Below the pieces are notes generated by a model. The model saw nothing but the letters and a program-made list of their open reading frames with translations. It was not told where the DNA came from and did no database searches. A stretch of 64,000 bases of DNA from assembly GCF_000010665.1 (NCBI RefSeq), contig NC_012796.1, positions 2,509,501 to 2,573,500 on the forward strand. The letters are read 5' to 3'. Positions 1 through 64,000 of the stretch are shown piece by piece (the first letter of the stretch is position 1; each line of letters begins with the position of its first letter). Made by a program: the position numbers and the translations under genes. Source of the stretch: Solidesulfovibrio magneticus RS-1 (GTDB lineage: Bacteria; Desulfobacterota; Desulfovibrionia; Desulfovibrionales; Desulfovibrionaceae).

Positions 1-497
1 CGGTTGCGGATGGTCTTGACGGCCTGGTCCACGGTCATGCGGGCTTGGTCGTCCTTGTAGCGCTGGGTGAACGACAGCTTGTAGAGGAGCTTGTTGTCCG
101 CGGCGGATTCGACGCCATCGACGTGGAGCACGGAAAAGTGGCTGGACAGGAACTTGTCCAGGGCGTCGCGCTTGTCGGGGGTGGCCAGGACGAACTCCAG
201 GCGCTTGCCGTCCGGGCTGGTGCCCGGGCGTTGGATGACGATGCCCTCATCCTTGACCTGGTCGCGGACGTCGCGGCCCATCTGGGCCAGGGAATTGGCC
301 AGGGCCTTGTCCACGTCGACGCCAAGGGTCAGGTGGATGCCGCCCTTGAGGTCAAGGCCGAGGCTGATGACGTCATCGGGCAGAAATTTGCCCAGAAAGC
401 TCTGCTTGACCGACCCCAGGGAGGGCAGCATGTAGATGAGGCCCAGAAAGGCCACGAGACTGATCACGGCCAGTCGCCAACGCAGGTTTCCAGTCAT
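1..497 (-). CDS. secD: Protein translocase subunit SecD (N-terminal part, cut by window edge)
   Basis: This is the N-terminal part (about 165 residues) of the SecD component of the SecDF-YajC complex, which uses the proton motive force to help complete protein export across the inner membrane. A single N-terminal membrane segment (about residues 8-26) is followed by the hallmark motif GLDLKGGIHL near residue 47 and the start of the periplasmic P1 domain. The ATG at 497 is the only start that keeps the membrane segment. The frame stays open to base 1, so the gene continues beyond the window. It lies 114 bases downstream of yajC on the same strand, the usual yajC-secD order. Confidence 0.95.
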   Translation of the reverse strand, partial: MTGNLRWRLAVISLVAFLGLIYMLPSLGSVKQSFLGKFLPDDVISLGLDLKGGIHLTLGVDVDKALANSLAQMGRDVRDQVKDEGIVIQRPGTSPDGKRLEFVLATPDKRDALDKFLSSHFSVLHVDGVESAADNKLLYKLSFTQRYKDDQARMTVDQAVKTIRN

Positions 498-611
498 GGG
501 CGAGGCTCTCCTTGGGAGGCTTGCGCTTGGGAGTCAAACGACAAAACGAAGGGACTGCCAGGGCAGCCCTTCGCCGTCGCTTCGGGCCTTTCGGCCCGAA
601 GTGGAGTATTC

Positions 612-983
612 CTAATCCTTGGACTTGTCTTTGCCCTTGGGCTCGGCCTTGGCGGCCGAAGCGCCGGCTTCGCCGGGGCCGGAGACGAAGTTGCGGTTGA
701 TCTCGATATTGAGGTCCTTGGCGATCTCGATGGTGATCTTGTCGCCGTGGACTTCCATGATGCGGCCGTAGATGCCGCCGCCGGTCAGGATGTAGTCGCC
801 GCGCTTGAGGCCGGCCAGGTATTCCCGGTGCTGCTTGGCCTTCTTCTGCTGGGGACGGATGAGCAGGAAGTAGAAGATGGCGAACATGAGGATAAGCGGC
901 AAAAAGGCGGTGATGGGGTTGCCCCCCGCGGCGTCGCCGCCGGGCGCGGCGCCCATGGCGTGCGCCAGACTCGGAAACAGCAT
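612..983 (-). CDS. yajC: Preprotein translocase subunit YajC
   Basis: A 123-residue small inner-membrane protein that associates with SecDF. One hydrophobic segment (about residues 23-42, FLPLILMFAIFYFLLIRPQQ) ends in the family signature RPQQKK, followed by a small soluble domain containing the conserved GDYILTGGGIYGRI stretch (about residues 61-74) and a charged Lys-rich tail. The start codon is preceded by a good ribosome site (TTGGAGG). It is the gene before secD, so the two probably form one transcript. Confidence 0.96.
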   Translation of the reverse strand: MLFPSLAHAMGAAPGGDAAGGNPITAFLPLILMFAIFYFLLIRPQQKKAKQHREYLAGLKRGDYILTGGGIYGRIMEVHGDKITIEIAKDLNIEINRNFVSGPGEAGASAAKAEPKGKDKSKD

Positions 984-1157
984 GATGCCTCCAATTAGGA
1001 TGATGGTGCCGCCGGCGACTGGGCGCGCTTCGAACGTCCGAAGCGTCGCGCCGTGGCCGGGACGCGTCTATCGCGCCAAAATGGATGGTCTAAAATCGCC
1101 GTCGCGTCAAGGCCATTTGCGCGCCAAGGCCGGCTGGCGCCCGTCGGTTGTTCGGCC

Positions 1158-1835
1158 TCAGGGCCAGGGCGTGCATTCACGAGCCGGCGCATACCCCTGG
1201 TCAAACGCTTCGCCAAGGGTCGGCAGGGCCACCCGGTTGCGTCGGCCGATCCGGGCCGCGTCCGGGCAGCCCGGGCCATGAAAACGATGTGACGACGCAT
1301 TGCCGACATAGGGCGCGGCCGGGGGCGGCAGTGATAGCAGGCGCGGCCAAACCCCCTGCCCACTGGCCATGGCCCGGCGTTGGAGTGCGAGCTGCCGGTC
1401 GAAAATAGTCGGTCCCACATCCTGGTGCCAAAAGACAAAGACGCAACCCATGGAGAGCAAAATTTCCGTCACGCTGCGTCCGTCCGGCAAGACGAGATCG
1501 CCCAGCAGCCGGCCGAAACGGTCTTGGCCCGACCCAACTCCAACAAACCGCAACGGCACGCCCCGAACCAACCCTTCCAGGGCCGCCTTGGCCTGGTCGG
1601 CGAAATACTGGGCGGGCCGGCCCTCATGGGCGGTTTCCGGGGCGTCCACGCCGGCCAGACGCAGGGTGCGGCCATCTGCCAGCCGGCAGGTGTCGCCGTC
1701 ATAGACGGCGACCACACGCACCGTCTCCTCAGCCGCTCTGACCGTCTGCGCCAAGCCCGCCAGGCAAAACGCCGCCAGCGCCAGCACGGCCCAATGCCGT
1801 CGCCCTCCCCTTGCCATGAACGTCCTGCCTTCCAT
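1158..1835 (-). CDS. Secreted thermonuclease-like (SNase) protein with C-terminal metal-binding-like tail
   Basis: A 225-residue protein with an N-terminal signal peptide (hydrophobic stretch about residues 15-34) and a staphylococcal-nuclease fold: VVAVYDGDTCRL, then RLAGVDAPET, then DRFGRLLGDL carry the usual Asp, Arg and Glu positions. The C-terminal 50 residues (YVGNASSHRFHGPGC through GYAPARECTPW) resemble the small Cys/His domain often attached to such nucleases, but one expected Cys is Ala here. It is probably exported and cleaves nucleic acid. The ATG at 1835 follows GGAGG closely; the ATG at 1817 is a possible alternative. It is separated from the upstream copper-chaperone-like gene by a terminator-like hairpin. 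Confidence 0.85.
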   Translation of the reverse strand: MEGRTFMARGGRRHWAVLALAAFCLAGLAQTVRAAEETVRVVAVYDGDTCRLADGRTLRLAGVDAPETAHEGRPAQYFADQAKAALEGLVRGVPLRFVGVGSGQDRFGRLLGDLVLPDGRSVTEILLSMGCVFVFWHQDVGPTIFDRQLALQRRAMASGQGVWPRLLSLPPPAAPYVGNASSHRFHGPGCPDAARIGRRNRVALPTLGEAFDQGYAPARECTPWP

Positions 1836-1844
1836 AACGCCTCC

Positions 1845-1883
1845 AAAACAAACGGCCGCCGCGAATGCCGCGACGGCCGTTTG
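1845..1883 (-). terminator. Hairpin plus T-tract between the HMA gene and the nuclease gene
   Basis: A perfect 10-bp stem, CAAACGGCCG (1849-1858) with CGGCCGTTTG (1874-1883), followed on the minus strand by TTTT. This fits a rho-independent terminator for the tatB/hisB-hisA-HMA transcript, although it also lies only a few bases before the nuclease start, so read-through is possible. Confidence 0.6.
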
Positions 1884-1907
1884 CCAAAAAGCACAGCGGT
1901 CTGGCCG

Positions 1908-2108
1908 CTACTTCATGGCTCCGGGAACAAAGCCGATCTTGTCGATGGCGGCCTTGATGTCGTCCTGCGGGGCTTCGCCCTCAAAGGACACCAAGCCCTT
2001 GCCCAGGTCCACGGAAACATTGGACAGCCCCGGCAGGGCCGAGAGCGCCTTGGTCACGGAATTGGCGCAGTTCTGGCAGTGCATCCCGCCGACTTCAATG
2101 GTTGGCAT
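1908..2108 (-). CDS. Heavy-metal-associated (HMA/CopZ-like) protein
   Basis: A 66-residue single HMA domain with the metal-binding motif GMHCQNC (Cys11 and Cys14), the size and fold of copper chaperones such as CopZ. It probably binds Cu(I) in the cytoplasm and passes it to a transporter or enzyme; no copper ATPase is visible in the window. Its ATG overlaps the hisA stop as TGATG, so it is translationally coupled to a histidine gene, an odd association. Function beyond metal binding is inferred. Confidence 0.9.
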   Translation of the reverse strand: MPTIEVGGMHCQNCANSVTKALSALPGLSNVSVDLGKGLVSFEGEAPQDDIKAAIDKIGFVPGAMK

Positions 2109-2851
2109 CAGGCGTCCTCCTTCGCTTTTTCGGCGATATAGGCCAGGGCCGCCGGAAAATCGAGGGTGCCCTCGTAGATGGCCCGGCCGGAAATGAGGCC
2201 TTCAAGACCCTTTTTCCCATAGGGATAAAGCGCCTTGACGTCGTCCAGGGTGGCCACGCCACCGGCGGCGATGACCGGCAGGTCGGTGAGTTCGAGCAGC
2301 CGCTGCAGCGCCGGCAGATTCACGCCCGACTGCATGCCGTCGCGGCTGATGTCGGTGTAGACCACAAAGGCCGCGCCAGCGGCTGACAGGCCCGGCAGCA
2401 CGTCCTCGACGGTGCGGCCGGAATCCTCCACCCATCCTTTAACTTTGAGGTTGCCGTCCACGGCGTCCAGGGAGACGCCCACCCGGCCGGGATGGGCCGC
2501 GCAGATGGCGGCAAACGCGTCGGGATCGGCCAAGGCCAGGGTGCCGATGATGAGCCGTTTGACGCCGGCCTCAAGGTAGGCGGCGGCCGTGGCCGCGTCG
2601 CGCACCCCGCCGCCGAGCTGCACCGGGATGGACAAACCGGAGCAGATGCGGGCGATAAGGTCGAAGTTGCGCGGCTTGCCGCTAAAGGCTCCGTCCAGGT
2701 CGATCAGGTGGAGCCATTTGGCCCCAAGCCCTTCCCAATGCCGGGCCATAGCCTCGGGATCGGGGGAAAACACGGTGACGGCGTCGGCCACGCCCTGGCG
2801 CAGCCGGACGCACTGCCCGTCCTTGATGTCGACAGCCGGGAAAATGATCAC
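2108..2851 (-). CDS. hisA: Phosphoribosylformimino-5-aminoimidazole carboxamide ribotide isomerase
   Basis: HisA catalyses the Amadori-type isomerisation of ProFAR to PRFAR in histidine synthesis. The 247-residue product is a (beta/alpha)8 barrel with the catalytic Asp8 in PAVDIKDGQ and the second catalytic Asp in YTDISRDGM (about residue 129). I place the start at the GTG at 2851 because it begins exactly at the conserved [13 protein letters not shown]-terminus and overlaps the stop of the upstream lipoprotein gene (GTGA); a longer frame to 2914 would add non-family sequence. It ends TGATG into the HMA gene. Confidence 0.95.
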
Positions 2852-3528
2852 AACCCAAGCTCCGCGATGCCCTTCTTGAGGCCTTCCTGGGCCAGCTCCA
2901 TGGCCGAGAGCCAACGGCCGTTGCGGGAGACGAACTTCTTGGCGTCCAGGATGTTGGAAACCAGGGACTGCTGGGTCTCGTCAAAGTGGAAGTTACGGAC
3001 CATGGCCCCGGTGCGCACATCGATCAGGTACAGCACGAAATCGACGCTGGCCGGCTTGGTGGCCCCAATCTCGGAACCATCGCGCTCGCGCCAGTCAATG
3101 ACCATGGGCACGACGACGTAGTCCGCGCCAGCGCACTTGCCGATGTTGACGTAGGAACGCAGGGTCCCCAGCCGTCCGGGCTCGTCGCCGCGCGGGGCGG
3201 ACTTGGCGCAGGAAGCGGCCATCTTGGCCGGCACGAACTGCTGCTTGGCCCCGGCCAGATCCTGCTCCAAGGCAGCGTCGAGGTGGACCGGAGCCACCTC
3301 GGGCACATGGCGGGCGACTGGCAGGTAGCCGGCGAGCAAGTCGGCGTCGGTGGCCGGGATGGCAAAGGGCAACACGGCGAACTTTTTGTCCAGGAAGGCC
3401 ACGGCCGAGGCCGGGGCATCGCCCGAGGCCGGAGCCTTGGACACAGGGGCGGTCTTGCGCACGCAGCCGGCGGCGAGGCTTAAGCCCAAAAGCGCCACGC
3501 CGAGATAGGCCAGAGATTTGCTTCGCAT
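2848..3528 (-). CDS. Putative lipoprotein of unknown function within the his cluster
   Basis: A 226-residue protein with a lipoprotein signal peptide: a charged start (MRSKS), a hydrophobic core and a lipobox ending LAAGC (Cys at about residue 22). The mature part has alternating beta-type segments ([35 protein letters not shown]), reminiscent of bacterial lipoproteins of the CsgG/GNA1162 kind, but I cannot assign a family. It sits between hisB and hisA with overlapping stops and starts on both sides (TGATG and GTGA), so it is translated as part of the histidine operon. The link to histidine synthesis is unexplained. Confidence 0.8.
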
Positions 3529-4118
3529 CAGTCCAGGCTCCCTTTGGTGCTCGGCACCCTGCTCGATCCGTGCGCGGCCGTGGCCCGGCGCAGGGCCAGT
3601 CCCAACGCCTTGAAGGCCGCTTCCACCAGATGGTGGCCGTTTTGGCCGTACACGAAATGGATATGAAGGTTCATGCGGGCGGAAATGGCCAGAGACTTGA
3701 AGAATTCCCGCCACAGGTCCTTTTCCTCGCCGGCGATTACCGGCGGCAACACATCTTCGCGGTAGACCAGATACGGCCGGCCCGAGAGGTCCACCACCAC
3801 GTCGCACAGCGCTTCGTCCATGGGCACCCGGGCGTCGCCCACCCGCTCTATGCCCACGCGCTCGCCCAGGGCCTGACGGAAGGCCTCGCCCAGGCAGATG
3901 GCGACGTCTTCCAGGGTGTGGTGGGCGTCGACCTCCAGGTCGCCCCGGCAGGTCAGATTGAGGTCGAAGCCGGCCCAGAAAGCCAGCAGGTTGAGCATGT
4001 GGTCGGCAAAACCGAAGCCGGTGTCGATGGCGGCGTTGCCCTTGCCGTCGATGGTGATCTCGACGGCCACGCGGGTTTCGCCGGTCTCCCGGGAATAGGC
4101 TCCAAAGCGTTTGGCCAT
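3528..4118 (-). CDS. hisB: Imidazoleglycerol-phosphate dehydratase
   Basis: A monofunctional HisB dehydratase of 196 residues, which converts imidazole glycerol phosphate to imidazole acetol phosphate. It has the two His-rich manganese-binding motifs, DAHHTLEDV (His66, His67) and [13 protein letters not shown] near residue 165, and the [17 protein letters not shown] stretch. Length is typical for the monofunctional enzyme. The stop overlaps the start of the lipoprotein gene (TGATG). The tat gene lies 17 bases upstream on the same strand, so they may be co-transcribed. Confidence 0.97.
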
Positions 4119-4135
4119 GACGGTTCCCCGACCAG

Positions 4136-4426
4136 CTAAGCGGTCGGGGCCTCCTTGGCGGCGTCCTTGGCGGCGGCCGGCTGGGCAGCTGGGGCGGCCG
4201 TGGCGTTTTCGGGATGCAGCTGTTTTTGTGCCTCGGCCTGTTTCTGTTCGCGGTCCGCCCGATCCACTTCCGCTTCCAGGGTGGATTTGACGTCGCTGCT
4301 CATGCGGCGAAACTCGGCCATGCCCTTGCCAAGCGTCTTCATGAGATCAGGCAGCTTGGAGGGGCCGATGACGATCAGGGCCACCACCAGGATGACCAGA
4401 AGTTCCGTGGAACCGATGCCGAACAT
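4136..4426 (-). CDS. tatB: Sec-independent (Tat) translocase subunit TatA/TatB
   Basis: A 96-residue protein with the TatA/B layout: a short N-terminus MFGIGSTE, a membrane helix at about residues 7-22, a hinge IGPSKLPDL, an amphipathic helix ([11 protein letters not shown]) and a low-complexity Ala/Lys-rich tail. The Glu after the FGIG start and the long charged tail fit TatB, but TatA/TatB cannot be separated with certainty from sequence alone, so the symbol is tentative. TatC is not in the window. Confidence 0.88.
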
Positions 4427-4483
4427 AGGACTACTCTTTTGGCCGGGCGCGTATGGTCCGGGATTGCGTCGCGTTGCGACCGT

Positions 4484-6034
4484 CTATTCCCACTCGATGG
4501 TCGCGGGCGGCTTGGACGAGACGTCGAACACCACGCGGTTGACGCCTTTGACCTCATTGATGATGCGGTTGGACATAACGGCCAGGATTTCCGACGGGAG
4601 ACGGCTCCAGTCGGCGGTCATGGCGTCGAGACTGTCCACCACGCGGATGGCGGCCACGTTTTCATAGGTACGGCCGTCGCCCATGACCCCGACGGTCTTG
4701 AGCGGCAGCAGCACGGCAAACCCCTGCCAGACCTTGCGGTACCAGCCCGAGGCGACAAGCTCGCTCTGGACGATCTTATCCGTTCGCCGCAAAATCTCAA
4801 GCCGTTCCTCGGTCACCTCGCCGATGATGCGGATGGCCAGCCCCGGTCCGGGGAAGGGATGACGCCAGATGATGAAGTCGGGCATGCCGAGCTCCACCGC
4901 CACCTTGCGCACCTCGTCCTTGAACAGTTCACGCAGGGGTTCAATAAGCGCCAGCTTCATGACCTCGGGCAGCCCGCCCACGTTGTGGTGGCTCTTGATG
5001 ACCGCCGAGGGTCCCTTGAAGGATACGGACTCGATGACGTCGGGATACAGCGTGCCCTGGGCCAGGTACTTGACCTTGGGCAACTTGGCCGCTTCGACCT
5101 CGAAGACCTCGATGAAGGTCTTGCCGATGATCTTGCGCTTTTCCTCGGGGTCGGTCACGCCGGCCAGCTTGTCGAGAAAGAGTTTGGCGGCGTCAACGTA
5201 ATGCAGATTGAGGTCAAAGTGTTCGCGCAGATAGGCGGCCACTTCCTCGCCCTCGCCCATGCGCAAAAGACCATTGTCGACAAAGATGCAGTGAAGCTTC
5301 TTGCCGATGGCCTTGTGGAGCATGACGGCCACTACCGTGGAATCGACGCCGCCGGACAGGGCGCAGACCACTTCGTCGTCGCCGACTTTTTCCTTGAGCG
5401 AGGCCAGCTCGGTTTCCAGGAAGCTCGACATGGTCCAGCCCGAGGTCAGGCCGGCGATCTCGAACAGGAAGTTGTGGAGAATGCGCTCGCCGTCCTCGGT
5501 GTGGGCCACCTCGGGGTGGAACTGCAGGGCGTAGATGCGACGGGAAGCGTTGGCCAGGGCGGCGATGTCCACGTTTTTGGTGCGCGCGGCCACCACAAAG
5601 CCGTCCGGCGCGGCCATGACCTTGTCGCCGTGGGACATCCAGACGATGTGCCCGTCTTTTTGCGGCAGGCCGGCGAAAAGGGGCGTGTCGGCCAAAAGCT
5701 GCAAATCGGCCCGACCATACTCGCGGTCGGTGGAGGCGGCCACCTGGCCGCCGGGCAGGTGGTGGGCCAACAGCTGCATGCCGTAGCAGATGCACAGCAT
5801 GGGCAGGCCCAGATCGAACACGGCCGGATCAAAGGGCGGCGCGTCGGCGTCGGCGACGCTGGAAGGGCCGCCGGACAGGATCACGGCCTTGGGGGCCATG
5901 GCCGCCACTTCCTTGGCCGTGACGGTGCAGGGATGGATTTCGGAATACACCCCGGCCTCGCGCACGCGGCGGGCAATGAGCTGGGTGTACTGGGAGCCGA
6001 AGTCGAGGATGAGAACCTTGTCGGGCTGGCTCAT
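4484..6034 (-). CDS. guaA: GMP synthase (glutamine-hydrolysing)
   Basis: GuaA converts XMP to GMP using glutamine and ATP. The 516-residue protein has an N-terminal class I glutaminase domain with the nucleophile Cys83 in CICYGMQ and the downstream [11 protein letters not shown] His/Glu pair, an ATP-pyrophosphatase domain with the P-loop motif [10 protein letters not shown] (about residue 229), and the C-terminal dimerisation domain ending PPATIEWE. The ATG at 6034 is one base downstream of the guaB stop, a tight guaB-guaA operon that supplies the last two steps of GMP synthesis. Confidence 0.98.
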
Positions 6035-6035
6035 G

Positions 6036-7508
<1,473 letters not shown>

Positions 7509-7521
7509 TTATATGGGCGGC

Positions 7522-8229
7522 CTAGTCCAGGCCGAGATAAGCGGAACGCACCTTGGGGTTGCTCAGGAGCTCCTTGCCCGGCCCTTCCAGGGTGACATGG
7601 CCGGTTTCCAGGACATAGCCCCGATGGGCGATCTGCAGCGCCATCTGGGCGTTTTGCTCCACGAGCATGACCGTTACGCCATCTTTGTTGATTTGGACAA
7701 TGATCTCGAAAATGTTTTCCACCACCAGCGGCGCAAGGCCCAGGGACGGCTCGTCCAAGAGCAGCAGCTTGGGCCGGGCCATGAGCGCCCGGCCAATGGC
7801 CAGCATCTGCTGCTCGCCGCCCGACAGCGTGCCGCCCATCTGGGAACGGCGTTCGCGCAGGACCGGGAACAGCGAATAGGCGTGGTCCTCGTCGTCGCGG
7901 ATACCGGCCTTGTCCTTGCGCAGATACGCCCCCATGAGCAGGTTTTCCCGCACGGTCAGGCGCGGGAAGATCATGCGTCCTTCGGGCACCTGGGTGATGC
8001 CCATGGAGACGATGCGCTCGGTGGTGCTGGCGGTGATGTCCTCGCCCAGAAAGGCGATGGATCCCTTGCGGGGATGGACCACGCCGGAGATGCTCATGAG
8101 CGTGGTGGATTTGCCCGCGCCGTTGGCGCCGATGAGCGTGACGATCTCGCCCTGGGCGACCTTGAGGGAAACGCCCTTTAAGGCCTGGATGTTGCCGTAA
8201 AACGTTTCAATGGCGGTCAGTTCAAGCAT
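7522..8229 (-). CDS. livF: Branched-chain amino-acid ABC transporter ATP-binding protein LivF
   Basis: One of two ATPases energising the Liv transporter. The 235 residues carry Walker A GANGAGKST (about residues 34-42), the signature LSGGEQQML, and Walker B LLLLDEPSLGLAP typical of LivF. It ends ...AYLGLD as usual. Its start overlaps the end of livG by 8 bases. Last gene of the livKHMGF order read on the minus strand. Confidence 0.96.
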   Translation of the reverse strand: MLELTAIETFYGNIQALKGVSLKVAQGEIVTLIGANGAGKSTTLMSISGVVHPRKGSIAFLGEDITASTTERIVSMGITQVPEGRMIFPRLTVRENLLMGAYLRKDKAGIRDDEDHAYSLFPVLRERRSQMGGTLSGGEQQMLAIGRALMARPKLLLLDEPSLGLAPLVVENIFEIIVQINKDGVTVMLVEQNAQMALQIAHRGYVLETGHVTLEGPGKELLSNPKVRSAYLGLD

Positions 8230-9010
8230 GGGCCGCCCCTTTGCCGAGGTAGGCTTCGATGACGTCGGGGTTGGCCCGCACTTCCTGGGGCGAGCCGTCG
8301 GCGATCTTGACGCCGTGGTCCAGGACCACCAGGCGCTTGCAGATGCGCATGACGAGCTTCATGTCGTGCTCGATGAGCACGACGGTGACGCCCCGGCCCA
8401 GAATGGCGTGGATGAGATCGACCAGGGCCTCGGTTTCCCTGGGATTCATGCCGGCGGCCGGTTCATCGAGCAGGATGAGCTTGGGGTCGGTGGCCAGGGC
8501 CCGGGCGATCTCCAGCCGGCGCTGGTCGCCGTAGGACAGGCTGGCCGCCGGGGACAGGGCCGTCTCGCCAAGCCCCACGAAATCGAGGTTTTCCATGGCC
8601 GCGTCGATGATGGCCCGTTCCTCGGCCCGCTGGGAGCGGGTGCGCAGCACCGAGCCGAAGAAGTTGGCCGAGGTGCGGCAGTGGCGGGCGATGCGCACGT
8701 TGTCGAGCACGGTCAGCGCCGAAAAAAGCCGGATGTTTTGAAAGGTCCGGGCCACGCCCAGGGCGGTCATGCGCTCGGGTTTGCGGCCGGCGACGTTTTG
8801 GGGCTCCCCTTCCCCGCCGGCAAACAGAATGCGGCCGTCGGTGGGTGTATAAATGCCGGCCACGCAGTTGAACATCGTGGTTTTGCCCGCGCCGTTGGGG
8901 CCAATGAGGCCGGTGATGGCCCCCCGCTCCACGGTAAACGACACGTCGCTTAGGGCCATAAGGCCCCCGAAGCGTTTGCTGACTCCGTCTACGGTAAGTA
9001 TCGCATCCAT
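8222..9010 (-). CDS. livG: Branched-chain amino-acid ABC transporter ATP-binding protein LivG
   Basis: A 262-residue ATPase of the Liv transporter with Walker A GPNGAGKTT (about residues 37-45), the signature LSYGDQRRLEIARAL and Walker B LILLDEPAAGMNP. The insertion between Walker A and the signature, including RTFQNIRLF, is characteristic of LivG. It starts one base after the livM stop and overlaps livF. Confidence 0.96.
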   Translation of the reverse strand: MDAILTVDGVSKRFGGLMALSDVSFTVERGAITGLIGPNGAGKTTMFNCVAGIYTPTDGRILFAGGEGEPQNVAGRKPERMTALGVARTFQNIRLFSALTVLDNVRIARHCRTSANFFGSVLRTRSQRAEERAIIDAAMENLDFVGLGETALSPAASLSYGDQRRLEIARALATDPKLILLDEPAAGMNPRETEALVDLIHAILGRGVTVVLIEHDMKLVMRICKRLVVLDHGVKIADGSPQEVRANPDVIEAYLGKGAAHA

Positions 9011-9011
9011 A

Positions 9012-10058
9012 TTACGCCGTCCGGCGCGCCGCGATCCTGGCGCGCAAGTCCTTTATCAGACTGCTTTGCATGGTCGATTCCGCCACCTGGGTGAAAAGGC
9101 CGTGGGGGCGAAAGCGCATGATGACCACCATGATGAGGCCGTAGGCCAGAAACCGGGTTTCGGCCGGCAGCCCGAGTTTGGGCAGGGCCACCCGCAACAC
9201 TTCGCCCAGGGCGATGAGGATGGTCGAACCGACCAGCGCGCCCCGAATGTTGCCCAGGCCCCCCAGCACGACCATGCACAGGACCAGGAAGGATTCCCAG
9301 AACTTGAACATGTCCGGCGAGATGAAAAGGGTCCACCGGGCCAAAAACGCGCCGGCCAAGGCCCCGATGCCGGTGGACACGGCAAAGGCGATGACCTTGT
9401 AGGCGAAGAGGTTGACCCCGCAGGAAGCGGCGGCCATGGGGTCCTCGCGAATGGCCAGCCAGGCCCGGCCCAGGCGCGAATCCTCCACCCGGGTCATGAC
9501 CACAAAGACGAGTCCCACCATGACCATGGCCAGATAGTAGTACGGGACCTCGCCGCGAAAGGCGTAGCGCCACCGCTCGTCCACGCCAAGCAGGGTCGCC
9601 AGCCAAGTGACGTCGAGGGAAATGGGGGCGATGCCGGGAATGCCCAAGGGGCCACGGGTCAGCCAGATCTCGTTGGTGAGGAAAAGCACCACGAGTTCGG
9701 AAAACCCGAAGGTGACGATGGCGAAATAGTCGCCGACCAGCCGCAAGGTGGGCGCGCCCAAAAGCACCCCAAAAAGCGCGCCGTTTAAGACCGCCAGAGG
9801 GACGATCAGCCAAAACGACATGTTGTAGTGGATGGTGAGAAGCCCGGCCGTATAGGCCCCGATGCCATAGAATCCCACGAATCCGAGGTCGAGCAGGCCG
9901 CAAAAGCCGGGCAGGATGTTGAGCCCCATGGCCAGCACCATGTAGACCATGATGAGGACCAGGACGTGCAGGACGTAAACGTCCCGGAAAGGCATCAGCG
10001 GATAGGCCAGAGCCGCCGCCAGAAGCAGGTATTTGAGTGATTGTGCCGCGCCGCGCAT
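9012..10058 (-). CDS. livM: Branched-chain amino-acid ABC transporter permease LivM
   Basis: A 348-residue inner-membrane permease with about nine hydrophobic segments and the LivM motif GRAWLAIREDPMAAASCGVN in the cytoplasmic coupling loop. It pairs with LivH to form the channel. It lies between livH and livG with minimal spacing. Confidence 0.95.
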   Translation of the reverse strand: MRGAAQSLKYLLLAAALAYPLMPFRDVYVLHVLVLIMVYMVLAMGLNILPGFCGLLDLGFVGFYGIGAYTAGLLTIHYNMSFWLIVPLAVLNGALFGVLLGAPTLRLVGDYFAIVTFGFSELVVLFLTNEIWLTRGPLGIPGIAPISLDVTWLATLLGVDERWRYAFRGEVPYYYLAMVMVGLVFVVMTRVEDSRLGRAWLAIREDPMAAASCGVNLFAYKVIAFAVSTGIGALAGAFLARWTLFISPDMFKFWESFLVLCMVVLGGLGNIRGALVGSTILIALGEVLRVALPKLGLPAETRFLAYGLIMVVIMRFRPHGLFTQVAESTMQSSLIKDLRARIAARRTA

Positions 10059-10103
10059 GTGTGTTCCAGTCGGTTCGAGGCGGCCGGCGACGGCCGCCGG
10101 TTG

Positions 10104-10988
10104 CTAGGCTTTTTCCGTCACGGCCCGGCCGAGCAGGCCCGAGGGACGGAAGATGATGACCAGGATCATGACGGCGTAGGCGACGCCGTCGCGGTAGGGC
10201 GAGGAGACGTAGCCCGCGCCCAGGGTTTCGGCGATGCCGAGCACCACGCCGCCGAGCATGGCCCCGGGCACCGAGCCGATGCCGCCGAGCACGGCGGCGG
10301 CAAATGCCTTGACCCCGGCCAGATAGCCCATGGTCGGGTACATGGTGTTGTAGTACATGGACACCATGATGCCGGCCATGGCCCCCATGGCCGAGCCCAG
10401 GGCGAAGGTGAAGGAGATGACCCGGTTGACGTTGATGCCCATGAGCGAGGCGGCTGTCTGGTTCTGGGCCAGGGCGCGCATGGCCGTGCCGACCCGAGTG
10501 CGGGTGATGATGAGGTTGAGGCCGACCATGAGCAGCAGCGCCACGGCGTAGATGATGACCTGCATCCAGGAGATGGTGACGTCGGAAAAGGTCAGGGCCG
10601 GTTCGCTGAAAAAGGCGGGCAGGGCCTGCTTGGGAAAGGGCATGGGCCGGCTGCCCCAGATGATCATGGCCAGATTTTGCAGAAAGATGGACATGCCGAT
10701 GGCGGTGATGAGCGCGGCCAGACGCGGGGCCTCCCGCAGGGGGCGGTAGGCGATGATGTCCAGCAGCACGCCGATGGCGGCGGCGGCCAGCATGGCCAAA
10801 AGCACGGCCAGGGGCAGCGGCAGTCCCATGGAAATAAACGACAGGGTAAGGAAAGCCCCGAGCATGTAAATTTCGCCGTGGGCGAAATTGATCAGCTCAA
10901 TGACGCCGTAGACCATGGTGTAGCCCACGGCGATGAGCGCATAGATGAGACCCAGGGTGAACCCGTTGACGAGCTGTTGTTCGAGCAA
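10104..10988 (-). CDS. livH: Branched-chain amino-acid ABC transporter permease LivH
   Basis: A 294-residue polytopic permease with the LivH hallmarks YTMVYGVIELINFAHGEI and MRALAQNQTAASLMGIN. I place the start at the TTG at 10988 because a GGAG site stands six bases upstream, the protein then begins right at the family N-terminus (LEQQLVNGFTLG), and the length equals the second LivH in this window. An upstream ATG at 11024 would add 12 residues, lacks a close ribosome site and sits five bases after a hairpin. It is the second gene of the transporter operon. Confidence 0.93.
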   Translation of the reverse strand: MLEQQLVNGFTLGLIYALIAVGYTMVYGVIELINFAHGEIYMLGAFLTLSFISMGLPLPLAVLLAMLAAAAIGVLLDIIAYRPLREAPRLAALITAIGMSIFLQNLAMIIWGSRPMPFPKQALPAFFSEPALTFSDVTISWMQVIIYAVALLLMVGLNLIITRTRVGTAMRALAQNQTAASLMGINVNRVISFTFALGSAMGAMAGIMVSMYYNTMYPTMGYLAGVKAFAAAVLGGIGSVPGAMLGGVVLGIAETLGAGYVSSPYRDGVAYAVMILVIIFRPSGLLGRAVTEKA

Positions 10989-11028
10989 CGTCTGCTCCGA
11001 AGCGTTTGGCGTTGAGAGGGGCATGAAG

Positions 11029-11063
11029 CGCGAACAGGCCGGATGATCTCCAGCCTGTTCGCG
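11029..11063 (-). promoter_or_regulatory. Intercistronic hairpin between livK and livH
   Basis: An 11-bp perfect stem (CGCGAACAGGC at 11029-11039 with GCCTGTTCGCG at 11053-11063). There is no T-tract in the direction of the operon. Such hairpins commonly stabilise or partly end the message after the binding-protein gene so that LivK is made in excess over the membrane subunits; this role is inferred. The second transporter in the window has a similar hairpin at 34156. Confidence 0.65.
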
Positions 11064-11087
11064 TTTTGTTCCTGCGGCGGTTTCCGC

Positions 11088-12254
11088 CTAATTCATCTGC
11101 TTTTCGGCCGGGACGAACTTGCCGTCCTTGACGACCTTGACATAGGCGGGCTTGAGGCAGTCGCCGTTGCCGTCAAAGTAGTTGACGCCGGTGACGCCCT
11201 TGTAGCCCTTTTCCGGGGAATCAAGGCCAGCCAGGTAATCGCGGATCTTGGTCCGGTCGGCGCCGACCTTGGCGATGGCTTCGGCCATGATGCCGGCGGC
11301 GTCATAGGCATTGGCGCTCATCCAGTCCACGTCGCGCTTGTACTTGGCCTTGAACGCGTCAATGAACTTCTTGGCGTCGGCCCCGGCGGTCTCGACCAGG
11401 AAGGGCGCGGTCAGGTAGGTGTTGTCGGCCGAAGCGCCGCCGAGCTTGACATAGTCGAGGTTGTCGAAGCCGTCGGCACCCATTTTGGCGACGTTAAGGC
11501 CGATCTTCTTGGCCTGGTCGGCGATGAGTGCGCCTTCGGGATAGTAGCCGGCGATGAACATGGCTTCGGGAGCGGCGCCCTTGAGCTTGGTCAGCTGCGG
11601 GGTGTAGTCCTGGTCGCCCTTCTTGTAGGCTTCCTCGCCGACCACGGTCAGGCCCAGGGCCTTGGCTTCCTTGATGAAGGCGTCCTTGAGGCCGATGCCG
11701 TAGTCGTTGTTCTCGTAGAACACGGCCACTTTCTTCAGGCCCAACACCTTGGCCGAGTAGTCGGCCAGGAACTTGCCCTGGAAGTCGTCGCGATAAACGT
11801 TGCGGAACGACCAAGCCTTGCCCTTTTCGTCCTTGCTCTTGGTGGAAATGGTGGTGTTGGTGGCTGTGGGCGTGATGGCGGCGATGCCTTCGCGCACGTA
11901 GGCCGGCAGGCCGGCCAGATGGGCCGAGGAGCACAGGTGGCCGACGATGGCGACGATGGCTTCGTCGTTGACGATGGACGAGGACACCGTGGCGGCCTCG
12001 CGGGGCTCGCACTGCTCGTCGAAGTAGACGGCCTCGAGCTTCTTGCCGTTAATCCCGCCGGCGGCGTTGATTTCTTCGAGCTTGAGGTCCACGCCGGCCT
12101 TGACGTTCTCGCCGTAGCCGGCGGCGCTGCCGGTGAGCGGCGTGGGAACGGCGATCTTGATGGTGTCGGCGGCATGAGCCGGCGCGGCGGCCAAGCCAAG
12201 GGTCAGGCCGAGGGCGCAGGCAAGGGCGGCCCGGGTCGTTTTTCTGCCAAACAT
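11088..12254 (-). CDS. livK: Branched-chain amino-acid ABC transporter substrate-binding protein
   Basis: A periplasmic type I binding protein of 388 residues. The signal peptide runs to about residue 28 (LAAAPAHA cleavage), followed by DTIKIAVPTPLTGSAAGYGENV and EINAAGGINGKKLE, standard for LivJ/LivK. The ATG at 12254 is preceded by GGAGGA at good spacing; an upstream in-frame start at 12287 would spoil the signal peptide. It is the first gene of the livKHMGF operon, and the predicted ligand is a branched-chain or related amino acid. Confidence 0.94.
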   Translation of the reverse strand: MFGRKTTRAALACALGLTLGLAAAPAHAADTIKIAVPTPLTGSAAGYGENVKAGVDLKLEEINAAGGINGKKLEAVYFDEQCEPREAATVSSSIVNDEAIVAIVGHLCSSAHLAGLPAYVREGIAAITPTATNTTISTKSKDEKGKAWSFRNVYRDDFQGKFLADYSAKVLGLKKVAVFYENNDYGIGLKDAFIKEAKALGLTVVGEEAYKKGDQDYTPQLTKLKGAAPEAMFIAGYYPEGALIADQAKKIGLNVAKMGADGFDNLDYVKLGGASADNTYLTAPFLVETAGADAKKFIDAFKAKYKRDVDWMSANAYDAAGIMAEAIAKVGADRTKIRDYLAGLDSPEKGYKGVTGVNYFDGNGDCLKPAYVKVVKDGKFVPAEKQMN

Positions 12255-12386
12255 CACGTTTCCTCCGGTTGCGGTTGCATGGGGCATCGGTCTCGGCGTC
12301 CGGGAGCGGCCCTAAAGCCGGCCCGGGTTGGGTACGGTCGCGTTACGCGGCAACATTCACCAAATCGACACGAAAAGCAATCTCGC

Positions 12387-12995
12387 TTAGGAACCCGGCT
12401 TCGCCTCAAGTTCTTCCTGAGCGGTTTTCCGCGTCTCGGGATCGGTTTTGGGCGAAGCAATGACGGCGGAAAGCGCCTGTCTGGCCTTGGCTTCGTCCTT
12501 GTAGGCGTATTTGTAGAGCAGGCCCAGATTAAAACGCGCCCGGAAGTCCTCGGCGTCCTTGGCCAGGATGGCTTCGAAAGCCGCCTTGGCCCCGTCGAGA
12601 TCCTGCATGTTGTAGCGCACCACGCCCAGGGCATTTAAGACGTCAGGGTCGTCGGGACGGACCTTTGCAACTTTGTCGAGAAAGGTCTTGGCCCGGTCAA
12701 AGGAACCCATGGCCATGAAGCGCTCGGCCATGGCCATTTGCAGACCAGGATCGTCGGGATTTTCCTGAAGCTTCTGCATGAGTTCCATGACCTCACGCAT
12801 GGGGCCGTTCATGGCTTGGTCCATGCCCCCGGGCATCCCCTGCCCCATGCCGCCGCCTTTTTTCTGGTGGACCTCAAGGGTCGGCCGCTCCAGGCGGTAG
12901 ATGAAGGAGGCGGCGAAGATGATCACCAGGCAAAAGCCCATGAAGGCCAGGACCATGCGGCCCGAGGCGTTGGGGCCGTGTTCAGTTGTCGTCAT
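12387..12995 (-). CDS. Membrane-anchored TPR protein of the cytochrome c maturation cluster
   Basis: A 202-residue protein with one N-terminal membrane helix (about residues 14-33), a Gly/Met-rich linker (about 46-65), and two to three TPR repeats (about residues 80-180; for example NALGVVRYNMQDLDGAKAAFE). It resembles the TPR part of CcmI/NrfG, which presents apocytochrome c to the heme ligation machinery, but lacks the CcmH thioredoxin-like motif. Its start overlaps the end of the ccmD-like gene by 14 bases, so it is the last gene of the ccm operon. A CcmI-like role is inferred. Confidence 0.85.
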   Translation of the reverse strand: MTTTEHGPNASGRMVLAFMGFCLVIIFAASFIYRLERPTLEVHQKKGGGMGQGMPGGMDQAMNGPMREVMELMQKLQENPDDPGLQMAMAERFMAMGSFDRAKTFLDKVAKVRPDDPDVLNALGVVRYNMQDLDGAKAAFEAILAKDAEDFRARFNLGLLYKYAYKDEAKARQALSAVIASPKTDPETRKTAQEELEAKPGS

Positions 12996-13122
12996 TTAAG
13001 ATCTCCAGGCGCGACAGACGCCGTTTGAGACGCTGTTGGGAAGTTGCCAGAAAAGCCACGTAGCAGCCGAGACCAACCCAGACCAGGACGTTGGCCGCGA
13101 ACAGGTAGACTTCCTTCCCCAT
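12982..13122 (-). CDS. ccmD: CcmD-like small membrane protein
   Basis: A 46-residue reading frame with a single membrane helix (YLFAANVLVWVGLGCYVAFLA) followed by a basic stretch RLKRRLSRLEIL. This matches the shape of CcmD, the small subunit that helps release heme-charged CcmE from CcmABC. It starts three bases after the ccmC stop and its end overlaps the TPR gene. The position directly after ccmC is the normal ccmD position. No catalytic residues are expected. Confidence 0.85.
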   Translation of the reverse strand: MGKEVYLFAANVLVWVGLGCYVAFLATSQQRLKRRLSRLEILNDDN

Positions 13123-13125
13123 GGC

Positions 13126-13794
13126 TTAATTCCTTATGGAACCGTGGCGCATAAGGGCCGTGACGGCCGCGCCGGTTCCGAGTTGTCGGGTGCGAAAGGC
13201 GAGCAAGGCCAACCAGAGAAGGCCCATGGCCACGAGGTTGGCCACGACGGCCAGCCACATTTCGGGTTCCATGCCACCGCCCTGGGAGCCCAGGACCGAA
13301 GGATGGATGCTGCGCCAGTAGCGGGCCGAAATGAAAACGAGCGGCACATCAAGAAAGGCCACCACGCCAAGGACGGCCAGGACCGTGTCCTGGCGCTGGC
13401 CGCCGACGTCCGAGGCCCGCAGCAGCAGATAGGCGGCGTAGACGAACCACATGACCAGCGTTGTGGTAAGCCGGGGGTCCCAGGTCCACCAGACGTTCCA
13501 GATGGGCCGGGCCCAGCACATGCCGGTAATAAGGGCCAGTCCGGAAAAGAGCACGCCCAGTTCCGCCGCCGCGCCGGCCAGCCGGGAATAGGCGTCCCGA
13601 CGTTTGGCCAGATAGAGGATGGAGGCGACGAAGTTGACGAAAAAGCTCACCGTGGACCACCAGGCCAGGGGCATGTGGGTGTAGAAGATCTTTTGCACCA
13701 CGCCCATGGACTGCTCCACCGGGGCATGGAACCAGATCAGGTACTGGGCGATGATCGAGGCGGCCGCGAAGGCCAGGGCACTCAGGCGGATCAT
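13126..13794 (-). CDS. ccmC: Heme exporter protein CcmC
   Basis: CcmC loads heme onto CcmE on the periplasmic side. The 222-residue protein has six membrane segments, the tryptophan-rich WWD motif (PIWNVWWTWDPRLT, about residues 97-110) and the flanking histidines in FYTHMPLAWW and SIHPSV. Length and topology are normal. It lies between ccmB and ccmD in a tightly packed operon. Confidence 0.96.
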   Translation of the reverse strand: MIRLSALAFAAASIIAQYLIWFHAPVEQSMGVVQKIFYTHMPLAWWSTVSFFVNFVASILYLAKRRDAYSRLAGAAAELGVLFSGLALITGMCWARPIWNVWWTWDPRLTTTLVMWFVYAAYLLLRASDVGGQRQDTVLAVLGVVAFLDVPLVFISARYWRSIHPSVLGSQGGGMEPEMWLAVVANLVAMGLLWLALLAFRTRQLGTGAAVTALMRHGSIRN

Positions 13795-13799
13795 GCGGG

Positions 13800-14477
13800 C
13801 TATTCCTCGCCGGTATAGAGAAACGGAAAAAGGACCAGGGCGGCGGCGGTGAACACGGCGTCAAAGGCGACCACCGTACCCGTCCAGGCCCCCACGGCCT
13901 CCAGCCCCCGACCCGAGATGACAGTTTCCAGGAGGCGGATGCCGGCCAGGAGCGCCGGCACGAGCAGCGGGAAAAGGATCACGGTCAACAGCGATTCCCG
14001 CGACGACTTTCCCACCGACAAGGCCCCCAAAAGCGATCCCAGGGCGCACAGCCCCCAGTCCACGGCCGCGACCACGGCCAGGCCCATGAGCGGCGAACCG
14101 GCCACGGTCTGGCCAAGAAAGGCGACCGCCGCAGGGGCGAATACCATCTGACAGCAAAAAAGCAACACCCAGCCGGACAGCGCCTTGCCCAGCCACACGG
14201 CCTGGGCCGGGGCCGGGGACAAGAGCAGCCCCAGGCGCGCCCCCTCGGCCTCTTCCAGGCCGTAGAGGAAATTAAAAACCAGCACCTGCCCAAAGGCCGT
14301 AGCCAGCCAGAAGACGGCGGCGGCGGCCAAGGGCGGCGAGAGCTCGCCCGGCTCCCGGGACAGGCTCATGATGAAGATGAGGAGCAAGCCCAAGAGCACG
14401 GTCTGGACCAGCCCCTGAGCCCCGGACAGGGCCAGGGACAGGTCCTTGCGGGCAATGGCCAGGGCGGCTTTCAGCAT
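13800..14477 (-). CDS. ccmB: Heme exporter protein CcmB
   Basis: The membrane subunit of the CcmAB ABC module. It has 225 residues, six predicted membrane helices, and the family region LARKD-like start (ALAIARKDLSLAL) with FLYGLEEAEGARLGLLL in the middle. It works with CcmA to release holo-CcmE from CcmC. Its start overlaps the ccmA end by 7 bases. Confidence 0.94.
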   Translation of the reverse strand: MLKAALAIARKDLSLALSGAQGLVQTVLLGLLLIFIMSLSREPGELSPPLAAAAVFWLATAFGQVLVFNFLYGLEEAEGARLGLLLSPAPAQAVWLGKALSGWVLLFCCQMVFAPAAVAFLGQTVAGSPLMGLAVVAAVDWGLCALGSLLGALSVGKSSRESLLTVILFPLLVPALLAGIRLLETVISGRGLEAVGAWTGTVVAFDAVFTAAALVLFPFLYTGEE

Positions 14478-15142
14478 ACGCCCTCCCCGGCCAGGGCGGC
14501 GGCGTCAAAACCGGCGGCCGGGCCGTCGTAGGCGACGCGGTGGCCGTCAATACGCACCACCCGGTCGCAGGCGGCCAGATCGGCGGCGATGTTGTGGCTC
14601 ACCCAGGCCACCGAAGCCCCGGCGTCGGCCACGGCCCGAATCTCCCGGCGCAGCCACACGGCCGAGGCCGGGTCCAGGCCCGAGGCCGGTTCGTCGAGCA
14701 GCAACAGCCTGGGCGCGGTCAAAAACACCCGGGCCAGGCTCAGGCGCTGGGACATGCCCCGGGAGAACACCCCGGCTTCCTCGTCGGCGAAGCCGGCCAG
14801 CCCCACGCGCGCGAGCACGGCCGTGACGGCGTCGTCGTCGCGGGGCTGGCCGAACATGGACTGCCAAAAAGCCAGATTGGCCCGGGCCGTGAGCTTGGGG
14901 TAGATGAGCGTCTTGTGGCCGAGGTAGCCGATGCCGCCGGGCGGCAGCTCGGTTTCCACCTCGCCCTCGCTTGGCGGCAAAAGGCCGGCGACAAGGCGCA
15001 ACAGCGTGGACTTGCCCGCGCCATTAGGACCGACCACCAACATCACCTGGCCCGGGACCAACTCCAGGTCAATGTTTTTGAGCACCGCGCGTTCGCCGTA
15101 AAAACGGCACACCCGGCGCAGGCGGACAAGGGCTTCGGCCAT
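14471..15142 (-). CDS. ccmA: Heme exporter ATP-binding protein CcmA
   Basis: The 223-residue ATPase of the CcmAB module. Walker A GPNGAGKST is at about residues 38-46, the signature FSRGMSQRLSLAR near 130, and Walker B LLLLDEPASGLDP follows. I start at the ATG at 15142 because the family begins there; extending to 15229 would run back into ccmF. It lies between ccmF and ccmB. Confidence 0.95.
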   Translation of the reverse strand: MAEALVRLRRVCRFYGERAVLKNIDLELVPGQVMLVVGPNGAGKSTLLRLVAGLLPPSEGEVETELPPGGIGYLGHKTLIYPKLTARANLAFWQSMFGQPRDDDAVTAVLARVGLAGFADEEAGVFSRGMSQRLSLARVFLTAPRLLLLDEPASGLDPASAVWLRREIRAVADAGASVAWVSHNIAADLAACDRVVRIDGHRVAYDGPAAGFDAAALAGEGVC

Positions 15143-15156
15143 GGGCTTGAGCCGCC

Positions 15157-17049
15157 CTACTCGCTTTTGCCGCGCAGGCGGCGCAGGCTGGCAAAGGGGG
15201 CGAGGCACATGAGCGTGCCGCCGATCCAAATCCAGTTAATCAGCGGATTGACGCTGATCTTGAGGCTGGCCGCCTTTTTCTCGGTGGCGCTGACCAGGGT
15301 GGCGTAGACTTCGTCGCCCAGGCTCGGGATGGTGGACACCTCGGCAAAGGGCTGCTCGAAGCCGGTGTAGATGCGCCGCTCGGGGGTGAGCACGCCCACG
15401 GGCTTGCCGTCGCGAGTCACGTCAATAACGGCCCGGCTGATGGCCATGGCCTTGTTTTCCTCAAACTCCAGATCCTTAAAGGTCAACGTGAAGCCGCCGA
15501 TCTCCATGGTCTTGCCCGGAGTCAGCACGGCTTCCTGGTTGAGCTGGTAGGGGCCGGAAAAGGCAATGCCGAGGGTCACCAGGGCCAGGCCCAGGTGGAC
15601 GCTGTAGGCTCCAAGGGCCCCGGCCAGGCTTCGGGCATGGCGTTGGCGGATGAAGACGTAAGCGACCGTGGCCATGGCGGCGATGGAGGCCGCGCCGGCG
15701 AAAAGGGCCACGGGCAGGTGTATGCCCAGGCCATACAAAATGGCCCCGCCGCCAACGAAAGCGCCGACGGTCAGCCCCAGGCCGGCCTTGTCGCGCACGC
15801 CCTCGGACCAGGACATGAGCGGACAAAAGGCGACCAAAGCCGTGACCAGGGCAAAGAGCGGCAGGCACACGCGGTTGTAAAAACCGGCGTCCAGGCCGAC
15901 GGGGTTGGCGCTCCACAGTTTGCTGATGACCGGCCACAGGGTGCCCAGAAACACCACAACGGAAAGGGCGAGCATAAGCCAGGCCAGGATCACCAGAAAG
16001 CCCGGCACGCTCATGAGGCCGGACAGGGGCTTGACCCGGTCAGCAAAAAACGGCGCGCCGGCCAGGAGCACGGCGGCCAGGACCACCAGGGTAAAGAGCA
16101 TAAAAAGGAGCAGCGGCCCGGCCACGCCGCCTTCGCCGAAGGCGTGCAGGGATTCGACCACGCCGCTGCGCACGAGGTAGGTGCCCAGGATGCAGCTGAC
16201 GAAGGTCACCACGGCCAGGGCCACGTTGGTCTTGGCCAGGGCCTTGGTGCGGCGCTCGACAATGGCGGTGTGGATAAACGCGGTGCTGACCAGCCAGGGA
16301 ATCAGTGAAGCGTTCTCAACCGGGTCCCAGGCCCAGTAGCCGCCCCAACCCAGTTCCATGTAAGACCACCAGCCGCCGAGGATGATGCCGGAGGAAAGGA
16401 AAATCCAGGACAGGATGGCGGTGTTGCGGGCGGCGGCGGCAAAGGAGGCGCGCTCGCCAGTCAGCCAGCCGGCCAGGGCCAGACAGGCCGGAATGGCGAA
16501 GCCGGCGTAGCCCATGAACAGCAGCGGCGGATGGAAGATCATGCCGGGATTGCGCAACAGCGGATTGAGCCCCCGGCCTTCGGGCACCGGCGGCACGGCT
16601 TCCAGGAACGGATTGGAGGGGCCGGTTAAAAGGAGCAGGAAGAAGGCTTCGACGACGAGGAAAAAAAGCCAGTAGGCGTGGCGCGTGGGCGCGGACAGGC
16701 TGCGGTAGGCCGGCGAGACGGCAAAAAAGACCCCGAAAAGGGCCAAGGTGAGCATCCAGAACAGCAGCGACCCGGCCTGGCCGGCCCAGAAGGCGGTCAG
16801 GGCATAGAACAGGGGCAAGAGCGTGTCCGTATATTCGGCCACGTAGACAAAGGAGAAATCGCGTTGCCACAGGGCGACGGTGAGGATGGCCGAGGCCAGG
16901 ACCACGCCGGCCGTGGCCAGCAGGTGGCCTTTTTCGATCATTCCCAGGCGGCCGTAGTCGTTTCGCCACAGGGCGAACAAGGCGGCCACCGCGCCGGCCA
17001 GACAGATGATCATGGCGGCAAGTAAGGCAAAATACGCCGTAACGTGCAT
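15157..17049 (-). CDS. ccmF: Cytochrome c heme lyase CcmF
   Basis: CcmF takes heme from CcmE and attaches it to apocytochrome c. The 630-residue, roughly 14-helix protein has the WWD signature GWGGYWAWDPVENASLIPWL (about residues 229-248) and the periplasmic-domain histidines (FIHTAIVE region). The C-terminal membrane helix is preceded by the LKISVNPLINWIWIG region typical of the family. It lies between ccmE and ccmA. Confidence 0.97.
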   Translation of the reverse strand: MHVTAYFALLAAMIICLAGAVAALFALWRNDYGRLGMIEKGHLLATAGVVLASAILTVALWQRDFSFVYVAEYTDTLLPLFYALTAFWAGQAGSLLFWMLTLALFGVFFAVSPAYRSLSAPTRHAYWLFFLVVEAFFLLLLTGPSNPFLEAVPPVPEGRGLNPLLRNPGMIFHPPLLFMGYAGFAIPACLALAGWLTGERASFAAAARNTAILSWIFLSSGIILGGWWSYMELGWGGYWAWDPVENASLIPWLVSTAFIHTAIVERRTKALAKTNVALAVVTFVSCILGTYLVRSGVVESLHAFGEGGVAGPLLLFMLFTLVVLAAVLLAGAPFFADRVKPLSGLMSVPGFLVILAWLMLALSVVVFLGTLWPVISKLWSANPVGLDAGFYNRVCLPLFALVTALVAFCPLMSWSEGVRDKAGLGLTVGAFVGGGAILYGLGIHLPVALFAGAASIAAMATVAYVFIRQRHARSLAGALGAYSVHLGLALVTLGIAFSGPYQLNQEAVLTPGKTMEIGGFTLTFKDLEFEENKAMAISRAVIDVTRDGKPVGVLTPERRIYTGFEQPFAEVSTIPSLGDEVYATLVSATEKKAASLKISVNPLINWIWIGGTLMCLAPFASLRRLRGKSE

Positions 17050-17241
17050 GAAAACTCCTCTATAAGGTCCCCGGGAACGATGGCGGCACGGACACAGGGC
17101 GTCGAGCCGACAACGCCAGGGGATGGCAAGCGGTTTCGCGACAATTGAGCATGGGACGGTCGCGCGTCGCCGCCCAAAAGGCGGTAGGCGCTCGGGGCGG
17201 CCCTGCGGCCGGCTTCGCGGACCCGTGGCCGGGGCTGTGGG

Positions 17242-17655
17242 TTAGCCTCGGTTTTCCTTCTGGTACTTGGACGGACACTTGGTCATGAGCGTGCTGGCCG
17301 CGAAAGCCCCGGAAGCGGGATTGACGCCACCTTCCACGATGACCTCCACGCCGGGCTTGAAGGTGTCGGGCACCACGCCCTTGAAATCGACCCGGATGGT
17401 CTTGGCGGTCTGGTCCTTGTCCAGAAGCGTGAAGCTGACGCCCAGGGCGTCGGCCGGCCGGTCAATGCCCTCCTCGGCCACGGTGCCAAACAGCCGAGCC
17501 TTGGACAGCTCCTTGGGCGGCATGGCCAACGCTTCGGAGACATTGAGGAAGTAGGCGGTGTTTTCACCTAGGCCGGAATAGAGCAGATAGCCCAGGCCCC
17601 CGAGAAACAGGGTCAAGGCCACGAGATACATGGGAGTGTTCTTCTTTTTCGCCAT
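17242..17655 (-). CDS. ccmE: Heme chaperone CcmE, Cys-type (CxxxY)
   Basis: CcmE binds heme covalently in the periplasm and carries it from CcmC to CcmF. The 137-residue protein has one N-terminal membrane anchor (about residues 9-27) and an OB-fold beta barrel. The usual heme-binding HxxxY is replaced by CPSKY: Cys127 and Tyr131. Such CxxxY CcmE proteins are known from Desulfovibrio and some archaea. The gene is first in the ccm operon; a 192-base gap with no recognisable gene separates it from ccmF. Confidence 0.95.
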   Translation of the reverse strand: MAKKKNTPMYLVALTLFLGGLGYLLYSGLGENTAYFLNVSEALAMPPKELSKARLFGTVAEEGIDRPADALGVSFTLLDKDQTAKTIRVDFKGVVPDTFKPGVEVIVEGGVNPASGAFAASTLMTKCPSKYQKENRG

Positions 17656-17678
17656 GGCAAAACCCGATAGGTTGAAGA

Positions 17679-18740
17679 TTAGGACGGCATCGCGTCGTCC
17701 CGGGCGCGCTGGCGCAAAAGCGCCTCGCGTCGGGTCCGGGCCAGTTCGCGCATGTCCGCCACCTGGTCGGTTTCGTCAATGATTTCCTTCCCCAAGATCT
17801 CTTCCAAAACATCTTCCAAGGTGATGACGCCGGATACGCCCCCGTATTCGTCCAGCACCACGAAGAGATGCATACGCGATTCCAGGAATTTTACCAACAC
17901 CCGGTCCAGGGTCATGGTGTCGAGCACGAAACGCACGGGCTTGGCCAGATCGGTCAGACGCTTGTCGTCCTGGTCGTTGGCCAGGGCTTCGAGGACCTCG
18001 CGGCGGTAGACGATGCCGACGATGTTTTCCGGGTCGTCGGCGGCGTGGACCGGGATGCGGCTGTGGGGCCACACGCCCTTGCCCTGCCCTCGGGTCTCGG
18101 CCACGGTCATTTCGGCCGGCAGGGAAAAGACCACCGTGCGCGGAGTCATGGCGTCGCTGGCGGTCTTGCGGTCCAGGGACAGGATGTTGGTGATGGAGAG
18201 TTCCTCCAGGGGATTAATAATCCCCTCGCGCCGGGTCAGGCTCACCACGGCGCGCAGGTCCTCTTCCGAGGACACTGGGGTTTTGCGACGGCCGGACACC
18301 AGCCGGGCCAGGAACCCGCCGGCCCAAATGATAGGCAAAAGGGCCAGGATCATGAGTTTCATGGGCCGGGCGATGAAGGCCGACACCGGCCGACAGTAGG
18401 CCACGCCCACGGTTTTGGGGAGGATCTCGCCGAAAATGAGAATGACGACGGTAAATATGGCGGTGAAAAGCCAGAGGTCGTCGGAGCCGAATACGGAAGC
18501 CGCAGCCGCGCCGGCCACGGCCGCGCCGGCGGTATTGGCGATTGTGTTGAGCGTCAGGACGGCGGTAATGGGTTTTTCAATGTTGCTGCGCAGGGCGAAA
18601 AGGATTTCTCCCGATGCCCGGCCGCTTTTACGCAGCCGCTCAATCCAACTCCAAGGCACGGAATAGAGCGCCGCCTCGCTCATGGAGCAAAACGCCGACA
18701 GCACGACGGCCAAACCGACGGCCAAAGCCAGGGTCAGCAC
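17679..18740 (-). CDS. CNNM/DUF21 membrane protein with CBS domain pair (CorC/hemolysin-like)
   Basis: A 353-residue protein with an N-terminal DUF21 domain (four hydrophobic segments, about residues 1-150, with the ALYSVPWSW start) and a CBS pair at about 190-315 (SDAMTPRTVVF, LFVVLDEYGGVSGVITLEDVLEEILG). The C-terminal CorC-type domain seen in longer homologues is absent. Family members are linked to magnesium or cobalt efflux and homeostasis. The start is the GTG at 18740, with GGAGG six bases upstream. Substrate is not determinable from sequence. Confidence 0.88.
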   Translation of the reverse strand: MLTLALAVGLAVVLSAFCSMSEAALYSVPWSWIERLRKSGRASGEILFALRSNIEKPITAVLTLNTIANTAGAAVAGAAAASVFGSDDLWLFTAIFTVVILIFGEILPKTVGVAYCRPVSAFIARPMKLMILALLPIIWAGGFLARLVSGRRKTPVSSEEDLRAVVSLTRREGIINPLEELSITNILSLDRKTASDAMTPRTVVFSLPAEMTVAETRGQGKGVWPHSRIPVHAADDPENIVGIVYRREVLEALANDQDDKRLTDLAKPVRFVLDTMTLDRVLVKFLESRMHLFVVLDEYGGVSGVITLEDVLEEILGKEIIDETDQVADMRELARTRREALLRQRARDDAMPS

Positions 18741-18835
18741 GATCCGCCTCCGGTCCCGGGGCGCTTGGCCGGGTCGGCGTTGGCGGGTTCGGCGGAATCG
18801 GCGTCAGGAGATGACGAGGACGTGTCGTGTTCCAT
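18734..18835 (-). CDS. Possible 33-residue peptide overlapping the CNNM start
   Basis: An ATG frame of 33 codons, Ser/Asp/Pro/Gly-rich and hydrophilic, that ends 7 bases inside the CNNM gene. It could be a leader coupled to CNNM translation, but low complexity, no homology that I recognise and high GC make chance likely. Confidence 0.2.
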   Translation of the reverse strand: MEHDTSSSSPDADSAEPANADPAKRPGTGGGSC

Positions 18836-18930
18836 GGAAAAAGACAAAACTCCAGGCGGGTAGTCCGCGATAAATTGGGTCGTCCACCCTTTATACGAAC
18901 TCACGCGCCGGTGTAAAGGCCGCCGGGGCC

Positions 18931-20139
18931 CTAGTTTTGGGCTGCGGCCGTATCGTTTTTGATTCTAAACCCGCCCTTGAGCGGCGGAATGATGTAGCGT
19001 TCGGTGAATTCCTCAATAACCATGTCCGGCTTCTCGCGCTCAATAAGCGCCTTGTCGAAAAAGCGCAGCTCCATCTCGGACTGGGGCTTGAGCCAAACAT
19101 AAAGTGACTTGCTGAAGGACTCGGCCATAAACGGCAACAGCTCCCACCAGAAGGAATCATGAAAGATGACGGCCGTGGGCAGCTTGGCGTTGTCAGTAAA
19201 GGAATACTGCGGCACTTCGAAATAGTGCGGATCGACCGGACCGTCGTAGGACAGGCCGCGGGCCTTGTACCATTCCTTGTTGAAAAGCAGCACCCGGTCT
19301 TCCTTCAAGTAATCGGACAGCCCCATCATGAAGGCCAGATCGCCGGCCATCCAGGCATACTGCTCCACCCTGAACTGCTCGCGCGGCAAGGGTTTGACCG
19401 CCGGAAAATCCCGGACAATGGGTCCCATGATCTGCCGGTAGGCCGCGTAAGCGCCAAAAGCGTTCCAGTGGCTGTCGGTCATGTAAAAGACATTATGCTG
19501 TTTTTTTTCTTCAAGCAAAGCCGACGTGACGTCGATGATCTCGACATGCCCCTTGGCCCGCACGGCTTCCACGAACTGTTCGCGGTGGCTTTTGGGCCGC
19601 ACCGGACGCAAGGCCTCGGGCAACATCTCGGGATAGACGGAATTCTTGTTGGGGGCCAGGATCACCAGATAGCGAATGCCGCGTTCTTCCAGCCACTGGC
19701 GGCGATGCTCCAGTTCGGTGGCCAGCAGCTCCACCGAAGCGGCTGGCAGATCCTCGGGGGAGCGGGCGTCCTCGATGACGTTGCGAAACGCCCCGTCCTG
19801 GGCCAGAAACAGCCAATGCTCCTTGCCGGCCATGACCTTGGAGGACGGCGTGGTGGACGCCAGGACAAAGGTATCCATATAGCTGTTCCAGCTGATGAGC
19901 AGGCCGCGCAGGTTGTAGCGGCGGTCGAGATAGCCCCGGCGCAGGGCATTGAACCAGCGGCCCCAGGTGGCGGGATCGGCGCTCACCGACGGCAAGGGCG
20001 CGGTATCGGTCTCGGCGATGGTGCCCTTGGGCGCGAAGGCGAGATACCTGTCCGCCGTTGGCAGGACCAACATGGTCACAAACAGGCACGAGGCCAGGCA
20101 GGCGATGACGCGGCAAAAAAAAGAAGATCGGCTTTGCAA
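18931..20139 (-). CDS. AlgJ/AlgX-like (DHHW, SGNH-fold) protein, probable polysaccharide O-acetylation factor
   Basis: A membrane-anchored periplasmic protein of about 402 residues with one N-terminal hydrophobic segment (VIACLASCLFVTMLVL). The core carries GKEHWLFLAQDG, YLVILAPNKNSVYPEMLP, the catalytic-type motif DSHWNAFGAYAAY and HDSFWWELLPFMAE, as in AlgJ/AlgX proteins that O-acetylate exported polysaccharides. No MBOAT partner (AlgI) is nearby. The start is uncertain: I use the TTG at 20139, the first start codon after the nadD stop that keeps the membrane anchor. Substrate is unknown. Confidence 0.75.
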   Translation of the reverse strand: MQSRSSFFCRVIACLASCLFVTMLVLPTADRYLAFAPKGTIAETDTAPLPSVSADPATWGRWFNALRRGYLDRRYNLRGLLISWNSYMDTFVLASTTPSSKVMAGKEHWLFLAQDGAFRNVIEDARSPEDLPAASVELLATELEHRRQWLEERGIRYLVILAPNKNSVYPEMLPEALRPVRPKSHREQFVEAVRAKGHVEIIDVTSALLEEKKQHNVFYMTDSHWNAFGAYAAYRQIMGPIVRDFPAVKPLPREQFRVEQYAWMAGDLAFMMGLSDYLKEDRVLLFNKEWYKARGLSYDGPVDPHYFEVPQYSFTDNAKLPTAVIFHDSFWWELLPFMAESFSKSLYVWLKPQSEMELRFFDKALIEREKPDMVIEEFTERYIIPPLKGGFRIKNDTAAAQN

Positions 20140-20155
20140 GGCGTGCGTCCGTACG

Positions 20156-20839
20156 TCAGGCCGACACGGCGCGTCCCCAGGCGGTCCGCAGCGTCTCGGC
20201 GTTGGTGAGAAGTTGGGACAAGACGGCCTGGCAAACCAGCCCGTCGATGCGACGGCCGGATCGCCAGCGGGCCCGGATGTCCGAGGCGCTGACGTCAAGC
20301 CGGGTGATGGGCACAAAACGGGCGGCGTGGCCGCCGGGCAACGTCCAGACGGCCGGATCGGCCGTGGGCGTGGCCCCCATGCCCTGGGCATGGGTGGTCA
20401 AAAATGCCGTGAAAGCCTCGATCCCCTGCCCTTCCCGGGAATGGACGGCCAGATCGGCCAGTCGGCCCAGCCCCAGGCCGTCTTTCCAGGAAGGCAGACA
20501 GAGCAGGTCGCTCAGGCCGAGGATGAAGCAGAAGTCCTGCCCCGGGCGCGAAGCGGCCAACTCGGCCAAGGTGTCGCGGGTGTAGGACGGCCCAGGGCGG
20601 TCAGCTTCCAGGAGATTGACGGAAAACCCCGGGATGCCGGCCACGGCGGCCCGGCACAGGGCGGCGCGCAGCTCGAAATCCAGCAGTTTGCCGCCGATTT
20701 TGTGGGGCGGCCGAGCCGAAGGAATAAATTCCACGGCGGACAGCCCCAAGGCCTCGGCCACCTCGATGGCGGCCCGGACATGGGCGACGTGGACGGGATT
20801 GAACGTCCCGCCGAAAATGCCGATCCTGGTCCCGGACAT
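20156..20839 (-). CDS. nadD: Nicotinate-nucleotide adenylyltransferase
   Basis: NadD adenylates nicotinate mononucleotide in NAD synthesis. The 227-residue protein has the nucleotidyltransferase motif GGTFNPVHVAH (about residues 10-20) and the C-terminal VSASDIRAR (equivalent to ISSTxIR). It lies 9 bases downstream of proA on the same strand, a pairing seen in other bacteria. Confidence 0.96.
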   Translation of the reverse strand: MSGTRIGIFGGTFNPVHVAHVRAAIEVAEALGLSAVEFIPSARPPHKIGGKLLDFELRAALCRAAVAGIPGFSVNLLEADRPGPSYTRDTLAELAASRPGQDFCFILGLSDLLCLPSWKDGLGLGRLADLAVHSREGQGIEAFTAFLTTHAQGMGATPTADPAVWTLPGGHAARFVPITRLDVSASDIRARWRSGRRIDGLVCQAVLSQLLTNAETLRTAWGRAVSA

Positions 20840-20848
20840 GCCGCTTCG

Positions 20849-22108
20849 CTAACCCCGCACCTGCCCCTGGCCGAGCACCACGAACTTGGCGCTGGTCAGT
20901 TCCACCAGCCCCATGGGGCCGTAGGAATGGAGCTTGGAGGTGGAGATGCCGATCTCCGCGCCAAGGCCGAGTTCGCCGCCGTCGTTGAACCGCGTGGAGC
21001 AGTTGACGCCGACCATGGAGGCGTCGGCCCGGCGCAGGAAATCCATGGCCCGGTCATGGTTCTCGGTGCAGATGACCTCGGTGTGCCCGGAACCGTGGCG
21101 GTGGATGTGGGTGAGCGCTTCGTCCAGGGAATCGACAACCTTGACGGCCAAGATAAGGTCATGGAACTCGTGGCCGAAATCCTCGGGCATAGCCGCCACG
21201 GCTCCTTCGCCCAAAAGCGGCAGGGAGCGCGGGCAGGCCCGCATGGTCACGCCGACCCGGCGCAAGGCGTCGCCGATGCGGGGCAGGAAGGTCGGTGCGG
21301 CGTCGACGTGGACGAGCAGGCACTCCAGGGCGTTGCACACCCCCGGACGCTGGGCCTTGGCGTTGACTACGATGGTCTCGGCCCGGGCCTCGTCGGCCCC
21401 GCTGTCGATGTAGGCGTGGCACACGCCCTTGTAGTGTTTGAGCACCGGCATGGTGGCCTGGGAGACCACGGCCCGGATGAGCCCTTCCCCGCCGCGCGGG
21501 ATCATGACATCGATGAGTTCGTCGAGCTTGCATAGGGCGGCTACGGCGGCCCGGTCGGCTGTGGGGACGAGCTGGGCGGCGTCGGCCGGCAGGCCCGACG
21601 CTTCCAAGGCTTCGCGCAATAGCCCGGCCAGGGCCAGGTTGGAGGCCAGGGCCTCGGAACCGCCCTTCAAGATGACGGCGTTGCCGGCCTTGAGGCACAA
21701 GATGGCGGCGTCGATGGTGACGTTGGGCCGGGATTCGTAGATCATGCAGATAACGCCCAAGGGCACGCGCATGCACCCGACGAGCAGGCCGTTTGGCCGG
21801 GGGCGCATGGACTCGATGGCCCCCACGGGGTCGGGCAAGGCGATGATCTCACGGCAGGCCTTGGCCATGCCGTCCATGACCGCCGGGGTCAGCGTCAGAC
21901 GGTCCAGGCGCGGGGCATCCATGCCGGCCGCGCGCGCCTTTTCGAGGTCAGCGGCGTTGGCGGCCAGCACGCCTTCACGGCGGGTTTCCAGCAGCCCGGC
22001 GAGTCCGGCCAAAAAGGCGTCCTTGGCCGCGCCGGAAGCGGCGGCCATGGCCCGGGACGCTTCCTTGGCCTTTCGGGCCATGACTTCCATGTCGGCGGCA
22101 ACGCTCAT
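20849..22108 (-). CDS. proA: Gamma-glutamyl phosphate reductase
   Basis: ProA reduces glutamyl-5-phosphate to glutamate semialdehyde in proline synthesis. The 419-residue aldehyde-dehydrogenase-fold protein has ESRPNVTIDAAILCLKAGNAVILKGG and the catalytic Cys in RPGVCNALECLLVH. Length is standard. It is followed by nadD. proB is not in this window. Confidence 0.98.
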   Translation of the reverse strand: MSVAADMEVMARKAKEASRAMAAASGAAKDAFLAGLAGLLETRREGVLAANAADLEKARAAGMDAPRLDRLTLTPAVMDGMAKACREIIALPDPVGAIESMRPRPNGLLVGCMRVPLGVICMIYESRPNVTIDAAILCLKAGNAVILKGGSEALASNLALAGLLREALEASGLPADAAQLVPTADRAAVAALCKLDELIDVMIPRGGEGLIRAVVSQATMPVLKHYKGVCHAYIDSGADEARAETIVVNAKAQRPGVCNALECLLVHVDAAPTFLPRIGDALRRVGVTMRACPRSLPLLGEGAVAAMPEDFGHEFHDLILAVKVVDSLDEALTHIHRHGSGHTEVICTENHDRAMDFLRRADASMVGVNCSTRFNDGGELGLGAEIGISTSKLHSYGPMGLVELTSAKFVVLGQGQVRG

Positions 22109-22165
22109 ATGAACCTCCAGGATAGGGCGCGAAAAGTTGGCTGATAGCCCCTTGGCCCCGGAAAG

Positions 22166-22801
22166 TCAAAGCGCCTTTGCCGCCAGCGACACGCCGGCCA
22201 CGATGTTGCCGCTGCGGGTTGCAACCTGCGCAAAGACGGCCTGGACCACGCCGAAGCCTGCTTGCGACAAGAGCCCCTCAAGCTCTTCAAACGTGAAATG
22301 GTGGGCCTGATACAGCACGACCCCGCCCTCGCGCACCAGAAAGCTTCCGGCCTCGCCGGTTTCGGCCAGACCGGCCTCGTAGCGGGCCCGATAATACGGC
22401 AGATCGGGATTGCGCAGGAAATCGCCCAGACACAGTAGGCCCTTGACCACCCGCCGGGCTTCGGCCAACACGGCCAGCCGGGCGGCCGGACTCGGCAGCG
22501 TGGTCATGACCGCCTGAAGCACGGCTACCTCAAAGGAAGCGTCAGCAAAGGGCAAGGCGGCAAGATCCGCCCGGACCACAGCCAACCCAAGCCCTGCGGC
22601 CAGGGCCAGACTCGGCGGATTGCAGTCGGCCCCGACATGGGACGCTCCAAGGCCGTCTCGGCGAAGCCCGGCCAGGGTCCGTCCCGGGCCGCAACCCAGG
22701 TCCACGATACGGTCTCCGGGGCCAATGAGCGCCCGCACTTCCGGGACAAGCTCCAGCGAAGACGGCACGGCGGCGGCATTTTCCCAATATATGGACATCA
22801 T
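22166..22801 (-). CDS. Class I SAM-dependent methyltransferase
   Basis: A protein of about 211 residues with the SAM-binding motif IVDLGCGPGRTLAGL (about residues 31-45), an acidic residue in the second strand (GADCNPPS) and motif FEVAVLQAVMTTLPSP. The C-terminal part (QAHHFTFEELEGLLSQAGF) is typical of small-molecule methyltransferases of the UbiE type. I start at the ATG pair at 22801/22798; a longer upstream frame is possible but not conserved-looking. Substrate unknown. It is 57 bases upstream of proA. Confidence 0.82.
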   Translation of the reverse strand: MMSIYWENAAAVPSSLELVPEVRALIGPGDRIVDLGCGPGRTLAGLRRDGLGASHVGADCNPPSLALAAGLGLAVVRADLAALPFADASFEVAVLQAVMTTLPSPAARLAVLAEARRVVKGLLCLGDFLRNPDLPYYRARYEAGLAETGEAGSFLVREGGVVLYQAHHFTFEELEGLLSQAGFGVVQAVFAQVATRSGNIVAGVSLAAKAL

Positions 22802-23155
22802 TATAATTAAGTCGCCCTTTCTGGCTCCGCGCTTTTCCGGTCGCCTCACTCCGCGTGCGTCATACCAAATATTGGTTGCGCAGGTCATGTCGGGCTTGCG
22901 CACCACGAACCACGTGTATGGGCGGCAACAGCTTTCCGCCCATGCTCAGGCAAACCGTGGCGCGACAGCACGTCAACGCGCAGAGTGTGTTTCAGTTTTT
23001 TAAAAAACCAAACACCTTTCGCCAGGATTGGTTTCGCCAGAACCAGGTAAATCTTATATCATTCTTAATTTATTATCAATATTAGCATGAAACACGTTGG
23101 CATGACAATTGATAATCATTCCGCGTCAATCAATCCGCCCTACAGGGAGAAGGCT
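22802..23155. other. Divergent intergenic region, AT-rich right half
   Basis: No convincing gene. The right half (about 23040-23125) is clearly richer in A/T than its surroundings and precedes the outer-membrane barrel gene, so it probably contains that gene's promoter. The only specific site I can support is the Fur-box-like sequence given separately. Confidence 0.5.
23105..23123 (+). promoter_or_regulatory. Fur-box-like site upstream of the outer-membrane barrel gene
   Basis: ACAATTGATAATCATTCCG shares the ten central bases GATAATCATT and 12 of 19 positions with the classical Fur box GATAATGATAATCATTATC. It lies 33 bases before the ATG of the barrel gene. A role in iron control is inferred; only the central core is strong. 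Confidence 0.4.
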
Positions 23156-23737
23156 ATGGATGCTTTGCTGAAAAAACTCTTGCTCGTACTTGCCGCCGTC
23201 AGCCTGAGCCTGGCTGCCACGGCCGGCGGGGTCATGGCCCAGAACTTCTCGGCCGGAAGCTTCAACTTCGAACCCCGGTTCAGCGCCTACGGGACCACCA
23301 ATCCTCGGGTCAACACCATCATGACCTACGGCGGCGCGCTCAATTATTATGTCTTCGACAACTTCGCCGTGGAAGCTGAAGGCATGGGCGTTTACATGGA
23401 CCAGACCAAACGTTTTGAGACCGCCCTTGGCTACGGCAGCAAGTCCGATCCTGCCAACGGCATCGGCGCCAACTTCAACGTCCGCTGGCACTTCGTGGCC
23501 ACCACCCAAGCCTCGGTCTTCGCCGGCGCGGGTTTCGGCGGCATGTGGGCCGACGCCAAGACCCCGTACAACGGTTTTGAAAACAACCTGACCGAGAACG
23601 GCGAGATCGGCGCGACCTATTCCCTGACCCAGCAGCTGAGCCTCAAAGGATCGGTCAAGTACCTCCACATCGGCCAGTTCAACAACCAGGGCATCAACGC
23701 CTTCGGCGGCACCCTGGGCCTTAATGTCAGCTTCTAG
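23156..23737 (+). CDS. Outer-membrane beta-barrel protein
   Basis: A 193-residue exported protein. The signal peptide is clear (KKLLLVLAAVSLSLAATAGGVMAQ, cleavage after about residue 28), and the mature part shows alternating aromatic/hydrophobic strands ending with a C-terminal Phe (LGLNVSF), the usual barrel signature. It resembles eight-stranded OmpW/OmpA-like porins. The ATG at 23156 has a strong AGGGAGAAGG site; an earlier in-frame ATG at 23087 would place extra polar sequence before the signal peptide. It stands alone and ends at a strong terminator. Confidence 0.85.
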   Translation: MDALLKKLLLVLAAVSLSLAATAGGVMAQNFSAGSFNFEPRFSAYGTTNPRVNTIMTYGGALNYYVFDNFAVEAEGMGVYMDQTKRFETALGYGSKSDPANGIGANFNVRWHFVATTQASVFAGAGFGGMWADAKTPYNGFENNLTENGEIGATYSLTQQLSLKGSVKYLHIGQFNNQGINAFGGTLGLNVSF

Positions 23738-23793
23738 CCAGACCCGGGCGTTCGCCACGCCCGTTTGACCGGGGACGCCCCCGGAGGAAGGAT

Positions 23794-23824
23794 CCGGCCG
23801 CCCCAACATGGGCGGCCGGTTTTC
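23794..23824 (+). terminator. Rho-independent terminator after the outer-membrane barrel gene
   Basis: A perfect 10-bp stem, CCGGCCGCCC (23794-23803) with GGGCGGCCGG (23810-23819), a 6-base loop and TTTT directly after. Confidence 0.85.
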
Positions 23825-23897
23825 GTTTGCAGGCCTCCCTTTTCATTTCGCGCCGATAGCCCTATAGTGGTCCGATAAACGGCCGAAAGGTGCGGGC

Positions 23898-24878
23898 ATG
23901 AGCAAAATTCTCGATCAGGACGAAGTCGATGCGCTGCTTCGGGGGTTATCCGGCGGCGAGATCGAAGCGGAAAACGACATTCTGGAGGACGACTCCGGGG
24001 TCGTGGTCTTCGACCTGTCCAACCAGGACCGCATCATCCGCGGCCGGATGCCGGTTCTGGAAATCATCAACGACCGCTTCGCCCGCCTGGCCTCCAACGC
24101 CATGGCCAACGCCATGCGCAAGCGCGCCGACGTCAACCCCATTTCCATCGACATGTCCAAGTTCGGGGACTTCATGCGCTCCCTGCCCGTCCCCACCTCC
24201 ATCAACATCTTCAAGCTCGATCCGCTGCGCGGCAACGCCATCCTCGTTGTCGACTCCAGGCTGGTATTCGCCATGGTGGAGAGCTTTTTCGGCGGGGCCG
24301 GCTCCCAGCCCAAGATCGAGGGCCGGGATTTCACCCCTATCGAGCAGGCCATCATCAACCGAGTGGTGCGCATCGCCCTGGAAAACATGGAGGAATCCTG
24401 GCAGCCCGTTCACGAGGTCCACATCGAACTCGTGCGCAGCGAGGTCAATCCCCAGTTCGCGGCCATCGTGCCGCCAAGCGATGTCGTGGTCGTCGTGACC
24501 TTCGAGGTCGAACTCGAAAACGCCATCGGCTCGCTCATCGTCTGCCTGCCCTACGCCACCATCGAGCCCATCCGCTCCAAGCTCTACGCCTCGTTCCAGA
24601 CCGAACGCCTGGAAGTGGACCATGCCTGGATCGCCCGGTTCAAGGAACGGCTCATGGAAACGCCCGTGGAACTCCTCGTGCGCTTTGGCCGCTCCCAGAT
24701 CACCGGCCGCCAGTTGTTGTCGCTCAAGCCCGGGGACATCCTCATGCTCGAAAACGACGTGGACGAACTGCTGGAAGCCGAGATCCAGGGCGTTCGCAAG
24801 TTCCAGGGCATCCCGGGCCTGGTCAAGTCCAACAAGGCCTTCCAGATCGTCAAGGAAGAAGAGATTCGTCTCGAATAG
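23898..24878 (+). CDS. fliM: Flagellar motor switch protein FliM
   Basis: FliM is the C-ring protein that binds phospho-CheY and sets the rotation direction. The 326-residue protein begins with the CheY-binding helix ILDQDEVDALLRGL, followed by the CheC-like middle domain and the C-terminal FliN-like domain (VELLVRFGRSQITGRQLLSLKPGDILML, split here by the residue limit only in description). No other structural flagellar genes are adjacent, so this is an isolated copy. Confidence 0.97.
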   Translation: MSKILDQDEVDALLRGLSGGEIEAENDILEDDSGVVVFDLSNQDRIIRGRMPVLEIINDRFARLASNAMANAMRKRADVNPISIDMSKFGDFMRSLPVPTSINIFKLDPLRGNAILVVDSRLVFAMVESFFGGAGSQPKIEGRDFTPIEQAIINRVVRIALENMEESWQPVHEVHIELVRSEVNPQFAAIVPPSDVVVVVTFEVELENAIGSLIVCLPYATIEPIRSKLYASFQTERLEVDHAWIARFKERLMETPVELLVRFGRSQITGRQLLSLKPGDILMLENDVDELLEAEIQGVRKFQGIPGLVKSNKAFQIVKEEEIRLE

Positions 24879-24944
24879 CTTGGCTACACTTTTTTGTGTA
24901 TCGACAACTACTTCCAATAGTTCATTTTTTCACAAACATTGCAA

Positions 24945-25733
24945 ATGCGTCATGGTCACACCCTTGCGACCGTGATAGTTTCCCGTCTCGTGGAACCGCA
25001 AACCCTGGCTCTGTCCATCCTGCCCCAGCCCGATGACGCCACCTGCGGGCCGACCTGCCTGCACGCCGTCTACGGCTACTACGGCGACCACCTCCCTCTG
25101 GAGGACGTCATCGCCGAGGCTCCCACCCTGCCCGACGGCGGGACGCTTGGGGCCTATCTCGGCTGCCATGCCCTGCGGCGGGGCTACAAGGCCAAGCTCT
25201 ACACCTTCGATCTCTCGGTCTTTGACGTCACCTGGTTCGCCCAGGACGTCGATCTGGCCGCCAAGCTGACCGAACAGTTGGTCGTCAAGACCGGCCGCCG
25301 TCTGCATCAGGCCTCGGCCGCCTATCTGGAATTCCTGCGCCTGGGCGGCCAGATTCGTTTTGAAGACCTGACCGCTCCGCTTATTCGCGACATCTTGAAG
25401 CGCGGCCGGCCCATCCTGGCCGGCTTGTCCGCCACCTATCTCTACCGCACCCCGCGCGAGCGCGACGTGGCCGGCAAGACCGTGTTCGACGATCTGCGCG
25501 GCAAGCCGTCCGGGCATTTCGTGGTGATAAACGGCTACGATTCCTCGGCCCGCGTCACCCATATCGCCGATCCGCTCCTGCCCAATCCCATCAGCCGCAG
25601 CCAATACTACGAGGTGACGCTCAATCATCTGGTCTGCGCCGTCATGCTTGGCGTCATCACCGACGACGCCAATCTGCTCGTGCTTTCGCCTCGAAAGAAA
25701 AGCCGGTCCGAGGACCGGCAAAGGAGTCTCTAG
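24945..25733 (+). CDS. Papain-like (C39-type) peptidase-fold protein of the amide-ligase cluster
   Basis: A protein of about 262 residues with the Cys motif DDATCGPTCLHAVYGYYGD near the N-terminus and the matching His motif GHFVVINGYD (about residues 190-199), then Asp in THIADPLLP, the order expected of a C39/papain-like catalytic triad. There is no signal peptide or membrane segment, so it probably acts in the cytoplasm. The start is uncertain (ATG 24945; TTG 24939 and a later GTG are alternatives). Its stop overlaps the GTG of the RimK-type ligase (TAGTG), so the two are co-translated. Substrate unknown; it may cleave or transfer the product of the ligases. Confidence 0.8.
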   Translation: MRHGHTLATVIVSRLVEPQTLALSILPQPDDATCGPTCLHAVYGYYGDHLPLEDVIAEAPTLPDGGTLGAYLGCHALRRGYKAKLYTFDLSVFDVTWFAQDVDLAAKLTEQLVVKTGRRLHQASAAYLEFLRLGGQIRFEDLTAPLIRDILKRGRPILAGLSATYLYRTPRERDVAGKTVFDDLRGKPSGHFVVINGYDSSARVTHIADPLLPNPISRSQYYEVTLNHLVCAVMLGVITDDANLLVLSPRKKSRSEDRQRSL

Positions 25734-27202
25734 TGTCTGTTTTGGTGATCATGGAAAACCCCGAGGACTGTTCCCTGGTGTTTTCCGGCGTCGAACCCGT
25801 CGCCGCCCGCAGCTATCTGGCCGACGAGGCCTTCACCGCCCTGCGCGGGGTCAAGATCATCAACCTCTGCCGTTCCTTCCGCTACCAATCCATGGGCTAT
25901 TACGTGTCGCTTCTGGCCGAAGCCCGGGGCCACAAGCCCATCCCGTCCATCACGGCCATCCAGGACATGAAGTCCGTGGGCATCATCCGGCTGGCCTCGG
26001 AAGAACTGGCCGAACTCCTGGAACGGGCCCTGGCCGACAGGCCGCAGGAAAAAATAAGCTTCTCGGCCTATTTCGGCAAAACGCCGGAAAAAGGCCTGGA
26101 ACAGCTCGCCTCGCGGCTGTTCAAGCTCTTTCCCACGCCGTTTCTGCGGGCCGACTGCAACTGGCAAAACGGCTGGCAGCTCCAAAACGTCTCGCCTCTG
26201 CCTCTGCGCGACATCCCCGAGGAAGAGCGCGACTTTGCCGAGGCCGTGTCCACCGACTACTTCACCGGCAAAAAGCTCACCATCCCCAAGCGCCAAGTGA
26301 GCCGCTACGATCTGGCCATCCTCCACGACCCCGAGGAGGAACGCCCGCCTTCCGACGCCCGGGCCATCAAGCGCTTCGTCAAGGCCGCCGAGAACCTTGG
26401 CCTTGGCGTGGAGATCATCACCCGCGAGGATTCCAACCGCCTGTCGGAGTTCGACGCGCTGTTCATCCGCGAAACCACCAACGTCGATCACCACACCTAC
26501 CGCATGGCCCGCAAGGCGGCGGCCGAAGGGCTGGTGGTCATCGACGACCCGGAATCCATCCTGCGTTGCTCCAACAAGGTCTATCTGGCCGAGGTGCTGT
26601 CGCGCCTGAAAATTCCGGCCCCCCGCACGGTTATCGCCCATTGCAAGAATATCGACCATATCCTGGAAGAGCTGCCCCTGCCCTGCGTGCTCAAGCAGCC
26701 CGACAGCGCCTTTTCCCAGGGCGTGGTGCTGGTGCGCGAATCCGACGCGCTCATGCAGGAGGCCAAGCGGCTTTTGTCCAAGTCCGATCTGGTCATCGCC
26801 CAGGAGTATCTGCCCTCGGAATACGACTGGCGCATCGGGGTGCTGGACAAGCGGCCGCTTTTTGCCTGCAAGTACTACATGGCCTCGGGCCATTGGCAGA
26901 TCCTGCGCAAGGGCAAGTCCGGCAAGGACGTCTACGGCCGGGTGGAAACCCTGCCCGTGGCCAAGGCCCCCAAGAAGGTGGTCAACACGGCGCTCAAGGC
27001 GGCGGCGGCCATCGGCGACGGGCTTTACGGCGTGGATCTCAAGCAGGTGGGCGACAAGGTCTACGTCATCGAGGTCAACGACAACCCCAACATCGACGCC
27101 GGCTTCGAGGACGAGGTGCTGCAGGACGAACTCTATTTGCGCGTGGTGGAAGTCTTTCTCAAACGCATCGAACGCCGCAAAACCGGGAGCCTCAACGTAT
27201 GA
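25733..27202 (+). CDS. RimK-family ATP-grasp ligase with N-terminal RLAN-type domain
   Basis: A 489-residue predicted carboxylate-amine ligase. Residues 1 to about 180 form an N-terminal region of the kind attached to RimK homologues, and residues about 195-480 are ATP-grasp: LPCVLKQPDSAFSQGV, YDWRIGVLDKRPLFACKYYM, and the metal/ATP site YVIEVNDNPNIDAGFED. RimK enzymes add glutamate or other amino acids to a protein or small acceptor. The GTG start overlaps the previous stop, with AAAGGAG upstream; the stop overlaps the next ATG (ATGA). It is the core enzyme of the cluster, and its acceptor is unknown. Confidence 0.9.
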   Translation: MSVLVIMENPEDCSLVFSGVEPVAARSYLADEAFTALRGVKIINLCRSFRYQSMGYYVSLLAEARGHKPIPSITAIQDMKSVGIIRLASEELAELLERALADRPQEKISFSAYFGKTPEKGLEQLASRLFKLFPTPFLRADCNWQNGWQLQNVSPLPLRDIPEEERDFAEAVSTDYFTGKKLTIPKRQVSRYDLAILHDPEEERPPSDARAIKRFVKAAENLGLGVEIITREDSNRLSEFDALFIRETTNVDHHTYRMARKAAAEGLVVIDDPESILRCSNKVYLAEVLSRLKIPAPRTVIAHCKNIDHILEELPLPCVLKQPDSAFSQGVVLVRESDALMQEAKRLLSKSDLVIAQEYLPSEYDWRIGVLDKRPLFACKYYMASGHWQILRKGKSGKDVYGRVETLPVAKAPKKVVNTALKAAAAIGDGLYGVDLKQVGDKVYVIEVNDNPNIDAGFEDEVLQDELYLRVVEVFLKRIERRKTGSLNV

Positions 27203-28464
27203 GCAAAGCCAGACATCTCTTCTCCGCTTTCGGCATTGAGATCGAATATATGATCGTTGACCGCGAAACCTTGGCGGTCCGGCCCATCGCCGACAAGCTG
27301 CTGGCCGCCGCCGGCGGCGTTCCGGACGCCAGCGACGTCGAACTGGGGCCGGTTACCTGGTCCAACGAACTGGTGGCCCATGTGCTGGAGATGAAGGTTA
27401 GCAAGCCCGCCAAGACCTTGAAGGGTCTGGCCGCCGCCTTTGCCGCCAGCGTGGCCAAAGCCGAGGAACTGCTGGCTCCCCACGGCGCGCGCCTGCTCCC
27501 CACCGGCGCCCATCCCCTCATGGACCCCTTCACGGAAACCGTGCTGTGGCCCCACGAGAGCAGCGAAATCTACAAGGCGTTCGACGCCATCTTCAATTGC
27601 AAGGGACATGGCTGGGCCAATCTGCAAAGCATGCACATCAACCTGCCTTTTGCCGGCGACGACGAGTTCGGCCGGCTCCATGCCGCCATTCGCGTGCTCA
27701 TGCCCATCATGCCGGCCCTGGCCGCCTCCACGCCCATCCTCGACGGCAAGGCCACGCCTTGGCTCGATGCACGGATGCGCCACTACGCCCACAACGCCGA
27801 CCGGGTGCCGGCAGTTATGGGCGCGGTGATCCCGGAAGCCGTTTTTTCCATCGACGAATACCACGCGCGCATTCTGGAGCCGCTCTACCGCGACATCGCC
27901 CCCCTGGACCCCAAGGGGGTGCTTCGCGGCGATTTCCTCAACGCCCGTGGGGCCATCCCGCGTTTCGAGCGCTCCACCATCGAAATCCGGGTGCTGGACA
28001 CCCAGGAATGCCCGGCCGCCGACTTTGCCCTGGCCGACGTCGTGGTCTCGGCCCTCAAGGGGCTGGTGGAGGAACGCTGGTCCACCTATGAGGAGCAAAA
28101 AGCCTGGGCCACAAGCGAGCTGGCCACGATATTTAACGCCACCATCGAAAACGCCGGCCGGGCCAAGGTGCCCGACGAATACGCGCGCCTTTTCGGCGTC
28201 TACGCCCCGTCCTGGATTCCGGCCCGGGTCATCTGGCGGCGGCTGGCCATGAGTTCGTTGCCGACCATGGACTTCGATCCCGACTGGGAAAAAGCTCTGG
28301 CCGTGCTGGTCGACCAGTCGAGCCTGGCCCGGCGCATCCTGGCCGCCGTGGACGGCGACTGCCGGCCAACGAACATTCGGCGCGTCTACGGCCAACTGGC
28401 CGACTGCCTGGAGAAAAACGAGCCCTTCAATGTCGGCATCCTGGGCGCTCCTTATTACCTGTGA
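27199..28464 (+). CDS. GCS2-type glutamate-cysteine ligase-like carboxylate-amine ligase
   Basis: A 421-residue protein of the glutamine-synthetase-fold GCS2 group: FGIEIEYMIVD near the start, THSMH-like SMHINLPFAGDDEF and the C-terminal-half FERSTIEIRVLDTQECP. Family members join the gamma-carboxyl of glutamate to an amine (for example cysteine), but members in RimK-type clusters often have other substrates. It starts within the preceding stop (ATGA) and its last 35 bases overlap the next gene. Confidence 0.88.
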   Translation: MSKARHLFSAFGIEIEYMIVDRETLAVRPIADKLLAAAGGVPDASDVELGPVTWSNELVAHVLEMKVSKPAKTLKGLAAAFAASVAKAEELLAPHGARLLPTGAHPLMDPFTETVLWPHESSEIYKAFDAIFNCKGHGWANLQSMHINLPFAGDDEFGRLHAAIRVLMPIMPALAASTPILDGKATPWLDARMRHYAHNADRVPAVMGAVIPEAVFSIDEYHARILEPLYRDIAPLDPKGVLRGDFLNARGAIPRFERSTIEIRVLDTQECPAADFALADVVVSALKGLVEERWSTYEEQKAWATSELATIFNATIENAGRAKVPDEYARLFGVYAPSWIPARVIWRRLAMSSLPTMDFDPDWEKALAVLVDQSSLARRILAAVDGDCRPTNIRRVYGQLADCLEKNEPFNVGILGAPYYL

Positions 28465-29146
28465 GCACGGCGGGGCCGACATCCCCGCCGCCTATGCCCC
28501 GCTGTTTGACGGCTGGCGCGACGCCCTGGCCAGCCACCGGGGGCACGACTTCGGCGCGCTGTCAACGGCCCGGAGGCTCGCCCGGGCCGTTGACAGCGCG
28601 CCGCTGCTCTTTTCCACAACCAGCCGGATGCTCGTGGACCTAAACCGTTCGCTTGGGCATCCCGGGCTTTTTTCCGAGGCAACCAAGGGCCTGCCGCGCC
28701 GGGACAAGGACGCCATCCTCGCCCGATACTACCACCCTCACCGCGACGCCGTGGCCGCCGTGGTCGCCGAGGGGATTGCGGCTGACCGCACGGTGCTGCA
28801 CATCGCCAGCCACAGCTTCACCCCGCGCCTTCGCGGCGTCACCCGCCACTGCGATGTGGGCTTTCTCTACGACCCCGGGCGCAGCGCCGAAAAGGATTTT
28901 TGCCGCAACTGGCTGCGCGAGCTGGCCTGCCTGGACGGCGACCTGATCCTGCGGCGCAACTACCCCTACAAAGGCGTGTCCGACGGGATGGTCACAGCCT
29001 TTCGCCGCCGTTTCGGCGAGCGCTATCTGGGCGTGGAGCTGGAAGTGAACCAGCGCTTCGCCCTGGGTGGAGACGAAGCACTGGGGAGTATCAGCGAGAC
29101 GTTGGCCGATGCGCTGCAGCGGGCGCTTGGGCGCACGGCATCCTGA
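28430..29146 (+). CDS. N-formylglutamate amidohydrolase family protein
   Basis: A 238-residue zinc hydrolase of the HutG-like N-formylglutamate amidohydrolase family, with CEHGGADIPAAY at the start, DFGALSTARRLA, VDLNRS and HIASHSFTPRL in the expected order. Family members hydrolyse amide bonds to glutamate. The ATG at 28430 lies inside the previous gene (35-base overlap), and the frame opens directly at the conserved LLITCEHGG. In this cluster it may process a formylated or acylated glutamyl product rather than serve histidine breakdown, as no hut genes are near. Confidence 0.88.
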   Translation: MSASWALLITCEHGGADIPAAYAPLFDGWRDALASHRGHDFGALSTARRLARAVDSAPLLFSTTSRMLVDLNRSLGHPGLFSEATKGLPRRDKDAILARYYHPHRDAVAAVVAEGIAADRTVLHIASHSFTPRLRGVTRHCDVGFLYDPGRSAEKDFCRNWLRELACLDGDLILRRNYPYKGVSDGMVTAFRRRFGERYLGVELEVNQRFALGGDEALGSISETLADALQRALGRTAS

Positions 29147-29395
29147 CGCCGCTGACGGCAAATCGTGCAAAAGCGCCGGAACCGAACACATCGGTAGAGA
29201 GGTCGCCGCCTCGATCACTACCGACAGCCCATCAGGGCCACGCCTTCAATCTCGCGCCACCGCTGCCGCAAAAGCGTCCGTGACCGCGCCTCCCGCGCCC
29301 TCCCGCTCCCGTGGCTTCCTTGCCTCCGAAGCCTTTTTCGTGGCACTAGAGGCTTCCACCAGCCACCCAACGCGCCCAGGGAGCCTTGACCGCCC

Positions 29396-31099
29396 ATGCC
29401 CGCCCCTTTTTCCGTGCCCGATATCCTGGGCTCCCTTGAGCGGCCGGTCTTGGCCGTGGACGCCGACGGCCGGGTGGCCAACGCCAACCCCGCCGCGCTT
29501 TCCATGTTCGGCCCCGAGGTGGCCACGCCCGGCGCGGCTCTGCCTCTGGCCCGGCCCGACCTGTGGCAGCCCATGGCCAAATGCCTGGCCGAGGGCGACG
29601 TGGTCTATGATCGCCTCAATGTTGGCTCCAAGACCGTGGTCGCCACCACCTTTCCCATCTGCCGCGACGGCCGGGTGGTCGGGGCCACCTGCATCTGCCG
29701 CCCCTGCGCCGGCGAAGCCCATCCGGCCATGGAAGGCCGCTTGGGGGCCATACTTGATTCCGTGTCCGACGGCATCTGGATCTGCGACGGCACGGGAACC
29801 ATCCTTTCGATCAACGCCGCTTCCGAGCGGCTCAATTCCGTCAACGCCGAGGACTACGTCGGGAAAAATGTCTCCTTGATCGTGGCCCAGCGCATGGTCG
29901 ACCGCTCGGCCACCCTGGACGTGCTCGAAACCAAACGCCAGTCGAGCATGATCCAGCACATCACCAAGACCGGCAAACAGCTCTTGGTCACGGCCACACC
30001 GGTCCTTGGCGACCAGGGCGAGGTGGCCCTGGTGGTGGTCAACGAGCGCGATGTGACGGAATTGCAAAATCTGCGGCAGGGGCTTCAAAACGCCCGCAAG
30101 GTCGAGGAGCGCTACCGCAGCGAACTGGCCGAGTTGTCGCTTTTCGAGCTTTCCCAGAAGGATATCGTGGCCCAAAGCGGGCAAATGCAGCGTACCTTGC
30201 GCACGCTGTTAAAGCTCGCCCAGATGGACGCCTCGCGGGTTTTGCTTCTTGGCGAATCCGGCACCGGCAAGGGTCTGCTCGCCAAATTCCTGCACCAGGT
30301 CAGCCCCCGTTCGCCCAAGCCGTTTATTCAGATCAACTGTCCGGCCGTGCCGGAAAACCTGTTCGAGGCCGAACTTTTTGGCTATGAAAAAGGGGCCTTT
30401 ACCGGCGCGCGCGAGGCCGGCAAGGCGGGGTTGATCGAATTGGCCGCCGGGGGCACGCTCTTTCTCGACGAGGTGGGCGACATCCCCTTGGGCATCCAGG
30501 CCAAGCTGCTCAAATACCTCGACGACCACGAACTGCGCCGCCTGGGCGGGGCCGAGGCCCGCACCGTGGAATGCCGGGTGGTGGCGGCCACCAACTGCGA
30601 CCTGGAAGGCCTGGTCGAGCGCCGCCAGTTCCGCACCGACCTCTATTATCGCCTCAACACCTTCGTGGTGCGCATCGCCCCCCTGCGCGAGCGTCGCGAA
30701 GACATCTTCGGCCTGGCCGAATTCTACCTGGCCCAGCAAAACGCCCGCCATGGCAAGGCCAAACGCCTCTCGGCCCGGGCCATGCGCCAGCTCGAAGCCT
30801 ACGCCTTTCCCGGCAACGTCCGGGAACTCGTCAGCATCATCCAGAAAGCCTTTGTCATGAGCGACGACGACGACCTCACCGACGCGCTCATTGAGGCCCT
30901 GGCCGGCGACGCGCCGCCAGCGGTGGACACGCCGTCCGGCCCCCGTCCCCTGGCCGATTCCACCGAGCAAACGGCCATCCGGCGTCTGCGCGAGGCCATG
31001 GCCGCCTGCCGCACCACCCGGGAGATGGCCGCCCACCTTGGGGTGAGCCAGGCCACGGTGGTGCGCAAGCTCAAGCGTTACGGCCTTTCCCGCTCCTGA
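29396..31099 (+). CDS. PAS-containing sigma-54-dependent transcriptional activator
   Basis: A 567-residue enhancer-binding protein. An N-terminal sensor region has a PAS-like segment (about 1-105) and a second PAS (about 113-225, ending VVNERDVTEL). The AAA+ core has Walker A GESGTGKG (286-293), the sigma-54 contact GAFTGA (333-338) and Walker B TLFLDEVGD. The C-terminal helix-turn-helix (AAHLGVSQATVVRKLKRY, about 547-564) binds DNA. It has no receiver domain, so it probably senses a metabolite directly. It sits just upstream of an aminotransferase operon with dyad sites and a -24/-12 promoter. Confidence 0.94.
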   Translation: MPAPFSVPDILGSLERPVLAVDADGRVANANPAALSMFGPEVATPGAALPLARPDLWQPMAKCLAEGDVVYDRLNVGSKTVVATTFPICRDGRVVGATCICRPCAGEAHPAMEGRLGAILDSVSDGIWICDGTGTILSINAASERLNSVNAEDYVGKNVSLIVAQRMVDRSATLDVLETKRQSSMIQHITKTGKQLLVTATPVLGDQGEVALVVVNERDVTELQNLRQGLQNARKVEERYRSELAELSLFELSQKDIVAQSGQMQRTLRTLLKLAQMDASRVLLLGESGTGKGLLAKFLHQVSPRSPKPFIQINCPAVPENLFEAELFGYEKGAFTGAREAGKAGLIELAAGGTLFLDEVGDIPLGIQAKLLKYLDDHELRRLGGAEARTVECRVVAATNCDLEGLVERRQFRTDLYYRLNTFVVRIAPLRERREDIFGLAEFYLAQQNARHGKAKRLSARAMRQLEAYAFPGNVRELVSIIQKAFVMSDDDDLTDALIEALAGDAPPAVDTPSGPRPLADSTEQTAIRRLREAMAACRTTREMAAHLGVSQATVVRKLKRYGLSRS

Positions 31100-31130
31100 T
31101 TCACTTCTGCATCAGCCGTTTGCGGCCAGG

Positions 31131-31162
31131 ACCGGGATAAACGTTTTTTCGTTTTATCCGGT
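31131..31162 (+). terminator. Stem-loop after the sigma-54 activator gene
   Basis: Arms ACCGGGATAAACG (31131-31143) and CGTTTTATCCGGT (31150-31162) pair with single-base bulges around a T6 loop. The position 31 bases after the stop fits a transcript end, but a clear T-tail is lacking. Confidence 0.4.
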
Positions 31163-31269
31163 TTGGCGGCTTATTGCCTATCATTTGGGATTCTCACGTG
31201 ATTGACGCTTTCTGACGGAAAGGGCCGAGGAACACGCTTGGCGTTTCCGGCCGTGTCCGTGGCGGAAAA

Positions 31270-31292
31270 TGCTGATTCAGCTTGATTCAGCA
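31270..31292 (+). promoter_or_regulatory. Dyad site, candidate activator binding site 1
   Basis: TGCTGA (31270-31275) and TCAGCA (31287-31292) are inverted, and within them GCTGATTCAGC (31271-31281) is itself a perfect odd palindrome followed by a direct repeat TGATTCAGC. The core TGATTC recurs in the site at 31342. It lies about 130-155 bases upstream of the -24/-12 promoter, a normal enhancer position for a sigma-54 activator. Confidence 0.55.
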
Positions 31293-31341
31293 TCTTGTCT
31301 CACAGCATTATTTTGGATTTATTGATTTTTAACATTTTTGC

Positions 31342-31359
31342 TGATTCACAATAGAATCA
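31342..31359 (+). promoter_or_regulatory. Dyad site, candidate activator binding site 2
   Basis: TGATTC (31342-31347), six bases, GAATCA (31354-31359): an inverted repeat sharing the TGATTC core with the site at 31270. It lies about 65-80 bases upstream of the -24 element. The bases between are very A/T-rich, as expected for DNA bending. Confidence 0.55.
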
Positions 31360-31422
31360 CAGTCTCGTAGCCAAATTCGTCATATGACTTATAATACATT
31401 GATATATTTTAACATACAAACT

Positions 31423-31438
31423 CGGTCCGCTTCTTGCT
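31423..31438 (+). promoter_or_regulatory. Candidate sigma-54 (-24/-12) promoter
   Basis: CGGTCCGCTTCTTGCT has GG and GC separated by exactly ten bases and a perfect -12 element TTGCT; the -24 element (CGGTCC against TGGCAC) is weaker. It lies about 78 bases before the GTG of the aminotransferase gene, downstream of two dyad sites and next to a sigma-54 activator gene. Confidence 0.6.
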
Positions 31439-31515
31439 GAGAAGGCAGCTTGCCAACTGTGTGCATTTTAGTACGAGGCACTTACGCCACCACCTGAAAC
31501 ATCCGAGGATGATCC

Positions 31516-32841
31516 GTGAACACCACCGACAAGGCGCAGGAACTGCAAGCATTGCGTGATCGCTATGTCCCCAAGGGGCATCCCAACGCCACGCCCTTTT
31601 TCGTCGAATCCGCCAAGGGCGCCCTGCTTCGCGACGTCACCGGACGCGAGTTCATCGATTTCGTCGGCGGCATCGGCGTGTTAAACGTCGGCCACTGCCA
31701 CCCCAAGGTCGTCGCCGCCGTCAAGGATCAGGCCGGACGCTATCTCCACACCTGCTCCATGGTCACCATGTACGAGCCCTACGTCCAGCTCGCCGCCCGC
31801 CTGTCCGAGGCCGCCCCGGGCGACTTCGAGAAAAAGGCGATGTTCGTCAACAGCGGCTCCGAAGCCGTGGAAAACGCCGTGAAGATCGCTCGTTGCCACA
31901 CCGGCCGGGCCGGCGTCGTGTCCATGAAAAACGCCTTCCACGGCCGCACCCTGCTGGCCATGTCCCTAACCAGCAAGGTCAAGCCCTACAAATTCGGCTT
32001 CGGCCCCCTGGCCCCGGAAGTCTACCAGTACCCCAACTACGCCTACTGCTACCGTTGCCCCCTGGGCCTGACCTATCCCAAGTGCGGCGTGGCCTGCGCC
32101 GACAAGCTGCGCGAATTCTTCATCGCCACCGCCGCCGCCGAGAACATCGCCTGCATCATCGCCGAGCCGGTCCAGGGCGAAGGCGGCTTCGTGGTTCCGC
32201 CCAAGGAATTCTTCGAGAAGCTGCGCGCCATCTGCGACGAATACGGCATCGTCTTTATCGCCGACGAAATCCAGTCCGGCTTTGGCCGCACCTCCAAGCT
32301 CTTTGCCATGGAGCACTTCGGCGTGGCCCCGGACCTCATGACCGTGGCCAAATCCATGGGCGGCGGCCTGCCCCTGGCCGGCGTGGTCGGCAAGGCCGAG
32401 ATCATGGATGCCGTGGCCCCGGGCGGCATCGGCGGCACCTACGGCGGCAACCCGCTGGCCTGCCGCGCCGGCCTGGCCGTCATGGACATCTTCGAACAAG
32501 ACAACCTGCTGGCCAAGGCCGAGCGCCTGGGCAACGTGGTCAAGCGCCGGTTTGCCGCGTTTAAAAAACAGTACCAGCTCATCGGCGACGAGCGCGGCCT
32601 TGGAGCCATGCGCGCCCTGGAATTCGTCTCCGACCGCGCCACCAAGGCCCCCTGCCCCGAGGCGGCCAAGGGCGTGGCCAAGTTCTGCCAGGACAACGGC
32701 CTGCTCGTGTTGTCCTGCGGCAACTTCGGCAACTGCATCCGGGTGCTCATGCCGCTGGTCATCACCCGTGACCAGCTCGACCGCGGCCTGGACATTATGG
32801 AAGAAGGCATCCGCGAGGTCTCCAAAAGCCTCGGCAAATAA
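31516..32841 (+). CDS. Class III (GabT-like) PLP-dependent aminotransferase
   Basis: A 441-residue fold-type I transaminase. It has SGSEAVENAVKIAR (pyridoxal-phosphate phosphate cradle), AFHGRTLLAMSLT, the Asp of FIADEIQSGFGR and the PLP Lys in MTVAKSMGGGLPLAGVVG. It resembles 4-aminobutyrate aminotransferase and related omega-amino-acid transaminases, giving a semialdehyde. A Cys cluster around YAYCYRCPLGLTYPKCGVAC is typical of a GabT subgroup. The start is the GTG at 31516 with CGAGG upstream. It heads the operon with transporter and AOR genes. Exact substrate unknown. Confidence 0.88.
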   Translation: MNTTDKAQELQALRDRYVPKGHPNATPFFVESAKGALLRDVTGREFIDFVGGIGVLNVGHCHPKVVAAVKDQAGRYLHTCSMVTMYEPYVQLAARLSEAAPGDFEKKAMFVNSGSEAVENAVKIARCHTGRAGVVSMKNAFHGRTLLAMSLTSKVKPYKFGFGPLAPEVYQYPNYAYCYRCPLGLTYPKCGVACADKLREFFIATAAAENIACIIAEPVQGEGGFVVPPKEFFEKLRAICDEYGIVFIADEIQSGFGRTSKLFAMEHFGVAPDLMTVAKSMGGGLPLAGVVGKAEIMDAVAPGGIGGTYGGNPLACRAGLAVMDIFEQDNLLAKAERLGNVVKRRFAAFKKQYQLIGDERGLGAMRALEFVSDRATKAPCPEAAKGVAKFCQDNGLLVLSCGNFGNCIRVLMPLVITRDQLDRGLDIMEEGIREVSKSLGK

Positions 32842-32890
32842 CGGCAACAAGGCCCGACCCAGCCAACCGACAACGTAAAGAGGTGCAGGC

Positions 32891-34138
32891 ATGAAAAACG
32901 GTTCCATCACGACGATTCTGGCCGGCTGCATGGGCATGGCCCTGTCCGCCGCCCTGTTCGCCGCTCCGGCCCTGGCCGCCGACAAGACCGTCAAGATCGG
33001 CAACGTCGAGCCCCTGTCCGGTCCGTCGGCCTCGGTCGGCGTCCAGGGCAAGCAGGCCCGGGAAATGGCCATCGAGGAGATCAACGCCGCCGGCGGCATC
33101 AAGTCCCTGGGCGGCGCCAAGCTGGAGCTGGTCTACGCCGACAGCAAGTCCGACCCCACCGTCGGCGTCACCGAGACCGAGCGCCTTATCAACACCGAAA
33201 AAGTCAACCTCATGACCGGCTGCTGGAACTCCGCCGTCACCTACCCGGCCACCCAGGTGGCCGAGCGCTACGGCATCCCCTTCGTGGTGCCCGTGGCCGT
33301 GCGCGACACCATCACCGAGCGCGGATTTAAAAACGTCTTCCGCATCGCTGCCAAGGACTCCTGGTGGGTGCGCGACCAGTTCCGTTTCCTCAAAGATATG
33401 CAGGAAGAAACCGGCGTGAAGCTGCAAAAGATCGCCTTTGTCTTTGAAAACGGCGACTGGGGCACCGGCTTTGCCGAGAAGTGGCGCGAACTGGCCAAGA
33501 AAGACGGCTACGAGGTCGTCCTCGACGAACCCTATCCCAGCACCGCCACCGACCTCACCCCGGTGGTGACCAAGCTCAAGGCCGCCAAGCCTGACATCGT
33601 CATGCTGGTGTCCAACGCCGCCGACGCCATCCTTTTGACCAACACCATGGCCGAAATGCAGGTCAAGCCCAAGGTCGTCCTGGCCAGCGGCGGCGGCCAC
33701 GCCGATCCCAAGTTCCTGGAAAACACCGACACCAACGCCCTGGGCATCTTTGACGAAGTCGAGTGGAACACCGACGTCAACAAGCCCGCCGCCAAGCCGG
33801 CCAACGAGAAGTTCAAGAAGAAGTACGGCTACGACCTGACCGGCGAGTCCGTTGACGCCTACGTCGCCATGTATGTCATCGCCGACGCCCTGGAACGCGC
33901 CGCCTCCACCGAGCCGGCCAAGATCCGCGACGCCCTGGCCGCCACCAACCTGACCACCGGACCGGGCATGGTCGTCTCCTACGACGGCGTCCAGTTCGAC
34001 GAGACCGGCCAGAACAAGAACGCCGGCATCGTCATCGTCCAGGTGGCCAACGTGGACGGCAAGCCCGACCGCGTCACCGTGTGGCCCAAGGCCGCCCGCC
34101 GCGCCGGGTACGTCCCGGCCTTCCCGGCCAACAAGTAG
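32891..34138 (+). CDS. Liv-type ABC transporter substrate-binding protein (second system)
   Basis: A 415-residue periplasmic binding protein. Signal peptide to about residue 30 (AAPALA cleavage), then KTVKIGNVEPLSGPSASVGVQGKQ and EINAAGGIKSLGGAKLE. It is a distinct paralogue of the protein at 11088, with WNSAVTYPATQVAERYGIPFVVP typical of the amide/urea/short-chain group of this family. The ligand is probably the substrate of the aminotransferase encoded 49 bases upstream. Confidence 0.9.
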   Translation: MKNGSITTILAGCMGMALSAALFAAPALAADKTVKIGNVEPLSGPSASVGVQGKQAREMAIEEINAAGGIKSLGGAKLELVYADSKSDPTVGVTETERLINTEKVNLMTGCWNSAVTYPATQVAERYGIPFVVPVAVRDTITERGFKNVFRIAAKDSWWVRDQFRFLKDMQEETGVKLQKIAFVFENGDWGTGFAEKWRELAKKDGYEVVLDEPYPSTATDLTPVVTKLKAAKPDIVMLVSNAADAILLTNTMAEMQVKPKVVLASGGGHADPKFLENTDTNALGIFDEVEWNTDVNKPAAKPANEKFKKKYGYDLTGESVDAYVAMYVIADALERAASTEPAKIRDALAATNLTTGPGMVVSYDGVQFDETGQNKNAGIVIVQVANVDGKPDRVTVWPKAARRAGYVPAFPANK

Positions 34139-34155
34139 TAACACGTTGCAGTAAC

Positions 34156-34184
34156 GCCCCGGACCGGCCTTTCCGGTCCGGGGC
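34156..34184 (+). promoter_or_regulatory. Intercistronic hairpin after the binding-protein gene
   Basis: A perfect 12-bp stem, GCCCCGGACCGG (34156-34167) with CCGGTCCGGGGC (34173-34184), and no T-tract. It probably protects the upstream message or causes partial termination, so more binding protein than permease is made. Confidence 0.65.
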
Positions 34185-34205
34185 AAACGTCCGGAGAGGC
34201 TTTTC

Positions 34206-35090
34206 ATGACCGCGGTGATTCAGGCGGCGCTCAACGGCGCCATGATGGGAGCCATGTACGGGCTGACCGCCCTCGGATTGACCCTGATCTTCGGGGTCAT
34301 GAAGGTGGTCAACTTCGCCCACGGCTCACTGCTCATGGTTGGCATGTTCAGCGCATATTGGCTGATTCGACTCACGGGCATCCACCCGTATCTGGCCCTT
34401 GTCATCGTACCGCCCGTCCTGTTCGTTTTCGGCTATTATCTGCAGGACGTGGTCATCAAACCCGTGTTCAAAGCCGAAGGCCAGGTGCGCGAACCGTTGA
34501 CGGTCATCATCGTCACCACCGGCGTCTGGTACGTCCTTGACAACCTGGCGCTCATGCTGTTTGGCGCCGAGTACCGCACCGTGCGCACGGCCATTTCCAA
34601 CAAGTCCTTCGCGCTTGGCGAATTCATCATCTCCATCCCCAAATTTTCCGGCTTCGTGGTGGCCGTCGCCACGGCCGTCGGCCTTGCCCTTTTTATGCGC
34701 AAAACCAAAACCGGCAAAGCCCTTCGCGCCACCAGCCTGGACCGCGAAGCGGCCAACCTCATGGGCATCAACCAGTACCGCATCTACAACATCGCCTTCG
34801 GCCTCGGCACGGCCATCGCCGGCATCGCGGGCTGCGTGCTCATCCCCTTTTACTACGTCTACCCTTCGGTTGGCGTGGTCTTCGACATCCGGGCGTTTAT
34901 CATCGTCGTGCTTGGCGGCCTGGGCAGCATTCCCGGTGCGCTCCTTGGCGGCTTGGTCATCGGCCTGATCGAGTCCGTCTTCTCCCAGTTCATGGCCTCC
35001 ACCTGGACCGAAGCCATCATCTACGCCATCTTCCTCATCATTCTCTTCGTCAAACCATCCGGCTTCTTCGGCCACAAACAGGATTGGTAG
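34206..35090 (+). CDS. Liv-type ABC transporter permease (LivH-like, second system)
   Basis: A 294-residue membrane permease with the LivH motifs GLTLIFGVMKVVNFAHGSL and GKALRATSLDREAANLMGIN and about eight membrane helices. A good GGAGAGG site precedes the ATG. It is followed 10 bases later by its LivM-like partner. Confidence 0.94.
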   Translation: MTAVIQAALNGAMMGAMYGLTALGLTLIFGVMKVVNFAHGSLLMVGMFSAYWLIRLTGIHPYLALVIVPPVLFVFGYYLQDVVIKPVFKAEGQVREPLTVIIVTTGVWYVLDNLALMLFGAEYRTVRTAISNKSFALGEFIISIPKFSGFVVAVATAVGLALFMRKTKTGKALRATSLDREAANLMGINQYRIYNIAFGLGTAIAGIAGCVLIPFYYVYPSVGVVFDIRAFIIVVLGGLGSIPGALLGGLVIGLIESVFSQFMASTWTEAIIYAIFLIILFVKPSGFFGHKQDW

Positions 35091-35100
35091 GAGGCGCGCC

Positions 35101-36108
35101 GTGAGCCGAAAACAACTCGACCGGATATTGCTGGCAGTGGTTGCCCTGGCCGCCTTCGGGCTGCCCCTGGTGGTGACCTCGCCCACCTATCTGCAAATCC
35201 TCATCCTGCTCTTTTTCTACGCCTATCTGACCACGGCCTGGAACCTGGTCGGTGGTTTCGCCGGCGTGTTGCCCTTGGGGCATTCCGTTTTCGTCGGCAT
35301 CGGGGCCTACACCTCCTCGATCCTGACCCTGCAGTATGGCGTGTCGCCCTGGATCGGCATGCTGGTCGGCGGAGCCATCGCCGCCGTCATCGGCGTCATC
35401 ATCGGCCTGCCCACCTTCCGGATGCGCGGGGCCTACTTCTGTCTGTGCACCATCGCCTTTGCCGAAGGCATCCGGGTCATGGTGGAAAACATCGACACCT
35501 TGGGACCGCTCAAAATAAACGGCCCCCGGGGCCTGCTCGTGCCGCTGCTCAAGGACCCGACGTTCTGGGACTACCAGTTCATGTCCAAGCTGCCGTACTA
35601 TTACATCATCTTGGTGCTTCTGATCCTGGTCCTGGCCTTTACCTGGTTCGTCTCACGCTCCAAGATCGGCTACTATCTGGCCGCCGGCGGCGAAGAACCC
35701 GACGCCGCCGCCGCTCTGGGCATCAACGTGGCCAACTACAAGCTCTTCGCCATGGCCCTGTCCTGCTTCCTGACCGCCCTGGCCGGCACGTTCTACGCCC
35801 AGCTCATGCTCTACTTCTATCCCAAGGGCCTCATGGGCCTGGATCTCTCCTTCGAGATCGCGTTTATCGCGCTCATCGGCGGCCGGGGTACCATCGCCGG
35901 CCCGGTCATCGGCGCGCTGCTCTTGCGACCGCTTAATGAATTCACCCGCATCTACTTAAGCGACATGCTGCCCGGGCTGCATCTGGTCATCTTCGGGCTC
36001 ATCCTCATCCTGGTCATGATCTACCTGCCCAAGGGTCTCACCGCGCCACTGGCCGCCCTTTATGACCGGCTGGCCCGCAAAATCACCGGCCAGGGAGCAG
36101 CGAAATGA
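35101..36108 (+). CDS. Liv-type ABC transporter permease (LivM-like, second system)
   Basis: A 335-residue permease with about nine membrane segments and the LivM-type coupling region SKIGYYLAAGGEEPDAAAALGIN. The GTG start has GGAGG upstream. Its stop overlaps the next ATG (ATGA). Confidence 0.93.
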   Translation: MSRKQLDRILLAVVALAAFGLPLVVTSPTYLQILILLFFYAYLTTAWNLVGGFAGVLPLGHSVFVGIGAYTSSILTLQYGVSPWIGMLVGGAIAAVIGVIIGLPTFRMRGAYFCLCTIAFAEGIRVMVENIDTLGPLKINGPRGLLVPLLKDPTFWDYQFMSKLPYYYIILVLLILVLAFTWFVSRSKIGYYLAAGGEEPDAAAALGINVANYKLFAMALSCFLTALAGTFYAQLMLYFYPKGLMGLDLSFEIAFIALIGGRGTIAGPVIGALLLRPLNEFTRIYLSDMLPGLHLVIFGLILILVMIYLPKGLTAPLAALYDRLARKITGQGAAK

Positions 36109-36833
36109 GCAACATCCTGGAAGTCACCAATCTCACCAAGCACTTCGGGGGCTTAACCGCCGTCAGCTCCCTGGACCTGCACATCAAGACCGGCGAAATC
36201 CTGGCGCTCATTGGTCCCAATGGCGCGGGCAAATCCACGGTCTTTAACCTCGTGGCCGGCGTGTTCGCCCCCTCCGAAGGCGTGATCAAGTTCGCCGGAC
36301 AGACCATCCACGGCCAAAAGCCCTGGGATCTCGCCCGGCTGGGCCTGGCCCGCACCTTCCAGATCGTCAAGCCTTTCGGCAGCAAGACCGTGCTGTACAA
36401 CGTCATGGTGGGAGCCTTTTTGCGCACCAATTCCACCATCAAGGCCCGGGAAATTGCTGAAGAAGTGCTGGTCACCCTCCAGCTCGACCATACCAAGGAC
36501 ATGCTGGCCGCCAACCTCACCATCGCCGACCGCAAACGCCTGGAGATCGCCAAGGCCCTGGCCACCGATCCCAAACTGCTGCTCCTCGACGAGGTCATGG
36601 CCGGACTGCGGCCCACCGAAGTCGACGACATGATCGGCATCATCCGGGGACTTCGCGACCGTGGCGTCACCGTCTTTGTCATCGAGCACATCATGCGCGC
36701 CGTCATGGCCCTGTCCGACCGGGTGGTGGTCATCCAGTTCGGCCAGAAGATCGCCGAAGGCTCGCCCGAGGCCGTCACCAAGGATGAAAACGTCATCAAG
36801 GCCTATCTGGGAGGCGAGTATGACGCTGCTTAG
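36105..36833 (+). CDS. Liv-type ABC transporter ATPase (LivG-like, second system)
   Basis: A 242-residue ATPase with Walker A GPNGAGKST (about residues 36-44), RTFQIVKPF, and Walker B LLLLDEVMAGLRP. The signature is degenerate (LTIADRKRLEIAKAL) in the manner of LivG. It overlaps both neighbours. Confidence 0.94.
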   Translation: MSNILEVTNLTKHFGGLTAVSSLDLHIKTGEILALIGPNGAGKSTVFNLVAGVFAPSEGVIKFAGQTIHGQKPWDLARLGLARTFQIVKPFGSKTVLYNVMVGAFLRTNSTIKAREIAEEVLVTLQLDHTKDMLAANLTIADRKRLEIAKALATDPKLLLLDEVMAGLRPTEVDDMIGIIRGLRDRGVTVFVIEHIMRAVMALSDRVVVIQFGQKIAEGSPEAVTKDENVIKAYLGGEYDAA

Positions 36834-37530
36834 CGTGGAGAACATCAACGTCGCGTATGGCGACGTGCAGATCATCAACGACCTCTCGCTGACGGTCAAC
36901 GAAGGCGAGGTGGTGAGCATCATCGGCGGCAACGGCGCGGGCAAGTCGACCTTGCTGAAGGCCATTTCGGGCCTGGTGCCGCCAAGTTCGGGCATCATCC
37001 GGTTTCGGGGCGAAGCCATCCAGGCCCTGCCCCCCGAAGCCATCGTCGAGCGTGGCGTCATTCATGTGCCCGAAGGCCGCCGGCTCTTCTCGCTCATGAC
37101 CGTGGCCGAGAACCTGGACATCGGGGCCTACAACTCCCGGGCCTATAAGGACCGCGACAAAACCCTGCGCCAGGTCTACGAACTGCTGCCGCGCCTGCTC
37201 GAGCGCCAGACCCAGCTGGCCATGACGCTCTCCGGCGGCGAGCAGCAGATGGTGGCCATCGGCCGGGGGCTCATGGCCCTGCCGGGCCTGCTCATGCTCG
37301 ACGAGCCGTCCCTGGGTCTGGCTCCCATCCTGGTCAAGTCGATCTTCGAGACCCTGCGCAAGATCGCCGACGCCGGCACCACGGTGCTTCTGGTCGAACA
37401 GGACGTCAACCATTCGCTGCGTCTGTCCGACCGGGGCTACGTCCTGGAACACGGCCGGGTGGCCATGTCCGGCTCGGCCAAGGAACTGCTGGAAAACCCC
37501 CACGTCAAATCGGCCTATCTCGGCATTTAA
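36820..37530 (+). CDS. Liv-type ABC transporter ATPase (LivF-like, second system)
   Basis: A 236-residue ATPase with Walker A GGNGAGKST, the signature LSGGEQQMVAIGRGLM and Walker B LLMLDEPSLGLAP. The start is the ATG at 36820, 14 bases inside the previous gene, because the family begins MTLLSVENINVAYG there. It is followed 11 bases later by the AOR gene. Confidence 0.95.
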   Translation: MTLLSVENINVAYGDVQIINDLSLTVNEGEVVSIIGGNGAGKSTLLKAISGLVPPSSGIIRFRGEAIQALPPEAIVERGVIHVPEGRRLFSLMTVAENLDIGAYNSRAYKDRDKTLRQVYELLPRLLERQTQLAMTLSGGEQQMVAIGRGLMALPGLLMLDEPSLGLAPILVKSIFETLRKIADAGTTVLLVEQDVNHSLRLSDRGYVLEHGRVAMSGSAKELLENPHVKSAYLGI

Positions 37531-37541
37531 AAGGAAAAGCC

Positions 37542-39320
37542 ATGCACGGCTTTCACGGACGCATCCTCACTGTTGACCTGACCCGGCGCGCGTTTGCCAT
37601 CGAAGCGGCCGACCCGGCCCATCTTGACGCCTATCTCGGCGGCAAGGGCCTGGCCACCAGGCTGCTCCTTGACCGCAACCCGGCAGGGGTCGATCCCCTG
37701 GCCCCGGAGAACAACCTCATCTTCGCCGCCGGCCCCTTGTGCGGCGGCGTGGCCTGGGGGGCCAGCCGCTACGGCGTGTTCACCAAATCCCCCCAGACCG
37801 GGTTTTACACCGAATCCTATTCCGGCGGCCGCACGCCCCAGGCCGTGGACGCCGCCGGTTTCGACGCCGTGGTCCTCACCGGCGCGGCGAATGCGCTCAC
37901 GGCCCTGACCATCCACCCCGACGGCTGCACCTTCCACGACGCGGCCGATCTGGCCGGCCTTGACGCCTACGCCACCGAAGACGCGGCCCGGGAGCGTTTC
38001 GTGCTGCCCCGCGACGACGCCAAGCGCGTGGGCGCGGTGGTCATCGGCCCGGCCGGGGAGAACTTGTGCCGGCTGGCCATGATCGCCAACGAACGCTGGC
38101 GCTGCGCCGGCCGCACCGGCGTCGGCGCGGTCATGGGCTCCAAAAAGGTCAAGGCCATCGTGTTCCAGGGCGACCGCAAGCGCCAGGCGGCCGATCCCGC
38201 CGGCCTGGCCGCCCATGCCGCCGCCTTTGCCAAGCGCGGGGTGGAGACCAAGGGCGTGCAGGTCTACAAGGCCATGGGCACGACCATGATGGTCGGGGTC
38301 ATGAACGCGGCCGGAGCCTTTCCGGCCAAGTACTGGACCCAGGGCAACTGCGAACATTGGGAGAAGATCTCAGGCGAGACCTTCCACAAGGAGCACGAGG
38401 TCAAGGCCCACGCCTGCGCCAAATGCTTCATGTCCTGCGGCCGCATGGCCAAGCTCGCCTCGGGCCGCCACAAGGGCCTGACCCTGGAAGGGCCGGAGTA
38501 CGAAACCATCTACGCCTTCGGCGGGCTGTGCATGATCGATGACATGGCCGAGATCGTGTATTTAAACGACCTCTGCGACCGCCTGGGCATTGATACCATC
38601 TCCGCCGGCAACCTCTGCGCCTTCACCGTCGAGGCCGTCTCGCGCGGCCGGGTGGACTACCCCATCGCCTACAACGACCCCGACGGCGCGGCCCGGCTCA
38701 TCCAGGACATCGCCTCGGGCACGGGCATCGGGGCGCTCCTGGGCCAGGGCATCAAGGTCGCGGCCCGGGCCTGGGGACTGGAAGACCTGGCCGTCCACGT
38801 CAAGGGCCTGGAGCCGGCCGGCTACGACCCCCGGGCGCTTCGCGGCATGGGGCTGGCCTACGCCACATCCGACCGGGGGGCCTGCCATCTGCGCACCACC
38901 TTCTACAAGCCCGAGCTGGCCGGCATGATCCCGCCCGACGCCGTGGAAGGCAAGGCGGCCATGCTCATCGAGTTCGAGGACCGGCTCACCATCTTCGATA
39001 CGCTTATCCTGTGCCGGTTCTTCCGCGATCTCTACACCTGGGACGAGCTGACCCAGGTCATCGGCCTGACCACCGGCCTCGACGCCAGCGAAGCAGCGCT
39101 CAAACGCCGGGCCGCGGCCATCGCCGACATGACCCGGGAGTTCAACCTGCGCGAAGGGCTGACCCCGGCCGACGACCGCCTCCCGGAGCGCATCCACCGC
39201 GAACCCCTGCCAAGCGGCAAGGAACTCCCCCGCGAGGCCTTCGACGCCATGCTGGCCGACTATTACCGGTTGCGCAATTGGTCGCCTCAGGGCGTGCCGA
39301 CCGGCGCTGCCGACCTCTAA
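37542..39320 (+). CDS. Tungsten-type aldehyde:ferredoxin oxidoreductase
   Basis: A 592-residue AOR-family enzyme that oxidises an aldehyde to an acid with ferredoxin, using a tungsto-bispterin cofactor and one [4Fe-4S] cluster. The cluster ligands are Cys292, Cys295 and Cys299 (CAKCFMSC) and a distal Cys near 490 (TLILCRFF). The N-terminal cofactor domain is typical (GGKGLATRLL, SRYGVFTKSPQTGFYTESY). In the operon it probably disposes of the aldehyde made by the aminotransferase. The metal is inferred from the family. Confidence 0.93.
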   Translation: MHGFHGRILTVDLTRRAFAIEAADPAHLDAYLGGKGLATRLLLDRNPAGVDPLAPENNLIFAAGPLCGGVAWGASRYGVFTKSPQTGFYTESYSGGRTPQAVDAAGFDAVVLTGAANALTALTIHPDGCTFHDAADLAGLDAYATEDAARERFVLPRDDAKRVGAVVIGPAGENLCRLAMIANERWRCAGRTGVGAVMGSKKVKAIVFQGDRKRQAADPAGLAAHAAAFAKRGVETKGVQVYKAMGTTMMVGVMNAAGAFPAKYWTQGNCEHWEKISGETFHKEHEVKAHACAKCFMSCGRMAKLASGRHKGLTLEGPEYETIYAFGGLCMIDDMAEIVYLNDLCDRLGIDTISAGNLCAFTVEAVSRGRVDYPIAYNDPDGAARLIQDIASGTGIGALLGQGIKVAARAWGLEDLAVHVKGLEPAGYDPRALRGMGLAYATSDRGACHLRTTFYKPELAGMIPPDAVEGKAAMLIEFEDRLTIFDTLILCRFFRDLYTWDELTQVIGLTTGLDASEAALKRRAAAIADMTREFNLREGLTPADDRLPERIHREPLPSGKELPREAFDAMLADYYRLRNWSPQGVPTGAADL

Positions 39321-39347
39321 CCCCAAAGCATCCCAAAGGAGCGGTAC

Positions 39348-40004
39348 ATGCTTGTCGGCGATTGGATGTCCACCGACGTGGCCACGGCGACCGAGGATGT
39401 CTCGATGATCAAGGCCGGCCGGATCATGCGCGACAAAAAAATCCGTCGTCTGCCCGTGGTGGACAAGGACGGAAAGCTTGTCGGCATCATTTCCGAGCGC
39501 GACCTCAAGGCGGCCTCGCCGTCCACGGCCACCTCACTGGACATGTACGAAATGACCTACCTGCTCTCGGAGCTCAAGGTCAAAGCCATCATGACCAAGG
39601 ACCCGGTGCGCATCCGCCGCACCGACACCGTGGAGCGGGCGGCGCTTATCATGCGCGACCGCAAGTTCGGCAGCCTGCCGGTGGTCGATGAAACGAACAA
39701 GGTGGTCGGCATCATCACCGACACCGATATCTTCCGCCTGTTCGTCTCCATCACCGGCATCGACCAGGGCGGCATCCAGATCGGGCTGCGCCTGGGCGTG
39801 GCCGAGGGCAGCCTCAAGCCGGTGCTCGACGAACTGCGCCGCTTCGAGGCCCGCATCGTGAGCATCCTGTCGTCCTACGACCGGGGCGGCCCGGGCCAGC
39901 GCGACGTGTCCATCCGCATCCAAGGTCTGCCCGAGACCCGGGAGCGGGAACTGCGCGCCGAACTCGAAAAGACCGGCCACCTGCTCTACTGGACCCGCGA
40001 CTAA
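39348..40004 (+). CDS. CBS-domain-pair protein with C-terminal ACT-like region
   Basis: A 218-residue soluble protein with two CBS motifs (about 1-60 and 75-130; MSTDVATATEDVS, IRRLPVVDKDGKLVGIISERDL, GSLPVVDETNKVVGIITDTDI) and a C-terminal segment (about 140-215) that resembles an ACT fold. CBS pairs sense adenine nucleotides. Last gene of the operon, 27 bases after the AOR stop, so it may regulate transport or the AOR; no experimental role is known to me. Confidence 0.85.
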   Translation: MLVGDWMSTDVATATEDVSMIKAGRIMRDKKIRRLPVVDKDGKLVGIISERDLKAASPSTATSLDMYEMTYLLSELKVKAIMTKDPVRIRRTDTVERAALIMRDRKFGSLPVVDETNKVVGIITDTDIFRLFVSITGIDQGGIQIGLRLGVAEGSLKPVLDELRRFEARIVSILSSYDRGGPGQRDVSIRIQGLPETRERELRAELEKTGHLLYWTRD

Positions 40005-40028
40005 CCGAAAGTTCCTGTCCTCGCCTCG

Positions 40029-40071
40029 CCCCGGACGGCCCCATCCCCGCATGGCCGTCCGGGGCTCTTTT
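40029..40071 (+). terminator. Strong terminator ending the aminotransferase-transporter-AOR operon
   Basis: A perfect 12-bp stem, CCCCGGACGGCC (40029-40040) with GGCCGTCCGGGG (40053-40064), followed by CTCTTTT. Confidence 0.88.
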
Positions 40072-40136
40072 CCCTGCAACCGCCCTGTCGCCGCCTCTTG
40101 ACGCCCGACGTCCGCTTCTGGTTTTCTCATTTGAAC

Positions 40137-40445
40137 ATGCCGTCCCCAACCGTGTTGTCCTGCAAGCCCGTGATCAAACTCAACAGCGCCCGGCAAAAGA
40201 CCTGGGAAGCGCTTTTTTGCGTGCCCGCCCGGCCGGACATCCTCTGGGACGACGTGGCCGCGCTGATCCGAGCCCTGGGCGGCCGTGAAATCCACCATCA
40301 CCAAAAAACCGCCGGCTCGCGGGTGCGGTTTGTCCTTGGCGGCGTCAAGGGCTTCTTCCACCGCCCCCACCCCGAAAACGTGCTGGACAAGGGCTGCGCC
40401 GCCGACGTGCGCGAATACCTCCTGCGCGCCGGCATGGCCGTCTGA
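40137..40445 (+). CDS. HicA-family-like protein
   Basis: About 102 residues with the HicA-type core SARQKTWEALF, DDVAALIRALGG, GSRVRFVLGG and FFHRPHPENVLDKGCAADVREYLLRAG. HicA toxins are small dsRNA-binding-fold RNases; here the usual catalytic His of GSH is Arg (GSR), as in a widespread subgroup, so RNase activity is doubtful. The start is uncertain: ATG 40137 or GTG 40170 (which would give MIKLNSARQKTW). It precedes a HicB-like gene by 14 bases. Confidence 0.72.
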   Translation: MPSPTVLSCKPVIKLNSARQKTWEALFCVPARPDILWDDVAALIRALGGREIHHHQKTAGSRVRFVLGGVKGFFHRPHPENVLDKGCAADVREYLLRAGMAV

Positions 40446-40459
40446 CCGCGAGGCTCTCC

Positions 40460-40678
40460 ATGGACAACGCCACCTGCTACGCCGTCTACAAGGGCTATTG
40501 CCTCGTCTGCTCCGCGGAGGAAGACGGCACGCTCCACGGCCGCATCGACGGCATCCGCGACATCGTCACCTTCCACGCCGCCACCCCCGAAGCACTCCAG
40601 ATCGCCTTCGAGGAAGCCGTGGAGGACTATTTGGCCGTCTGCCAGGAATCCTGCCTGCCGCCCGACGTGCCAGCCTGA
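40460..40678 (+). CDS. Short HicB-like antitoxin domain protein
   Basis: A 72-residue protein with the HicB partner domain (YKGYCLVCSAEEDGTLHGRIDGI, DIVTFHAATPEALQIAFEEAVEDYLAVCQE). It lacks the C-terminal helix-turn-helix or ribbon-helix-helix domain of full HicB antitoxins, so it probably binds the neighbour protein but not DNA. It follows the HicA-like gene directly. Confidence 0.75.
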   Translation: MDNATCYAVYKGYCLVCSAEEDGTLHGRIDGIRDIVTFHAATPEALQIAFEEAVEDYLAVCQESCLPPDVPA

Positions 40679-40871
40679 GCCGAGCTCCTGGCGTTAGTCT
40701 GCCTGCTGCCACGGCCGGCATGAATCGCGCCCTGACTCGCCCGCCGCTCTTTCGCTCTTCTGGCGCACGGCCTGGGCAGAGCCCCGTCGACGCGGGACCC
40801 CCGCTTGTTGCCGCCGAGTATAAGCTGACCGGATAGGACGGTTGAAGCCCTTTCCCTCCCACTTTCATCAA
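40679..40871. other. Gap between the HicB-like gene and the moxR promoter
   Basis: I see no gene or clear signal in the first 190 bases of this gap; the promoter and leader described separately start at 40872. Confidence 0.4.
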
Positions 40872-40900
40872 TTGACATCAATTCTCAATTTCATTATCAG
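40872..40900 (+). promoter_or_regulatory. Sigma-70-type promoter of the moxR-VWA module
   Basis: TTGACA (40872-40877) matches the -35 consensus exactly and is separated by 17 bases from TATCAG (40895-40900, 4 of 6 of the -10 consensus), within an A/T-rich stretch. Expected start of transcription is about 40907, the first base of the structured leader. Confidence 0.72.
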
Positions 40901-40906
40901 CACTTC

Positions 40907-41016
40907 ATCCCGGGGCGTTTCCGGACGGTGGCCATGCCCGGCGCGTCAGGCGGCCTGGAAGTCCGCGCCATGCCGCCTGACGCGCTCCTGCTCCGATGAC
41001 GGCGACGCCCCGGGAT
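40907..41016 (+). promoter_or_regulatory. Structured 5' leader RNA of unknown class (candidate riboswitch)
   Basis: A 110-base leader with nested stems: outer ATCCCGGGGCGT (40907-40918) with ACGCCCCGGGAT (41005-41016), 12 perfect base pairs; inner GCGCGTCAGGCGGC (40941-40954) with GCCGCCTGACGCGC (40972-40985), 14 perfect base pairs, around a 17-base loop. Between them are a 22-base left and a 19-base right internal region. It begins at the predicted transcription start and ends ten bases before the GGAGG of the moxR start, as a ligand-sensing leader would. I do not recognise its class. Confidence 0.6.
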
Positions 41017-41036
41017 ATTTCTTCTGGAGGTTGCCG

Positions 41037-42020
41037 TTGATCCCGTCTCACGTCGCCCGCGCCCTGACCACCCTGCTCCCCATCCGCCAACCCGTATTTC
41101 TCTGGGGTCCCCCGGGCGTCGGCAAAAGCCAGATCGTGGCTCAGACCGCCGCCGCTCTCGGCCTTGAGCTCATCGACATCCGGGCCGTGCTCCTTGATCC
41201 CGTGGACCTGCGCGGCTTGCCGCAAATCGACGCCAACGGCCGCACCCACTGGCGCGCTCCGGCCTTTTTGCCGACAAGCGGCCAGGGCGTCCTTTTTCTC
41301 GACGAATTAAACGCCGCCCCGCCCCTGGTCCAGGCCGCCTGCTACCAGCTCATCCTCGACCGGGCCCTGGGCGAATACCGCCTGCCCGACGGCTGGACCG
41401 TCATCGCCGCCGGCAACCGCGATCAGGACCGGGCCGTCACCCACCGGATGCCGACCGCTTTGGCCAACCGGTTCGTGCACCTGGAAATCGAACCCCACCT
41501 GGAGGACTGGATTGCCTGGGCGGAAGCTGCGGGCATCGCGTCCGAGGTCACGGCCTTTTTGCGCTTCCGGCCCGCTTTGCTCCACGATTTCGATCCGACC
41601 CGGGCCGTCCGGTCCTTCCCCACGCCCCGGTCCTGGGAATTCGTGTCCACCATGTTGCAGGGCGCGCCCGATCCGCAGGTGGAACTGGAACTGCTGCGCG
41701 GGGCCGTGGGCGACGGCGCGGCTTTGGAATTTTCCGGATTTTTGCGCACCTGGCGCGAGCTGCCCGACACCGACGCCGTGTTGGCCGATCCCGACGCCGC
41801 GCCGGCCCCGGTGGAACCGGCCGCAGCCTACGCCATCTGCGAGGCCCTAGGACGGCTGGCCTGCCCGGACGTCATGCCGGCGCTGACCCGCTACGCCGCC
41901 CGGCTGCCGGTGGAATTCGGGGTGCTGCTCATGCGCGACGCCGTGCGCCGCGACAGCCGCACGGCCAAGACGCCGTCATTTGCCGCCTGGGCCCGGGACA
42001 ACGCCGAGGTGTTCGTGTGA
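41037..42020 (+). CDS. MoxR-family AAA+ ATPase
   Basis: A 327-residue chaperone-type AAA+ protein with Walker A GPPGVGKS (about residues 24-31), Walker B GVLFLDELNAA (about 98-108) and sensor 1 VIAAGNRDQD. MoxR ATPases work with VWA proteins to mature or insert metal cofactors. The start is the TTG at 41037 with GGAGG six bases upstream; the long frame further upstream runs through the promoter and leader. Its stop overlaps the VWA gene (GTGA). Confidence 0.88.
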   Translation: MIPSHVARALTTLLPIRQPVFLWGPPGVGKSQIVAQTAAALGLELIDIRAVLLDPVDLRGLPQIDANGRTHWRAPAFLPTSGQGVLFLDELNAAPPLVQAACYQLILDRALGEYRLPDGWTVIAAGNRDQDRAVTHRMPTALANRFVHLEIEPHLEDWIAWAEAAGIASEVTAFLRFRPALLHDFDPTRAVRSFPTPRSWEFVSTMLQGAPDPQVELELLRGAVGDGAALEFSGFLRTWRELPDTDAVLADPDAAPAPVEPAAAYAICEALGRLACPDVMPALTRYAARLPVEFGVLLMRDAVRRDSRTAKTPSFAAWARDNAEVFV

Positions 42021-43339
42021 CCGCGCCCGACGCCGTGGGCCGAAAGCTCGTGCGGGCGCGCATGGAGCTCGTGCTGGGCCACCCCTTTTTCGGGGCCATG
42101 GCCCTGCGTCTGGCCCCCCTGGCCGACGCCTCCTGCCGCGACGTCTGGACCGACGGCGTCACGCTCGGCTACAATCCTCTTTACGTGACCGAGCGCAGCG
42201 AGGACGAAATCGCGGCGATTATCGCCCATGAAATCCTGCACTTGGCCTGCGAACACCATCTGCGCCGCAAGGACCGGGACAAGGCGCTGTGGAACCGGGC
42301 CTGCGACCTGGCCGTGGCCGCCCTTTTGGTGGAAGCGGGTTTCACCCTGCCCCCGGGCCACCCCTTCGAGGCCACCCAGGCCGGCAAACCGGCCGAGGCC
42401 ATCTATGCCGTGCTGGCCGGCGAAATCGACCAGCGCCACGGCGGCGGCGGCACGGATGCGGCCAAGACATCGGCCCTGCCGGCCGACACCGCCCCGGGCG
42501 GCGGCGATGGCGACACGCCGCTGGCCGCCAAGGCCGGACAAGCCGAACCCGCGCCGTCCGGCTCCGCGCTTAACGGCCAGGACAAGCAGCCCCAAAGCGC
42601 CTCGGGCGACCAGGACAGGGCCGGAACCCTTGGCCAAACGCCAAGCCGCAGCATCGGCGAGGTGCGCGACCACCCGGACCTGGACGGGCAGCGCCGTGAA
42701 TCCGAACACCGCGATCTGACCGACAAGCTGCGCCAGGACGTCAACCAGTCGCGCCGGGCGGCCAGCGCCATGGGCAACATGCCGGCCGGCCTCGACCGGC
42801 TGCTGGCCGAGCTGGCCGCGCCCAGGCTCGACTGGGCGGCGCTCTTGCGCCGCTTCATCCTGGCCCGGGCGGTCAGCGACTATTCCTGGTCGCCGCCCAG
42901 CCGCCGCCATATCCACCTGGGCCTCTATCTACCCTCGCCGCGCTCCATGACCCTGGGCGAGGTGGCCCTTGTTCTCGACACCTCCGGCTCGGTGGACGAG
43001 GAGCTTCTCGCCGCCTTTTGCGCCGAACTCGGCTCCATCCTGAGCGCCTGCGAGGCAAGCCTTCACGTCTATGCCTGCGACGCGGACGTGAGCGAAGCGA
43101 CCGTGTACTCCCGGGCCGATCCGCCCCTGGCGCTGACTCCGCGAGGAGGCGGCGGCACGGACTACCGCCCGGCCTTCGCCAAGGTCGAGGCCGACGGCTT
43201 GCGGCCGGCCTGTCTGCTCTATTTCACCGATCTCCAGTGCGACCGCTTTCCCGAGGAGCCGGCCTATCCGGTGCTGTGGATCGTGCCAAAAACCGCCAAG
43301 GAGCGACCGCCGTTCGGCGACGTCGTGCAACTGGACTAG
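42017..43339 (+). CDS. VWA-containing metallopeptidase-like protein (DUF2201 type)
   Basis: A 440-residue protein with an N-terminal zinc-peptidase-like motif HEILHLACEHH (about residues 70-80), a low-complexity Gly/Ala/Asp-rich linker (about 135-240) and a C-terminal von Willebrand A-like domain with the MIDAS motif LDTSGSVDEE (about 320). Such proteins are encoded with MoxR ATPases and probably act on a shared client. No signal peptide. GTG start inside the moxR stop. Confidence 0.85.
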   Translation: MTAPDAVGRKLVRARMELVLGHPFFGAMALRLAPLADASCRDVWTDGVTLGYNPLYVTERSEDEIAAIIAHEILHLACEHHLRRKDRDKALWNRACDLAVAALLVEAGFTLPPGHPFEATQAGKPAEAIYAVLAGEIDQRHGGGGTDAAKTSALPADTAPGGGDGDTPLAAKAGQAEPAPSGSALNGQDKQPQSASGDQDRAGTLGQTPSRSIGEVRDHPDLDGQRRESEHRDLTDKLRQDVNQSRRAASAMGNMPAGLDRLLAELAAPRLDWAALLRRFILARAVSDYSWSPPSRRHIHLGLYLPSPRSMTLGEVALVLDTSGSVDEELLAAFCAELGSILSACEASLHVYACDADVSEATVYSRADPPLALTPRGGGGTDYRPAFAKVEADGLRPACLLYFTDLQCDRFPEEPAYPVLWIVPKTAKERPPFGDVVQLD

Positions 43340-43350
43340 GAGAGTCCCCT

Positions 43351-43809
43351 ATGCGCATCACCTGGCATATCGTCAAAAAGCGCGGCAACCTGCGTCCCGA
43401 GCTAGTTTACGACGTCGTCCTGGAAGGCCACGAAAAGGCTCTGGCCTTGCCTTACGTGCGTGTCGATTCGACCATCCCCGAGCCGCCGTCCTCCTGGCAG
43501 GCCCACTGCTATCCCGGCCAGCACGAACGGGCCGGGGCCGCGCCGGCCGGCTTTTACCAGCTGGCCACGCCCAACCACGCCACCGGCACGCTGCGGCAAA
43601 CGCTGCGCCTGCCCTGGCGGCAGGACAACGCCTACCCGGAAGTGGAAGCGTCGTTTGCAGCCCTGCGCCGGGCCTTCGAGATGGCTTTGGCCGAGGCCGG
43701 AGCCAGCCAGCCCATGGACATGTGGGGAGAGTTGACGCTGACCGCCGGCCTCAAGCGGGATCTGGCCCCGTCGCTCATGGCCGACCGGCTGCTGGGGTTG
43801 GCCCAGTAG
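43351..43809 (+). CDS. Conserved-looking protein of unknown function in the MoxR-VWA module
   Basis: A 152-residue protein starting at the ATG at 43351, 12 bases after the VWA stop, with AGGAG upstream. No membrane segment and no motif that I recognise. A Cys, several His and Trp residues (SSWQAHCYPGQHER) lie near residue 50. It is probably a client or partner of the MoxR-VWA pair because of the tight operon. Confidence 0.7.
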   Translation: MRITWHIVKKRGNLRPELVYDVVLEGHEKALALPYVRVDSTIPEPPSSWQAHCYPGQHERAGAAPAGFYQLATPNHATGTLRQTLRLPWRQDNAYPEVEASFAALRRAFEMALAEAGASQPMDMWGELTLTAGLKRDLAPSLMADRLLGLAQ

Positions 43810-43830
43810 CTTCACGCAGGTTCAAACGCT

Positions 43831-43867
43831 AAGGGGCCGCCCAGGAACCCGTCCCGGGCGGCCCCTT
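43831..43867. terminator. Hairpin after the MoxR-VWA module
   Basis: A perfect 12-bp stem AAGGGGCCGCCC (43831-43842) with GGGCGGCCCCTT (43856-43867), followed only by GGCGTTT. It lies 21 bases after the plus-strand stop, so it probably ends that transcript, though the T-tract is weak. Confidence 0.6.
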
Positions 43868-44007
43868 GGCGTTTACTCCGGGCCGGACTCATGGCGCGCC
43901 CACGAAAAACGCCTGATGGAAATGTCAAATCCACCGCCAGCCGCCACCCAAACTATCGGTTGCCCCTCCAAGATGTGGAGCAAAAAAGGCATCTTCCTGT
44001 CGCTTTC

Positions 44008-44496
44008 TTACGCCACAACCCAGACCGCCAACCCCTTGGCAGCGTGGATGATTTTGGTGGAGACGCTGCCGAAGAGGAATTCCTCCTGCTTGGACACGCC
44101 GCGCCGGCCCACGACCACGGTGCCGTAGCCGCCTTCCTCGGCCAGCCGCAGCACTTCCAGGGCGATGCTGGTGCCGATGCTGCATTCGGTGGCTTCCCGC
44201 AGCGGCGAACGGCAGCTCTCCACGAACCGTGTGCCGACCTTGTCGTCGGGGATGCCGGCCGCGACGAGCATGGCCCGGGCCTGGTCCAGGGCGTCGCGCA
44301 TGGCGGCGTTGCGGCGCTGGCATTCGGCTTTCCAGGCCGCGTCATCGGCAAAAAGGTCCCGGTCGGCCGGCCGTTCGATGGCGGCCACATCGACTTGTCG
44401 GGTTCCGTCGTGCCCGACCATGGCCGCGACATAGGCCACGGAGCGCTGGGCATTGTCCGATCCGTCGTAGGCAATGAGGATTTTGTCGGTGTTCAT
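44008..44496 (-). CDS. Universal stress protein (UspA family)
   Basis: A 162-residue UspA-fold protein with ILIAYDGSDNAQRSV at the N-terminus and the C-terminal nucleotide-binding motif VVGRRGVSKQEEFLFGSVS. The ATP-binding glycine/serine pattern is intact. It lies 12 bases downstream of the kinase-like gene on the same strand, so the two are probably co-transcribed and may function in one stress response. Confidence 0.9.
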   Translation of the reverse strand: MNTDKILIAYDGSDNAQRSVAYVAAMVGHDGTRQVDVAAIERPADRDLFADDAAWKAECQRRNAAMRDALDQARAMLVAAGIPDDKVGTRFVESCRSPLREATECSIGTSIALEVLRLAEEGGYGTVVVGRRGVSKQEEFLFGSVSTKIIHAAKGLAVWVVA

Positions 44497-44508
44497 GGCT
44501 GCTCCAGG

Positions 44509-45465
44509 TCAGATGCCGTTTCGGCCAAGGGCTTGGCGGGCGCGGCAGAGGTCGTCGATGAGTTCGCCGGCCGTGTCGTAATAGACTTCGGCGGCCAGGG
44601 AAAAACGCCGCAAGACATTGGTCATTTCGAGCGGGATGTAGGGAAAGAGCTTTTGCAGATTGACGATGCGGTTGGGAAACATGATGGAGCAATCGTCGCT
44701 GGTGATTTGCGCCCGCAAGGCCGGCGAGATGGACTGGGTGGTGTGTTGTCCCATGCCGACCAGGAACTGGATGATGTTGCCCAGGCCAAAGAGATCAAGG
44801 CCAAACGGGCTTTCCTGGAAGTCGAAGGTGTAGTCGAAATCGATCCAGCAGTACTGCCCGGAATCGTGGAGCACGTAGAGGTGGTCGCGGCGCACGTCGC
44901 CGTGTTTTTCGTTGCGGTCATGGAGCCATTTGATGGCCTGGCAGGCCTCGATGAAGCGTTCGAGGACCGTGGGAAAAAGGTCGTGAAAATAGTCGCGGTG
45001 CGGCATTTCCAGGGCCTCGATCTTCTCGTCCAGGCGCTTGCCGGCGACGAGGTCGAGGATGCGCACGGGATTGTCGGCCGCGTCGTAGATGGTCTCGCCC
45101 TGCATGAAGCGTGGGTCGCCACGCACAAGGTCGAGGATGCGGGTCTCCTTGCGCGGGCTTCTGGTGCAGGTGACCACCATGGAGCCGATGGTCATGGGAA
45201 AGTTCTCGTGGAAAACGAGCTTGACGATGTTGCGGCCGCCGGTTTCCAGGCAGCGGCAGCGTTTGACCCAGTACTTTGGGTCTTCCATGCCGAAGCGGCG
45301 TTCGGCCTCGTCGCGAAGCACCAGGAAGTGGCGCTCGCCAAGGACCATGACGTCGCCGTAGCCGATGCGCATGAATTCGGTGGTGTCGTCGTAGAGTTCC
45401 CCGACGTGGCGGGCCGGGAAATCCGGGGCCAGACGGGTGAGCAATTCGCGGGCGGATGGGGCCAA
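44509..45465 (-). CDS. Kinase-fold (RIO/Kdo-kinase-like) protein
   Basis: A 318-residue cytoplasmic protein with a remote protein-kinase-like C-terminal lobe: HGDVRRDHLYVLHDSGQY (HxD catalytic loop, about residues 186-203) and WIDFDYTFDF (DFG-like). The N-terminal region has the paired beta-type strands expected, but no classical glycine loop. It starts at the TTG at 45465, which has GGAGG six bases upstream; upstream in-frame ATGs would run through the divergent SDR gene's promoter. The substrate (protein, lipid or sugar) cannot be told. It is followed by a universal stress gene. Confidence 0.7.
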   Translation of the reverse strand: MAPSARELLTRLAPDFPARHVGELYDDTTEFMRIGYGDVMVLGERHFLVLRDEAERRFGMEDPKYWVKRCRCLETGGRNIVKLVFHENFPMTIGSMVVTCTRSPRKETRILDLVRGDPRFMQGETIYDAADNPVRILDLVAGKRLDEKIEALEMPHRDYFHDLFPTVLERFIEACQAIKWLHDRNEKHGDVRRDHLYVLHDSGQYCWIDFDYTFDFQESPFGLDLFGLGNIIQFLVGMGQHTTQSISPALRAQITSDDCSIMFPNRIVNLQKLFPYIPLEMTNVLRRFSLAAEVYYDTAGELIDDLCRARQALGRNGI

Positions 45466-45639
45466 GGACGCCTCCGTGACGGTTGGACGTTTCCCATTCC
45501 TTGCCCGATTTCGGGTTGTTGGGCAACGGAGACGCCGGCATTTGAACCGCTTGTCTGGGACTTGGCGAGGGGCTAGGCTTGGTGCGCGTATGCCCGGCAT
45601 CAGCCAGGCAGGATGACGACAGGGAAGTTGGAGGGCCTT

Positions 45640-46380
45640 ATGATGGACAAACGTGTGGCCATTGTCACTGGAGCGTCCCGGGGCATCGGCGCGGCCGTGG
45701 CCCGGCGTCTGGCGGCGGACGGGCTGGCGGTGGTGGTCAATTACGTGACTGGGCAAAACCGGGCTGAGGCTGTTGTGCGCGACATTGTGGCCGAGAGCGG
45801 CCATGGGGTCGCCATCGGGGCCGACGTGTCCGACCCGGCCGACGCGGCGGCGCTCTTCGAGGCGGCCGAAGCTGTTTTCGGCGGCGTCGACGTCGTCGTC
45901 AACAACGCCGGGGTGATGCAGCCGGGGCTGGTTTCCCTGGCCGACACCAGCGACGACCTGTACGAGCGCATCGTGTCCATCAACCTTGGCGGCACGTTCA
46001 ACATGTTGCGCCTGGCCGCGACACGGCTGCGCGACAATGGGCGCATCGTCAACTTCTCCTCCAGCGTGGTCGGCCTGCGGCCGGCCGGCTACGCCGTCTA
46101 CGCCGCCACCAAGGCGGCGGTGGAAACCATGACCGCCATTTTCGCCAAGGAGATGGGACCGCGCGGCATAGCCGTCACGGCCGTGGCCCCGGGGCCGGTG
46201 GGCACGGAGCTGTTTTTGACGGGCAAGACGCCGGAAATGGTGGAGCGTATCGCGGCGGCCACGCCCCTTGGCCGGCTGGGCACGCCCGAGGACGTGGCCG
46301 GGGTCGTGTCATTTTTGGTTGGCGGCGACGGCGGCTGGATAAATGGCGCGGTCATTCGGGCTAATGGCGGCATGGTGTAG
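45640..46380 (+). CDS. Short-chain dehydrogenase/reductase (SDR family)
   Basis: A 246-residue Rossmann-fold oxidoreductase with TGASRGIG (about residues 10-17), NNAGVMQ, and the catalytic YAVYAATKAA (YxxxK). The C-terminal GTELFLTGKTPEMVERIAAATPLGRLGTPEDVAG is typical of NADPH-dependent 3-oxoacyl-ACP-reductase-like SDRs. The ATG at 45640 follows GGAGGG at four bases. Its substrate is unknown. It is divergent from the kinase-like gene. Confidence 0.88.
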   Translation: MMDKRVAIVTGASRGIGAAVARRLAADGLAVVVNYVTGQNRAEAVVRDIVAESGHGVAIGADVSDPADAAALFEAAEAVFGGVDVVVNNAGVMQPGLVSLADTSDDLYERIVSINLGGTFNMLRLAATRLRDNGRIVNFSSSVVGLRPAGYAVYAATKAAVETMTAIFAKEMGPRGIAVTAVAPGPVGTELFLTGKTPEMVERIAAATPLGRLGTPEDVAGVVSFLVGGDGGWINGAVIRANGGMV

Positions 46381-46514
46381 CGGGGCGCATTGGTCGGTTT
46401 TCCTGAACAGGATGTCCAGGCCCGGGGCCGCCGGACTCTGCCGGTTCCAGGGACAGCCCCGGGGCAGTTTTCGGCGTGATCCCGATGGATGCTTGCCGGG
46501 ACGGTTTTTTCGAC

Positions 46515-46553
46515 AAAAAAGCGCACCGGCGCGGACTATCCGCGCCGGTGCGC
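46515..46553 (-). terminator. Terminator after cheW
   Basis: A perfect 14-bp stem, GCGCACCGGCGCGG (46521-46534) with CCGCGCCGGTGCGC (46540-46553), followed on the minus strand by TTTTTT. On the plus strand it is followed by TGTATTT, so it may also stop transcription from the SDR gene. Confidence 0.88.
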
Positions 46554-46580
46554 TGTATTTCATTGTGGTTCGCGCACCGC

Positions 46581-47096
46581 TCAGGCGGCGTGATGGGTGG
46601 CCGCCTGTTGCGTCAGGCTGGCCAGCCCGGCGAGGTCTTCATCGGAAAAGACCCGAGCCGTGTCGAGGAGTATGATGAAACGGCCGTTGTGGCGAGCGAT
46701 GCCCTGGATGCAGGCCGCCTCGACGTCGGTTCCCATGCCCGGCGGCGGCGCGATGGCCTGGGCGTCGAGTTCCAGCACTTCCTTGACCGCTTCGGTCAGC
46801 GCCCCCACCAGTCGGACGCCCCCGTCGGGGTCGGGCTGCTCCACGATGACGATACGCGTATTCAGGGTTTGGTTGACTGGGCCGAAGCCGAGCTTGAGGC
46901 CGAGATCAAGGACCGGCACGGCCTGGCCCCGCACGTCGACCACCCCGCGCATGTGGTCGGGCATCCGCGGCAATCTGGCGATGTCCGTATAGTCGAGGAT
47001 TTCCCGCACCACGTGGATATCGATGCCAAAGATGCCTGTTTCGCCCAGGATCAGGGTGAGAAATCGCCGGACGCCGATATTCGATGTCTGATTCAT
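46581..47096 (-). CDS. cheW: Chemotaxis coupling protein CheW
   Basis: CheW links chemoreceptors to the CheA kinase. The 171-residue protein has FGIDIHVVREI, MPDHMRGVVDVRGQAVPVLDLGLKLG and the C-terminal GIARHNGRFIILLDTARVFSDED, in the usual order. The start is the ATG at 47096. It lies 13 bases downstream of the chemoreceptor gene on the same strand. Confidence 0.95.
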   Translation of the reverse strand: MNQTSNIGVRRFLTLILGETGIFGIDIHVVREILDYTDIARLPRMPDHMRGVVDVRGQAVPVLDLGLKLGFGPVNQTLNTRIVIVEQPDPDGGVRLVGALTEAVKEVLELDAQAIAPPPGMGTDVEAACIQGIARHNGRFIILLDTARVFSDEDLAGLASLTQQAATHHAA

Positions 47097-47109
47097 GGCC
47101 GTCCCCACT

Positions 47110-48879
47110 CTAGAATTGTTCGAAATGCTCGTCGCCAAGATCGACCTTGGCCGCCGCCGGCAACGGCACACCTTTTCGGGGGAGGGCCTTGCGCGGGGTG
47201 CCCTTGTCGCCCGTGGCCGTGCGGTGGGCGGCCCGGGGCACGCCTTGGCCGGCCACTTGGAAGAAGCCCACGGTGCTGACGAGCTGGGCGGCCTGGGAGG
47301 AAAGTTCCTCAGCCGTAGAGGCCAGTTCCTCGGAGGCCGAGGCGTTTTGCTGCACGACCTGATCAAGCTGCTGCAGGCCCTTGTTGACCTGTTCCACACC
47401 GGAGCTTTGCTCCTGGGAGGCGGCGGCGATCTCCTGAACGAGATCGGAAGTCTTGAGGATGTCCGGGACGAGCATTTCCAGGAGTCGGCCGGCCCGTTCG
47501 GCCACGTCGAGGCTGGAGGCGGACAAGGTGTTGATCTCAGCGGCCGCGCCCTGGCTGCGTTCGGCCAGCTTGCGCACTTCCGCGGCGACGACGGCGAATC
47601 CCCGGCCATGGTCGCCGGCCCGGGCGGCCTCGACGGCGGCGTTTAAGGCGAGCAGATCAGTCTGGCGGGCAATTTCCTCAATGATGGAGATCTTGGCCGC
47701 GATCTGGCGCATGGCGGCCACGGTGTCGACCATGGCCGCGCCGGATTCCTTGGCGTCGGCGCTGGCTTTCTTGGCCAGGGTTTCGGTCTGGCGGGCGTTG
47801 TCGGCGTTGCGCATGATGGAGCTGTTGATTTCTTCCATGGAAGAGGAACTTTCTTCCACTGCGGCGGCCTGTTCGGACGCGCCTTGGGACAGCGACTCGG
47901 AAGAGGCGCTCAGTTCCTCGGCCCCGGAAGCCATGTTCTCAGCACCGCTTTTGACTTCTTCGACGATCTCGGTGAGGCGTTCGATCATGGAAGCCAGGGA
48001 GCGCATGAGGACGTCCTCGGCGCAACGCGGCTCCACCTGGATGCGCAGGTTGCCCTCGGACATCATCTCGGCGATCTGCGTGACGCGCGTTTCGGCTTCG
48101 GCCACCTCGCGCATGGCCTGGCAGACCTGGCCGACCTCGTCGGCCCGGACCACTTCGAGTTTGTGGCCGAGATCACCTCGGGCCAGGGCCTTGGCAAACT
48201 CCATGCAGGCAATAAGCGGCTTGGCAATGGCGCGAGAGATACCGACGCCGAGCAGCAGGCCAATGACGATGCTTGTGCCGATGATGGCAAAAAGCACGTT
48301 TCGGCTCGTATTGTAGATTTCGCTGGACTCGTCGTAGTATCTTTTGGCGTTGTTTTCCTTGATGCGAACAAGATCTGTCATGATATCGTCAACAGCGTTA
48401 ACCTTCTCGCGTCCGACCCCCAAGGCAAGATCAACGGAAGTCCTATTCGACTGCAGTTCTTCTTTATTGCAAGCCTCAATAATTTGATTCCATACAGGTT
48501 GCAGGGCATTCCAGGCGGCATCGAGTTTGGCAATTTTCTCTTTGCCTTCCTTGGAGAAGAACAAGTTTCTGGCGATGTTCATCTGCTCCTGGTATTCATT
48601 CTTATATTTTTCCAGGCTTTTTACGTTGCGAGCGCGATCTTCGAGTGAAGTCGTCATGATCATGTTTCGCACGGCACGGTCAGCATAAATAAGATCGATA
48701 TTGGCTTCTTTGACAGCAGAAATGCCAAGAAGCTCTCGTTCGTACATCGTGTTATTCATGCTATTAATGGCACCCATATTGTGCAAACCGAGGTAACCGA
48801 CAATTCCTGTAATAATCGCCATGATAATAAAAGAAATGATCAGTTTCTTGCCAACGCGCAAATCGTAAAACCACTGCAT
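47110..48879 (-). CDS. Methyl-accepting chemotaxis protein (four-helix-bundle sensor)
   Basis: A 589-residue chemoreceptor with an N-terminal membrane helix (about 10-30), a four-helix-bundle type periplasmic domain to about 185, a second membrane helix (about 190-210), HAMP (about 213-265) and a long signalling helix pair. The tip motif [21 protein letters not shown] (about residues 400-420) is intact. No clear CheR-binding pentapeptide at the C-terminus (ends EHFEQF). The N-terminal third is much A/T-richer than the rest. Followed by cheW. Confidence 0.93.
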
Positions 48880-49611
48880 GAAACAACTCCATATCAAAAC
48901 AAAACATAAAAACATCAGTCCGGCGTCTATGCCCTGACTGATCACCCAAAACCGCTTCCCCCAATCATCAACTTCAACGCCCCGAACAAGCCCCCCGCCT
49001 GCATCGGGATACGCCCTTGCCACCGACAGTCCTTTTTAACCAAGGGCATGCGGCAACCTGGGTTGGCGACTCGCGGGCATGGCAAATCCAGATCGTCATT
49101 GCTCTGCGAATTTCCTGGATTTTTTGCATTTCTCGCAAGTGTGCCGCCTTTCGTAATTTAAATGGACCATTAATATTTTGCAATAAGATTTGTTGTTACG
49201 CTAACCATATGTTGTCAAATGGTTTATTATGTGAATAATAACCGTTTCTCCATGGCACGCCTAAGGACGGACAACGTACAGCCTCCATCCGATGATGACG
49301 CCGAACATCGCCATGCAGGATTGGAGAGGCGAGTCCTGACCCGGGGTTCAAGAGACGAGTGCAACGCCCATCGATTGCGAAGCAGTGACGAGGCGCAATG
49401 GAGGCAAGGGGCTCATGCAAAGTGGCGACGACGAATGACTTGAGGCCTTGTGAACAACAATTCTATGACCGTCAGTCCCCGTTCAGTCGAGAAGCGTCAA
49501 GTATGGCGGAATGATGTTCTGGCGGCAGGCGGTTTGCCCAGCGTTCGGAAAGGGCATACCTGGTGCGCCAAGTTCGTCGTGGGCAGTCGTGGCTGGCTGG
49601 TTGTTCTGCAC
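48880..49611. other. Intergenic stretch without a supported gene
   Basis: About 730 bases between the chemoreceptor start and the tRNA terminator. The left part (to about 49250) is A/T-rich and probably contains the chemoreceptor promoter on the minus strand; I do not see a convincing -10/-35 or sigma-54 or sigma-28 pattern. The right part has only short frames with no homology I recognise. Confidence 0.5.
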
Positions 49612-49645
49612 AAAAAAAAGGCCTTGCGGCATCTGCCGCAAGGCC
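49612..49645 (-). terminator. Terminator after the tRNA-Ala gene
   Basis: A perfect 11-bp stem (GGCCTTGCGGC at 49620-49630 with GCCGCAAGGCC at 49635-49645) and an eight-base T-tract on the minus strand (49612-49619). Confidence 0.92.
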
Positions 49646-49657
49646 CTTGCAATCCTT

Positions 49658-49733
49658 TGGTGGAGGCGATGGGACTTGAACCCACTACCTATGCGTTGCG
49701 AACGCATCGCTCTCCCAGATGAGCTACGCCCCC
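49658..49733 (-). tRNA. tRNA-Ala (anticodon CGC)
   Basis: A 76-base tRNA including an encoded CCA. The acceptor stem GGGGGCG pairs with CGCCTCC (one G-U), the D-arm begins TAGCTC, the anticodon stem ATGCG/CGCAT encloses the loop TTCGCAA (anticodon CGC, reading GCG), and the T-arm is GTGGG TTCAAGT CCCAT. The GGGGGCGTAGCTCA start is typical of tRNA-Ala. Confidence 0.95.
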
Positions 49734-49919
49734 GTTGGGAGAAAGGTTATTAAGCGTATTCGCCGGCCCGGTCAAGAAATCCTTTGCCGTTTTCGTGGCG
49801 TCGGCCAAATGTCGCCGGCCGGCGGTTGACCTCGGGCGTTCCTGATGCCACTATGCCAATTGAAAGATACCCGAAACCATTATGCCTTTTTTGGCGATTT
49901 CGCCTCTGGAGATCCGACC

Positions 49920-50363
49920 ATGAAGATCCATCGCGCCCTGCGCATGGAGCGCTGCATCGGCTGCCATTCCTGCTCCCTGGCCTGCGCCCGGCTGGTGTAC
50001 AAGTCCATGTCCTGGCAGACCGCCGGCATTCGCATCCGGTCCACCGGCGGCGTGTCCAGCGGCTTCCAGGCCATCTTGTGTCTGGCCTGCGACCCGGCCC
50101 CGTGCGCGGCCGCTTGCCCAACCGGAGCCATGAGTCAGCGCAAGTCCGGCGGCGGGGTGACGCTCAAAAAATCCCTGTGCATCCAGTGCGGCCAGTGCGC
50201 CGCCGCCTGCCCGGTGGACGCCATCAATCTTGACGCGGCCGGCAATCCCGCCGTGTGCCTGCACTGCGGCCAGTGCACCGCCTATTGCCCCCATGACTGC
50301 CTGGAGCTGGTCGAGGCCGACACGCCCGCCGCCCCCTGCCTGGAGAGCTGCCATGTCGAATGA
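49920..50363 (+). CDS. Four-cluster ferredoxin subunit of an AOR complex (AorA-like)
   Basis: A 147-residue polyferredoxin with four [4Fe-4S] motifs: CIGCHSCSLAC, CLACDPAPCAAAC, CIQCGQCAAAC and CLHCGQCTAYC. It resembles the small electron-transfer subunit (AorA type) of multi-subunit aldehyde oxidoreductases. Its last 11 bases overlap the second AOR gene, so it is the electron acceptor partner of that enzyme. The ATG at 49920 follows GGAG; an earlier ATG at 49845 would add a non-conserved leader. Confidence 0.92.
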   Translation: MKIHRALRMERCIGCHSCSLACARLVYKSMSWQTAGIRIRSTGGVSSGFQAILCLACDPAPCAAACPTGAMSQRKSGGGVTLKKSLCIQCGQCAAACPVDAINLDAAGNPAVCLHCGQCTAYCPHDCLELVEADTPAAPCLESCHVE

Positions 50364-52137
50364 GGCAAACGATCTGTTCCGCGTCCTGGTGTATGACCTC
50401 GAACGCGGTCGCGGCGAATTGGCCATCCTGCCCGGTCGGCGGCAATGCCTCGGCGGCTCGGGGCTGGCGGCGCTCCTTTATGAAAAATACGGCCTGCCCA
50501 CGGCCCCGGCCTTCGATCCCCGTCAGCCGCTGATATTCGCCATTGGTCCGGCCACGGGCTATTTCCCGCTCATGAGCAAGACCGTGTGCGGCTTCAAATC
50601 GCCATATAACGAAAACTACGCCGAATCCCACGCCGGCGGCCGCTCGGCCCTGGCCCTGCGCTTTGCCGGCTACGACGCCCTGGTCGTGGTGGGCAAGGCC
50701 CCACGGCTCTCCACCCTGGTGGTCGGCTCGCGGCGCATCGAACGTATCGACGTCCACTATCTGGCCGGGGCCGACGTGTTCACCACAGGCAAGCTCCTGC
50801 GAAAGATCGCCGAGGGGGCTTCGGGCCACCGCAGCATTCTACGCATCGGCCCGGCCGGAGAAAACGGCTCGGGCTACGCCTGCATCAACGTCGACACCTA
50901 CCGCCACTTCGGCCGCCTCGGAGCCGGGGCGGTCATGGGCTCGAAAAACCTCAAAGGCATCGTCATCCAGGGCGACGGCGACCTGCCGCTGCCGGCCGAC
51001 AAGGGCTATGCCAAGCTTTTCAAGGACATCCACGAAAAGGTCACATCCTCCGGGATGATGGAAAAATACCACAACCTTGGCACCCCGGCCAACGTGTTGC
51101 CCTTAAACGAACTCAAGTCGCTGCCCTGGCGCAACCTGGCCGCGACGAGCGATTCCGAGGCCGACAAGATCTCGGGCGAGGCCTTTGCCGAAAAGCTCCT
51201 CATGCACAACGCTGCCTGCGCCGGCTGTCCGGTGGGCTGCATCCACGTCGGCATGGTGCGCGAGATGTTCTCCTCTTCCCACCGGTTCGCCATCCATCAG
51301 GTGGCCTACGACCACGAACCCAACTTCGCGGCCGGCCCCATGCTTGGCGTCGTCGATCCGGTGGAAGTGCTGGCGATAAACGACATGGCCGACCGCCAGG
51401 GCCTGGACATCATCTCGGCCGGCGTGGCCCTGGCTTGGGCCGTGGAGGCCACGCAAAAGGGCGTCATTTCCGAAAAGGACACCGAGGTGAAGCTCACCTT
51501 TGGCGACGCGGCTGCCCTCAAACGCGCCATGTGGCTCATCGGCCACAAGGCCAACGACTTCTATGCGCTCCTTGGCCAGGGGGCCATGGTCGCCGCCGCT
51601 CATTACGGCGGGGCCGACTACGCCTGCGTGCTGGGCCAGGAAATGGCCGGCTACGCCACGGGCGAGACCTATTTTGCCTCCCAGACCGTCGCCTTCCGCC
51701 ATTCCCACCTCGATACCGGGGCCTACTCCTACGACCAGAAGCACAAGGAGCAGGACGTGGCCAAGGTGGTGGACTTCCTGGTCAAGGACGAGCGCGAGCG
51801 AGTGCTTCTGACTTGCCTCGTGGCCTGCCTTTTCGCCCGGGAGGTCTACAAGCCCGAAGTCATCGCCTCGGTGCTCGGCTGCCTGGGCCATGAGGAACTG
51901 GCCGGCTCCTTTGACGCCGCCGCCGAGAATGCCCGGCGCGCCCGCTGGCGGCTCAAGATCGCCACCGGCTACGACCCCAGGGCCACGCGCATCCCCAAAC
52001 GCTTCACCGAGGTGACCACCTGGAAGGGTCCGGTGGACGCGGTCTACATGGAGGCCCTGCGGGCCGCCTACGCCGAGGCCGTGGCCGAACTCGGCGCGCC
52101 GCCTGCCACCGACCAGGCCCAGCCGCCGGCTTTGTAA
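50353..52137 (+). CDS. Aldehyde oxidoreductase, AOR family, ferredoxin-linked (AorB-like)
   Basis: A 594-residue tungsten-type AOR. The [4Fe-4S] Cys ligands are 289, 292 and 296 (CAGCPVGC) plus a distal Cys near 480 (VLLTCLVAC). The cofactor-binding N-domain includes LSKTVCGFKSPYNENYAESHAGGR-type sequence (about 73-97). It differs from the first AOR in the cofactor-domain motifs and has its own ferredoxin subunit, so it probably has another physiological aldehyde. It starts inside the ferredoxin gene at ATG 50353. Confidence 0.92.
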   Translation: MSNEANDLFRVLVYDLERGRGELAILPGRRQCLGGSGLAALLYEKYGLPTAPAFDPRQPLIFAIGPATGYFPLMSKTVCGFKSPYNENYAESHAGGRSALALRFAGYDALVVVGKAPRLSTLVVGSRRIERIDVHYLAGADVFTTGKLLRKIAEGASGHRSILRIGPAGENGSGYACINVDTYRHFGRLGAGAVMGSKNLKGIVIQGDGDLPLPADKGYAKLFKDIHEKVTSSGMMEKYHNLGTPANVLPLNELKSLPWRNLAATSDSEADKISGEAFAEKLLMHNAACAGCPVGCIHVGMVREMFSSSHRFAIHQVAYDHEPNFAAGPMLGVVDPVEVLAINDMADRQGLDIISAGVALAWAVEATQKGVISEKDTEVKLTFGDAAALKRAMWLIGHKANDFYALLGQGAMVAAAHYGGADYACVLGQEMAGYATGETYFASQTVAFRHSHLDTGAYSYDQKHKEQDVAKVVDFLVKDERERVLLTCLVACLFAREVYKPEVIASVLGCLGHEELAGSFDAAAENARRARWRLKIATGYDPRATRIPKRFTEVTTWKGPVDAVYMEALRAAYAEAVAELGAPPATDQAQPPAL

Positions 52138-52183
52138 AAAACGCAGTCCCCGCCGTGCAATGGACGCAGCGATATGCTAGGCC

Positions 52184-52233
52184 ATACGGCATCGGCCCCA
52201 AACCGGGGCCGATGCCGTATTTTATTCTTTTTT
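52184..52233 (+). terminator. Strong terminator after the second AOR
   Basis: A perfect 16-bp stem (ATACGGCATCGGCCCC with GGGGCCGATGCCGTAT) around a 5-base loop, followed by TTTATTCTTTTTT. Confidence 0.95.
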
Positions 52234-52331
52234 CCGCAACAACGGCGTGTTATGGCAATAGCGTCGTCCGGCCGCGCCCGCCCCGGCCAAGGCCTTGATC
52301 CCAAGCCCGCGACGGTCAAAGGAGACCCGAC

Positions 52332-53979
<1,648 letters not shown>

Positions 53980-53981
<2 letters not shown>

Positions 53982-54081
53982 TGTCGCGTCCCTTAAAAAT
54001 ACGACATTTTTTAAGAAAAAATTTACAGTTTCAACATGTTGTCTACGAGATACCCTGTGAGTTTTTCGTGAACGCGACACT
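53980..54081. mobile_element. Small MITE-like insertion (102 bp) at the 3' end of pgi
   Basis: A 10-bp inverted repeat, AGTGTCGCGT (53980-53989) and ACGCGACACT (54072-54081), bounds an A/T-rich 102-bp segment unlike its high-GC surroundings. An internal hairpin (CTTAAAAA with TTTTTAAG) starts just inside the left arm. A further GTGTCGCG follows the right arm at 54083-54090. No transposase, and I cannot see a convincing target duplication, so an IS end remnant is also possible. Confidence 0.55.
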
Positions 54082-54113
54082 CGTGTCGCGCCCCGAGCCG
54101 CAGCAAAACGACT

Positions 54114-54137
54114 CCTCAGGCGGCCGGGAGCCTGAGG
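54114..54137. repeat. Hairpin between the MITE-like element and pdxA
   Basis: CCTCAGGC (54114-54121) with GCCTGAGG (54130-54137). No T-tract is seen in either direction, so a terminator role is doubtful. Confidence 0.4.
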
Positions 54138-54185
54138 CCCCCGGTCCCCCAAAAGGGGCAAAGAGGAGATAGCGGGAAGACGTGG

Positions 54186-55196
54186 TTACCCCGTCAGCCG
54201 CTTGGCCAGATTCAGGGCGGCGGCCAGGCTGCTGACGGCCGCCTTGCCCGTGCCGACCAGCTCGAAGCCCGTGCCATGGCCCACGGAGGTGCGCACAAAG
54301 GGCAAGCCAAGGGTCACGTTGACCGTGTCCTTGAAGTGCAAAAGCTTCAGCGGCGGCAGGCCCTGGTCGTGGTACATGGCCAGGATGGCGGAAAATTCGC
54401 CCTGGGCCGCCCGGTAAAAAAGCGTGTCCGCCGGCAGCGGCCCCACGGCCGAAATGCCCTTGGCCCGGGCCGCCTCCACGGCCGGGCGCACCACCGCCTC
54501 ATCCTCGCGGCCTAAAAGCCCCCCCTCCCCGGCATGGGGATTGAGGCCGCACACGGCAATGGGCTTGTCCGCCACCCCAAGGCGCGTAACGTAATCCCAG
54601 GTCAGGGCCAGACAGCGGGCCACCCGATCGTAGGTGACCAGCGACGGCACCTTGGCCAGGGGCGGATGGGTGGTGACCAAGCTCACCCGCAGCACCGGGC
54701 CGCACAGGTGCATGCATACGCCGCCGCGCCCCACGCCCGAACGCTCGGCCAGAAATTCGGTATGGCCCGGAAAGGCGAAACCGGCGGCATTGAGCGCCGC
54801 CTTGGACAGCGGGCCGGTGACCAGTCCCCAATCCGGGTGGGCGGCCAGGGCGGCCAGGGCCAGCTCCAGACTTTCGCCGGCGGCCCGCCCGCCTTCAGGC
54901 GTCTCCTGGCCAGGGGACAACGGCAGCCCGGCCGAGCCCTCAGGCTCCAGCAGATAAATCCCGGGCGCAGCCTCGGCCACGGCGTCGTAGTCGGACAGGC
55001 GCGTCCAGAACCGGGCCAGCCCCAGGCGCTCGGCGTGCCAGACCAGGGCCGTTTCCGGGCCAACAAGCACCACAGGACGGTCGTTTTTCGGCGCGTCCGG
55101 GCCGCCGAGCAGCCGGCAGACCAGTTCCGGCCCCAGGCCGCCTGCGTCGCCGAGGGTGAGAAGGATGGGGTTTTTCAAAGGGGATTGGGCAGTCAT
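54186..55196 (-). CDS. pdxA: 4-hydroxythreonine-4-phosphate dehydrogenase
   Basis: PdxA oxidises 4-phosphohydroxy-threonine in pyridoxal phosphate synthesis. The 336-residue protein has GDAGGLGPELV (the family's GDPAGIGPE region), PGHTEFLAER, CGLNPHAGEGGLLGREDE and MYHDQGLPPLKLLHF, covering the metal- and substrate-binding residues. The GDAGG (normally GDPAG) change is unusual but conservative. It lies downstream of glgB on the same strand, 90 bases away. Confidence 0.94.
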   Translation of the reverse strand: MTAQSPLKNPILLTLGDAGGLGPELVCRLLGGPDAPKNDRPVVLVGPETALVWHAERLGLARFWTRLSDYDAVAEAAPGIYLLEPEGSAGLPLSPGQETPEGGRAAGESLELALAALAAHPDWGLVTGPLSKAALNAAGFAFPGHTEFLAERSGVGRGGVCMHLCGPVLRVSLVTTHPPLAKVPSLVTYDRVARCLALTWDYVTRLGVADKPIAVCGLNPHAGEGGLLGREDEAVVRPAVEAARAKGISAVGPLPADTLFYRAAQGEFSAILAMYHDQGLPPLKLLHFKDTVNVTLGLPFVRTSVGHGTGFELVGTGKAAVSSLAAALNLAKRLTG

Positions 55197-55286
55197 GGGC
55201 TTCCTTCCACAACACCAACAGCCGGTGGGAAGATTCCCCCGGCACAGGAGGTTTGGGGAGGAGGCCGCGCCTCCTCCCGTCCATGT

Positions 55287-57218
55287 TCAGCCTTCGGGGG
55301 TCAAGGCCACGGCAGCCAGGGGCGGCAGCGTCAGGGAGAGGTATTCGGGCCAGTCGCCGTACGCGGCCGGCCGGGCCATGACGCCGCCGCCGTTGCCGAT
55401 GTTGCCGCCGCCGAAAAGCGCTGCGTCGGAATTGAATATCTCCCGCCAGAACCCGGGGATGCGGCAGCCCACGGCGTAGTTCTCGCGCACGATGGGCGTG
55501 AAGTTGAACGCCCACAAGACCGGCGATCCGTCCGGGGCCTTGCGCAGGAAGGTGATGACCGAGGCGGCGTAATCAGACAAATCCACCCACTCGAATCCGG
55601 TCCAGTCGTTGTCGCGGTCGTGCATGGCCGGATAGGCCTTGTGCAGGGCATTAAGCGCCCGCACCAGTTCCGCCGCGCCTTGGTGATTGGGGAAATCCAT
55701 CAGCGCCCAGTCGAGGGGCTCCCGGGAGTTCCATTCCTTCCACTGGCCGAATTCGCAGCCCATGAACAGGAGCTTCTTGCCCGGATGGGCCCACATATAC
55801 GCCAAAAACAGGCGCAGGTTGGCCATTTGCTGCCACTGGTCGCCGGGCATCTTGGAAATGAGCGCGCCTTTGCCGTGAGTGACCTCGTCGTGGGACAGAG
55901 GCAGGATGAAGTTCTCGTGGAAGGCGTAGAGCATGGAAAAGGTGAGTTGGTTTTGGTGGTAACCCCGGTAGATGGGGTCCTTGGCGAAATAGCTCAGGGT
56001 GTCGTTCATCCAGCCCATGTTCCACTTGAAGGTGAACCCCAGGCCTCCGGTATAGACCGGCCGCGACACACCGGCCCAGGAGGTGGACTCCTCGGCGATC
56101 ATGGCCGCGCCGGGGAAATGCTCGTGGACCACCACGTTGAGCTCGCGCAGCATCTCGATGGCCGCGATGTTTTCCTTGCCGCCGTACTTGTTGGGAATCC
56201 ACTGCCCTTCCCGGCGGGAGTAGTCGAGGTAGAGCATGCTGGCCACGGCATCGATGCGCAGGCCGTCGAGATGGAATTCCTTGAACCAATAGAGCGCGTT
56301 GGCCAGAAGGAAGTTTTTAACCTCGTGGCGCTCGAAATTGAAGACATAGGTGCCCCAGTCGGGGTGCTCGCCCTGGCGCGGATCTTCGTGCTCGAAAAGC
56401 CCGGTGCCGTCGAAGCGGCCCAGACTCCAGGCGTCCTTGGGAAAATGGGCCGGCACCCAGTCGAGGATGACGCCAATGCCGTTTTGGTGGCAGACGTCGA
56501 TCAAGTAGCGCAGGTCCTCGGGCGTGCCGAAGCGCGAGGTCGGGGAAAAATAGTGGCCGACCTGGTAGCCCCAGGATTCGTCCAGGGGATGTTCGGCCAG
56601 GGGCATGAATTCGATGTGGGTGAAACCCAGGTCGCGCACGTAGGGCACCAGGGTCTCGGCCAGGTCGCGGTAGGAGTAGAACGAGCCGTAGTCGGCGGTT
56701 TTCCAGCGCCAGGAGCCGGCATGGACTTCATAGATGGCCACCGGATCGGTCAGGGGCAGGCCGCGCGCCCGGCGCTGCTTCATCCAGGCCCCGTCGTTCC
56801 AGGCGTAGCTGTCCAGATCCCAGGCCCGGGCGGCCACACCAGGCCGCATTTCGGTGCAAAAGGCGAAGGGATCGGCCTTTTCCACTACCGCGCCGTCTAG
56901 CTGGATGACGGAAAATTTGTAGAGCCAGCCTTTCTCGAAACCCGGGATGCAGCCGGCCCAGATGCCCGAGGCGGCCACGGGATGCAGGGCTTGAGCCCCG
57001 GGGGTCCAGCCGTTGGCGTCGCTTATAACCGACACGGCCCGGGCGTTGGGGGCCCAGACGGCGAACCGGTAGCCCGGTCCGTCCGGCCCATCGTAGGGAT
57101 GCGCGCCCAGGAGCCGGTAGAGGTCCCAATGTTTGCCCTGGCCGAAGAGGAAGATGTCGAGTTCGCCCAGGGCCACGGGCAGGCAGGGCGACACGGACGA
57201 AGCGGCGGCTTTGGACAT
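55287..57218 (-). CDS. glgB: 1,4-alpha-glucan branching enzyme
   Basis: GlgB introduces alpha-1,6 branches in glycogen. The 643-residue protein has an N-terminal CBM48 domain, then the GH13 barrel with the nucleophile Asp in LRIDAVASMLYLDYS and the acid Glu in AMIAEESTSW, and a C-terminal beta domain. Catalytic motifs are intact. It is downstream of glgA, with a 180-base gap containing no gene. Confidence 0.97.
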   Translation of the reverse strand: MSKAAASSVSPCLPVALGELDIFLFGQGKHWDLYRLLGAHPYDGPDGPGYRFAVWAPNARAVSVISDANGWTPGAQALHPVAASGIWAGCIPGFEKGWLYKFSVIQLDGAVVEKADPFAFCTEMRPGVAARAWDLDSYAWNDGAWMKQRRARGLPLTDPVAIYEVHAGSWRWKTADYGSFYSYRDLAETLVPYVRDLGFTHIEFMPLAEHPLDESWGYQVGHYFSPTSRFGTPEDLRYLIDVCHQNGIGVILDWVPAHFPKDAWSLGRFDGTGLFEHEDPRQGEHPDWGTYVFNFERHEVKNFLLANALYWFKEFHLDGLRIDAVASMLYLDYSRREGQWIPNKYGGKENIAAIEMLRELNVVVHEHFPGAAMIAEESTSWAGVSRPVYTGGLGFTFKWNMGWMNDTLSYFAKDPIYRGYHQNQLTFSMLYAFHENFILPLSHDEVTHGKGALISKMPGDQWQQMANLRLFLAYMWAHPGKKLLFMGCEFGQWKEWNSREPLDWALMDFPNHQGAAELVRALNALHKAYPAMHDRDNDWTGFEWVDLSDYAASVITFLRKAPDGSPVLWAFNFTPIVRENYAVGCRIPGFWREIFNSDAALFGGGNIGNGGGVMARPAAYGDWPEYLSLTLPPLAAVALTPEG

Positions 57219-57399
57219 GGGAACTCCTTTGGCGGGCGGGACGGCCCTTGGTCCAGGCGGTCCCGGCGCGTCGGATCAGGTGTCGCCTTCACGGAGCGCA
57301 CAACGCCGCTCACGAGCAAGGCGGTAAACAACGCTCGATTTCTTCAGGTTGCGCCACAAGACCGAGCCGACGGCAATGCCGTGTCGGCCTCGTAGCGGC

Positions 57400-58857
57400 T
57401 CAGATGTCGGCTCCAAGCTCCCGGTAGAGATTGATGTAATTCTTGGCCGCTTTTTCCCAGGAATAATCAGCCCGCATGGCCCTTACGACCATGGCCTTCC
57501 AGGCTTCGGGGCGGTCCCAGAGTTCCAGGGCGTCGAGAATGGCCCGGTAGAAGAGTTCGGGGTCGGGTTCGGAAAAGGTGAATCCCGTGGCCGCGGGATC
57601 GGGCCAGGGCACGATGGTGTCGCGCAGCCCGCCCACGGCCGTGGCCACGGGCGGTGTGCCGAAGCGCAAGGCGTACATCTGGGTCAGGCCGCAAGGCTCG
57701 TAGCGCGAGGGCATGAGGAAAATGTCCGAACCGGCCTGGATGCGATGGGCCAGGTCTTCGGTATAGCCGATGCGCACGGCCAGCCGTCCGGGGTAATTTT
57801 CCATCATGTCCAACAGCACGGCCTCGTAGTCGAGGCTGCCTTCGCCAAGGACCACCACGGCGGCGTCCTTTTCCATGACGCGGCCCATGATGTCGATCAA
57901 CAGATCAATGCCTTTCTGGTCGCGGATGCGGCCGATGAAGCCCAGGATTGGCCGCTTGAGGAACCGGCGGTCCAGCCCCAGCTCGGCCACGAGGTTTCGC
58001 TTGCACACGGCCTTGCCCGAAAGGTCGTCGGGGCTGTAGGCGCTTGGCAGGTGGCGGTCGTTTATGGGGTCCCAGACGGTGTAGTCCGCGCCGTTTAAGA
58101 TGCCGCGCAGCTGCGAGGCGCGCTTGGTCAGGATGCCTTCCAGGCCGCAACCGAACTGGGGCGAGAGGATCTCCAGGGCGTAGGTGGGGCTGACCGCCGT
58201 AATGATGTCGGAATAGGCCAGGCCGGCCTTCAGCAGGTTGAAATCACCCCAGAATTCCGCGCCGTCCAGGCCCCAGGCCTCCTTGGGCAGGCCCGAGTCG
58301 AAGAACAGCCGTGAGGCGAAACGGCCCTGGAAGGCCAGGTTGTGAATGGTCATGACGGTTTTGGTGTTGCGCCAAAAGGGCGCTGCCGGACGCAGGAAGT
58401 GCAGGTAGGCCGGCACCAGGGCGGCCTGCCAGTCGTGGGCGTGGACGATGGCCGGCGCGCCGTCCAGCCGGCTGGCCCAGGCCATGGTGGCCCGGCAGAA
58501 GAAGATGAAGCGTTCGCAGTTGTCGAAATAGTCGCCGTCGTGGGTGTTGTAGTAGAACCGGCGGTCGAAGTATTCGCCGCGCTGGACGAAGTAGACCGGC
58601 ACGTCGTCGCAGGTGGCGGTGTAGATGTCGGCGGTGATGGGCGCCCAGGGGTAGCCGACGCGGCATTTGGAATAGATCAGCCGCAGCTGGTGGTCGCCGT
58701 GGTTGAGGCGGCCGTAGTAGGGCGCGATCAGGGCGACGTTGACGCCCTGACGCTTCAGTTCCTTGGGCAGCGCGCCCATGACGTCCCCGAGACCGCCGGT
58801 CTTGGAGAAGGGATACATTTCCGAAGCGACAAAGAGGACCTTGTGATGAAACTTCAT
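57400..58857 (-). CDS. glgA: Glycogen synthase (ADP-glucose)
   Basis: GlgA transfers glucose from ADP-glucose to glycogen. The 485-residue GT5 enzyme has the KTGGLGDV substrate motif (about residues 19-26), [11 protein letters not shown], and the C-terminal [27 protein letters not shown]. The ATG at 58857 with GAGGAG upstream starts at the conserved [19 protein letters not shown]. It precedes glgB on the same strand. Confidence 0.97.
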
Positions 58858-59017
58858 CGCGCTCCTCGGCAGGGCCGGTTCTCTTCCCCTTGCGCACGGC
58901 CATCCGCGGGAGTGGGGAATGTGGTCCGTTACTCCCGTCAACCGCCCCGGGCGGCGTTCGGGGCTACAAGGCGCGGCGGAAGTTCTTCGCCGCGTCCTTG
59001 TCTGGCTGGCGGCCGCT

Positions 59018-59479
59018 TCACAGCGGTTTGACCCGGTTCAAAAGCGTGGCATAGTCGTTGAGAATACGTTCATGGTCGAAGCACAAGGGCTTCGGCCACT
59101 GCCCCACGGGAAAGACGGACAGGTTCTTGGCGTCGTCGCCGGCGGCCAGTTCGTCGGGGTCCAGGGCCTGGGCAATGTAGACGACGCTCAAGGTATGCTG
59201 CCTGGGGTCACGCGAGGGGTGGGAATAGACGCCAAGTAAGCTCGTCAGTTCCACGGTAAGGCCGGTTTCTTCCTTGGCCTCGCGGATGGCGGCGGCCTCG
59301 GCCGATTCGCCGTAGTCCACGAACCCGCCGGGCAGCGCCCAGCCGTAAGGCTCATTGAGGCGTTCGATGAGCACCACGCCGCGTCCGGGCAGATGAATGA
59401 GCGTGTCCACGGTGGGCACGGGATTGCGGTAATGGACGATGGAGTGGCCGCATTGCGGGCAGGGTTTGACAAGGGCCAT
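59018..59479 (-). CDS. NUDIX hydrolase
   Basis: A 153-residue NUDIX protein with an intact Nudix box [24 protein letters not shown] (about 50-73, given in positions only beyond the limit) and an N-terminal zinc-ribbon-like CPQCGHS. It probably hydrolyses a nucleoside diphosphate derivative. I start at the ATG at 59479 because it directly precedes [10 protein letters not shown]; upstream in-frame sequence looks non-coding. It lies upstream of glgA on the same strand. Confidence 0.88.
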
Positions 59480-59598
59480 GATCACATGCTCCAGGCGGAC
59501 GCGGTGGTTGTCTGCGGGCGGTTGCCCGGCCCGGTTTCCCGAAAAAGTCTCAAGCAATTATAAAGATACGTCTTTTTCTATCTCCAAGGGTACGCGAA

Positions 59599-60543
59599 AT
59601 GAACCCCCCTGACAAGATCGTTTTGGAACATGCCGGAGCGCTTGGCGATTTTTTCCTGGCTTGGCCGGCTTTTCTGTCGGTGGTCCGGCGTTTTCCGGGT
59701 GCTGCGGCCTTTGCTGCCGTGCGTCCGTCCCTGGCCGGCTACCTCGCTCCCCTGGCCGCGCCCTGCCCGCCCGACCTGCGTCGAACCCTCGACGCCCGCT
59801 TCGCCGCCGCCGTCTGGCCCAAGGCCCTGGCCAATACCCTGGTGATCCGCCCCGGCCTGGCTGCTCGGCCGGAGCTGCCGCCAAGCGACCGTTTTCTGTT
59901 CTTGCCTGGCGTCGTGCCCGGCAGTCTGGAGAGCCCTCGGGGGCACTACCGCAAGGCCCTGGAAACCCACGGTATCCCCTGGGCCGAGGACTGGCGCGAG
60001 ATGTTCCAAACGCTTTTCGGAAGCCATGCACCGACCACGGACGACGTGCTGCTTTTTCCCGGAGCCGGCCACCCGGACAAGTGCTGGCCCCTGGACCGGC
60101 TGGCCGCCCTGGCCAAGGGGCTGGCCGCGCGCGGGCTGCGCCCGGTTTATGTTCTGGGACCGGCGGAACTGGAACGCGGCCTTGCCCCGGCCGGAAGCAA
60201 CATGATGTTGCTCGAGACGGTGGAAGAATTGTCGTTGGCGCTGCGCGCGGCCCGGGCGGTGGTGGGGCCGGACTGCGGCCCCCTGCATCTGGCCGGCCTG
60301 CACGGCGTGCCTGGGGTGGCGGTCTTCGGCCCGACCTCGCCCCGGCAGTGGGGTCCGGTCGGCCTGGACGTCATAACGGCGGGGATGGCCTGCGCGCCCT
60401 GCGCGGTCGTAACGTCCGGGGCCTTTGCCGCCGCCTGCCCGCGCCCCCTGCCCTGCCTGGCGGGCGTTGGCCACGAGGCCGTTCTGGAACGGCTTATGGC
60501 CCTGACGGTAGCGAGACCACGCGCCGGTCAATACGGGAAGTGA
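59599..60543 (+). CDS. Glycosyltransferase family 9 (heptosyltransferase-like)
   Basis: A 314-residue GT9 protein related to ADP-heptose:LPS heptosyltransferases. It has an N-terminal GALGDFFLAWPAF motif, GAGHPDKCWPLDRLAALA, and the C-terminal sugar-nucleotide site VVGPDCGPLHLAGLHGVPGVAVFGPTSPRQWGP. It probably adds a sugar to lipopolysaccharide or another surface glycan. ATG 59599. Divergent from the NUDIX gene. Confidence 0.88.
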   Translation: MNPPDKIVLEHAGALGDFFLAWPAFLSVVRRFPGAAAFAAVRPSLAGYLAPLAAPCPPDLRRTLDARFAAAVWPKALANTLVIRPGLAARPELPPSDRFLFLPGVVPGSLESPRGHYRKALETHGIPWAEDWREMFQTLFGSHAPTTDDVLLFPGAGHPDKCWPLDRLAALAKGLAARGLRPVYVLGPAELERGLAPAGSNMMLLETVEELSLALRAARAVVGPDCGPLHLAGLHGVPGVAVFGPTSPRQWGPVGLDVITAGMACAPCAVVTSGAFAAACPRPLPCLAGVGHEAVLERLMALTVARPRAGQYGK

Positions 60544-60549
60544 AACGGG

Positions 60550-61194
60550 TCAGCTCGTGACGTTCTCAGGCAGGTAGCCGGCCGCCTTCAGGGCGGATAA
60601 CGGCGTCGCGCCCCGGCGGAAAATGGTCAGGCGCTTGCCGCCGCGCAGGCCGGCCACGGTGGAGGCCGGGCCGCCGGCCGGGGGTGCGCCAGCGGTCAGC
60701 ACCGCGTCCACGGCCGCCGTCACTTCCGGGTCCAGTGCTTCAGGCGTGGCAGCTGGCGGGCCGCCGCTGACGTTGGCGCTGGTGGCCACCAACGCGCCGC
60801 CGGCCAAGCGGCAAAGCGCCGCCGCTGTTTCGTGGGGCGTGAAGCGCACCGACACCCGACCGTCGGCGTCCTTGACCAGCCCGGGCAGCGCTTCACGGCA
60901 CGGGACCACCAAGGACAGCGGGCCGGGCCAAAAAAGCGCGGCCAGTTCGCCGAAATCGGCCCCAAGCGGTCCGGCGGCAAAGCCCGGCGGCACGACCGCG
61001 GCGAGCTGGGCCAGCTCTCCGACCAAAAGCGGCAAGGGCTTGTGGGCAGGCCGTCCCTTGACGGCGACGATGCGCTCCAGGGCGGCGGCGTTGTCCGCCA
61101 GCGCGCCCAGGGCGAAATAGGTTTCCGTGGGATAGACCACGCAACCGCCGGCGCGCAGGATGGCTGCCGCCCGGGCCAGGGATGTCGTGTGCAT
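60550..61194 (-). CDS. tsaC: L-threonylcarbamoyladenylate synthase (TsaC/YrdC)
   Basis: TsaC/Sua5-family enzymes make threonylcarbamoyl-AMP for t6A37 tRNA modification. The 214-residue protein has YPTETYFALGAL, VKGRPAHKPLPLLV and the ATP/threonine site LVATSANVSGG. Length fits a TsaC (no Sua5 C-terminal domain). It is convergent with the GT9 gene and divergent from the next. Confidence 0.92.
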   Translation of the reverse strand: MHTTSLARAAAILRAGGCVVYPTETYFALGALADNAAALERIVAVKGRPAHKPLPLLVGELAQLAAVVPPGFAAGPLGADFGELAALFWPGPLSLVVPCREALPGLVKDADGRVSVRFTPHETAAALCRLAGGALVATSANVSGGPPAATPEALDPEVTAAVDAVLTAGAPPAGGPASTVAGLRGGKRLTIFRRGATPLSALKAAGYLPENVTS

Positions 61195-61317
61195 GAATGC
61201 GCCTTGGTGTTTGCCGCGTCCCGACGCGCCGGCCAGACGGCGGTTGGACTTGCCGCCCCGGACGGGCTATGGGCCAAGGCAACCTAGCACCAATGCTCCC
61301 AAGGGAAAAGGACCGCC

Positions 61318-63000
61318 ATGCCCATCGATCCGCGCCGCCCTGCCCTGCCGCCGCTGCCGACGCCCTCGCCCCATTTTCTGCCAGCCGTCCTGGACGCCCT
61401 GCCCTATTGGGCGCTGACCACCGAACAACAGGAACTGCGCCGCTCCCTGGCCGGCCTGCTCCTGGCCCAGGGAGCGGGCCAGCCCGACTGCGCCGCCGCC
61501 GCCAAGGGGCTGCTCGCCTACGCCGTCCAGCGCGCCCCTTTTGACCGGGAGAGTCTGGCACTTACGGCCCAAACCCAGGCCGCCGCCCCGTTTTTGCCGG
61601 CCAAGGCGGCGGCAGTGGCCGACCTGCTGGCGTCGCTGCCGAATATGGACAACGACGAGATCTCTTACGCGGCCATCGCTGCCAGCGGTGATCAAGAACT
61701 CCTCATCCGCTACCTGGAAATCGCCGCCCGTGACAACACCGCCGGCCTGGCCCGGCTGGCCCCGGCCTTCCAGGCGCTTTGTCGCCTGCCCGATGTTGAC
61801 CAGGCCGAGGCGCTCCTGGCCGGCTTTGCCCCGGTCGTGCCGCCGCCGCTTTTTGCCCGCCTGGAGGCCGAATTGGCCTTGCTGCGCCGCTCCCCCGAGG
61901 CCGCCCTGGAAAAGCTGCTCGCCCTGGACGGCGATGCCTGGGGACTGTTTGCCCTGGTCGGCGCGTCCCACTGCCAGGAACGCCTCGGCGACCGGACGGC
62001 TGCCCTTACGGCCTGTCTGGCCGTCCGGCGCGTCCTGCCCCAGCACGTCAACCTCACACTTCGGGCCTTCGAACTGTCGCGCACACGCGAAACGCCGCGC
62101 CCGGCCCGGGCCGGCGAGGCGGCGGTGTGCCTGTATTCCATGAATAAGGAAGCGCTTTTCCGGGAGTGCCTGACCCACCTGGCCGCCACAGACCTTGGCG
62201 AGGCCACGGTTGCGGTCCTGGACAACGGCTCCACCGACGGCACCGGGGCCATGCTCGAAGCCATCGCCGACCTTTTCCCGGCCGGCCGGTTCGTCATCGT
62301 GCGTCTGCCGGTCAACATCGGCGCGCCCGGAGCGCGCAATTGGCTCCTGTCCGTGCCCGAGGTGGCGACATGTCAACATGTCGCCTTTCTCGACGACGAC
62401 GCTTTTCCCGAACGCGACTGGCTCTCGCGCCTGCTGGCCACGGCCCGGGAGCATCCCCAGACCGGGGCGATCGGTTGCGCCATCACCGACTGCGAGCCGC
62501 CGCGCGACCACCAATCGGCCGACTTCAACCTCTTTCCGCCCCAGATGGGCCGGCCGTCCATGGCCGAGGTCAAGGAGCGGCTTTTTGTCTGCGAACCCTG
62601 CCGGGGCGCGGCCGATGTCGGGCTTTTCGCCTACACGCGGCCCTGCCTGTCGGTGTCGGGCTGCTGCCATCTGCTTTCGCGGGAAGCCCTCCAGGGGGCC
62701 GGCCCCTTCGACATCCGCTTCAATCCCACCCAGTTCGACGATCTGGAGCGTGACATCCGCTCCTTTCTGGCCGGATTCCCCAGCGTCTACGACGGGACCG
62801 TGCGGGTGCGCCACAAGCAGGGATCGAGCCTGGCCCTGGCCCAGACCCAGGCCCAAGTGAGCCAGGTGCTCGGCAACAAGATCAAGCTCGAATACTGCGT
62901 GTCCGACGCCGACGCCGACCGGCTGTGGCGCGACAACTTGGCGCTGTTAGGCAAGGATTTAAAGGAGAAGGCTGCGGCTGTGGAGGCGCTTGGGGTGTAG
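61318..63000 (+). CDS. Family 2 glycosyltransferase with N-terminal helical region
   Basis: A 560-residue protein. Residues 1 to about 260 are Ala/Leu-rich helices resembling TPR repeats, and residues about 265-480 form a GT2 domain with VLDNGSTDG, NIGAPGARNWLL and the metal-binding FLDDDAF. It probably adds a sugar to a surface glycan or protein. The acceptor is unknown, but the GT9 gene is close by. Confidence 0.88.
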   Translation: MPIDPRRPALPPLPTPSPHFLPAVLDALPYWALTTEQQELRRSLAGLLLAQGAGQPDCAAAAKGLLAYAVQRAPFDRESLALTAQTQAAAPFLPAKAAAVADLLASLPNMDNDEISYAAIAASGDQELLIRYLEIAARDNTAGLARLAPAFQALCRLPDVDQAEALLAGFAPVVPPPLFARLEAELALLRRSPEAALEKLLALDGDAWGLFALVGASHCQERLGDRTAALTACLAVRRVLPQHVNLTLRAFELSRTRETPRPARAGEAAVCLYSMNKEALFRECLTHLAATDLGEATVAVLDNGSTDGTGAMLEAIADLFPAGRFVIVRLPVNIGAPGARNWLLSVPEVATCQHVAFLDDDAFPERDWLSRLLATAREHPQTGAIGCAITDCEPPRDHQSADFNLFPPQMGRPSMAEVKERLFVCEPCRGAADVGLFAYTRPCLSVSGCCHLLSREALQGAGPFDIRFNPTQFDDLERDIRSFLAGFPSVYDGTVRVRHKQGSSLALAQTQAQVSQVLGNKIKLEYCVSDADADRLWRDNLALLGKDLKEKAAAVEALGV

Positions 63001-63009
63001 GCAATAATC

Positions 63010-63051
63010 GGGGCTCTGCCCCGCGCCCCGCCGGGGGGATGATCCCCCCGG
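63010..63051. repeat. Palindromic repeat between the GT2 gene and the ABC permease gene
   Basis: A near-perfect palindrome (CCGGGGGGAT and ATCCCCCCGG around one base, 63031-63051) preceded by a GGGG/CCCC hairpin at 63010-63022. Converging genes flank it, so it may act as a bidirectional terminator. Its form is that of dispersed intergenic repeats; copies elsewhere cannot be counted here. Confidence 0.55.
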
Positions 63052-63074
63052 ACCCCTCTATTGATGGAGAGCGA

Positions 63075-64000
63075 TTAGTCCAGCGTCTGGCGGTAGCGCT
63101 TGATCCCGATCCCCACCGACACGAGCAGGAAAAGCCCGATGGGCCACATGTGCGGCACGATGTCCACAAACGTGTTGCCCTTGAGCACGATGCCCCGCAC
63201 CACCCGCAGATAGTGGGTGAGCGGCAGAACCGAACCCAGCCACTGGGCCCACTGGGGCATGCCTTGAAAGGGAAACATGAAGCCGGACAGCAGGATTGAG
63301 GGCAGAAAAAAGAAAAACGACATCTGCACGGCCTGCAACTGGTTCTGGGCGATGGTGGAAAAGGTGATGCCCACGCCCAGGTTGGCCGCGATGAAGGGAA
63401 AGGACACCAGAAACAGCAGCGGCAGGCTGCCTACGAAAGGCACGGCGAACAACAGCCTGGCCGCCACCACGATAAGGCCCATCTGGATGTAGCCGACAAC
63501 AATATAGGGCAGGATCTTGCCAAGCAGCACTTCCGTGGGCCGCACCGGGGTGATGAGCAGGTTCTCCATGGTGCCCCGCTCGCGCTCGCGGGTGATGGCC
63601 AGCGAAGTGATGATGACCAGCGTCATGGTCAGCACCACGCCCATGAGCCCGGGCACGATGTTGTACTGGGTCACGGCCTCGGGGTTGTAGCGGGCGTGCA
63701 GCCGCAGATCGACCGGCCCGTCCTTGGCCCGAAGGGGCAGCAACGGTCCGGTGAGGTCGCGGTTGAAGGCGTCGGTGGCCGCCTGACGGATGGCGGCCAC
63801 GGCGTTGGAGGTGGCGGCCGGATCGGTGGCGTCGGCTTCGAGCAGGGCAACCGGGCGCACGCCCCGAACCAGATCGCGGCCGAAGTTCTGGGGGATGGTC
63901 AGGACGAACTGGATGCGGCCCAGGCGCAACAGCTCGTCGGCCTCGGCTTCGGTCCTGATTTCCTTGGTGAACTTGAAATAGTCGCTGTTTTTCATGGCTG
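63075..64000 (-). CDS. ABC-2-type transporter permease (C-terminal part, cut by window edge)
   Basis: The C-terminal about 308 residues of an ABC-2 permease of the YhhJ/DrrB type. A periplasmic domain (to about residue 120 of the visible part) is followed by five membrane segments and the conserved ITREREGT-type loop (ITRERERGTMENLLITPVRPTEV). The N-terminal membrane helix and start codon lie beyond the window's right edge; the open frame continues to base 64000. It probably exports a drug, lipid or polysaccharide with an ATPase encoded outside the window. Confidence 0.85.
   Translation of the reverse strand, partial: AMKNSDYFKFTKEIRTEAEADELLRLGRIQFVLTIPQNFGRDLVRGVRPVALLEADATDPAATSNAVAAIRQAATDAFNRDLTGPLLPLRAKDGPVDLRLHARYNPEAVTQYNIVPGLMGVVLTMTLVIITSLAITRERERGTMENLLITPVRPTEVLLGKILPYIVVGYIQMGLIVVAARLLFAVPFVGSLPLLFLVSFPFIAANLGVGITFSTIAQNQLQAVQMSFFFFLPSILLSGFMFPFQGMPQWAQWLGSVLPLTHYLRVVRGIVLKGNTFVDIVPHMWPIGLFLLVSVGIGIKRYRQTLD

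Follow-up and report, generated by a model that had tools for sequence, protein, structure and literature searches.

Four overlapping genes of Solidesulfovibrio magneticus RS-1 resemble enzymes that make or break amide bonds. Do they constitute one pathway, and what might that pathway produce? The genes lie in a stretch of 64,000 nucleotides (the window; contig NC_012796.1, positions 2,509,501 to 2,573,500), and all positions below are counted from its first letter.

Gene calls and family assignments

All four genes were found in place and on the expected strand, with the TAGTG and ATGA junctions and the 35-base overlap described in the initial annotation. Its family labels were also matched by Pfam, and the extra N-terminal region of the RimK-type protein corresponded to the RLAN domain. 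The features are as follows.

24990..25733, + strand, papain-like C39-family enzyme (C39; Pfam PF13529/PF03412); in-frame upstream starts at 24939, 24945 and 24951 are also possible
25733..27202, + strand, RLAN-RimK ATP-grasp carboxylate-amine ligase (PF14401 and PF08443); GTG start within TAGTG
27199..28464, + strand, GCS2-family carboxylate-amine ligase (PF04107); ATGA overlap with RLAN-RimK
28430..29146, + strand, N-formylglutamate-amidohydrolase-like hydrolase (FGase; PF05013), the optional fourth gene; 35-base overlap with GCS2

The C39 enzyme matched PF13529 (4.9e-9) and PF03412 (4.4e-6). Its gene stops at 25733 and has candidate in-frame starts at TTG 24939, ATG 24945, ATG 24951 and GTG 24990; the N-terminus is doubtful, because homologues align only from about residue 13-19 of the version starting at 24951. 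Counted from ATG 24951, Gln26, Cys32, His189 and Asp207 were kept in 74/74 rows, which comprised the window and 73 of the 74 C39-containing loci. The initial annotation's count of two amide-breaking enzymes may stand only in part, as the C39 enzyme could instead be a transferase.

RLAN-RimK carried PF14401 (RLAN; 7.8e-47, 159.1 bits, cut-off 25) and PF08443 (1.4e-9, 38.2 bits, cut-off 21) within one protein, both above the curated cut-offs that define the family, with RLAN at approximately residues 1-179 and the ATP-grasp part at approximately 190-489. Lys321, Glu447 and Asn449 were kept in 81/81 rows (the window and 80 loci). The predicted model of the whole protein had a pLDDT of 89.1 and a pTM of 0.62, and that of RLAN alone 94.7 and 0.88. 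The top Foldseek matches of the whole model were RimK, ArgX and LysX, including complexes with RpsF or LysW and the RimK folds 5zct and 7qys; the graspetide ligases PsnB and MdnB/C followed as weaker matches, and a search of a viral structure library gave weak matches, several of them named ATP-grasp. RLAN alone matched LysX/ArgX (best E 2.9e-5; query TM 0.52-0.60 for those in the first ten; rmsd >8). At the sequence level, hhalign did not relate RLAN to the ATP-grasp half of the protein (probability 2.1), and the RLAN profile retrieved only ribosomal protein S12 from the PDB (E 0.02). The label of a RimK ribosomal protein S6 glutamate ligase was rejected, with 69.4 bits to TIGR00768 (cut-off 143.4) and 23.5 to NF007764 (cut-off 331).

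The GCS2 ligase (PF04107, 3e-27) is the only PF04107 match in the genome, and its motifs were conserved across the aligned loci. It fell under the NCBIfam cut-off for all 8 families that it matched, the best being TIGR02050 (54.7 bits versus 176.4), and its profile had no PDB match at 0.01. FGase matched PF05013 (6.5e-21), and a PDB sequence search returned a single entry, 2odf ('hypothetical protein Atu2144'). Its residues Glu12, His13, Arg66, His128, Glu203 and Glu205 were present in 48/48 rows, drawn from the window and from 47 of the 49 FGase-containing loci. The RS-1 genome holds one additional match to the FGase family, weaker and distant from the locus.

Conservation of the cassette

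The main sample comprised the 80 RLAN-RimK loci most similar to that of the window in a species-level genome collection. C39, RimK and GCS2 followed each other in that order at 71/80 loci from 12 named phyla, which is the recurrence in many unrelated genomes that the initial annotation had named as support for a system, and all four genes occurred together at 47 loci from 10 named phyla. Every core gene detected at the 80 loci was on the RimK strand. The co-location of the four genes is far beyond chance, because identical order and strand recur across unrelated genomes; they constitute a genuine operon with deep conservation. As they travel together in the same order across many unrelated phyla, the four genes very probably belong to one pathway. 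The flanking genes vary while the cassette persists, and since its order is kept in 12 named phyla with changing flanks, it very likely does something generally useful. Natural carriers of the cassette include Thiobacillus thioparus and Pontibacter.

The genes are closely packed. The C39-RimK gap had a median of -3 and a maximum of 62 (n=74), the RimK-GCS2 gap was at most 20 in 67/73 loci and the GCS2-FGase gap at most 20 in 45/49; these lengths use the first possible start codon, which overstates overlaps. C39 was beside RimK in 74 of the 80 loci. Four loci had RimK with neither C39 nor GCS2, and a genome-wide search of these drafts and bins found neither gene; RimK may therefore be able to work by itself. 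At two further loci C39 was missing beside RimK; in the L109 genome it was not found genome-wide. Pairwise distances among C39, RimK and GCS2 correlated at 0.79-0.86 and those with FGase at 0.65-0.71 (45 rows), shared descent included.

Of the four-gene unit proposed initially, the C39-RimK-GCS2 part held, and FGase is an accessory, optional member, absent genome-wide from 13 of 15 tested genomes that had the other three genes and lacked it at the locus. Likewise, the three core genes did not scatter in related genomes, whereas FGase did in part, with a minimum of 17 changes on a tree of 109 GCS2-type rows, of which 79 had FGase and 30 lacked it; this number of changes is inflated by loci that are cut by contig ends and were scored as lacking FGase.

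Alternation of GNAT and GCS2

In two class-wide samples, RLAN-RimK was accompanied by either GCS2 or a GNAT acetyltransferase rather than by the two together. GNAT and GCS2 occurred at one locus in 0/117 cases at 60 bits and in 3/117 at 25 bits (two class-wide samples); at 25 bits a separate GNAT-like ORF lay within 6 kb of the GCS2-type loci L047, L049, L051 and L138, from which the 60-bit limit strips the GNAT label. All 78 FGase loci had GCS2 and none of the 76 GNAT loci had FGase, the sets overlapping in at least 4 loci. GNAT and C39 were together in 52/80 loci of the class sample. The alternation provides little independent evidence, because only 2 changes on the tree suffice to explain it, and it may reflect just one or two evolutionary events.

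Neighbouring genes

No fifth gene was widely shared: among neighbours of at least 60 aa, the biggest family was present at 6/80 loci, these families being built on gene calls from a GCS2 model contaminated by antisense ORFs. No small acceptor protein of the kind suggested in the initial annotation emerged, as no neighbour of at least 60 aa recurred widely; nor did any gene for a substrate, product, transporter or acceptor recur widely next to the cassette.

A gene of the class II glutamine-amidotransferase fold neighboured the cassette at 5/80 loci, in two arrangements. The two of these proteins that were scanned scored 201 and 203 bits for EgtC, just below the cut-off of 218.65. Such an EgtC-like gene was absent at 75/80 loci, the family had merely two short, weak matches in the RS-1 genome, and no EgtB or EgtD was recognised by eye from the sequence beginnings at the five EgtC-like loci. 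An ergothioneine label for GCS2 was rejected (EgtA TIGR03444, 16.4 bits versus a cut-off of 370.8).

Putative pathway and alternative explanations

We tentatively favour, at somewhat less than an even chance, a cytoplasmic pathway that would form a small glutamyl peptide by capping, ligating, processing and uncapping; its reactions, substrates, directions and cellular location are all ones that we infer. GCS2 would attach a glutamyl or similar cap to an amine, and RLAN-RimK would couple an amino acid or amine to a carboxylate of the capped substrate, both at the expense of ATP. The C39 enzyme, with its intact Gln-Cys-His-Asp set, would then cleave or transfer the product, and FGase, if present, might hydrolyse an N-acyl-glutamate bond and thereby remove the cap or recycle the product. 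In relatives, GNAT would add the cap instead of GCS2. The conserved order and close packing, the changing flanks, the correlated distances, the alternation of GNAT and GCS2, the occurrence of FGase with GCS2 but not with GNAT, and the EgtC-like gene at five loci speak for this reading. Against it speak the lack of a widely recurring substrate, product, transporter or acceptor gene, the small number of changes behind the alternation, the GNAT-like ORFs near four GCS2-type loci at 25 bits, the loci with RimK alone, the L109 genome without C39 and the absence of the EgtC-like gene from most loci. A broader version seems somewhat unlikely: a widespread small-peptide pathway in two interchangeable chemical forms, one with a glutamate cap added by GCS2 and removed by FGase and one with an acyl cap added by GNAT, both centred on RLAN-RimK, in which RLAN may be a shortened, degenerate ATP-grasp unit. 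The alternation of GNAT and GCS2 together with the optional FGase gives direct predictions of the bond that each enzyme makes or breaks. With only three or four small enzymes, the cassette should be open to reconstitution in vitro or in E. coli, where mass spectrometry could identify what it makes.

Alternatively, RLAN-RimK could add glutamate-like residues to the C-terminus or a side chain of a protein, as RimK does on ribosomal protein S6, with GCS2 branching or capping the tail and C39 and FGase trimming it. The nearest solved structures, RimK and ArgX/LysX, some with RpsF or LysW bound, are consistent with this, and RLAN could bind the acceptor. LysW has approximately 54 aa, so that a carrier of its size would fall below the 60-aa limit above which no widely common neighbour was seen. 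Known RimK-RimB pairs also combine a ligase with a peptidase, according to PMC12239564. However, the ATP-grasp part reached only 69 bits to the RimK family TIGR00768 (cut-off 143), and we consider protein modification unlikely.

A thiol or phytochelatin-like pathway is improbable. The parallel runs fold by fold: GCS2 would form gamma-Glu-Cys, RLAN-RimK would resemble glutathione synthetase (53 bits to that model, below its cut-off of 408) and the papain-like enzyme phytochelatin synthase; moreover, the genome has no PF04262 GshA, and the cassette GCS2 is its only PF04107 match. However, GCS2 scored 21.1 bits against the cyanobacterial GshA model TIGR02048 (cut-off 249) and 16 against EgtA (371), a separate GSH-S_ATP match (PF02955) lies elsewhere in the genome (C2:2018411; 27.9 bits, cut-off 23), and no role is left for FGase or for the GNAT alternative. 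The glutathione biosynthesis label was rejected on the same GshA equivalog score and the missing PF04262. Histidine utilisation (HutG) was rejected as well, as histidine ammonia-lyase (PF00221) is absent from the genome and FGase had no NCBIfam match at E 0.1. Neither of the independent roles that the initial annotation had offered as counter-explanations, glutathione synthesis and histidine breakdown, thus found support.

Maturation of a graspetide-like or other ribosomal peptide, in which C39 would remove the leader from a very short precursor, seems very improbable: C39 peptidases cleave leaders of the double-glycine type and graspetides are cyclised by ATP-grasp enzymes (PMC8939145), and PsnB and MdnB/C were among the weaker structural matches, but the intergenic gaps in most loci are too short for a precursor and no neighbour was widely common among ORFs of at least 60 aa.

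Relation to known systems

A papain-like partner gene is usual in the RLAN-RimK family. Neighbourhoods of RLAN-RimK with GNAT-papain and GCS2 were reportedly described by Iyer and colleagues in 2009 and in the Pfam RLAN entry. Since such neighbourhoods are reportedly already in print, we regard the cassette as a variant of a system that is predicted but uncharacterised, and the initial label 'undescribed' overstates the case for its kind. The RLAN-RimK ligase and the papain-like partner are shared with the GNAT-papain neighbourhoods (PF14401, PF11814), whereas here GCS2 and the optional FGase take the place of GNAT. Papain-like DUF3335 (PF11814) domains are often fused to GNAT, as stated in PMC10318531, which cites Iyer 2009. 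A literature search covering few subscription papers showed, among the papers listed, no experimental work on RLAN proteins or on the four-gene set.

With RimK-RimB polyglutamylation of S6 the cassette shares a RimK-type ATP-grasp ligase (5zct, 7qys) and the ligase-peptidase pairing (PMC12239564); it differs by the extra RLAN, by C39 in place of the retropepsin and by the added GCS2 and FGase. In structure, the whole RLAN-RimK model lies close to the LysX/ArgX carrier-protein ligases, and RLAN alone resembles them weakly. RLAN, C39, GCS2 and FGase are not known to be part of the LysX/ArgX pathway.

Some relatives encode GNAT-RLAN-RimK fusion proteins. N-acetylglutaminylglutamine synthetase (TIGR03103) similarly has GNAT and ATP-grasp in one protein, but a fusion relative reached merely 18 bits to this model (cut-off 569), through the GNAT part alone. 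Synthesis of the osmolyte NAGGN was rejected for the window protein, which had no TIGR03103 match at E 0.1.

The RS-1 genome holds one RLAN match. Matches were present in 9/50,697 phage records (0 at 80% coverage) and 47/72,556 plasmid records (11 of them at 80% coverage). Among sampled genomes, RLAN was found in 38/199 of the window's class and in 81/369 of the class to which a Nitrosomonas genome belongs.

The RLAN-RimK cassette of Solidesulfovibrio magneticus RS-1

The initial annotation described four genes with overlapping junctions, and this was confirmed: the C39-like, RLAN-RimK, GCS2 and FGase genes overlap by 1, 4 and 35 bases. The extra N-terminal region that it had noticed on the RimK ligase corresponds to the Pfam domain RLAN. 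The cassette is bounded by fliM on one side and by a sigma-54 activator gene on the other.

23898-24878, fliM
24990-25733, + strand, papain-like enzyme (C39)
25733-27202, + strand, RLAN-RimK ligase
25733-26269, RLAN domain (PF14401) of this ligase
27199-28464, + strand, GCS2 ligase (PF04107)
28430-29146, + strand, N-formylglutamate-amidohydrolase-like enzyme (FGase, PF05013)
29396-31099, sigma-54 activator gene

A profile search of the RS-1 contigs (5,315,620 bases, 3 contigs) returned one match to RLAN, one to GCS2 and two to FGase. The second FGase-family match, at G000:C2:4118374-4118661 (L002), was weaker and distant from the window cassette. The region 29396-36108 carried the PAS sigma-54 activator, an aminotransferase-like gene and putative branched-chain amino-acid ABC transporter genes, in this order; Pfam was applied only to the activator and the remaining genes were called by eye.

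Conservation of the cassette

Within the window's class, RLAN turned up in 38 of 199 genomes, counting RS-1, and the class comparison covered the 37 RLAN loci other than that of the window. C39, RimK and GCS2 occurred in the window's order and on one strand at 20 of the 37 loci, with FGase added at 16; the four FGase-lacking loci include one (L052) that ends at a contig end. FliM adjoins the cassette only in the nine loci of the same genus, and in other genera the genomic position is different.

A collection with one genome per species contained at least 578 RLAN-RimK relatives, of which the best 80 were taken; these are the most window-like by construction and counts from them are no census. 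All four genes were found at 47 of these 80 loci, C39-RimK-GCS2 at 24, C39-RimK at 3, RimK-GCS2-FGase at 2 and RimK alone at 4, with some absences caused by contig ends (e.g., L093, L102, L103, L124, and L128); at L120, FGase was 4.6 kb off. Every detected cassette gene was on the same strand as RimK. Five of the 80 rows had no phylum assigned and the rest fell under 14 NCBI phylum labels; among the 80 were isolates of Nitrosomonas, Thiobacillus thioparus, Pontibacter ruber, Rufibacter glacialis and Desulfosediminicola. The expected conservation of gene order across unrelated genomes held, among these best 80 of at least 578, for C39-RimK-GCS2, which spanned 12 named phyla, and less well for FGase, which was often absent (all four genes, 10 phyla); the labels follow the submitters' naming and some bins are doubtful. 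The largest gene family shared immediately upstream occurred at 3 of the 78 loci with such a neighbor, and immediately downstream at 2 of 72.

Genome-wide checks were made for 15 of the 24 FGase-lacking C39-RimK-GCS2 loci and for the RimK-only loci, in drafts and bins that may be incomplete. No FGase of the cassette type was found in 13 of the 15 genomes, and in the other two, both named Nitrosomonas communis, it was located away from the cassette. In the four RimK-only genomes (L116, L134, L136, and L086) neither GCS2 nor C39 of the cassette type was found genome-wide. From these checks, FGase is accessory to the cassette and RimK can persist alone. Two loci had no C39: the L104 genome carries it elsewhere, and none was found genome-wide for L109. 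L076 had no GCS2 at the locus and two GCS2 genes elsewhere in the genome.

Alternation of GNAT and GCS2

At the remaining 17 of the 37 class loci (L044, L050, and L056-L070; e.g., L050:7639-10251) a GNAT-RLAN-RimK fusion replaces the GCS2-type arrangement. One neighboring gene family was common to 15 of these 17 loci, and one member was a SET-domain protein by Pfam.

In a second class, that of a Nitrosomonas genome, 81 of 369 sampled genomes carried RLAN, and 80 of the 81 loci were analyzed. C39 and GNAT occurred together at 52/80, as a single fusion at 51 (counted at a 25-bit limit); one scanned fusion consisted of PF11814 and Acetyltransf_1. The other loci had GNAT without C39 (7/80), C39-GCS2-FGase (13/80), C39-GCS2 (1/80), GCS2 alone (1/80), C39 alone (2/80) or RimK only (4/80). 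At a 60-bit limit, GNAT and GCS2 were found together at none of these 80 loci and at none of the 37 window-class loci; at 25 bits, a separate GNAT-like ORF was present within 6 kb at L047, L049 and L051 (3/37) and at L138 (1/80). Fisher values for the exclusion were 8e-12 and 6e-11, with common descent ignored. As only 2 changes of the GNAT/GCS2 label are needed on the tree of 196 RimK proteins, the alternation reflects one partner exchange, perhaps two, long maintained. M20 family genes were near 15 of the 63 Nitrosomonas-class loci without type-A partners. The sole member scanned was an acetylornithine deacetylase, and these M20 genes may be just the genes of arginine metabolism.

The neighbors reportedly given in the Pfam entry for RLAN are GNAT-papain fusions, M20 peptidases and GCS2. 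Such amidoligases were reportedly surveyed by Iyer et al. in 2009. A passage in PMC10318531, citing Iyer et al. 2009, states that DUF3335 papain-like domains are frequently fused with GNAT domains. Taken together, these sources indicate that this kind of system, proposed in the initial annotation as undescribed, has probably been predicted already; our own measurements concern the four-gene form that includes FGase, how widely this form is spread, the optional nature of FGase and the way GNAT and GCS2 alternate. The matches listed in our literature searches contained no experiments on the cassette.

Predicted activities and structure

Conserved residues were counted in the best 80 of at least 578 loci plus the window as one row, leaving out proteins shorter than 80% of the window length. 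Invariant were Gln26, Cys32, His189 and Asp207 of C39 (counted from the ATG at 24951; 74/74 rows), the ATP-grasp residues Lys321, Glu447 and Asn449 of RLAN-RimK (81/81), and Glu12, His13, Arg66, His128, Glu203 and Glu205 of FGase (48/48). For GCS2, Asn56, Glu57 and Glu64 were present in 70/71 rows and His146 and Arg264 in 71/71. From family knowledge, we take these residues to be catalytic.

Of the four enzymes in the cassette, two are ATP-dependent ligases, one is papain-like and one is a hydrolase of glutamate amides. We infer all of their reactions, and, from the cofactors, a cytoplasmic location. RLAN-RimK is the ligase common to the GCS2 and GNAT forms. GCS2 occupies the place of the relatives' N-acyltransferase, which suggests that it may be an amine-capping enzyme; FGase was found only alongside GCS2 (78/78 loci), which suggests that it may act on the glutamyl cap. 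In the synthesis of ergothioneine, EgtC cleaves a gamma-glutamyl amide. An EgtC-like gene of the class II glutamine-amidotransferase fold flanked the cassette, in two arrangements, at 5 of the best 80 of at least 578 loci (L096:7205-8095, L115:7299-8321, L135:7289-8131, L127:12429-13541, and L132:12433-13491); two of the five were scanned and both were slightly under the EgtC cut-off.

The RLAN-RimK model had a pLDDT of 89.1 and a pTM of 0.62, and its predicted domain arrangement is unsure due to the latter. The closest solved structures were RimK, ArgX and LysX. Profile comparison detected no sequence link between RLAN and the ATP-grasp half. When modeled alone (pLDDT 94.7), RLAN loosely matched whole LysX/ArgX ATP-grasp enzymes (E 2.9e-5, rmsd >8); that it may be an ATP-grasp unit in shortened form is no more than a lead.
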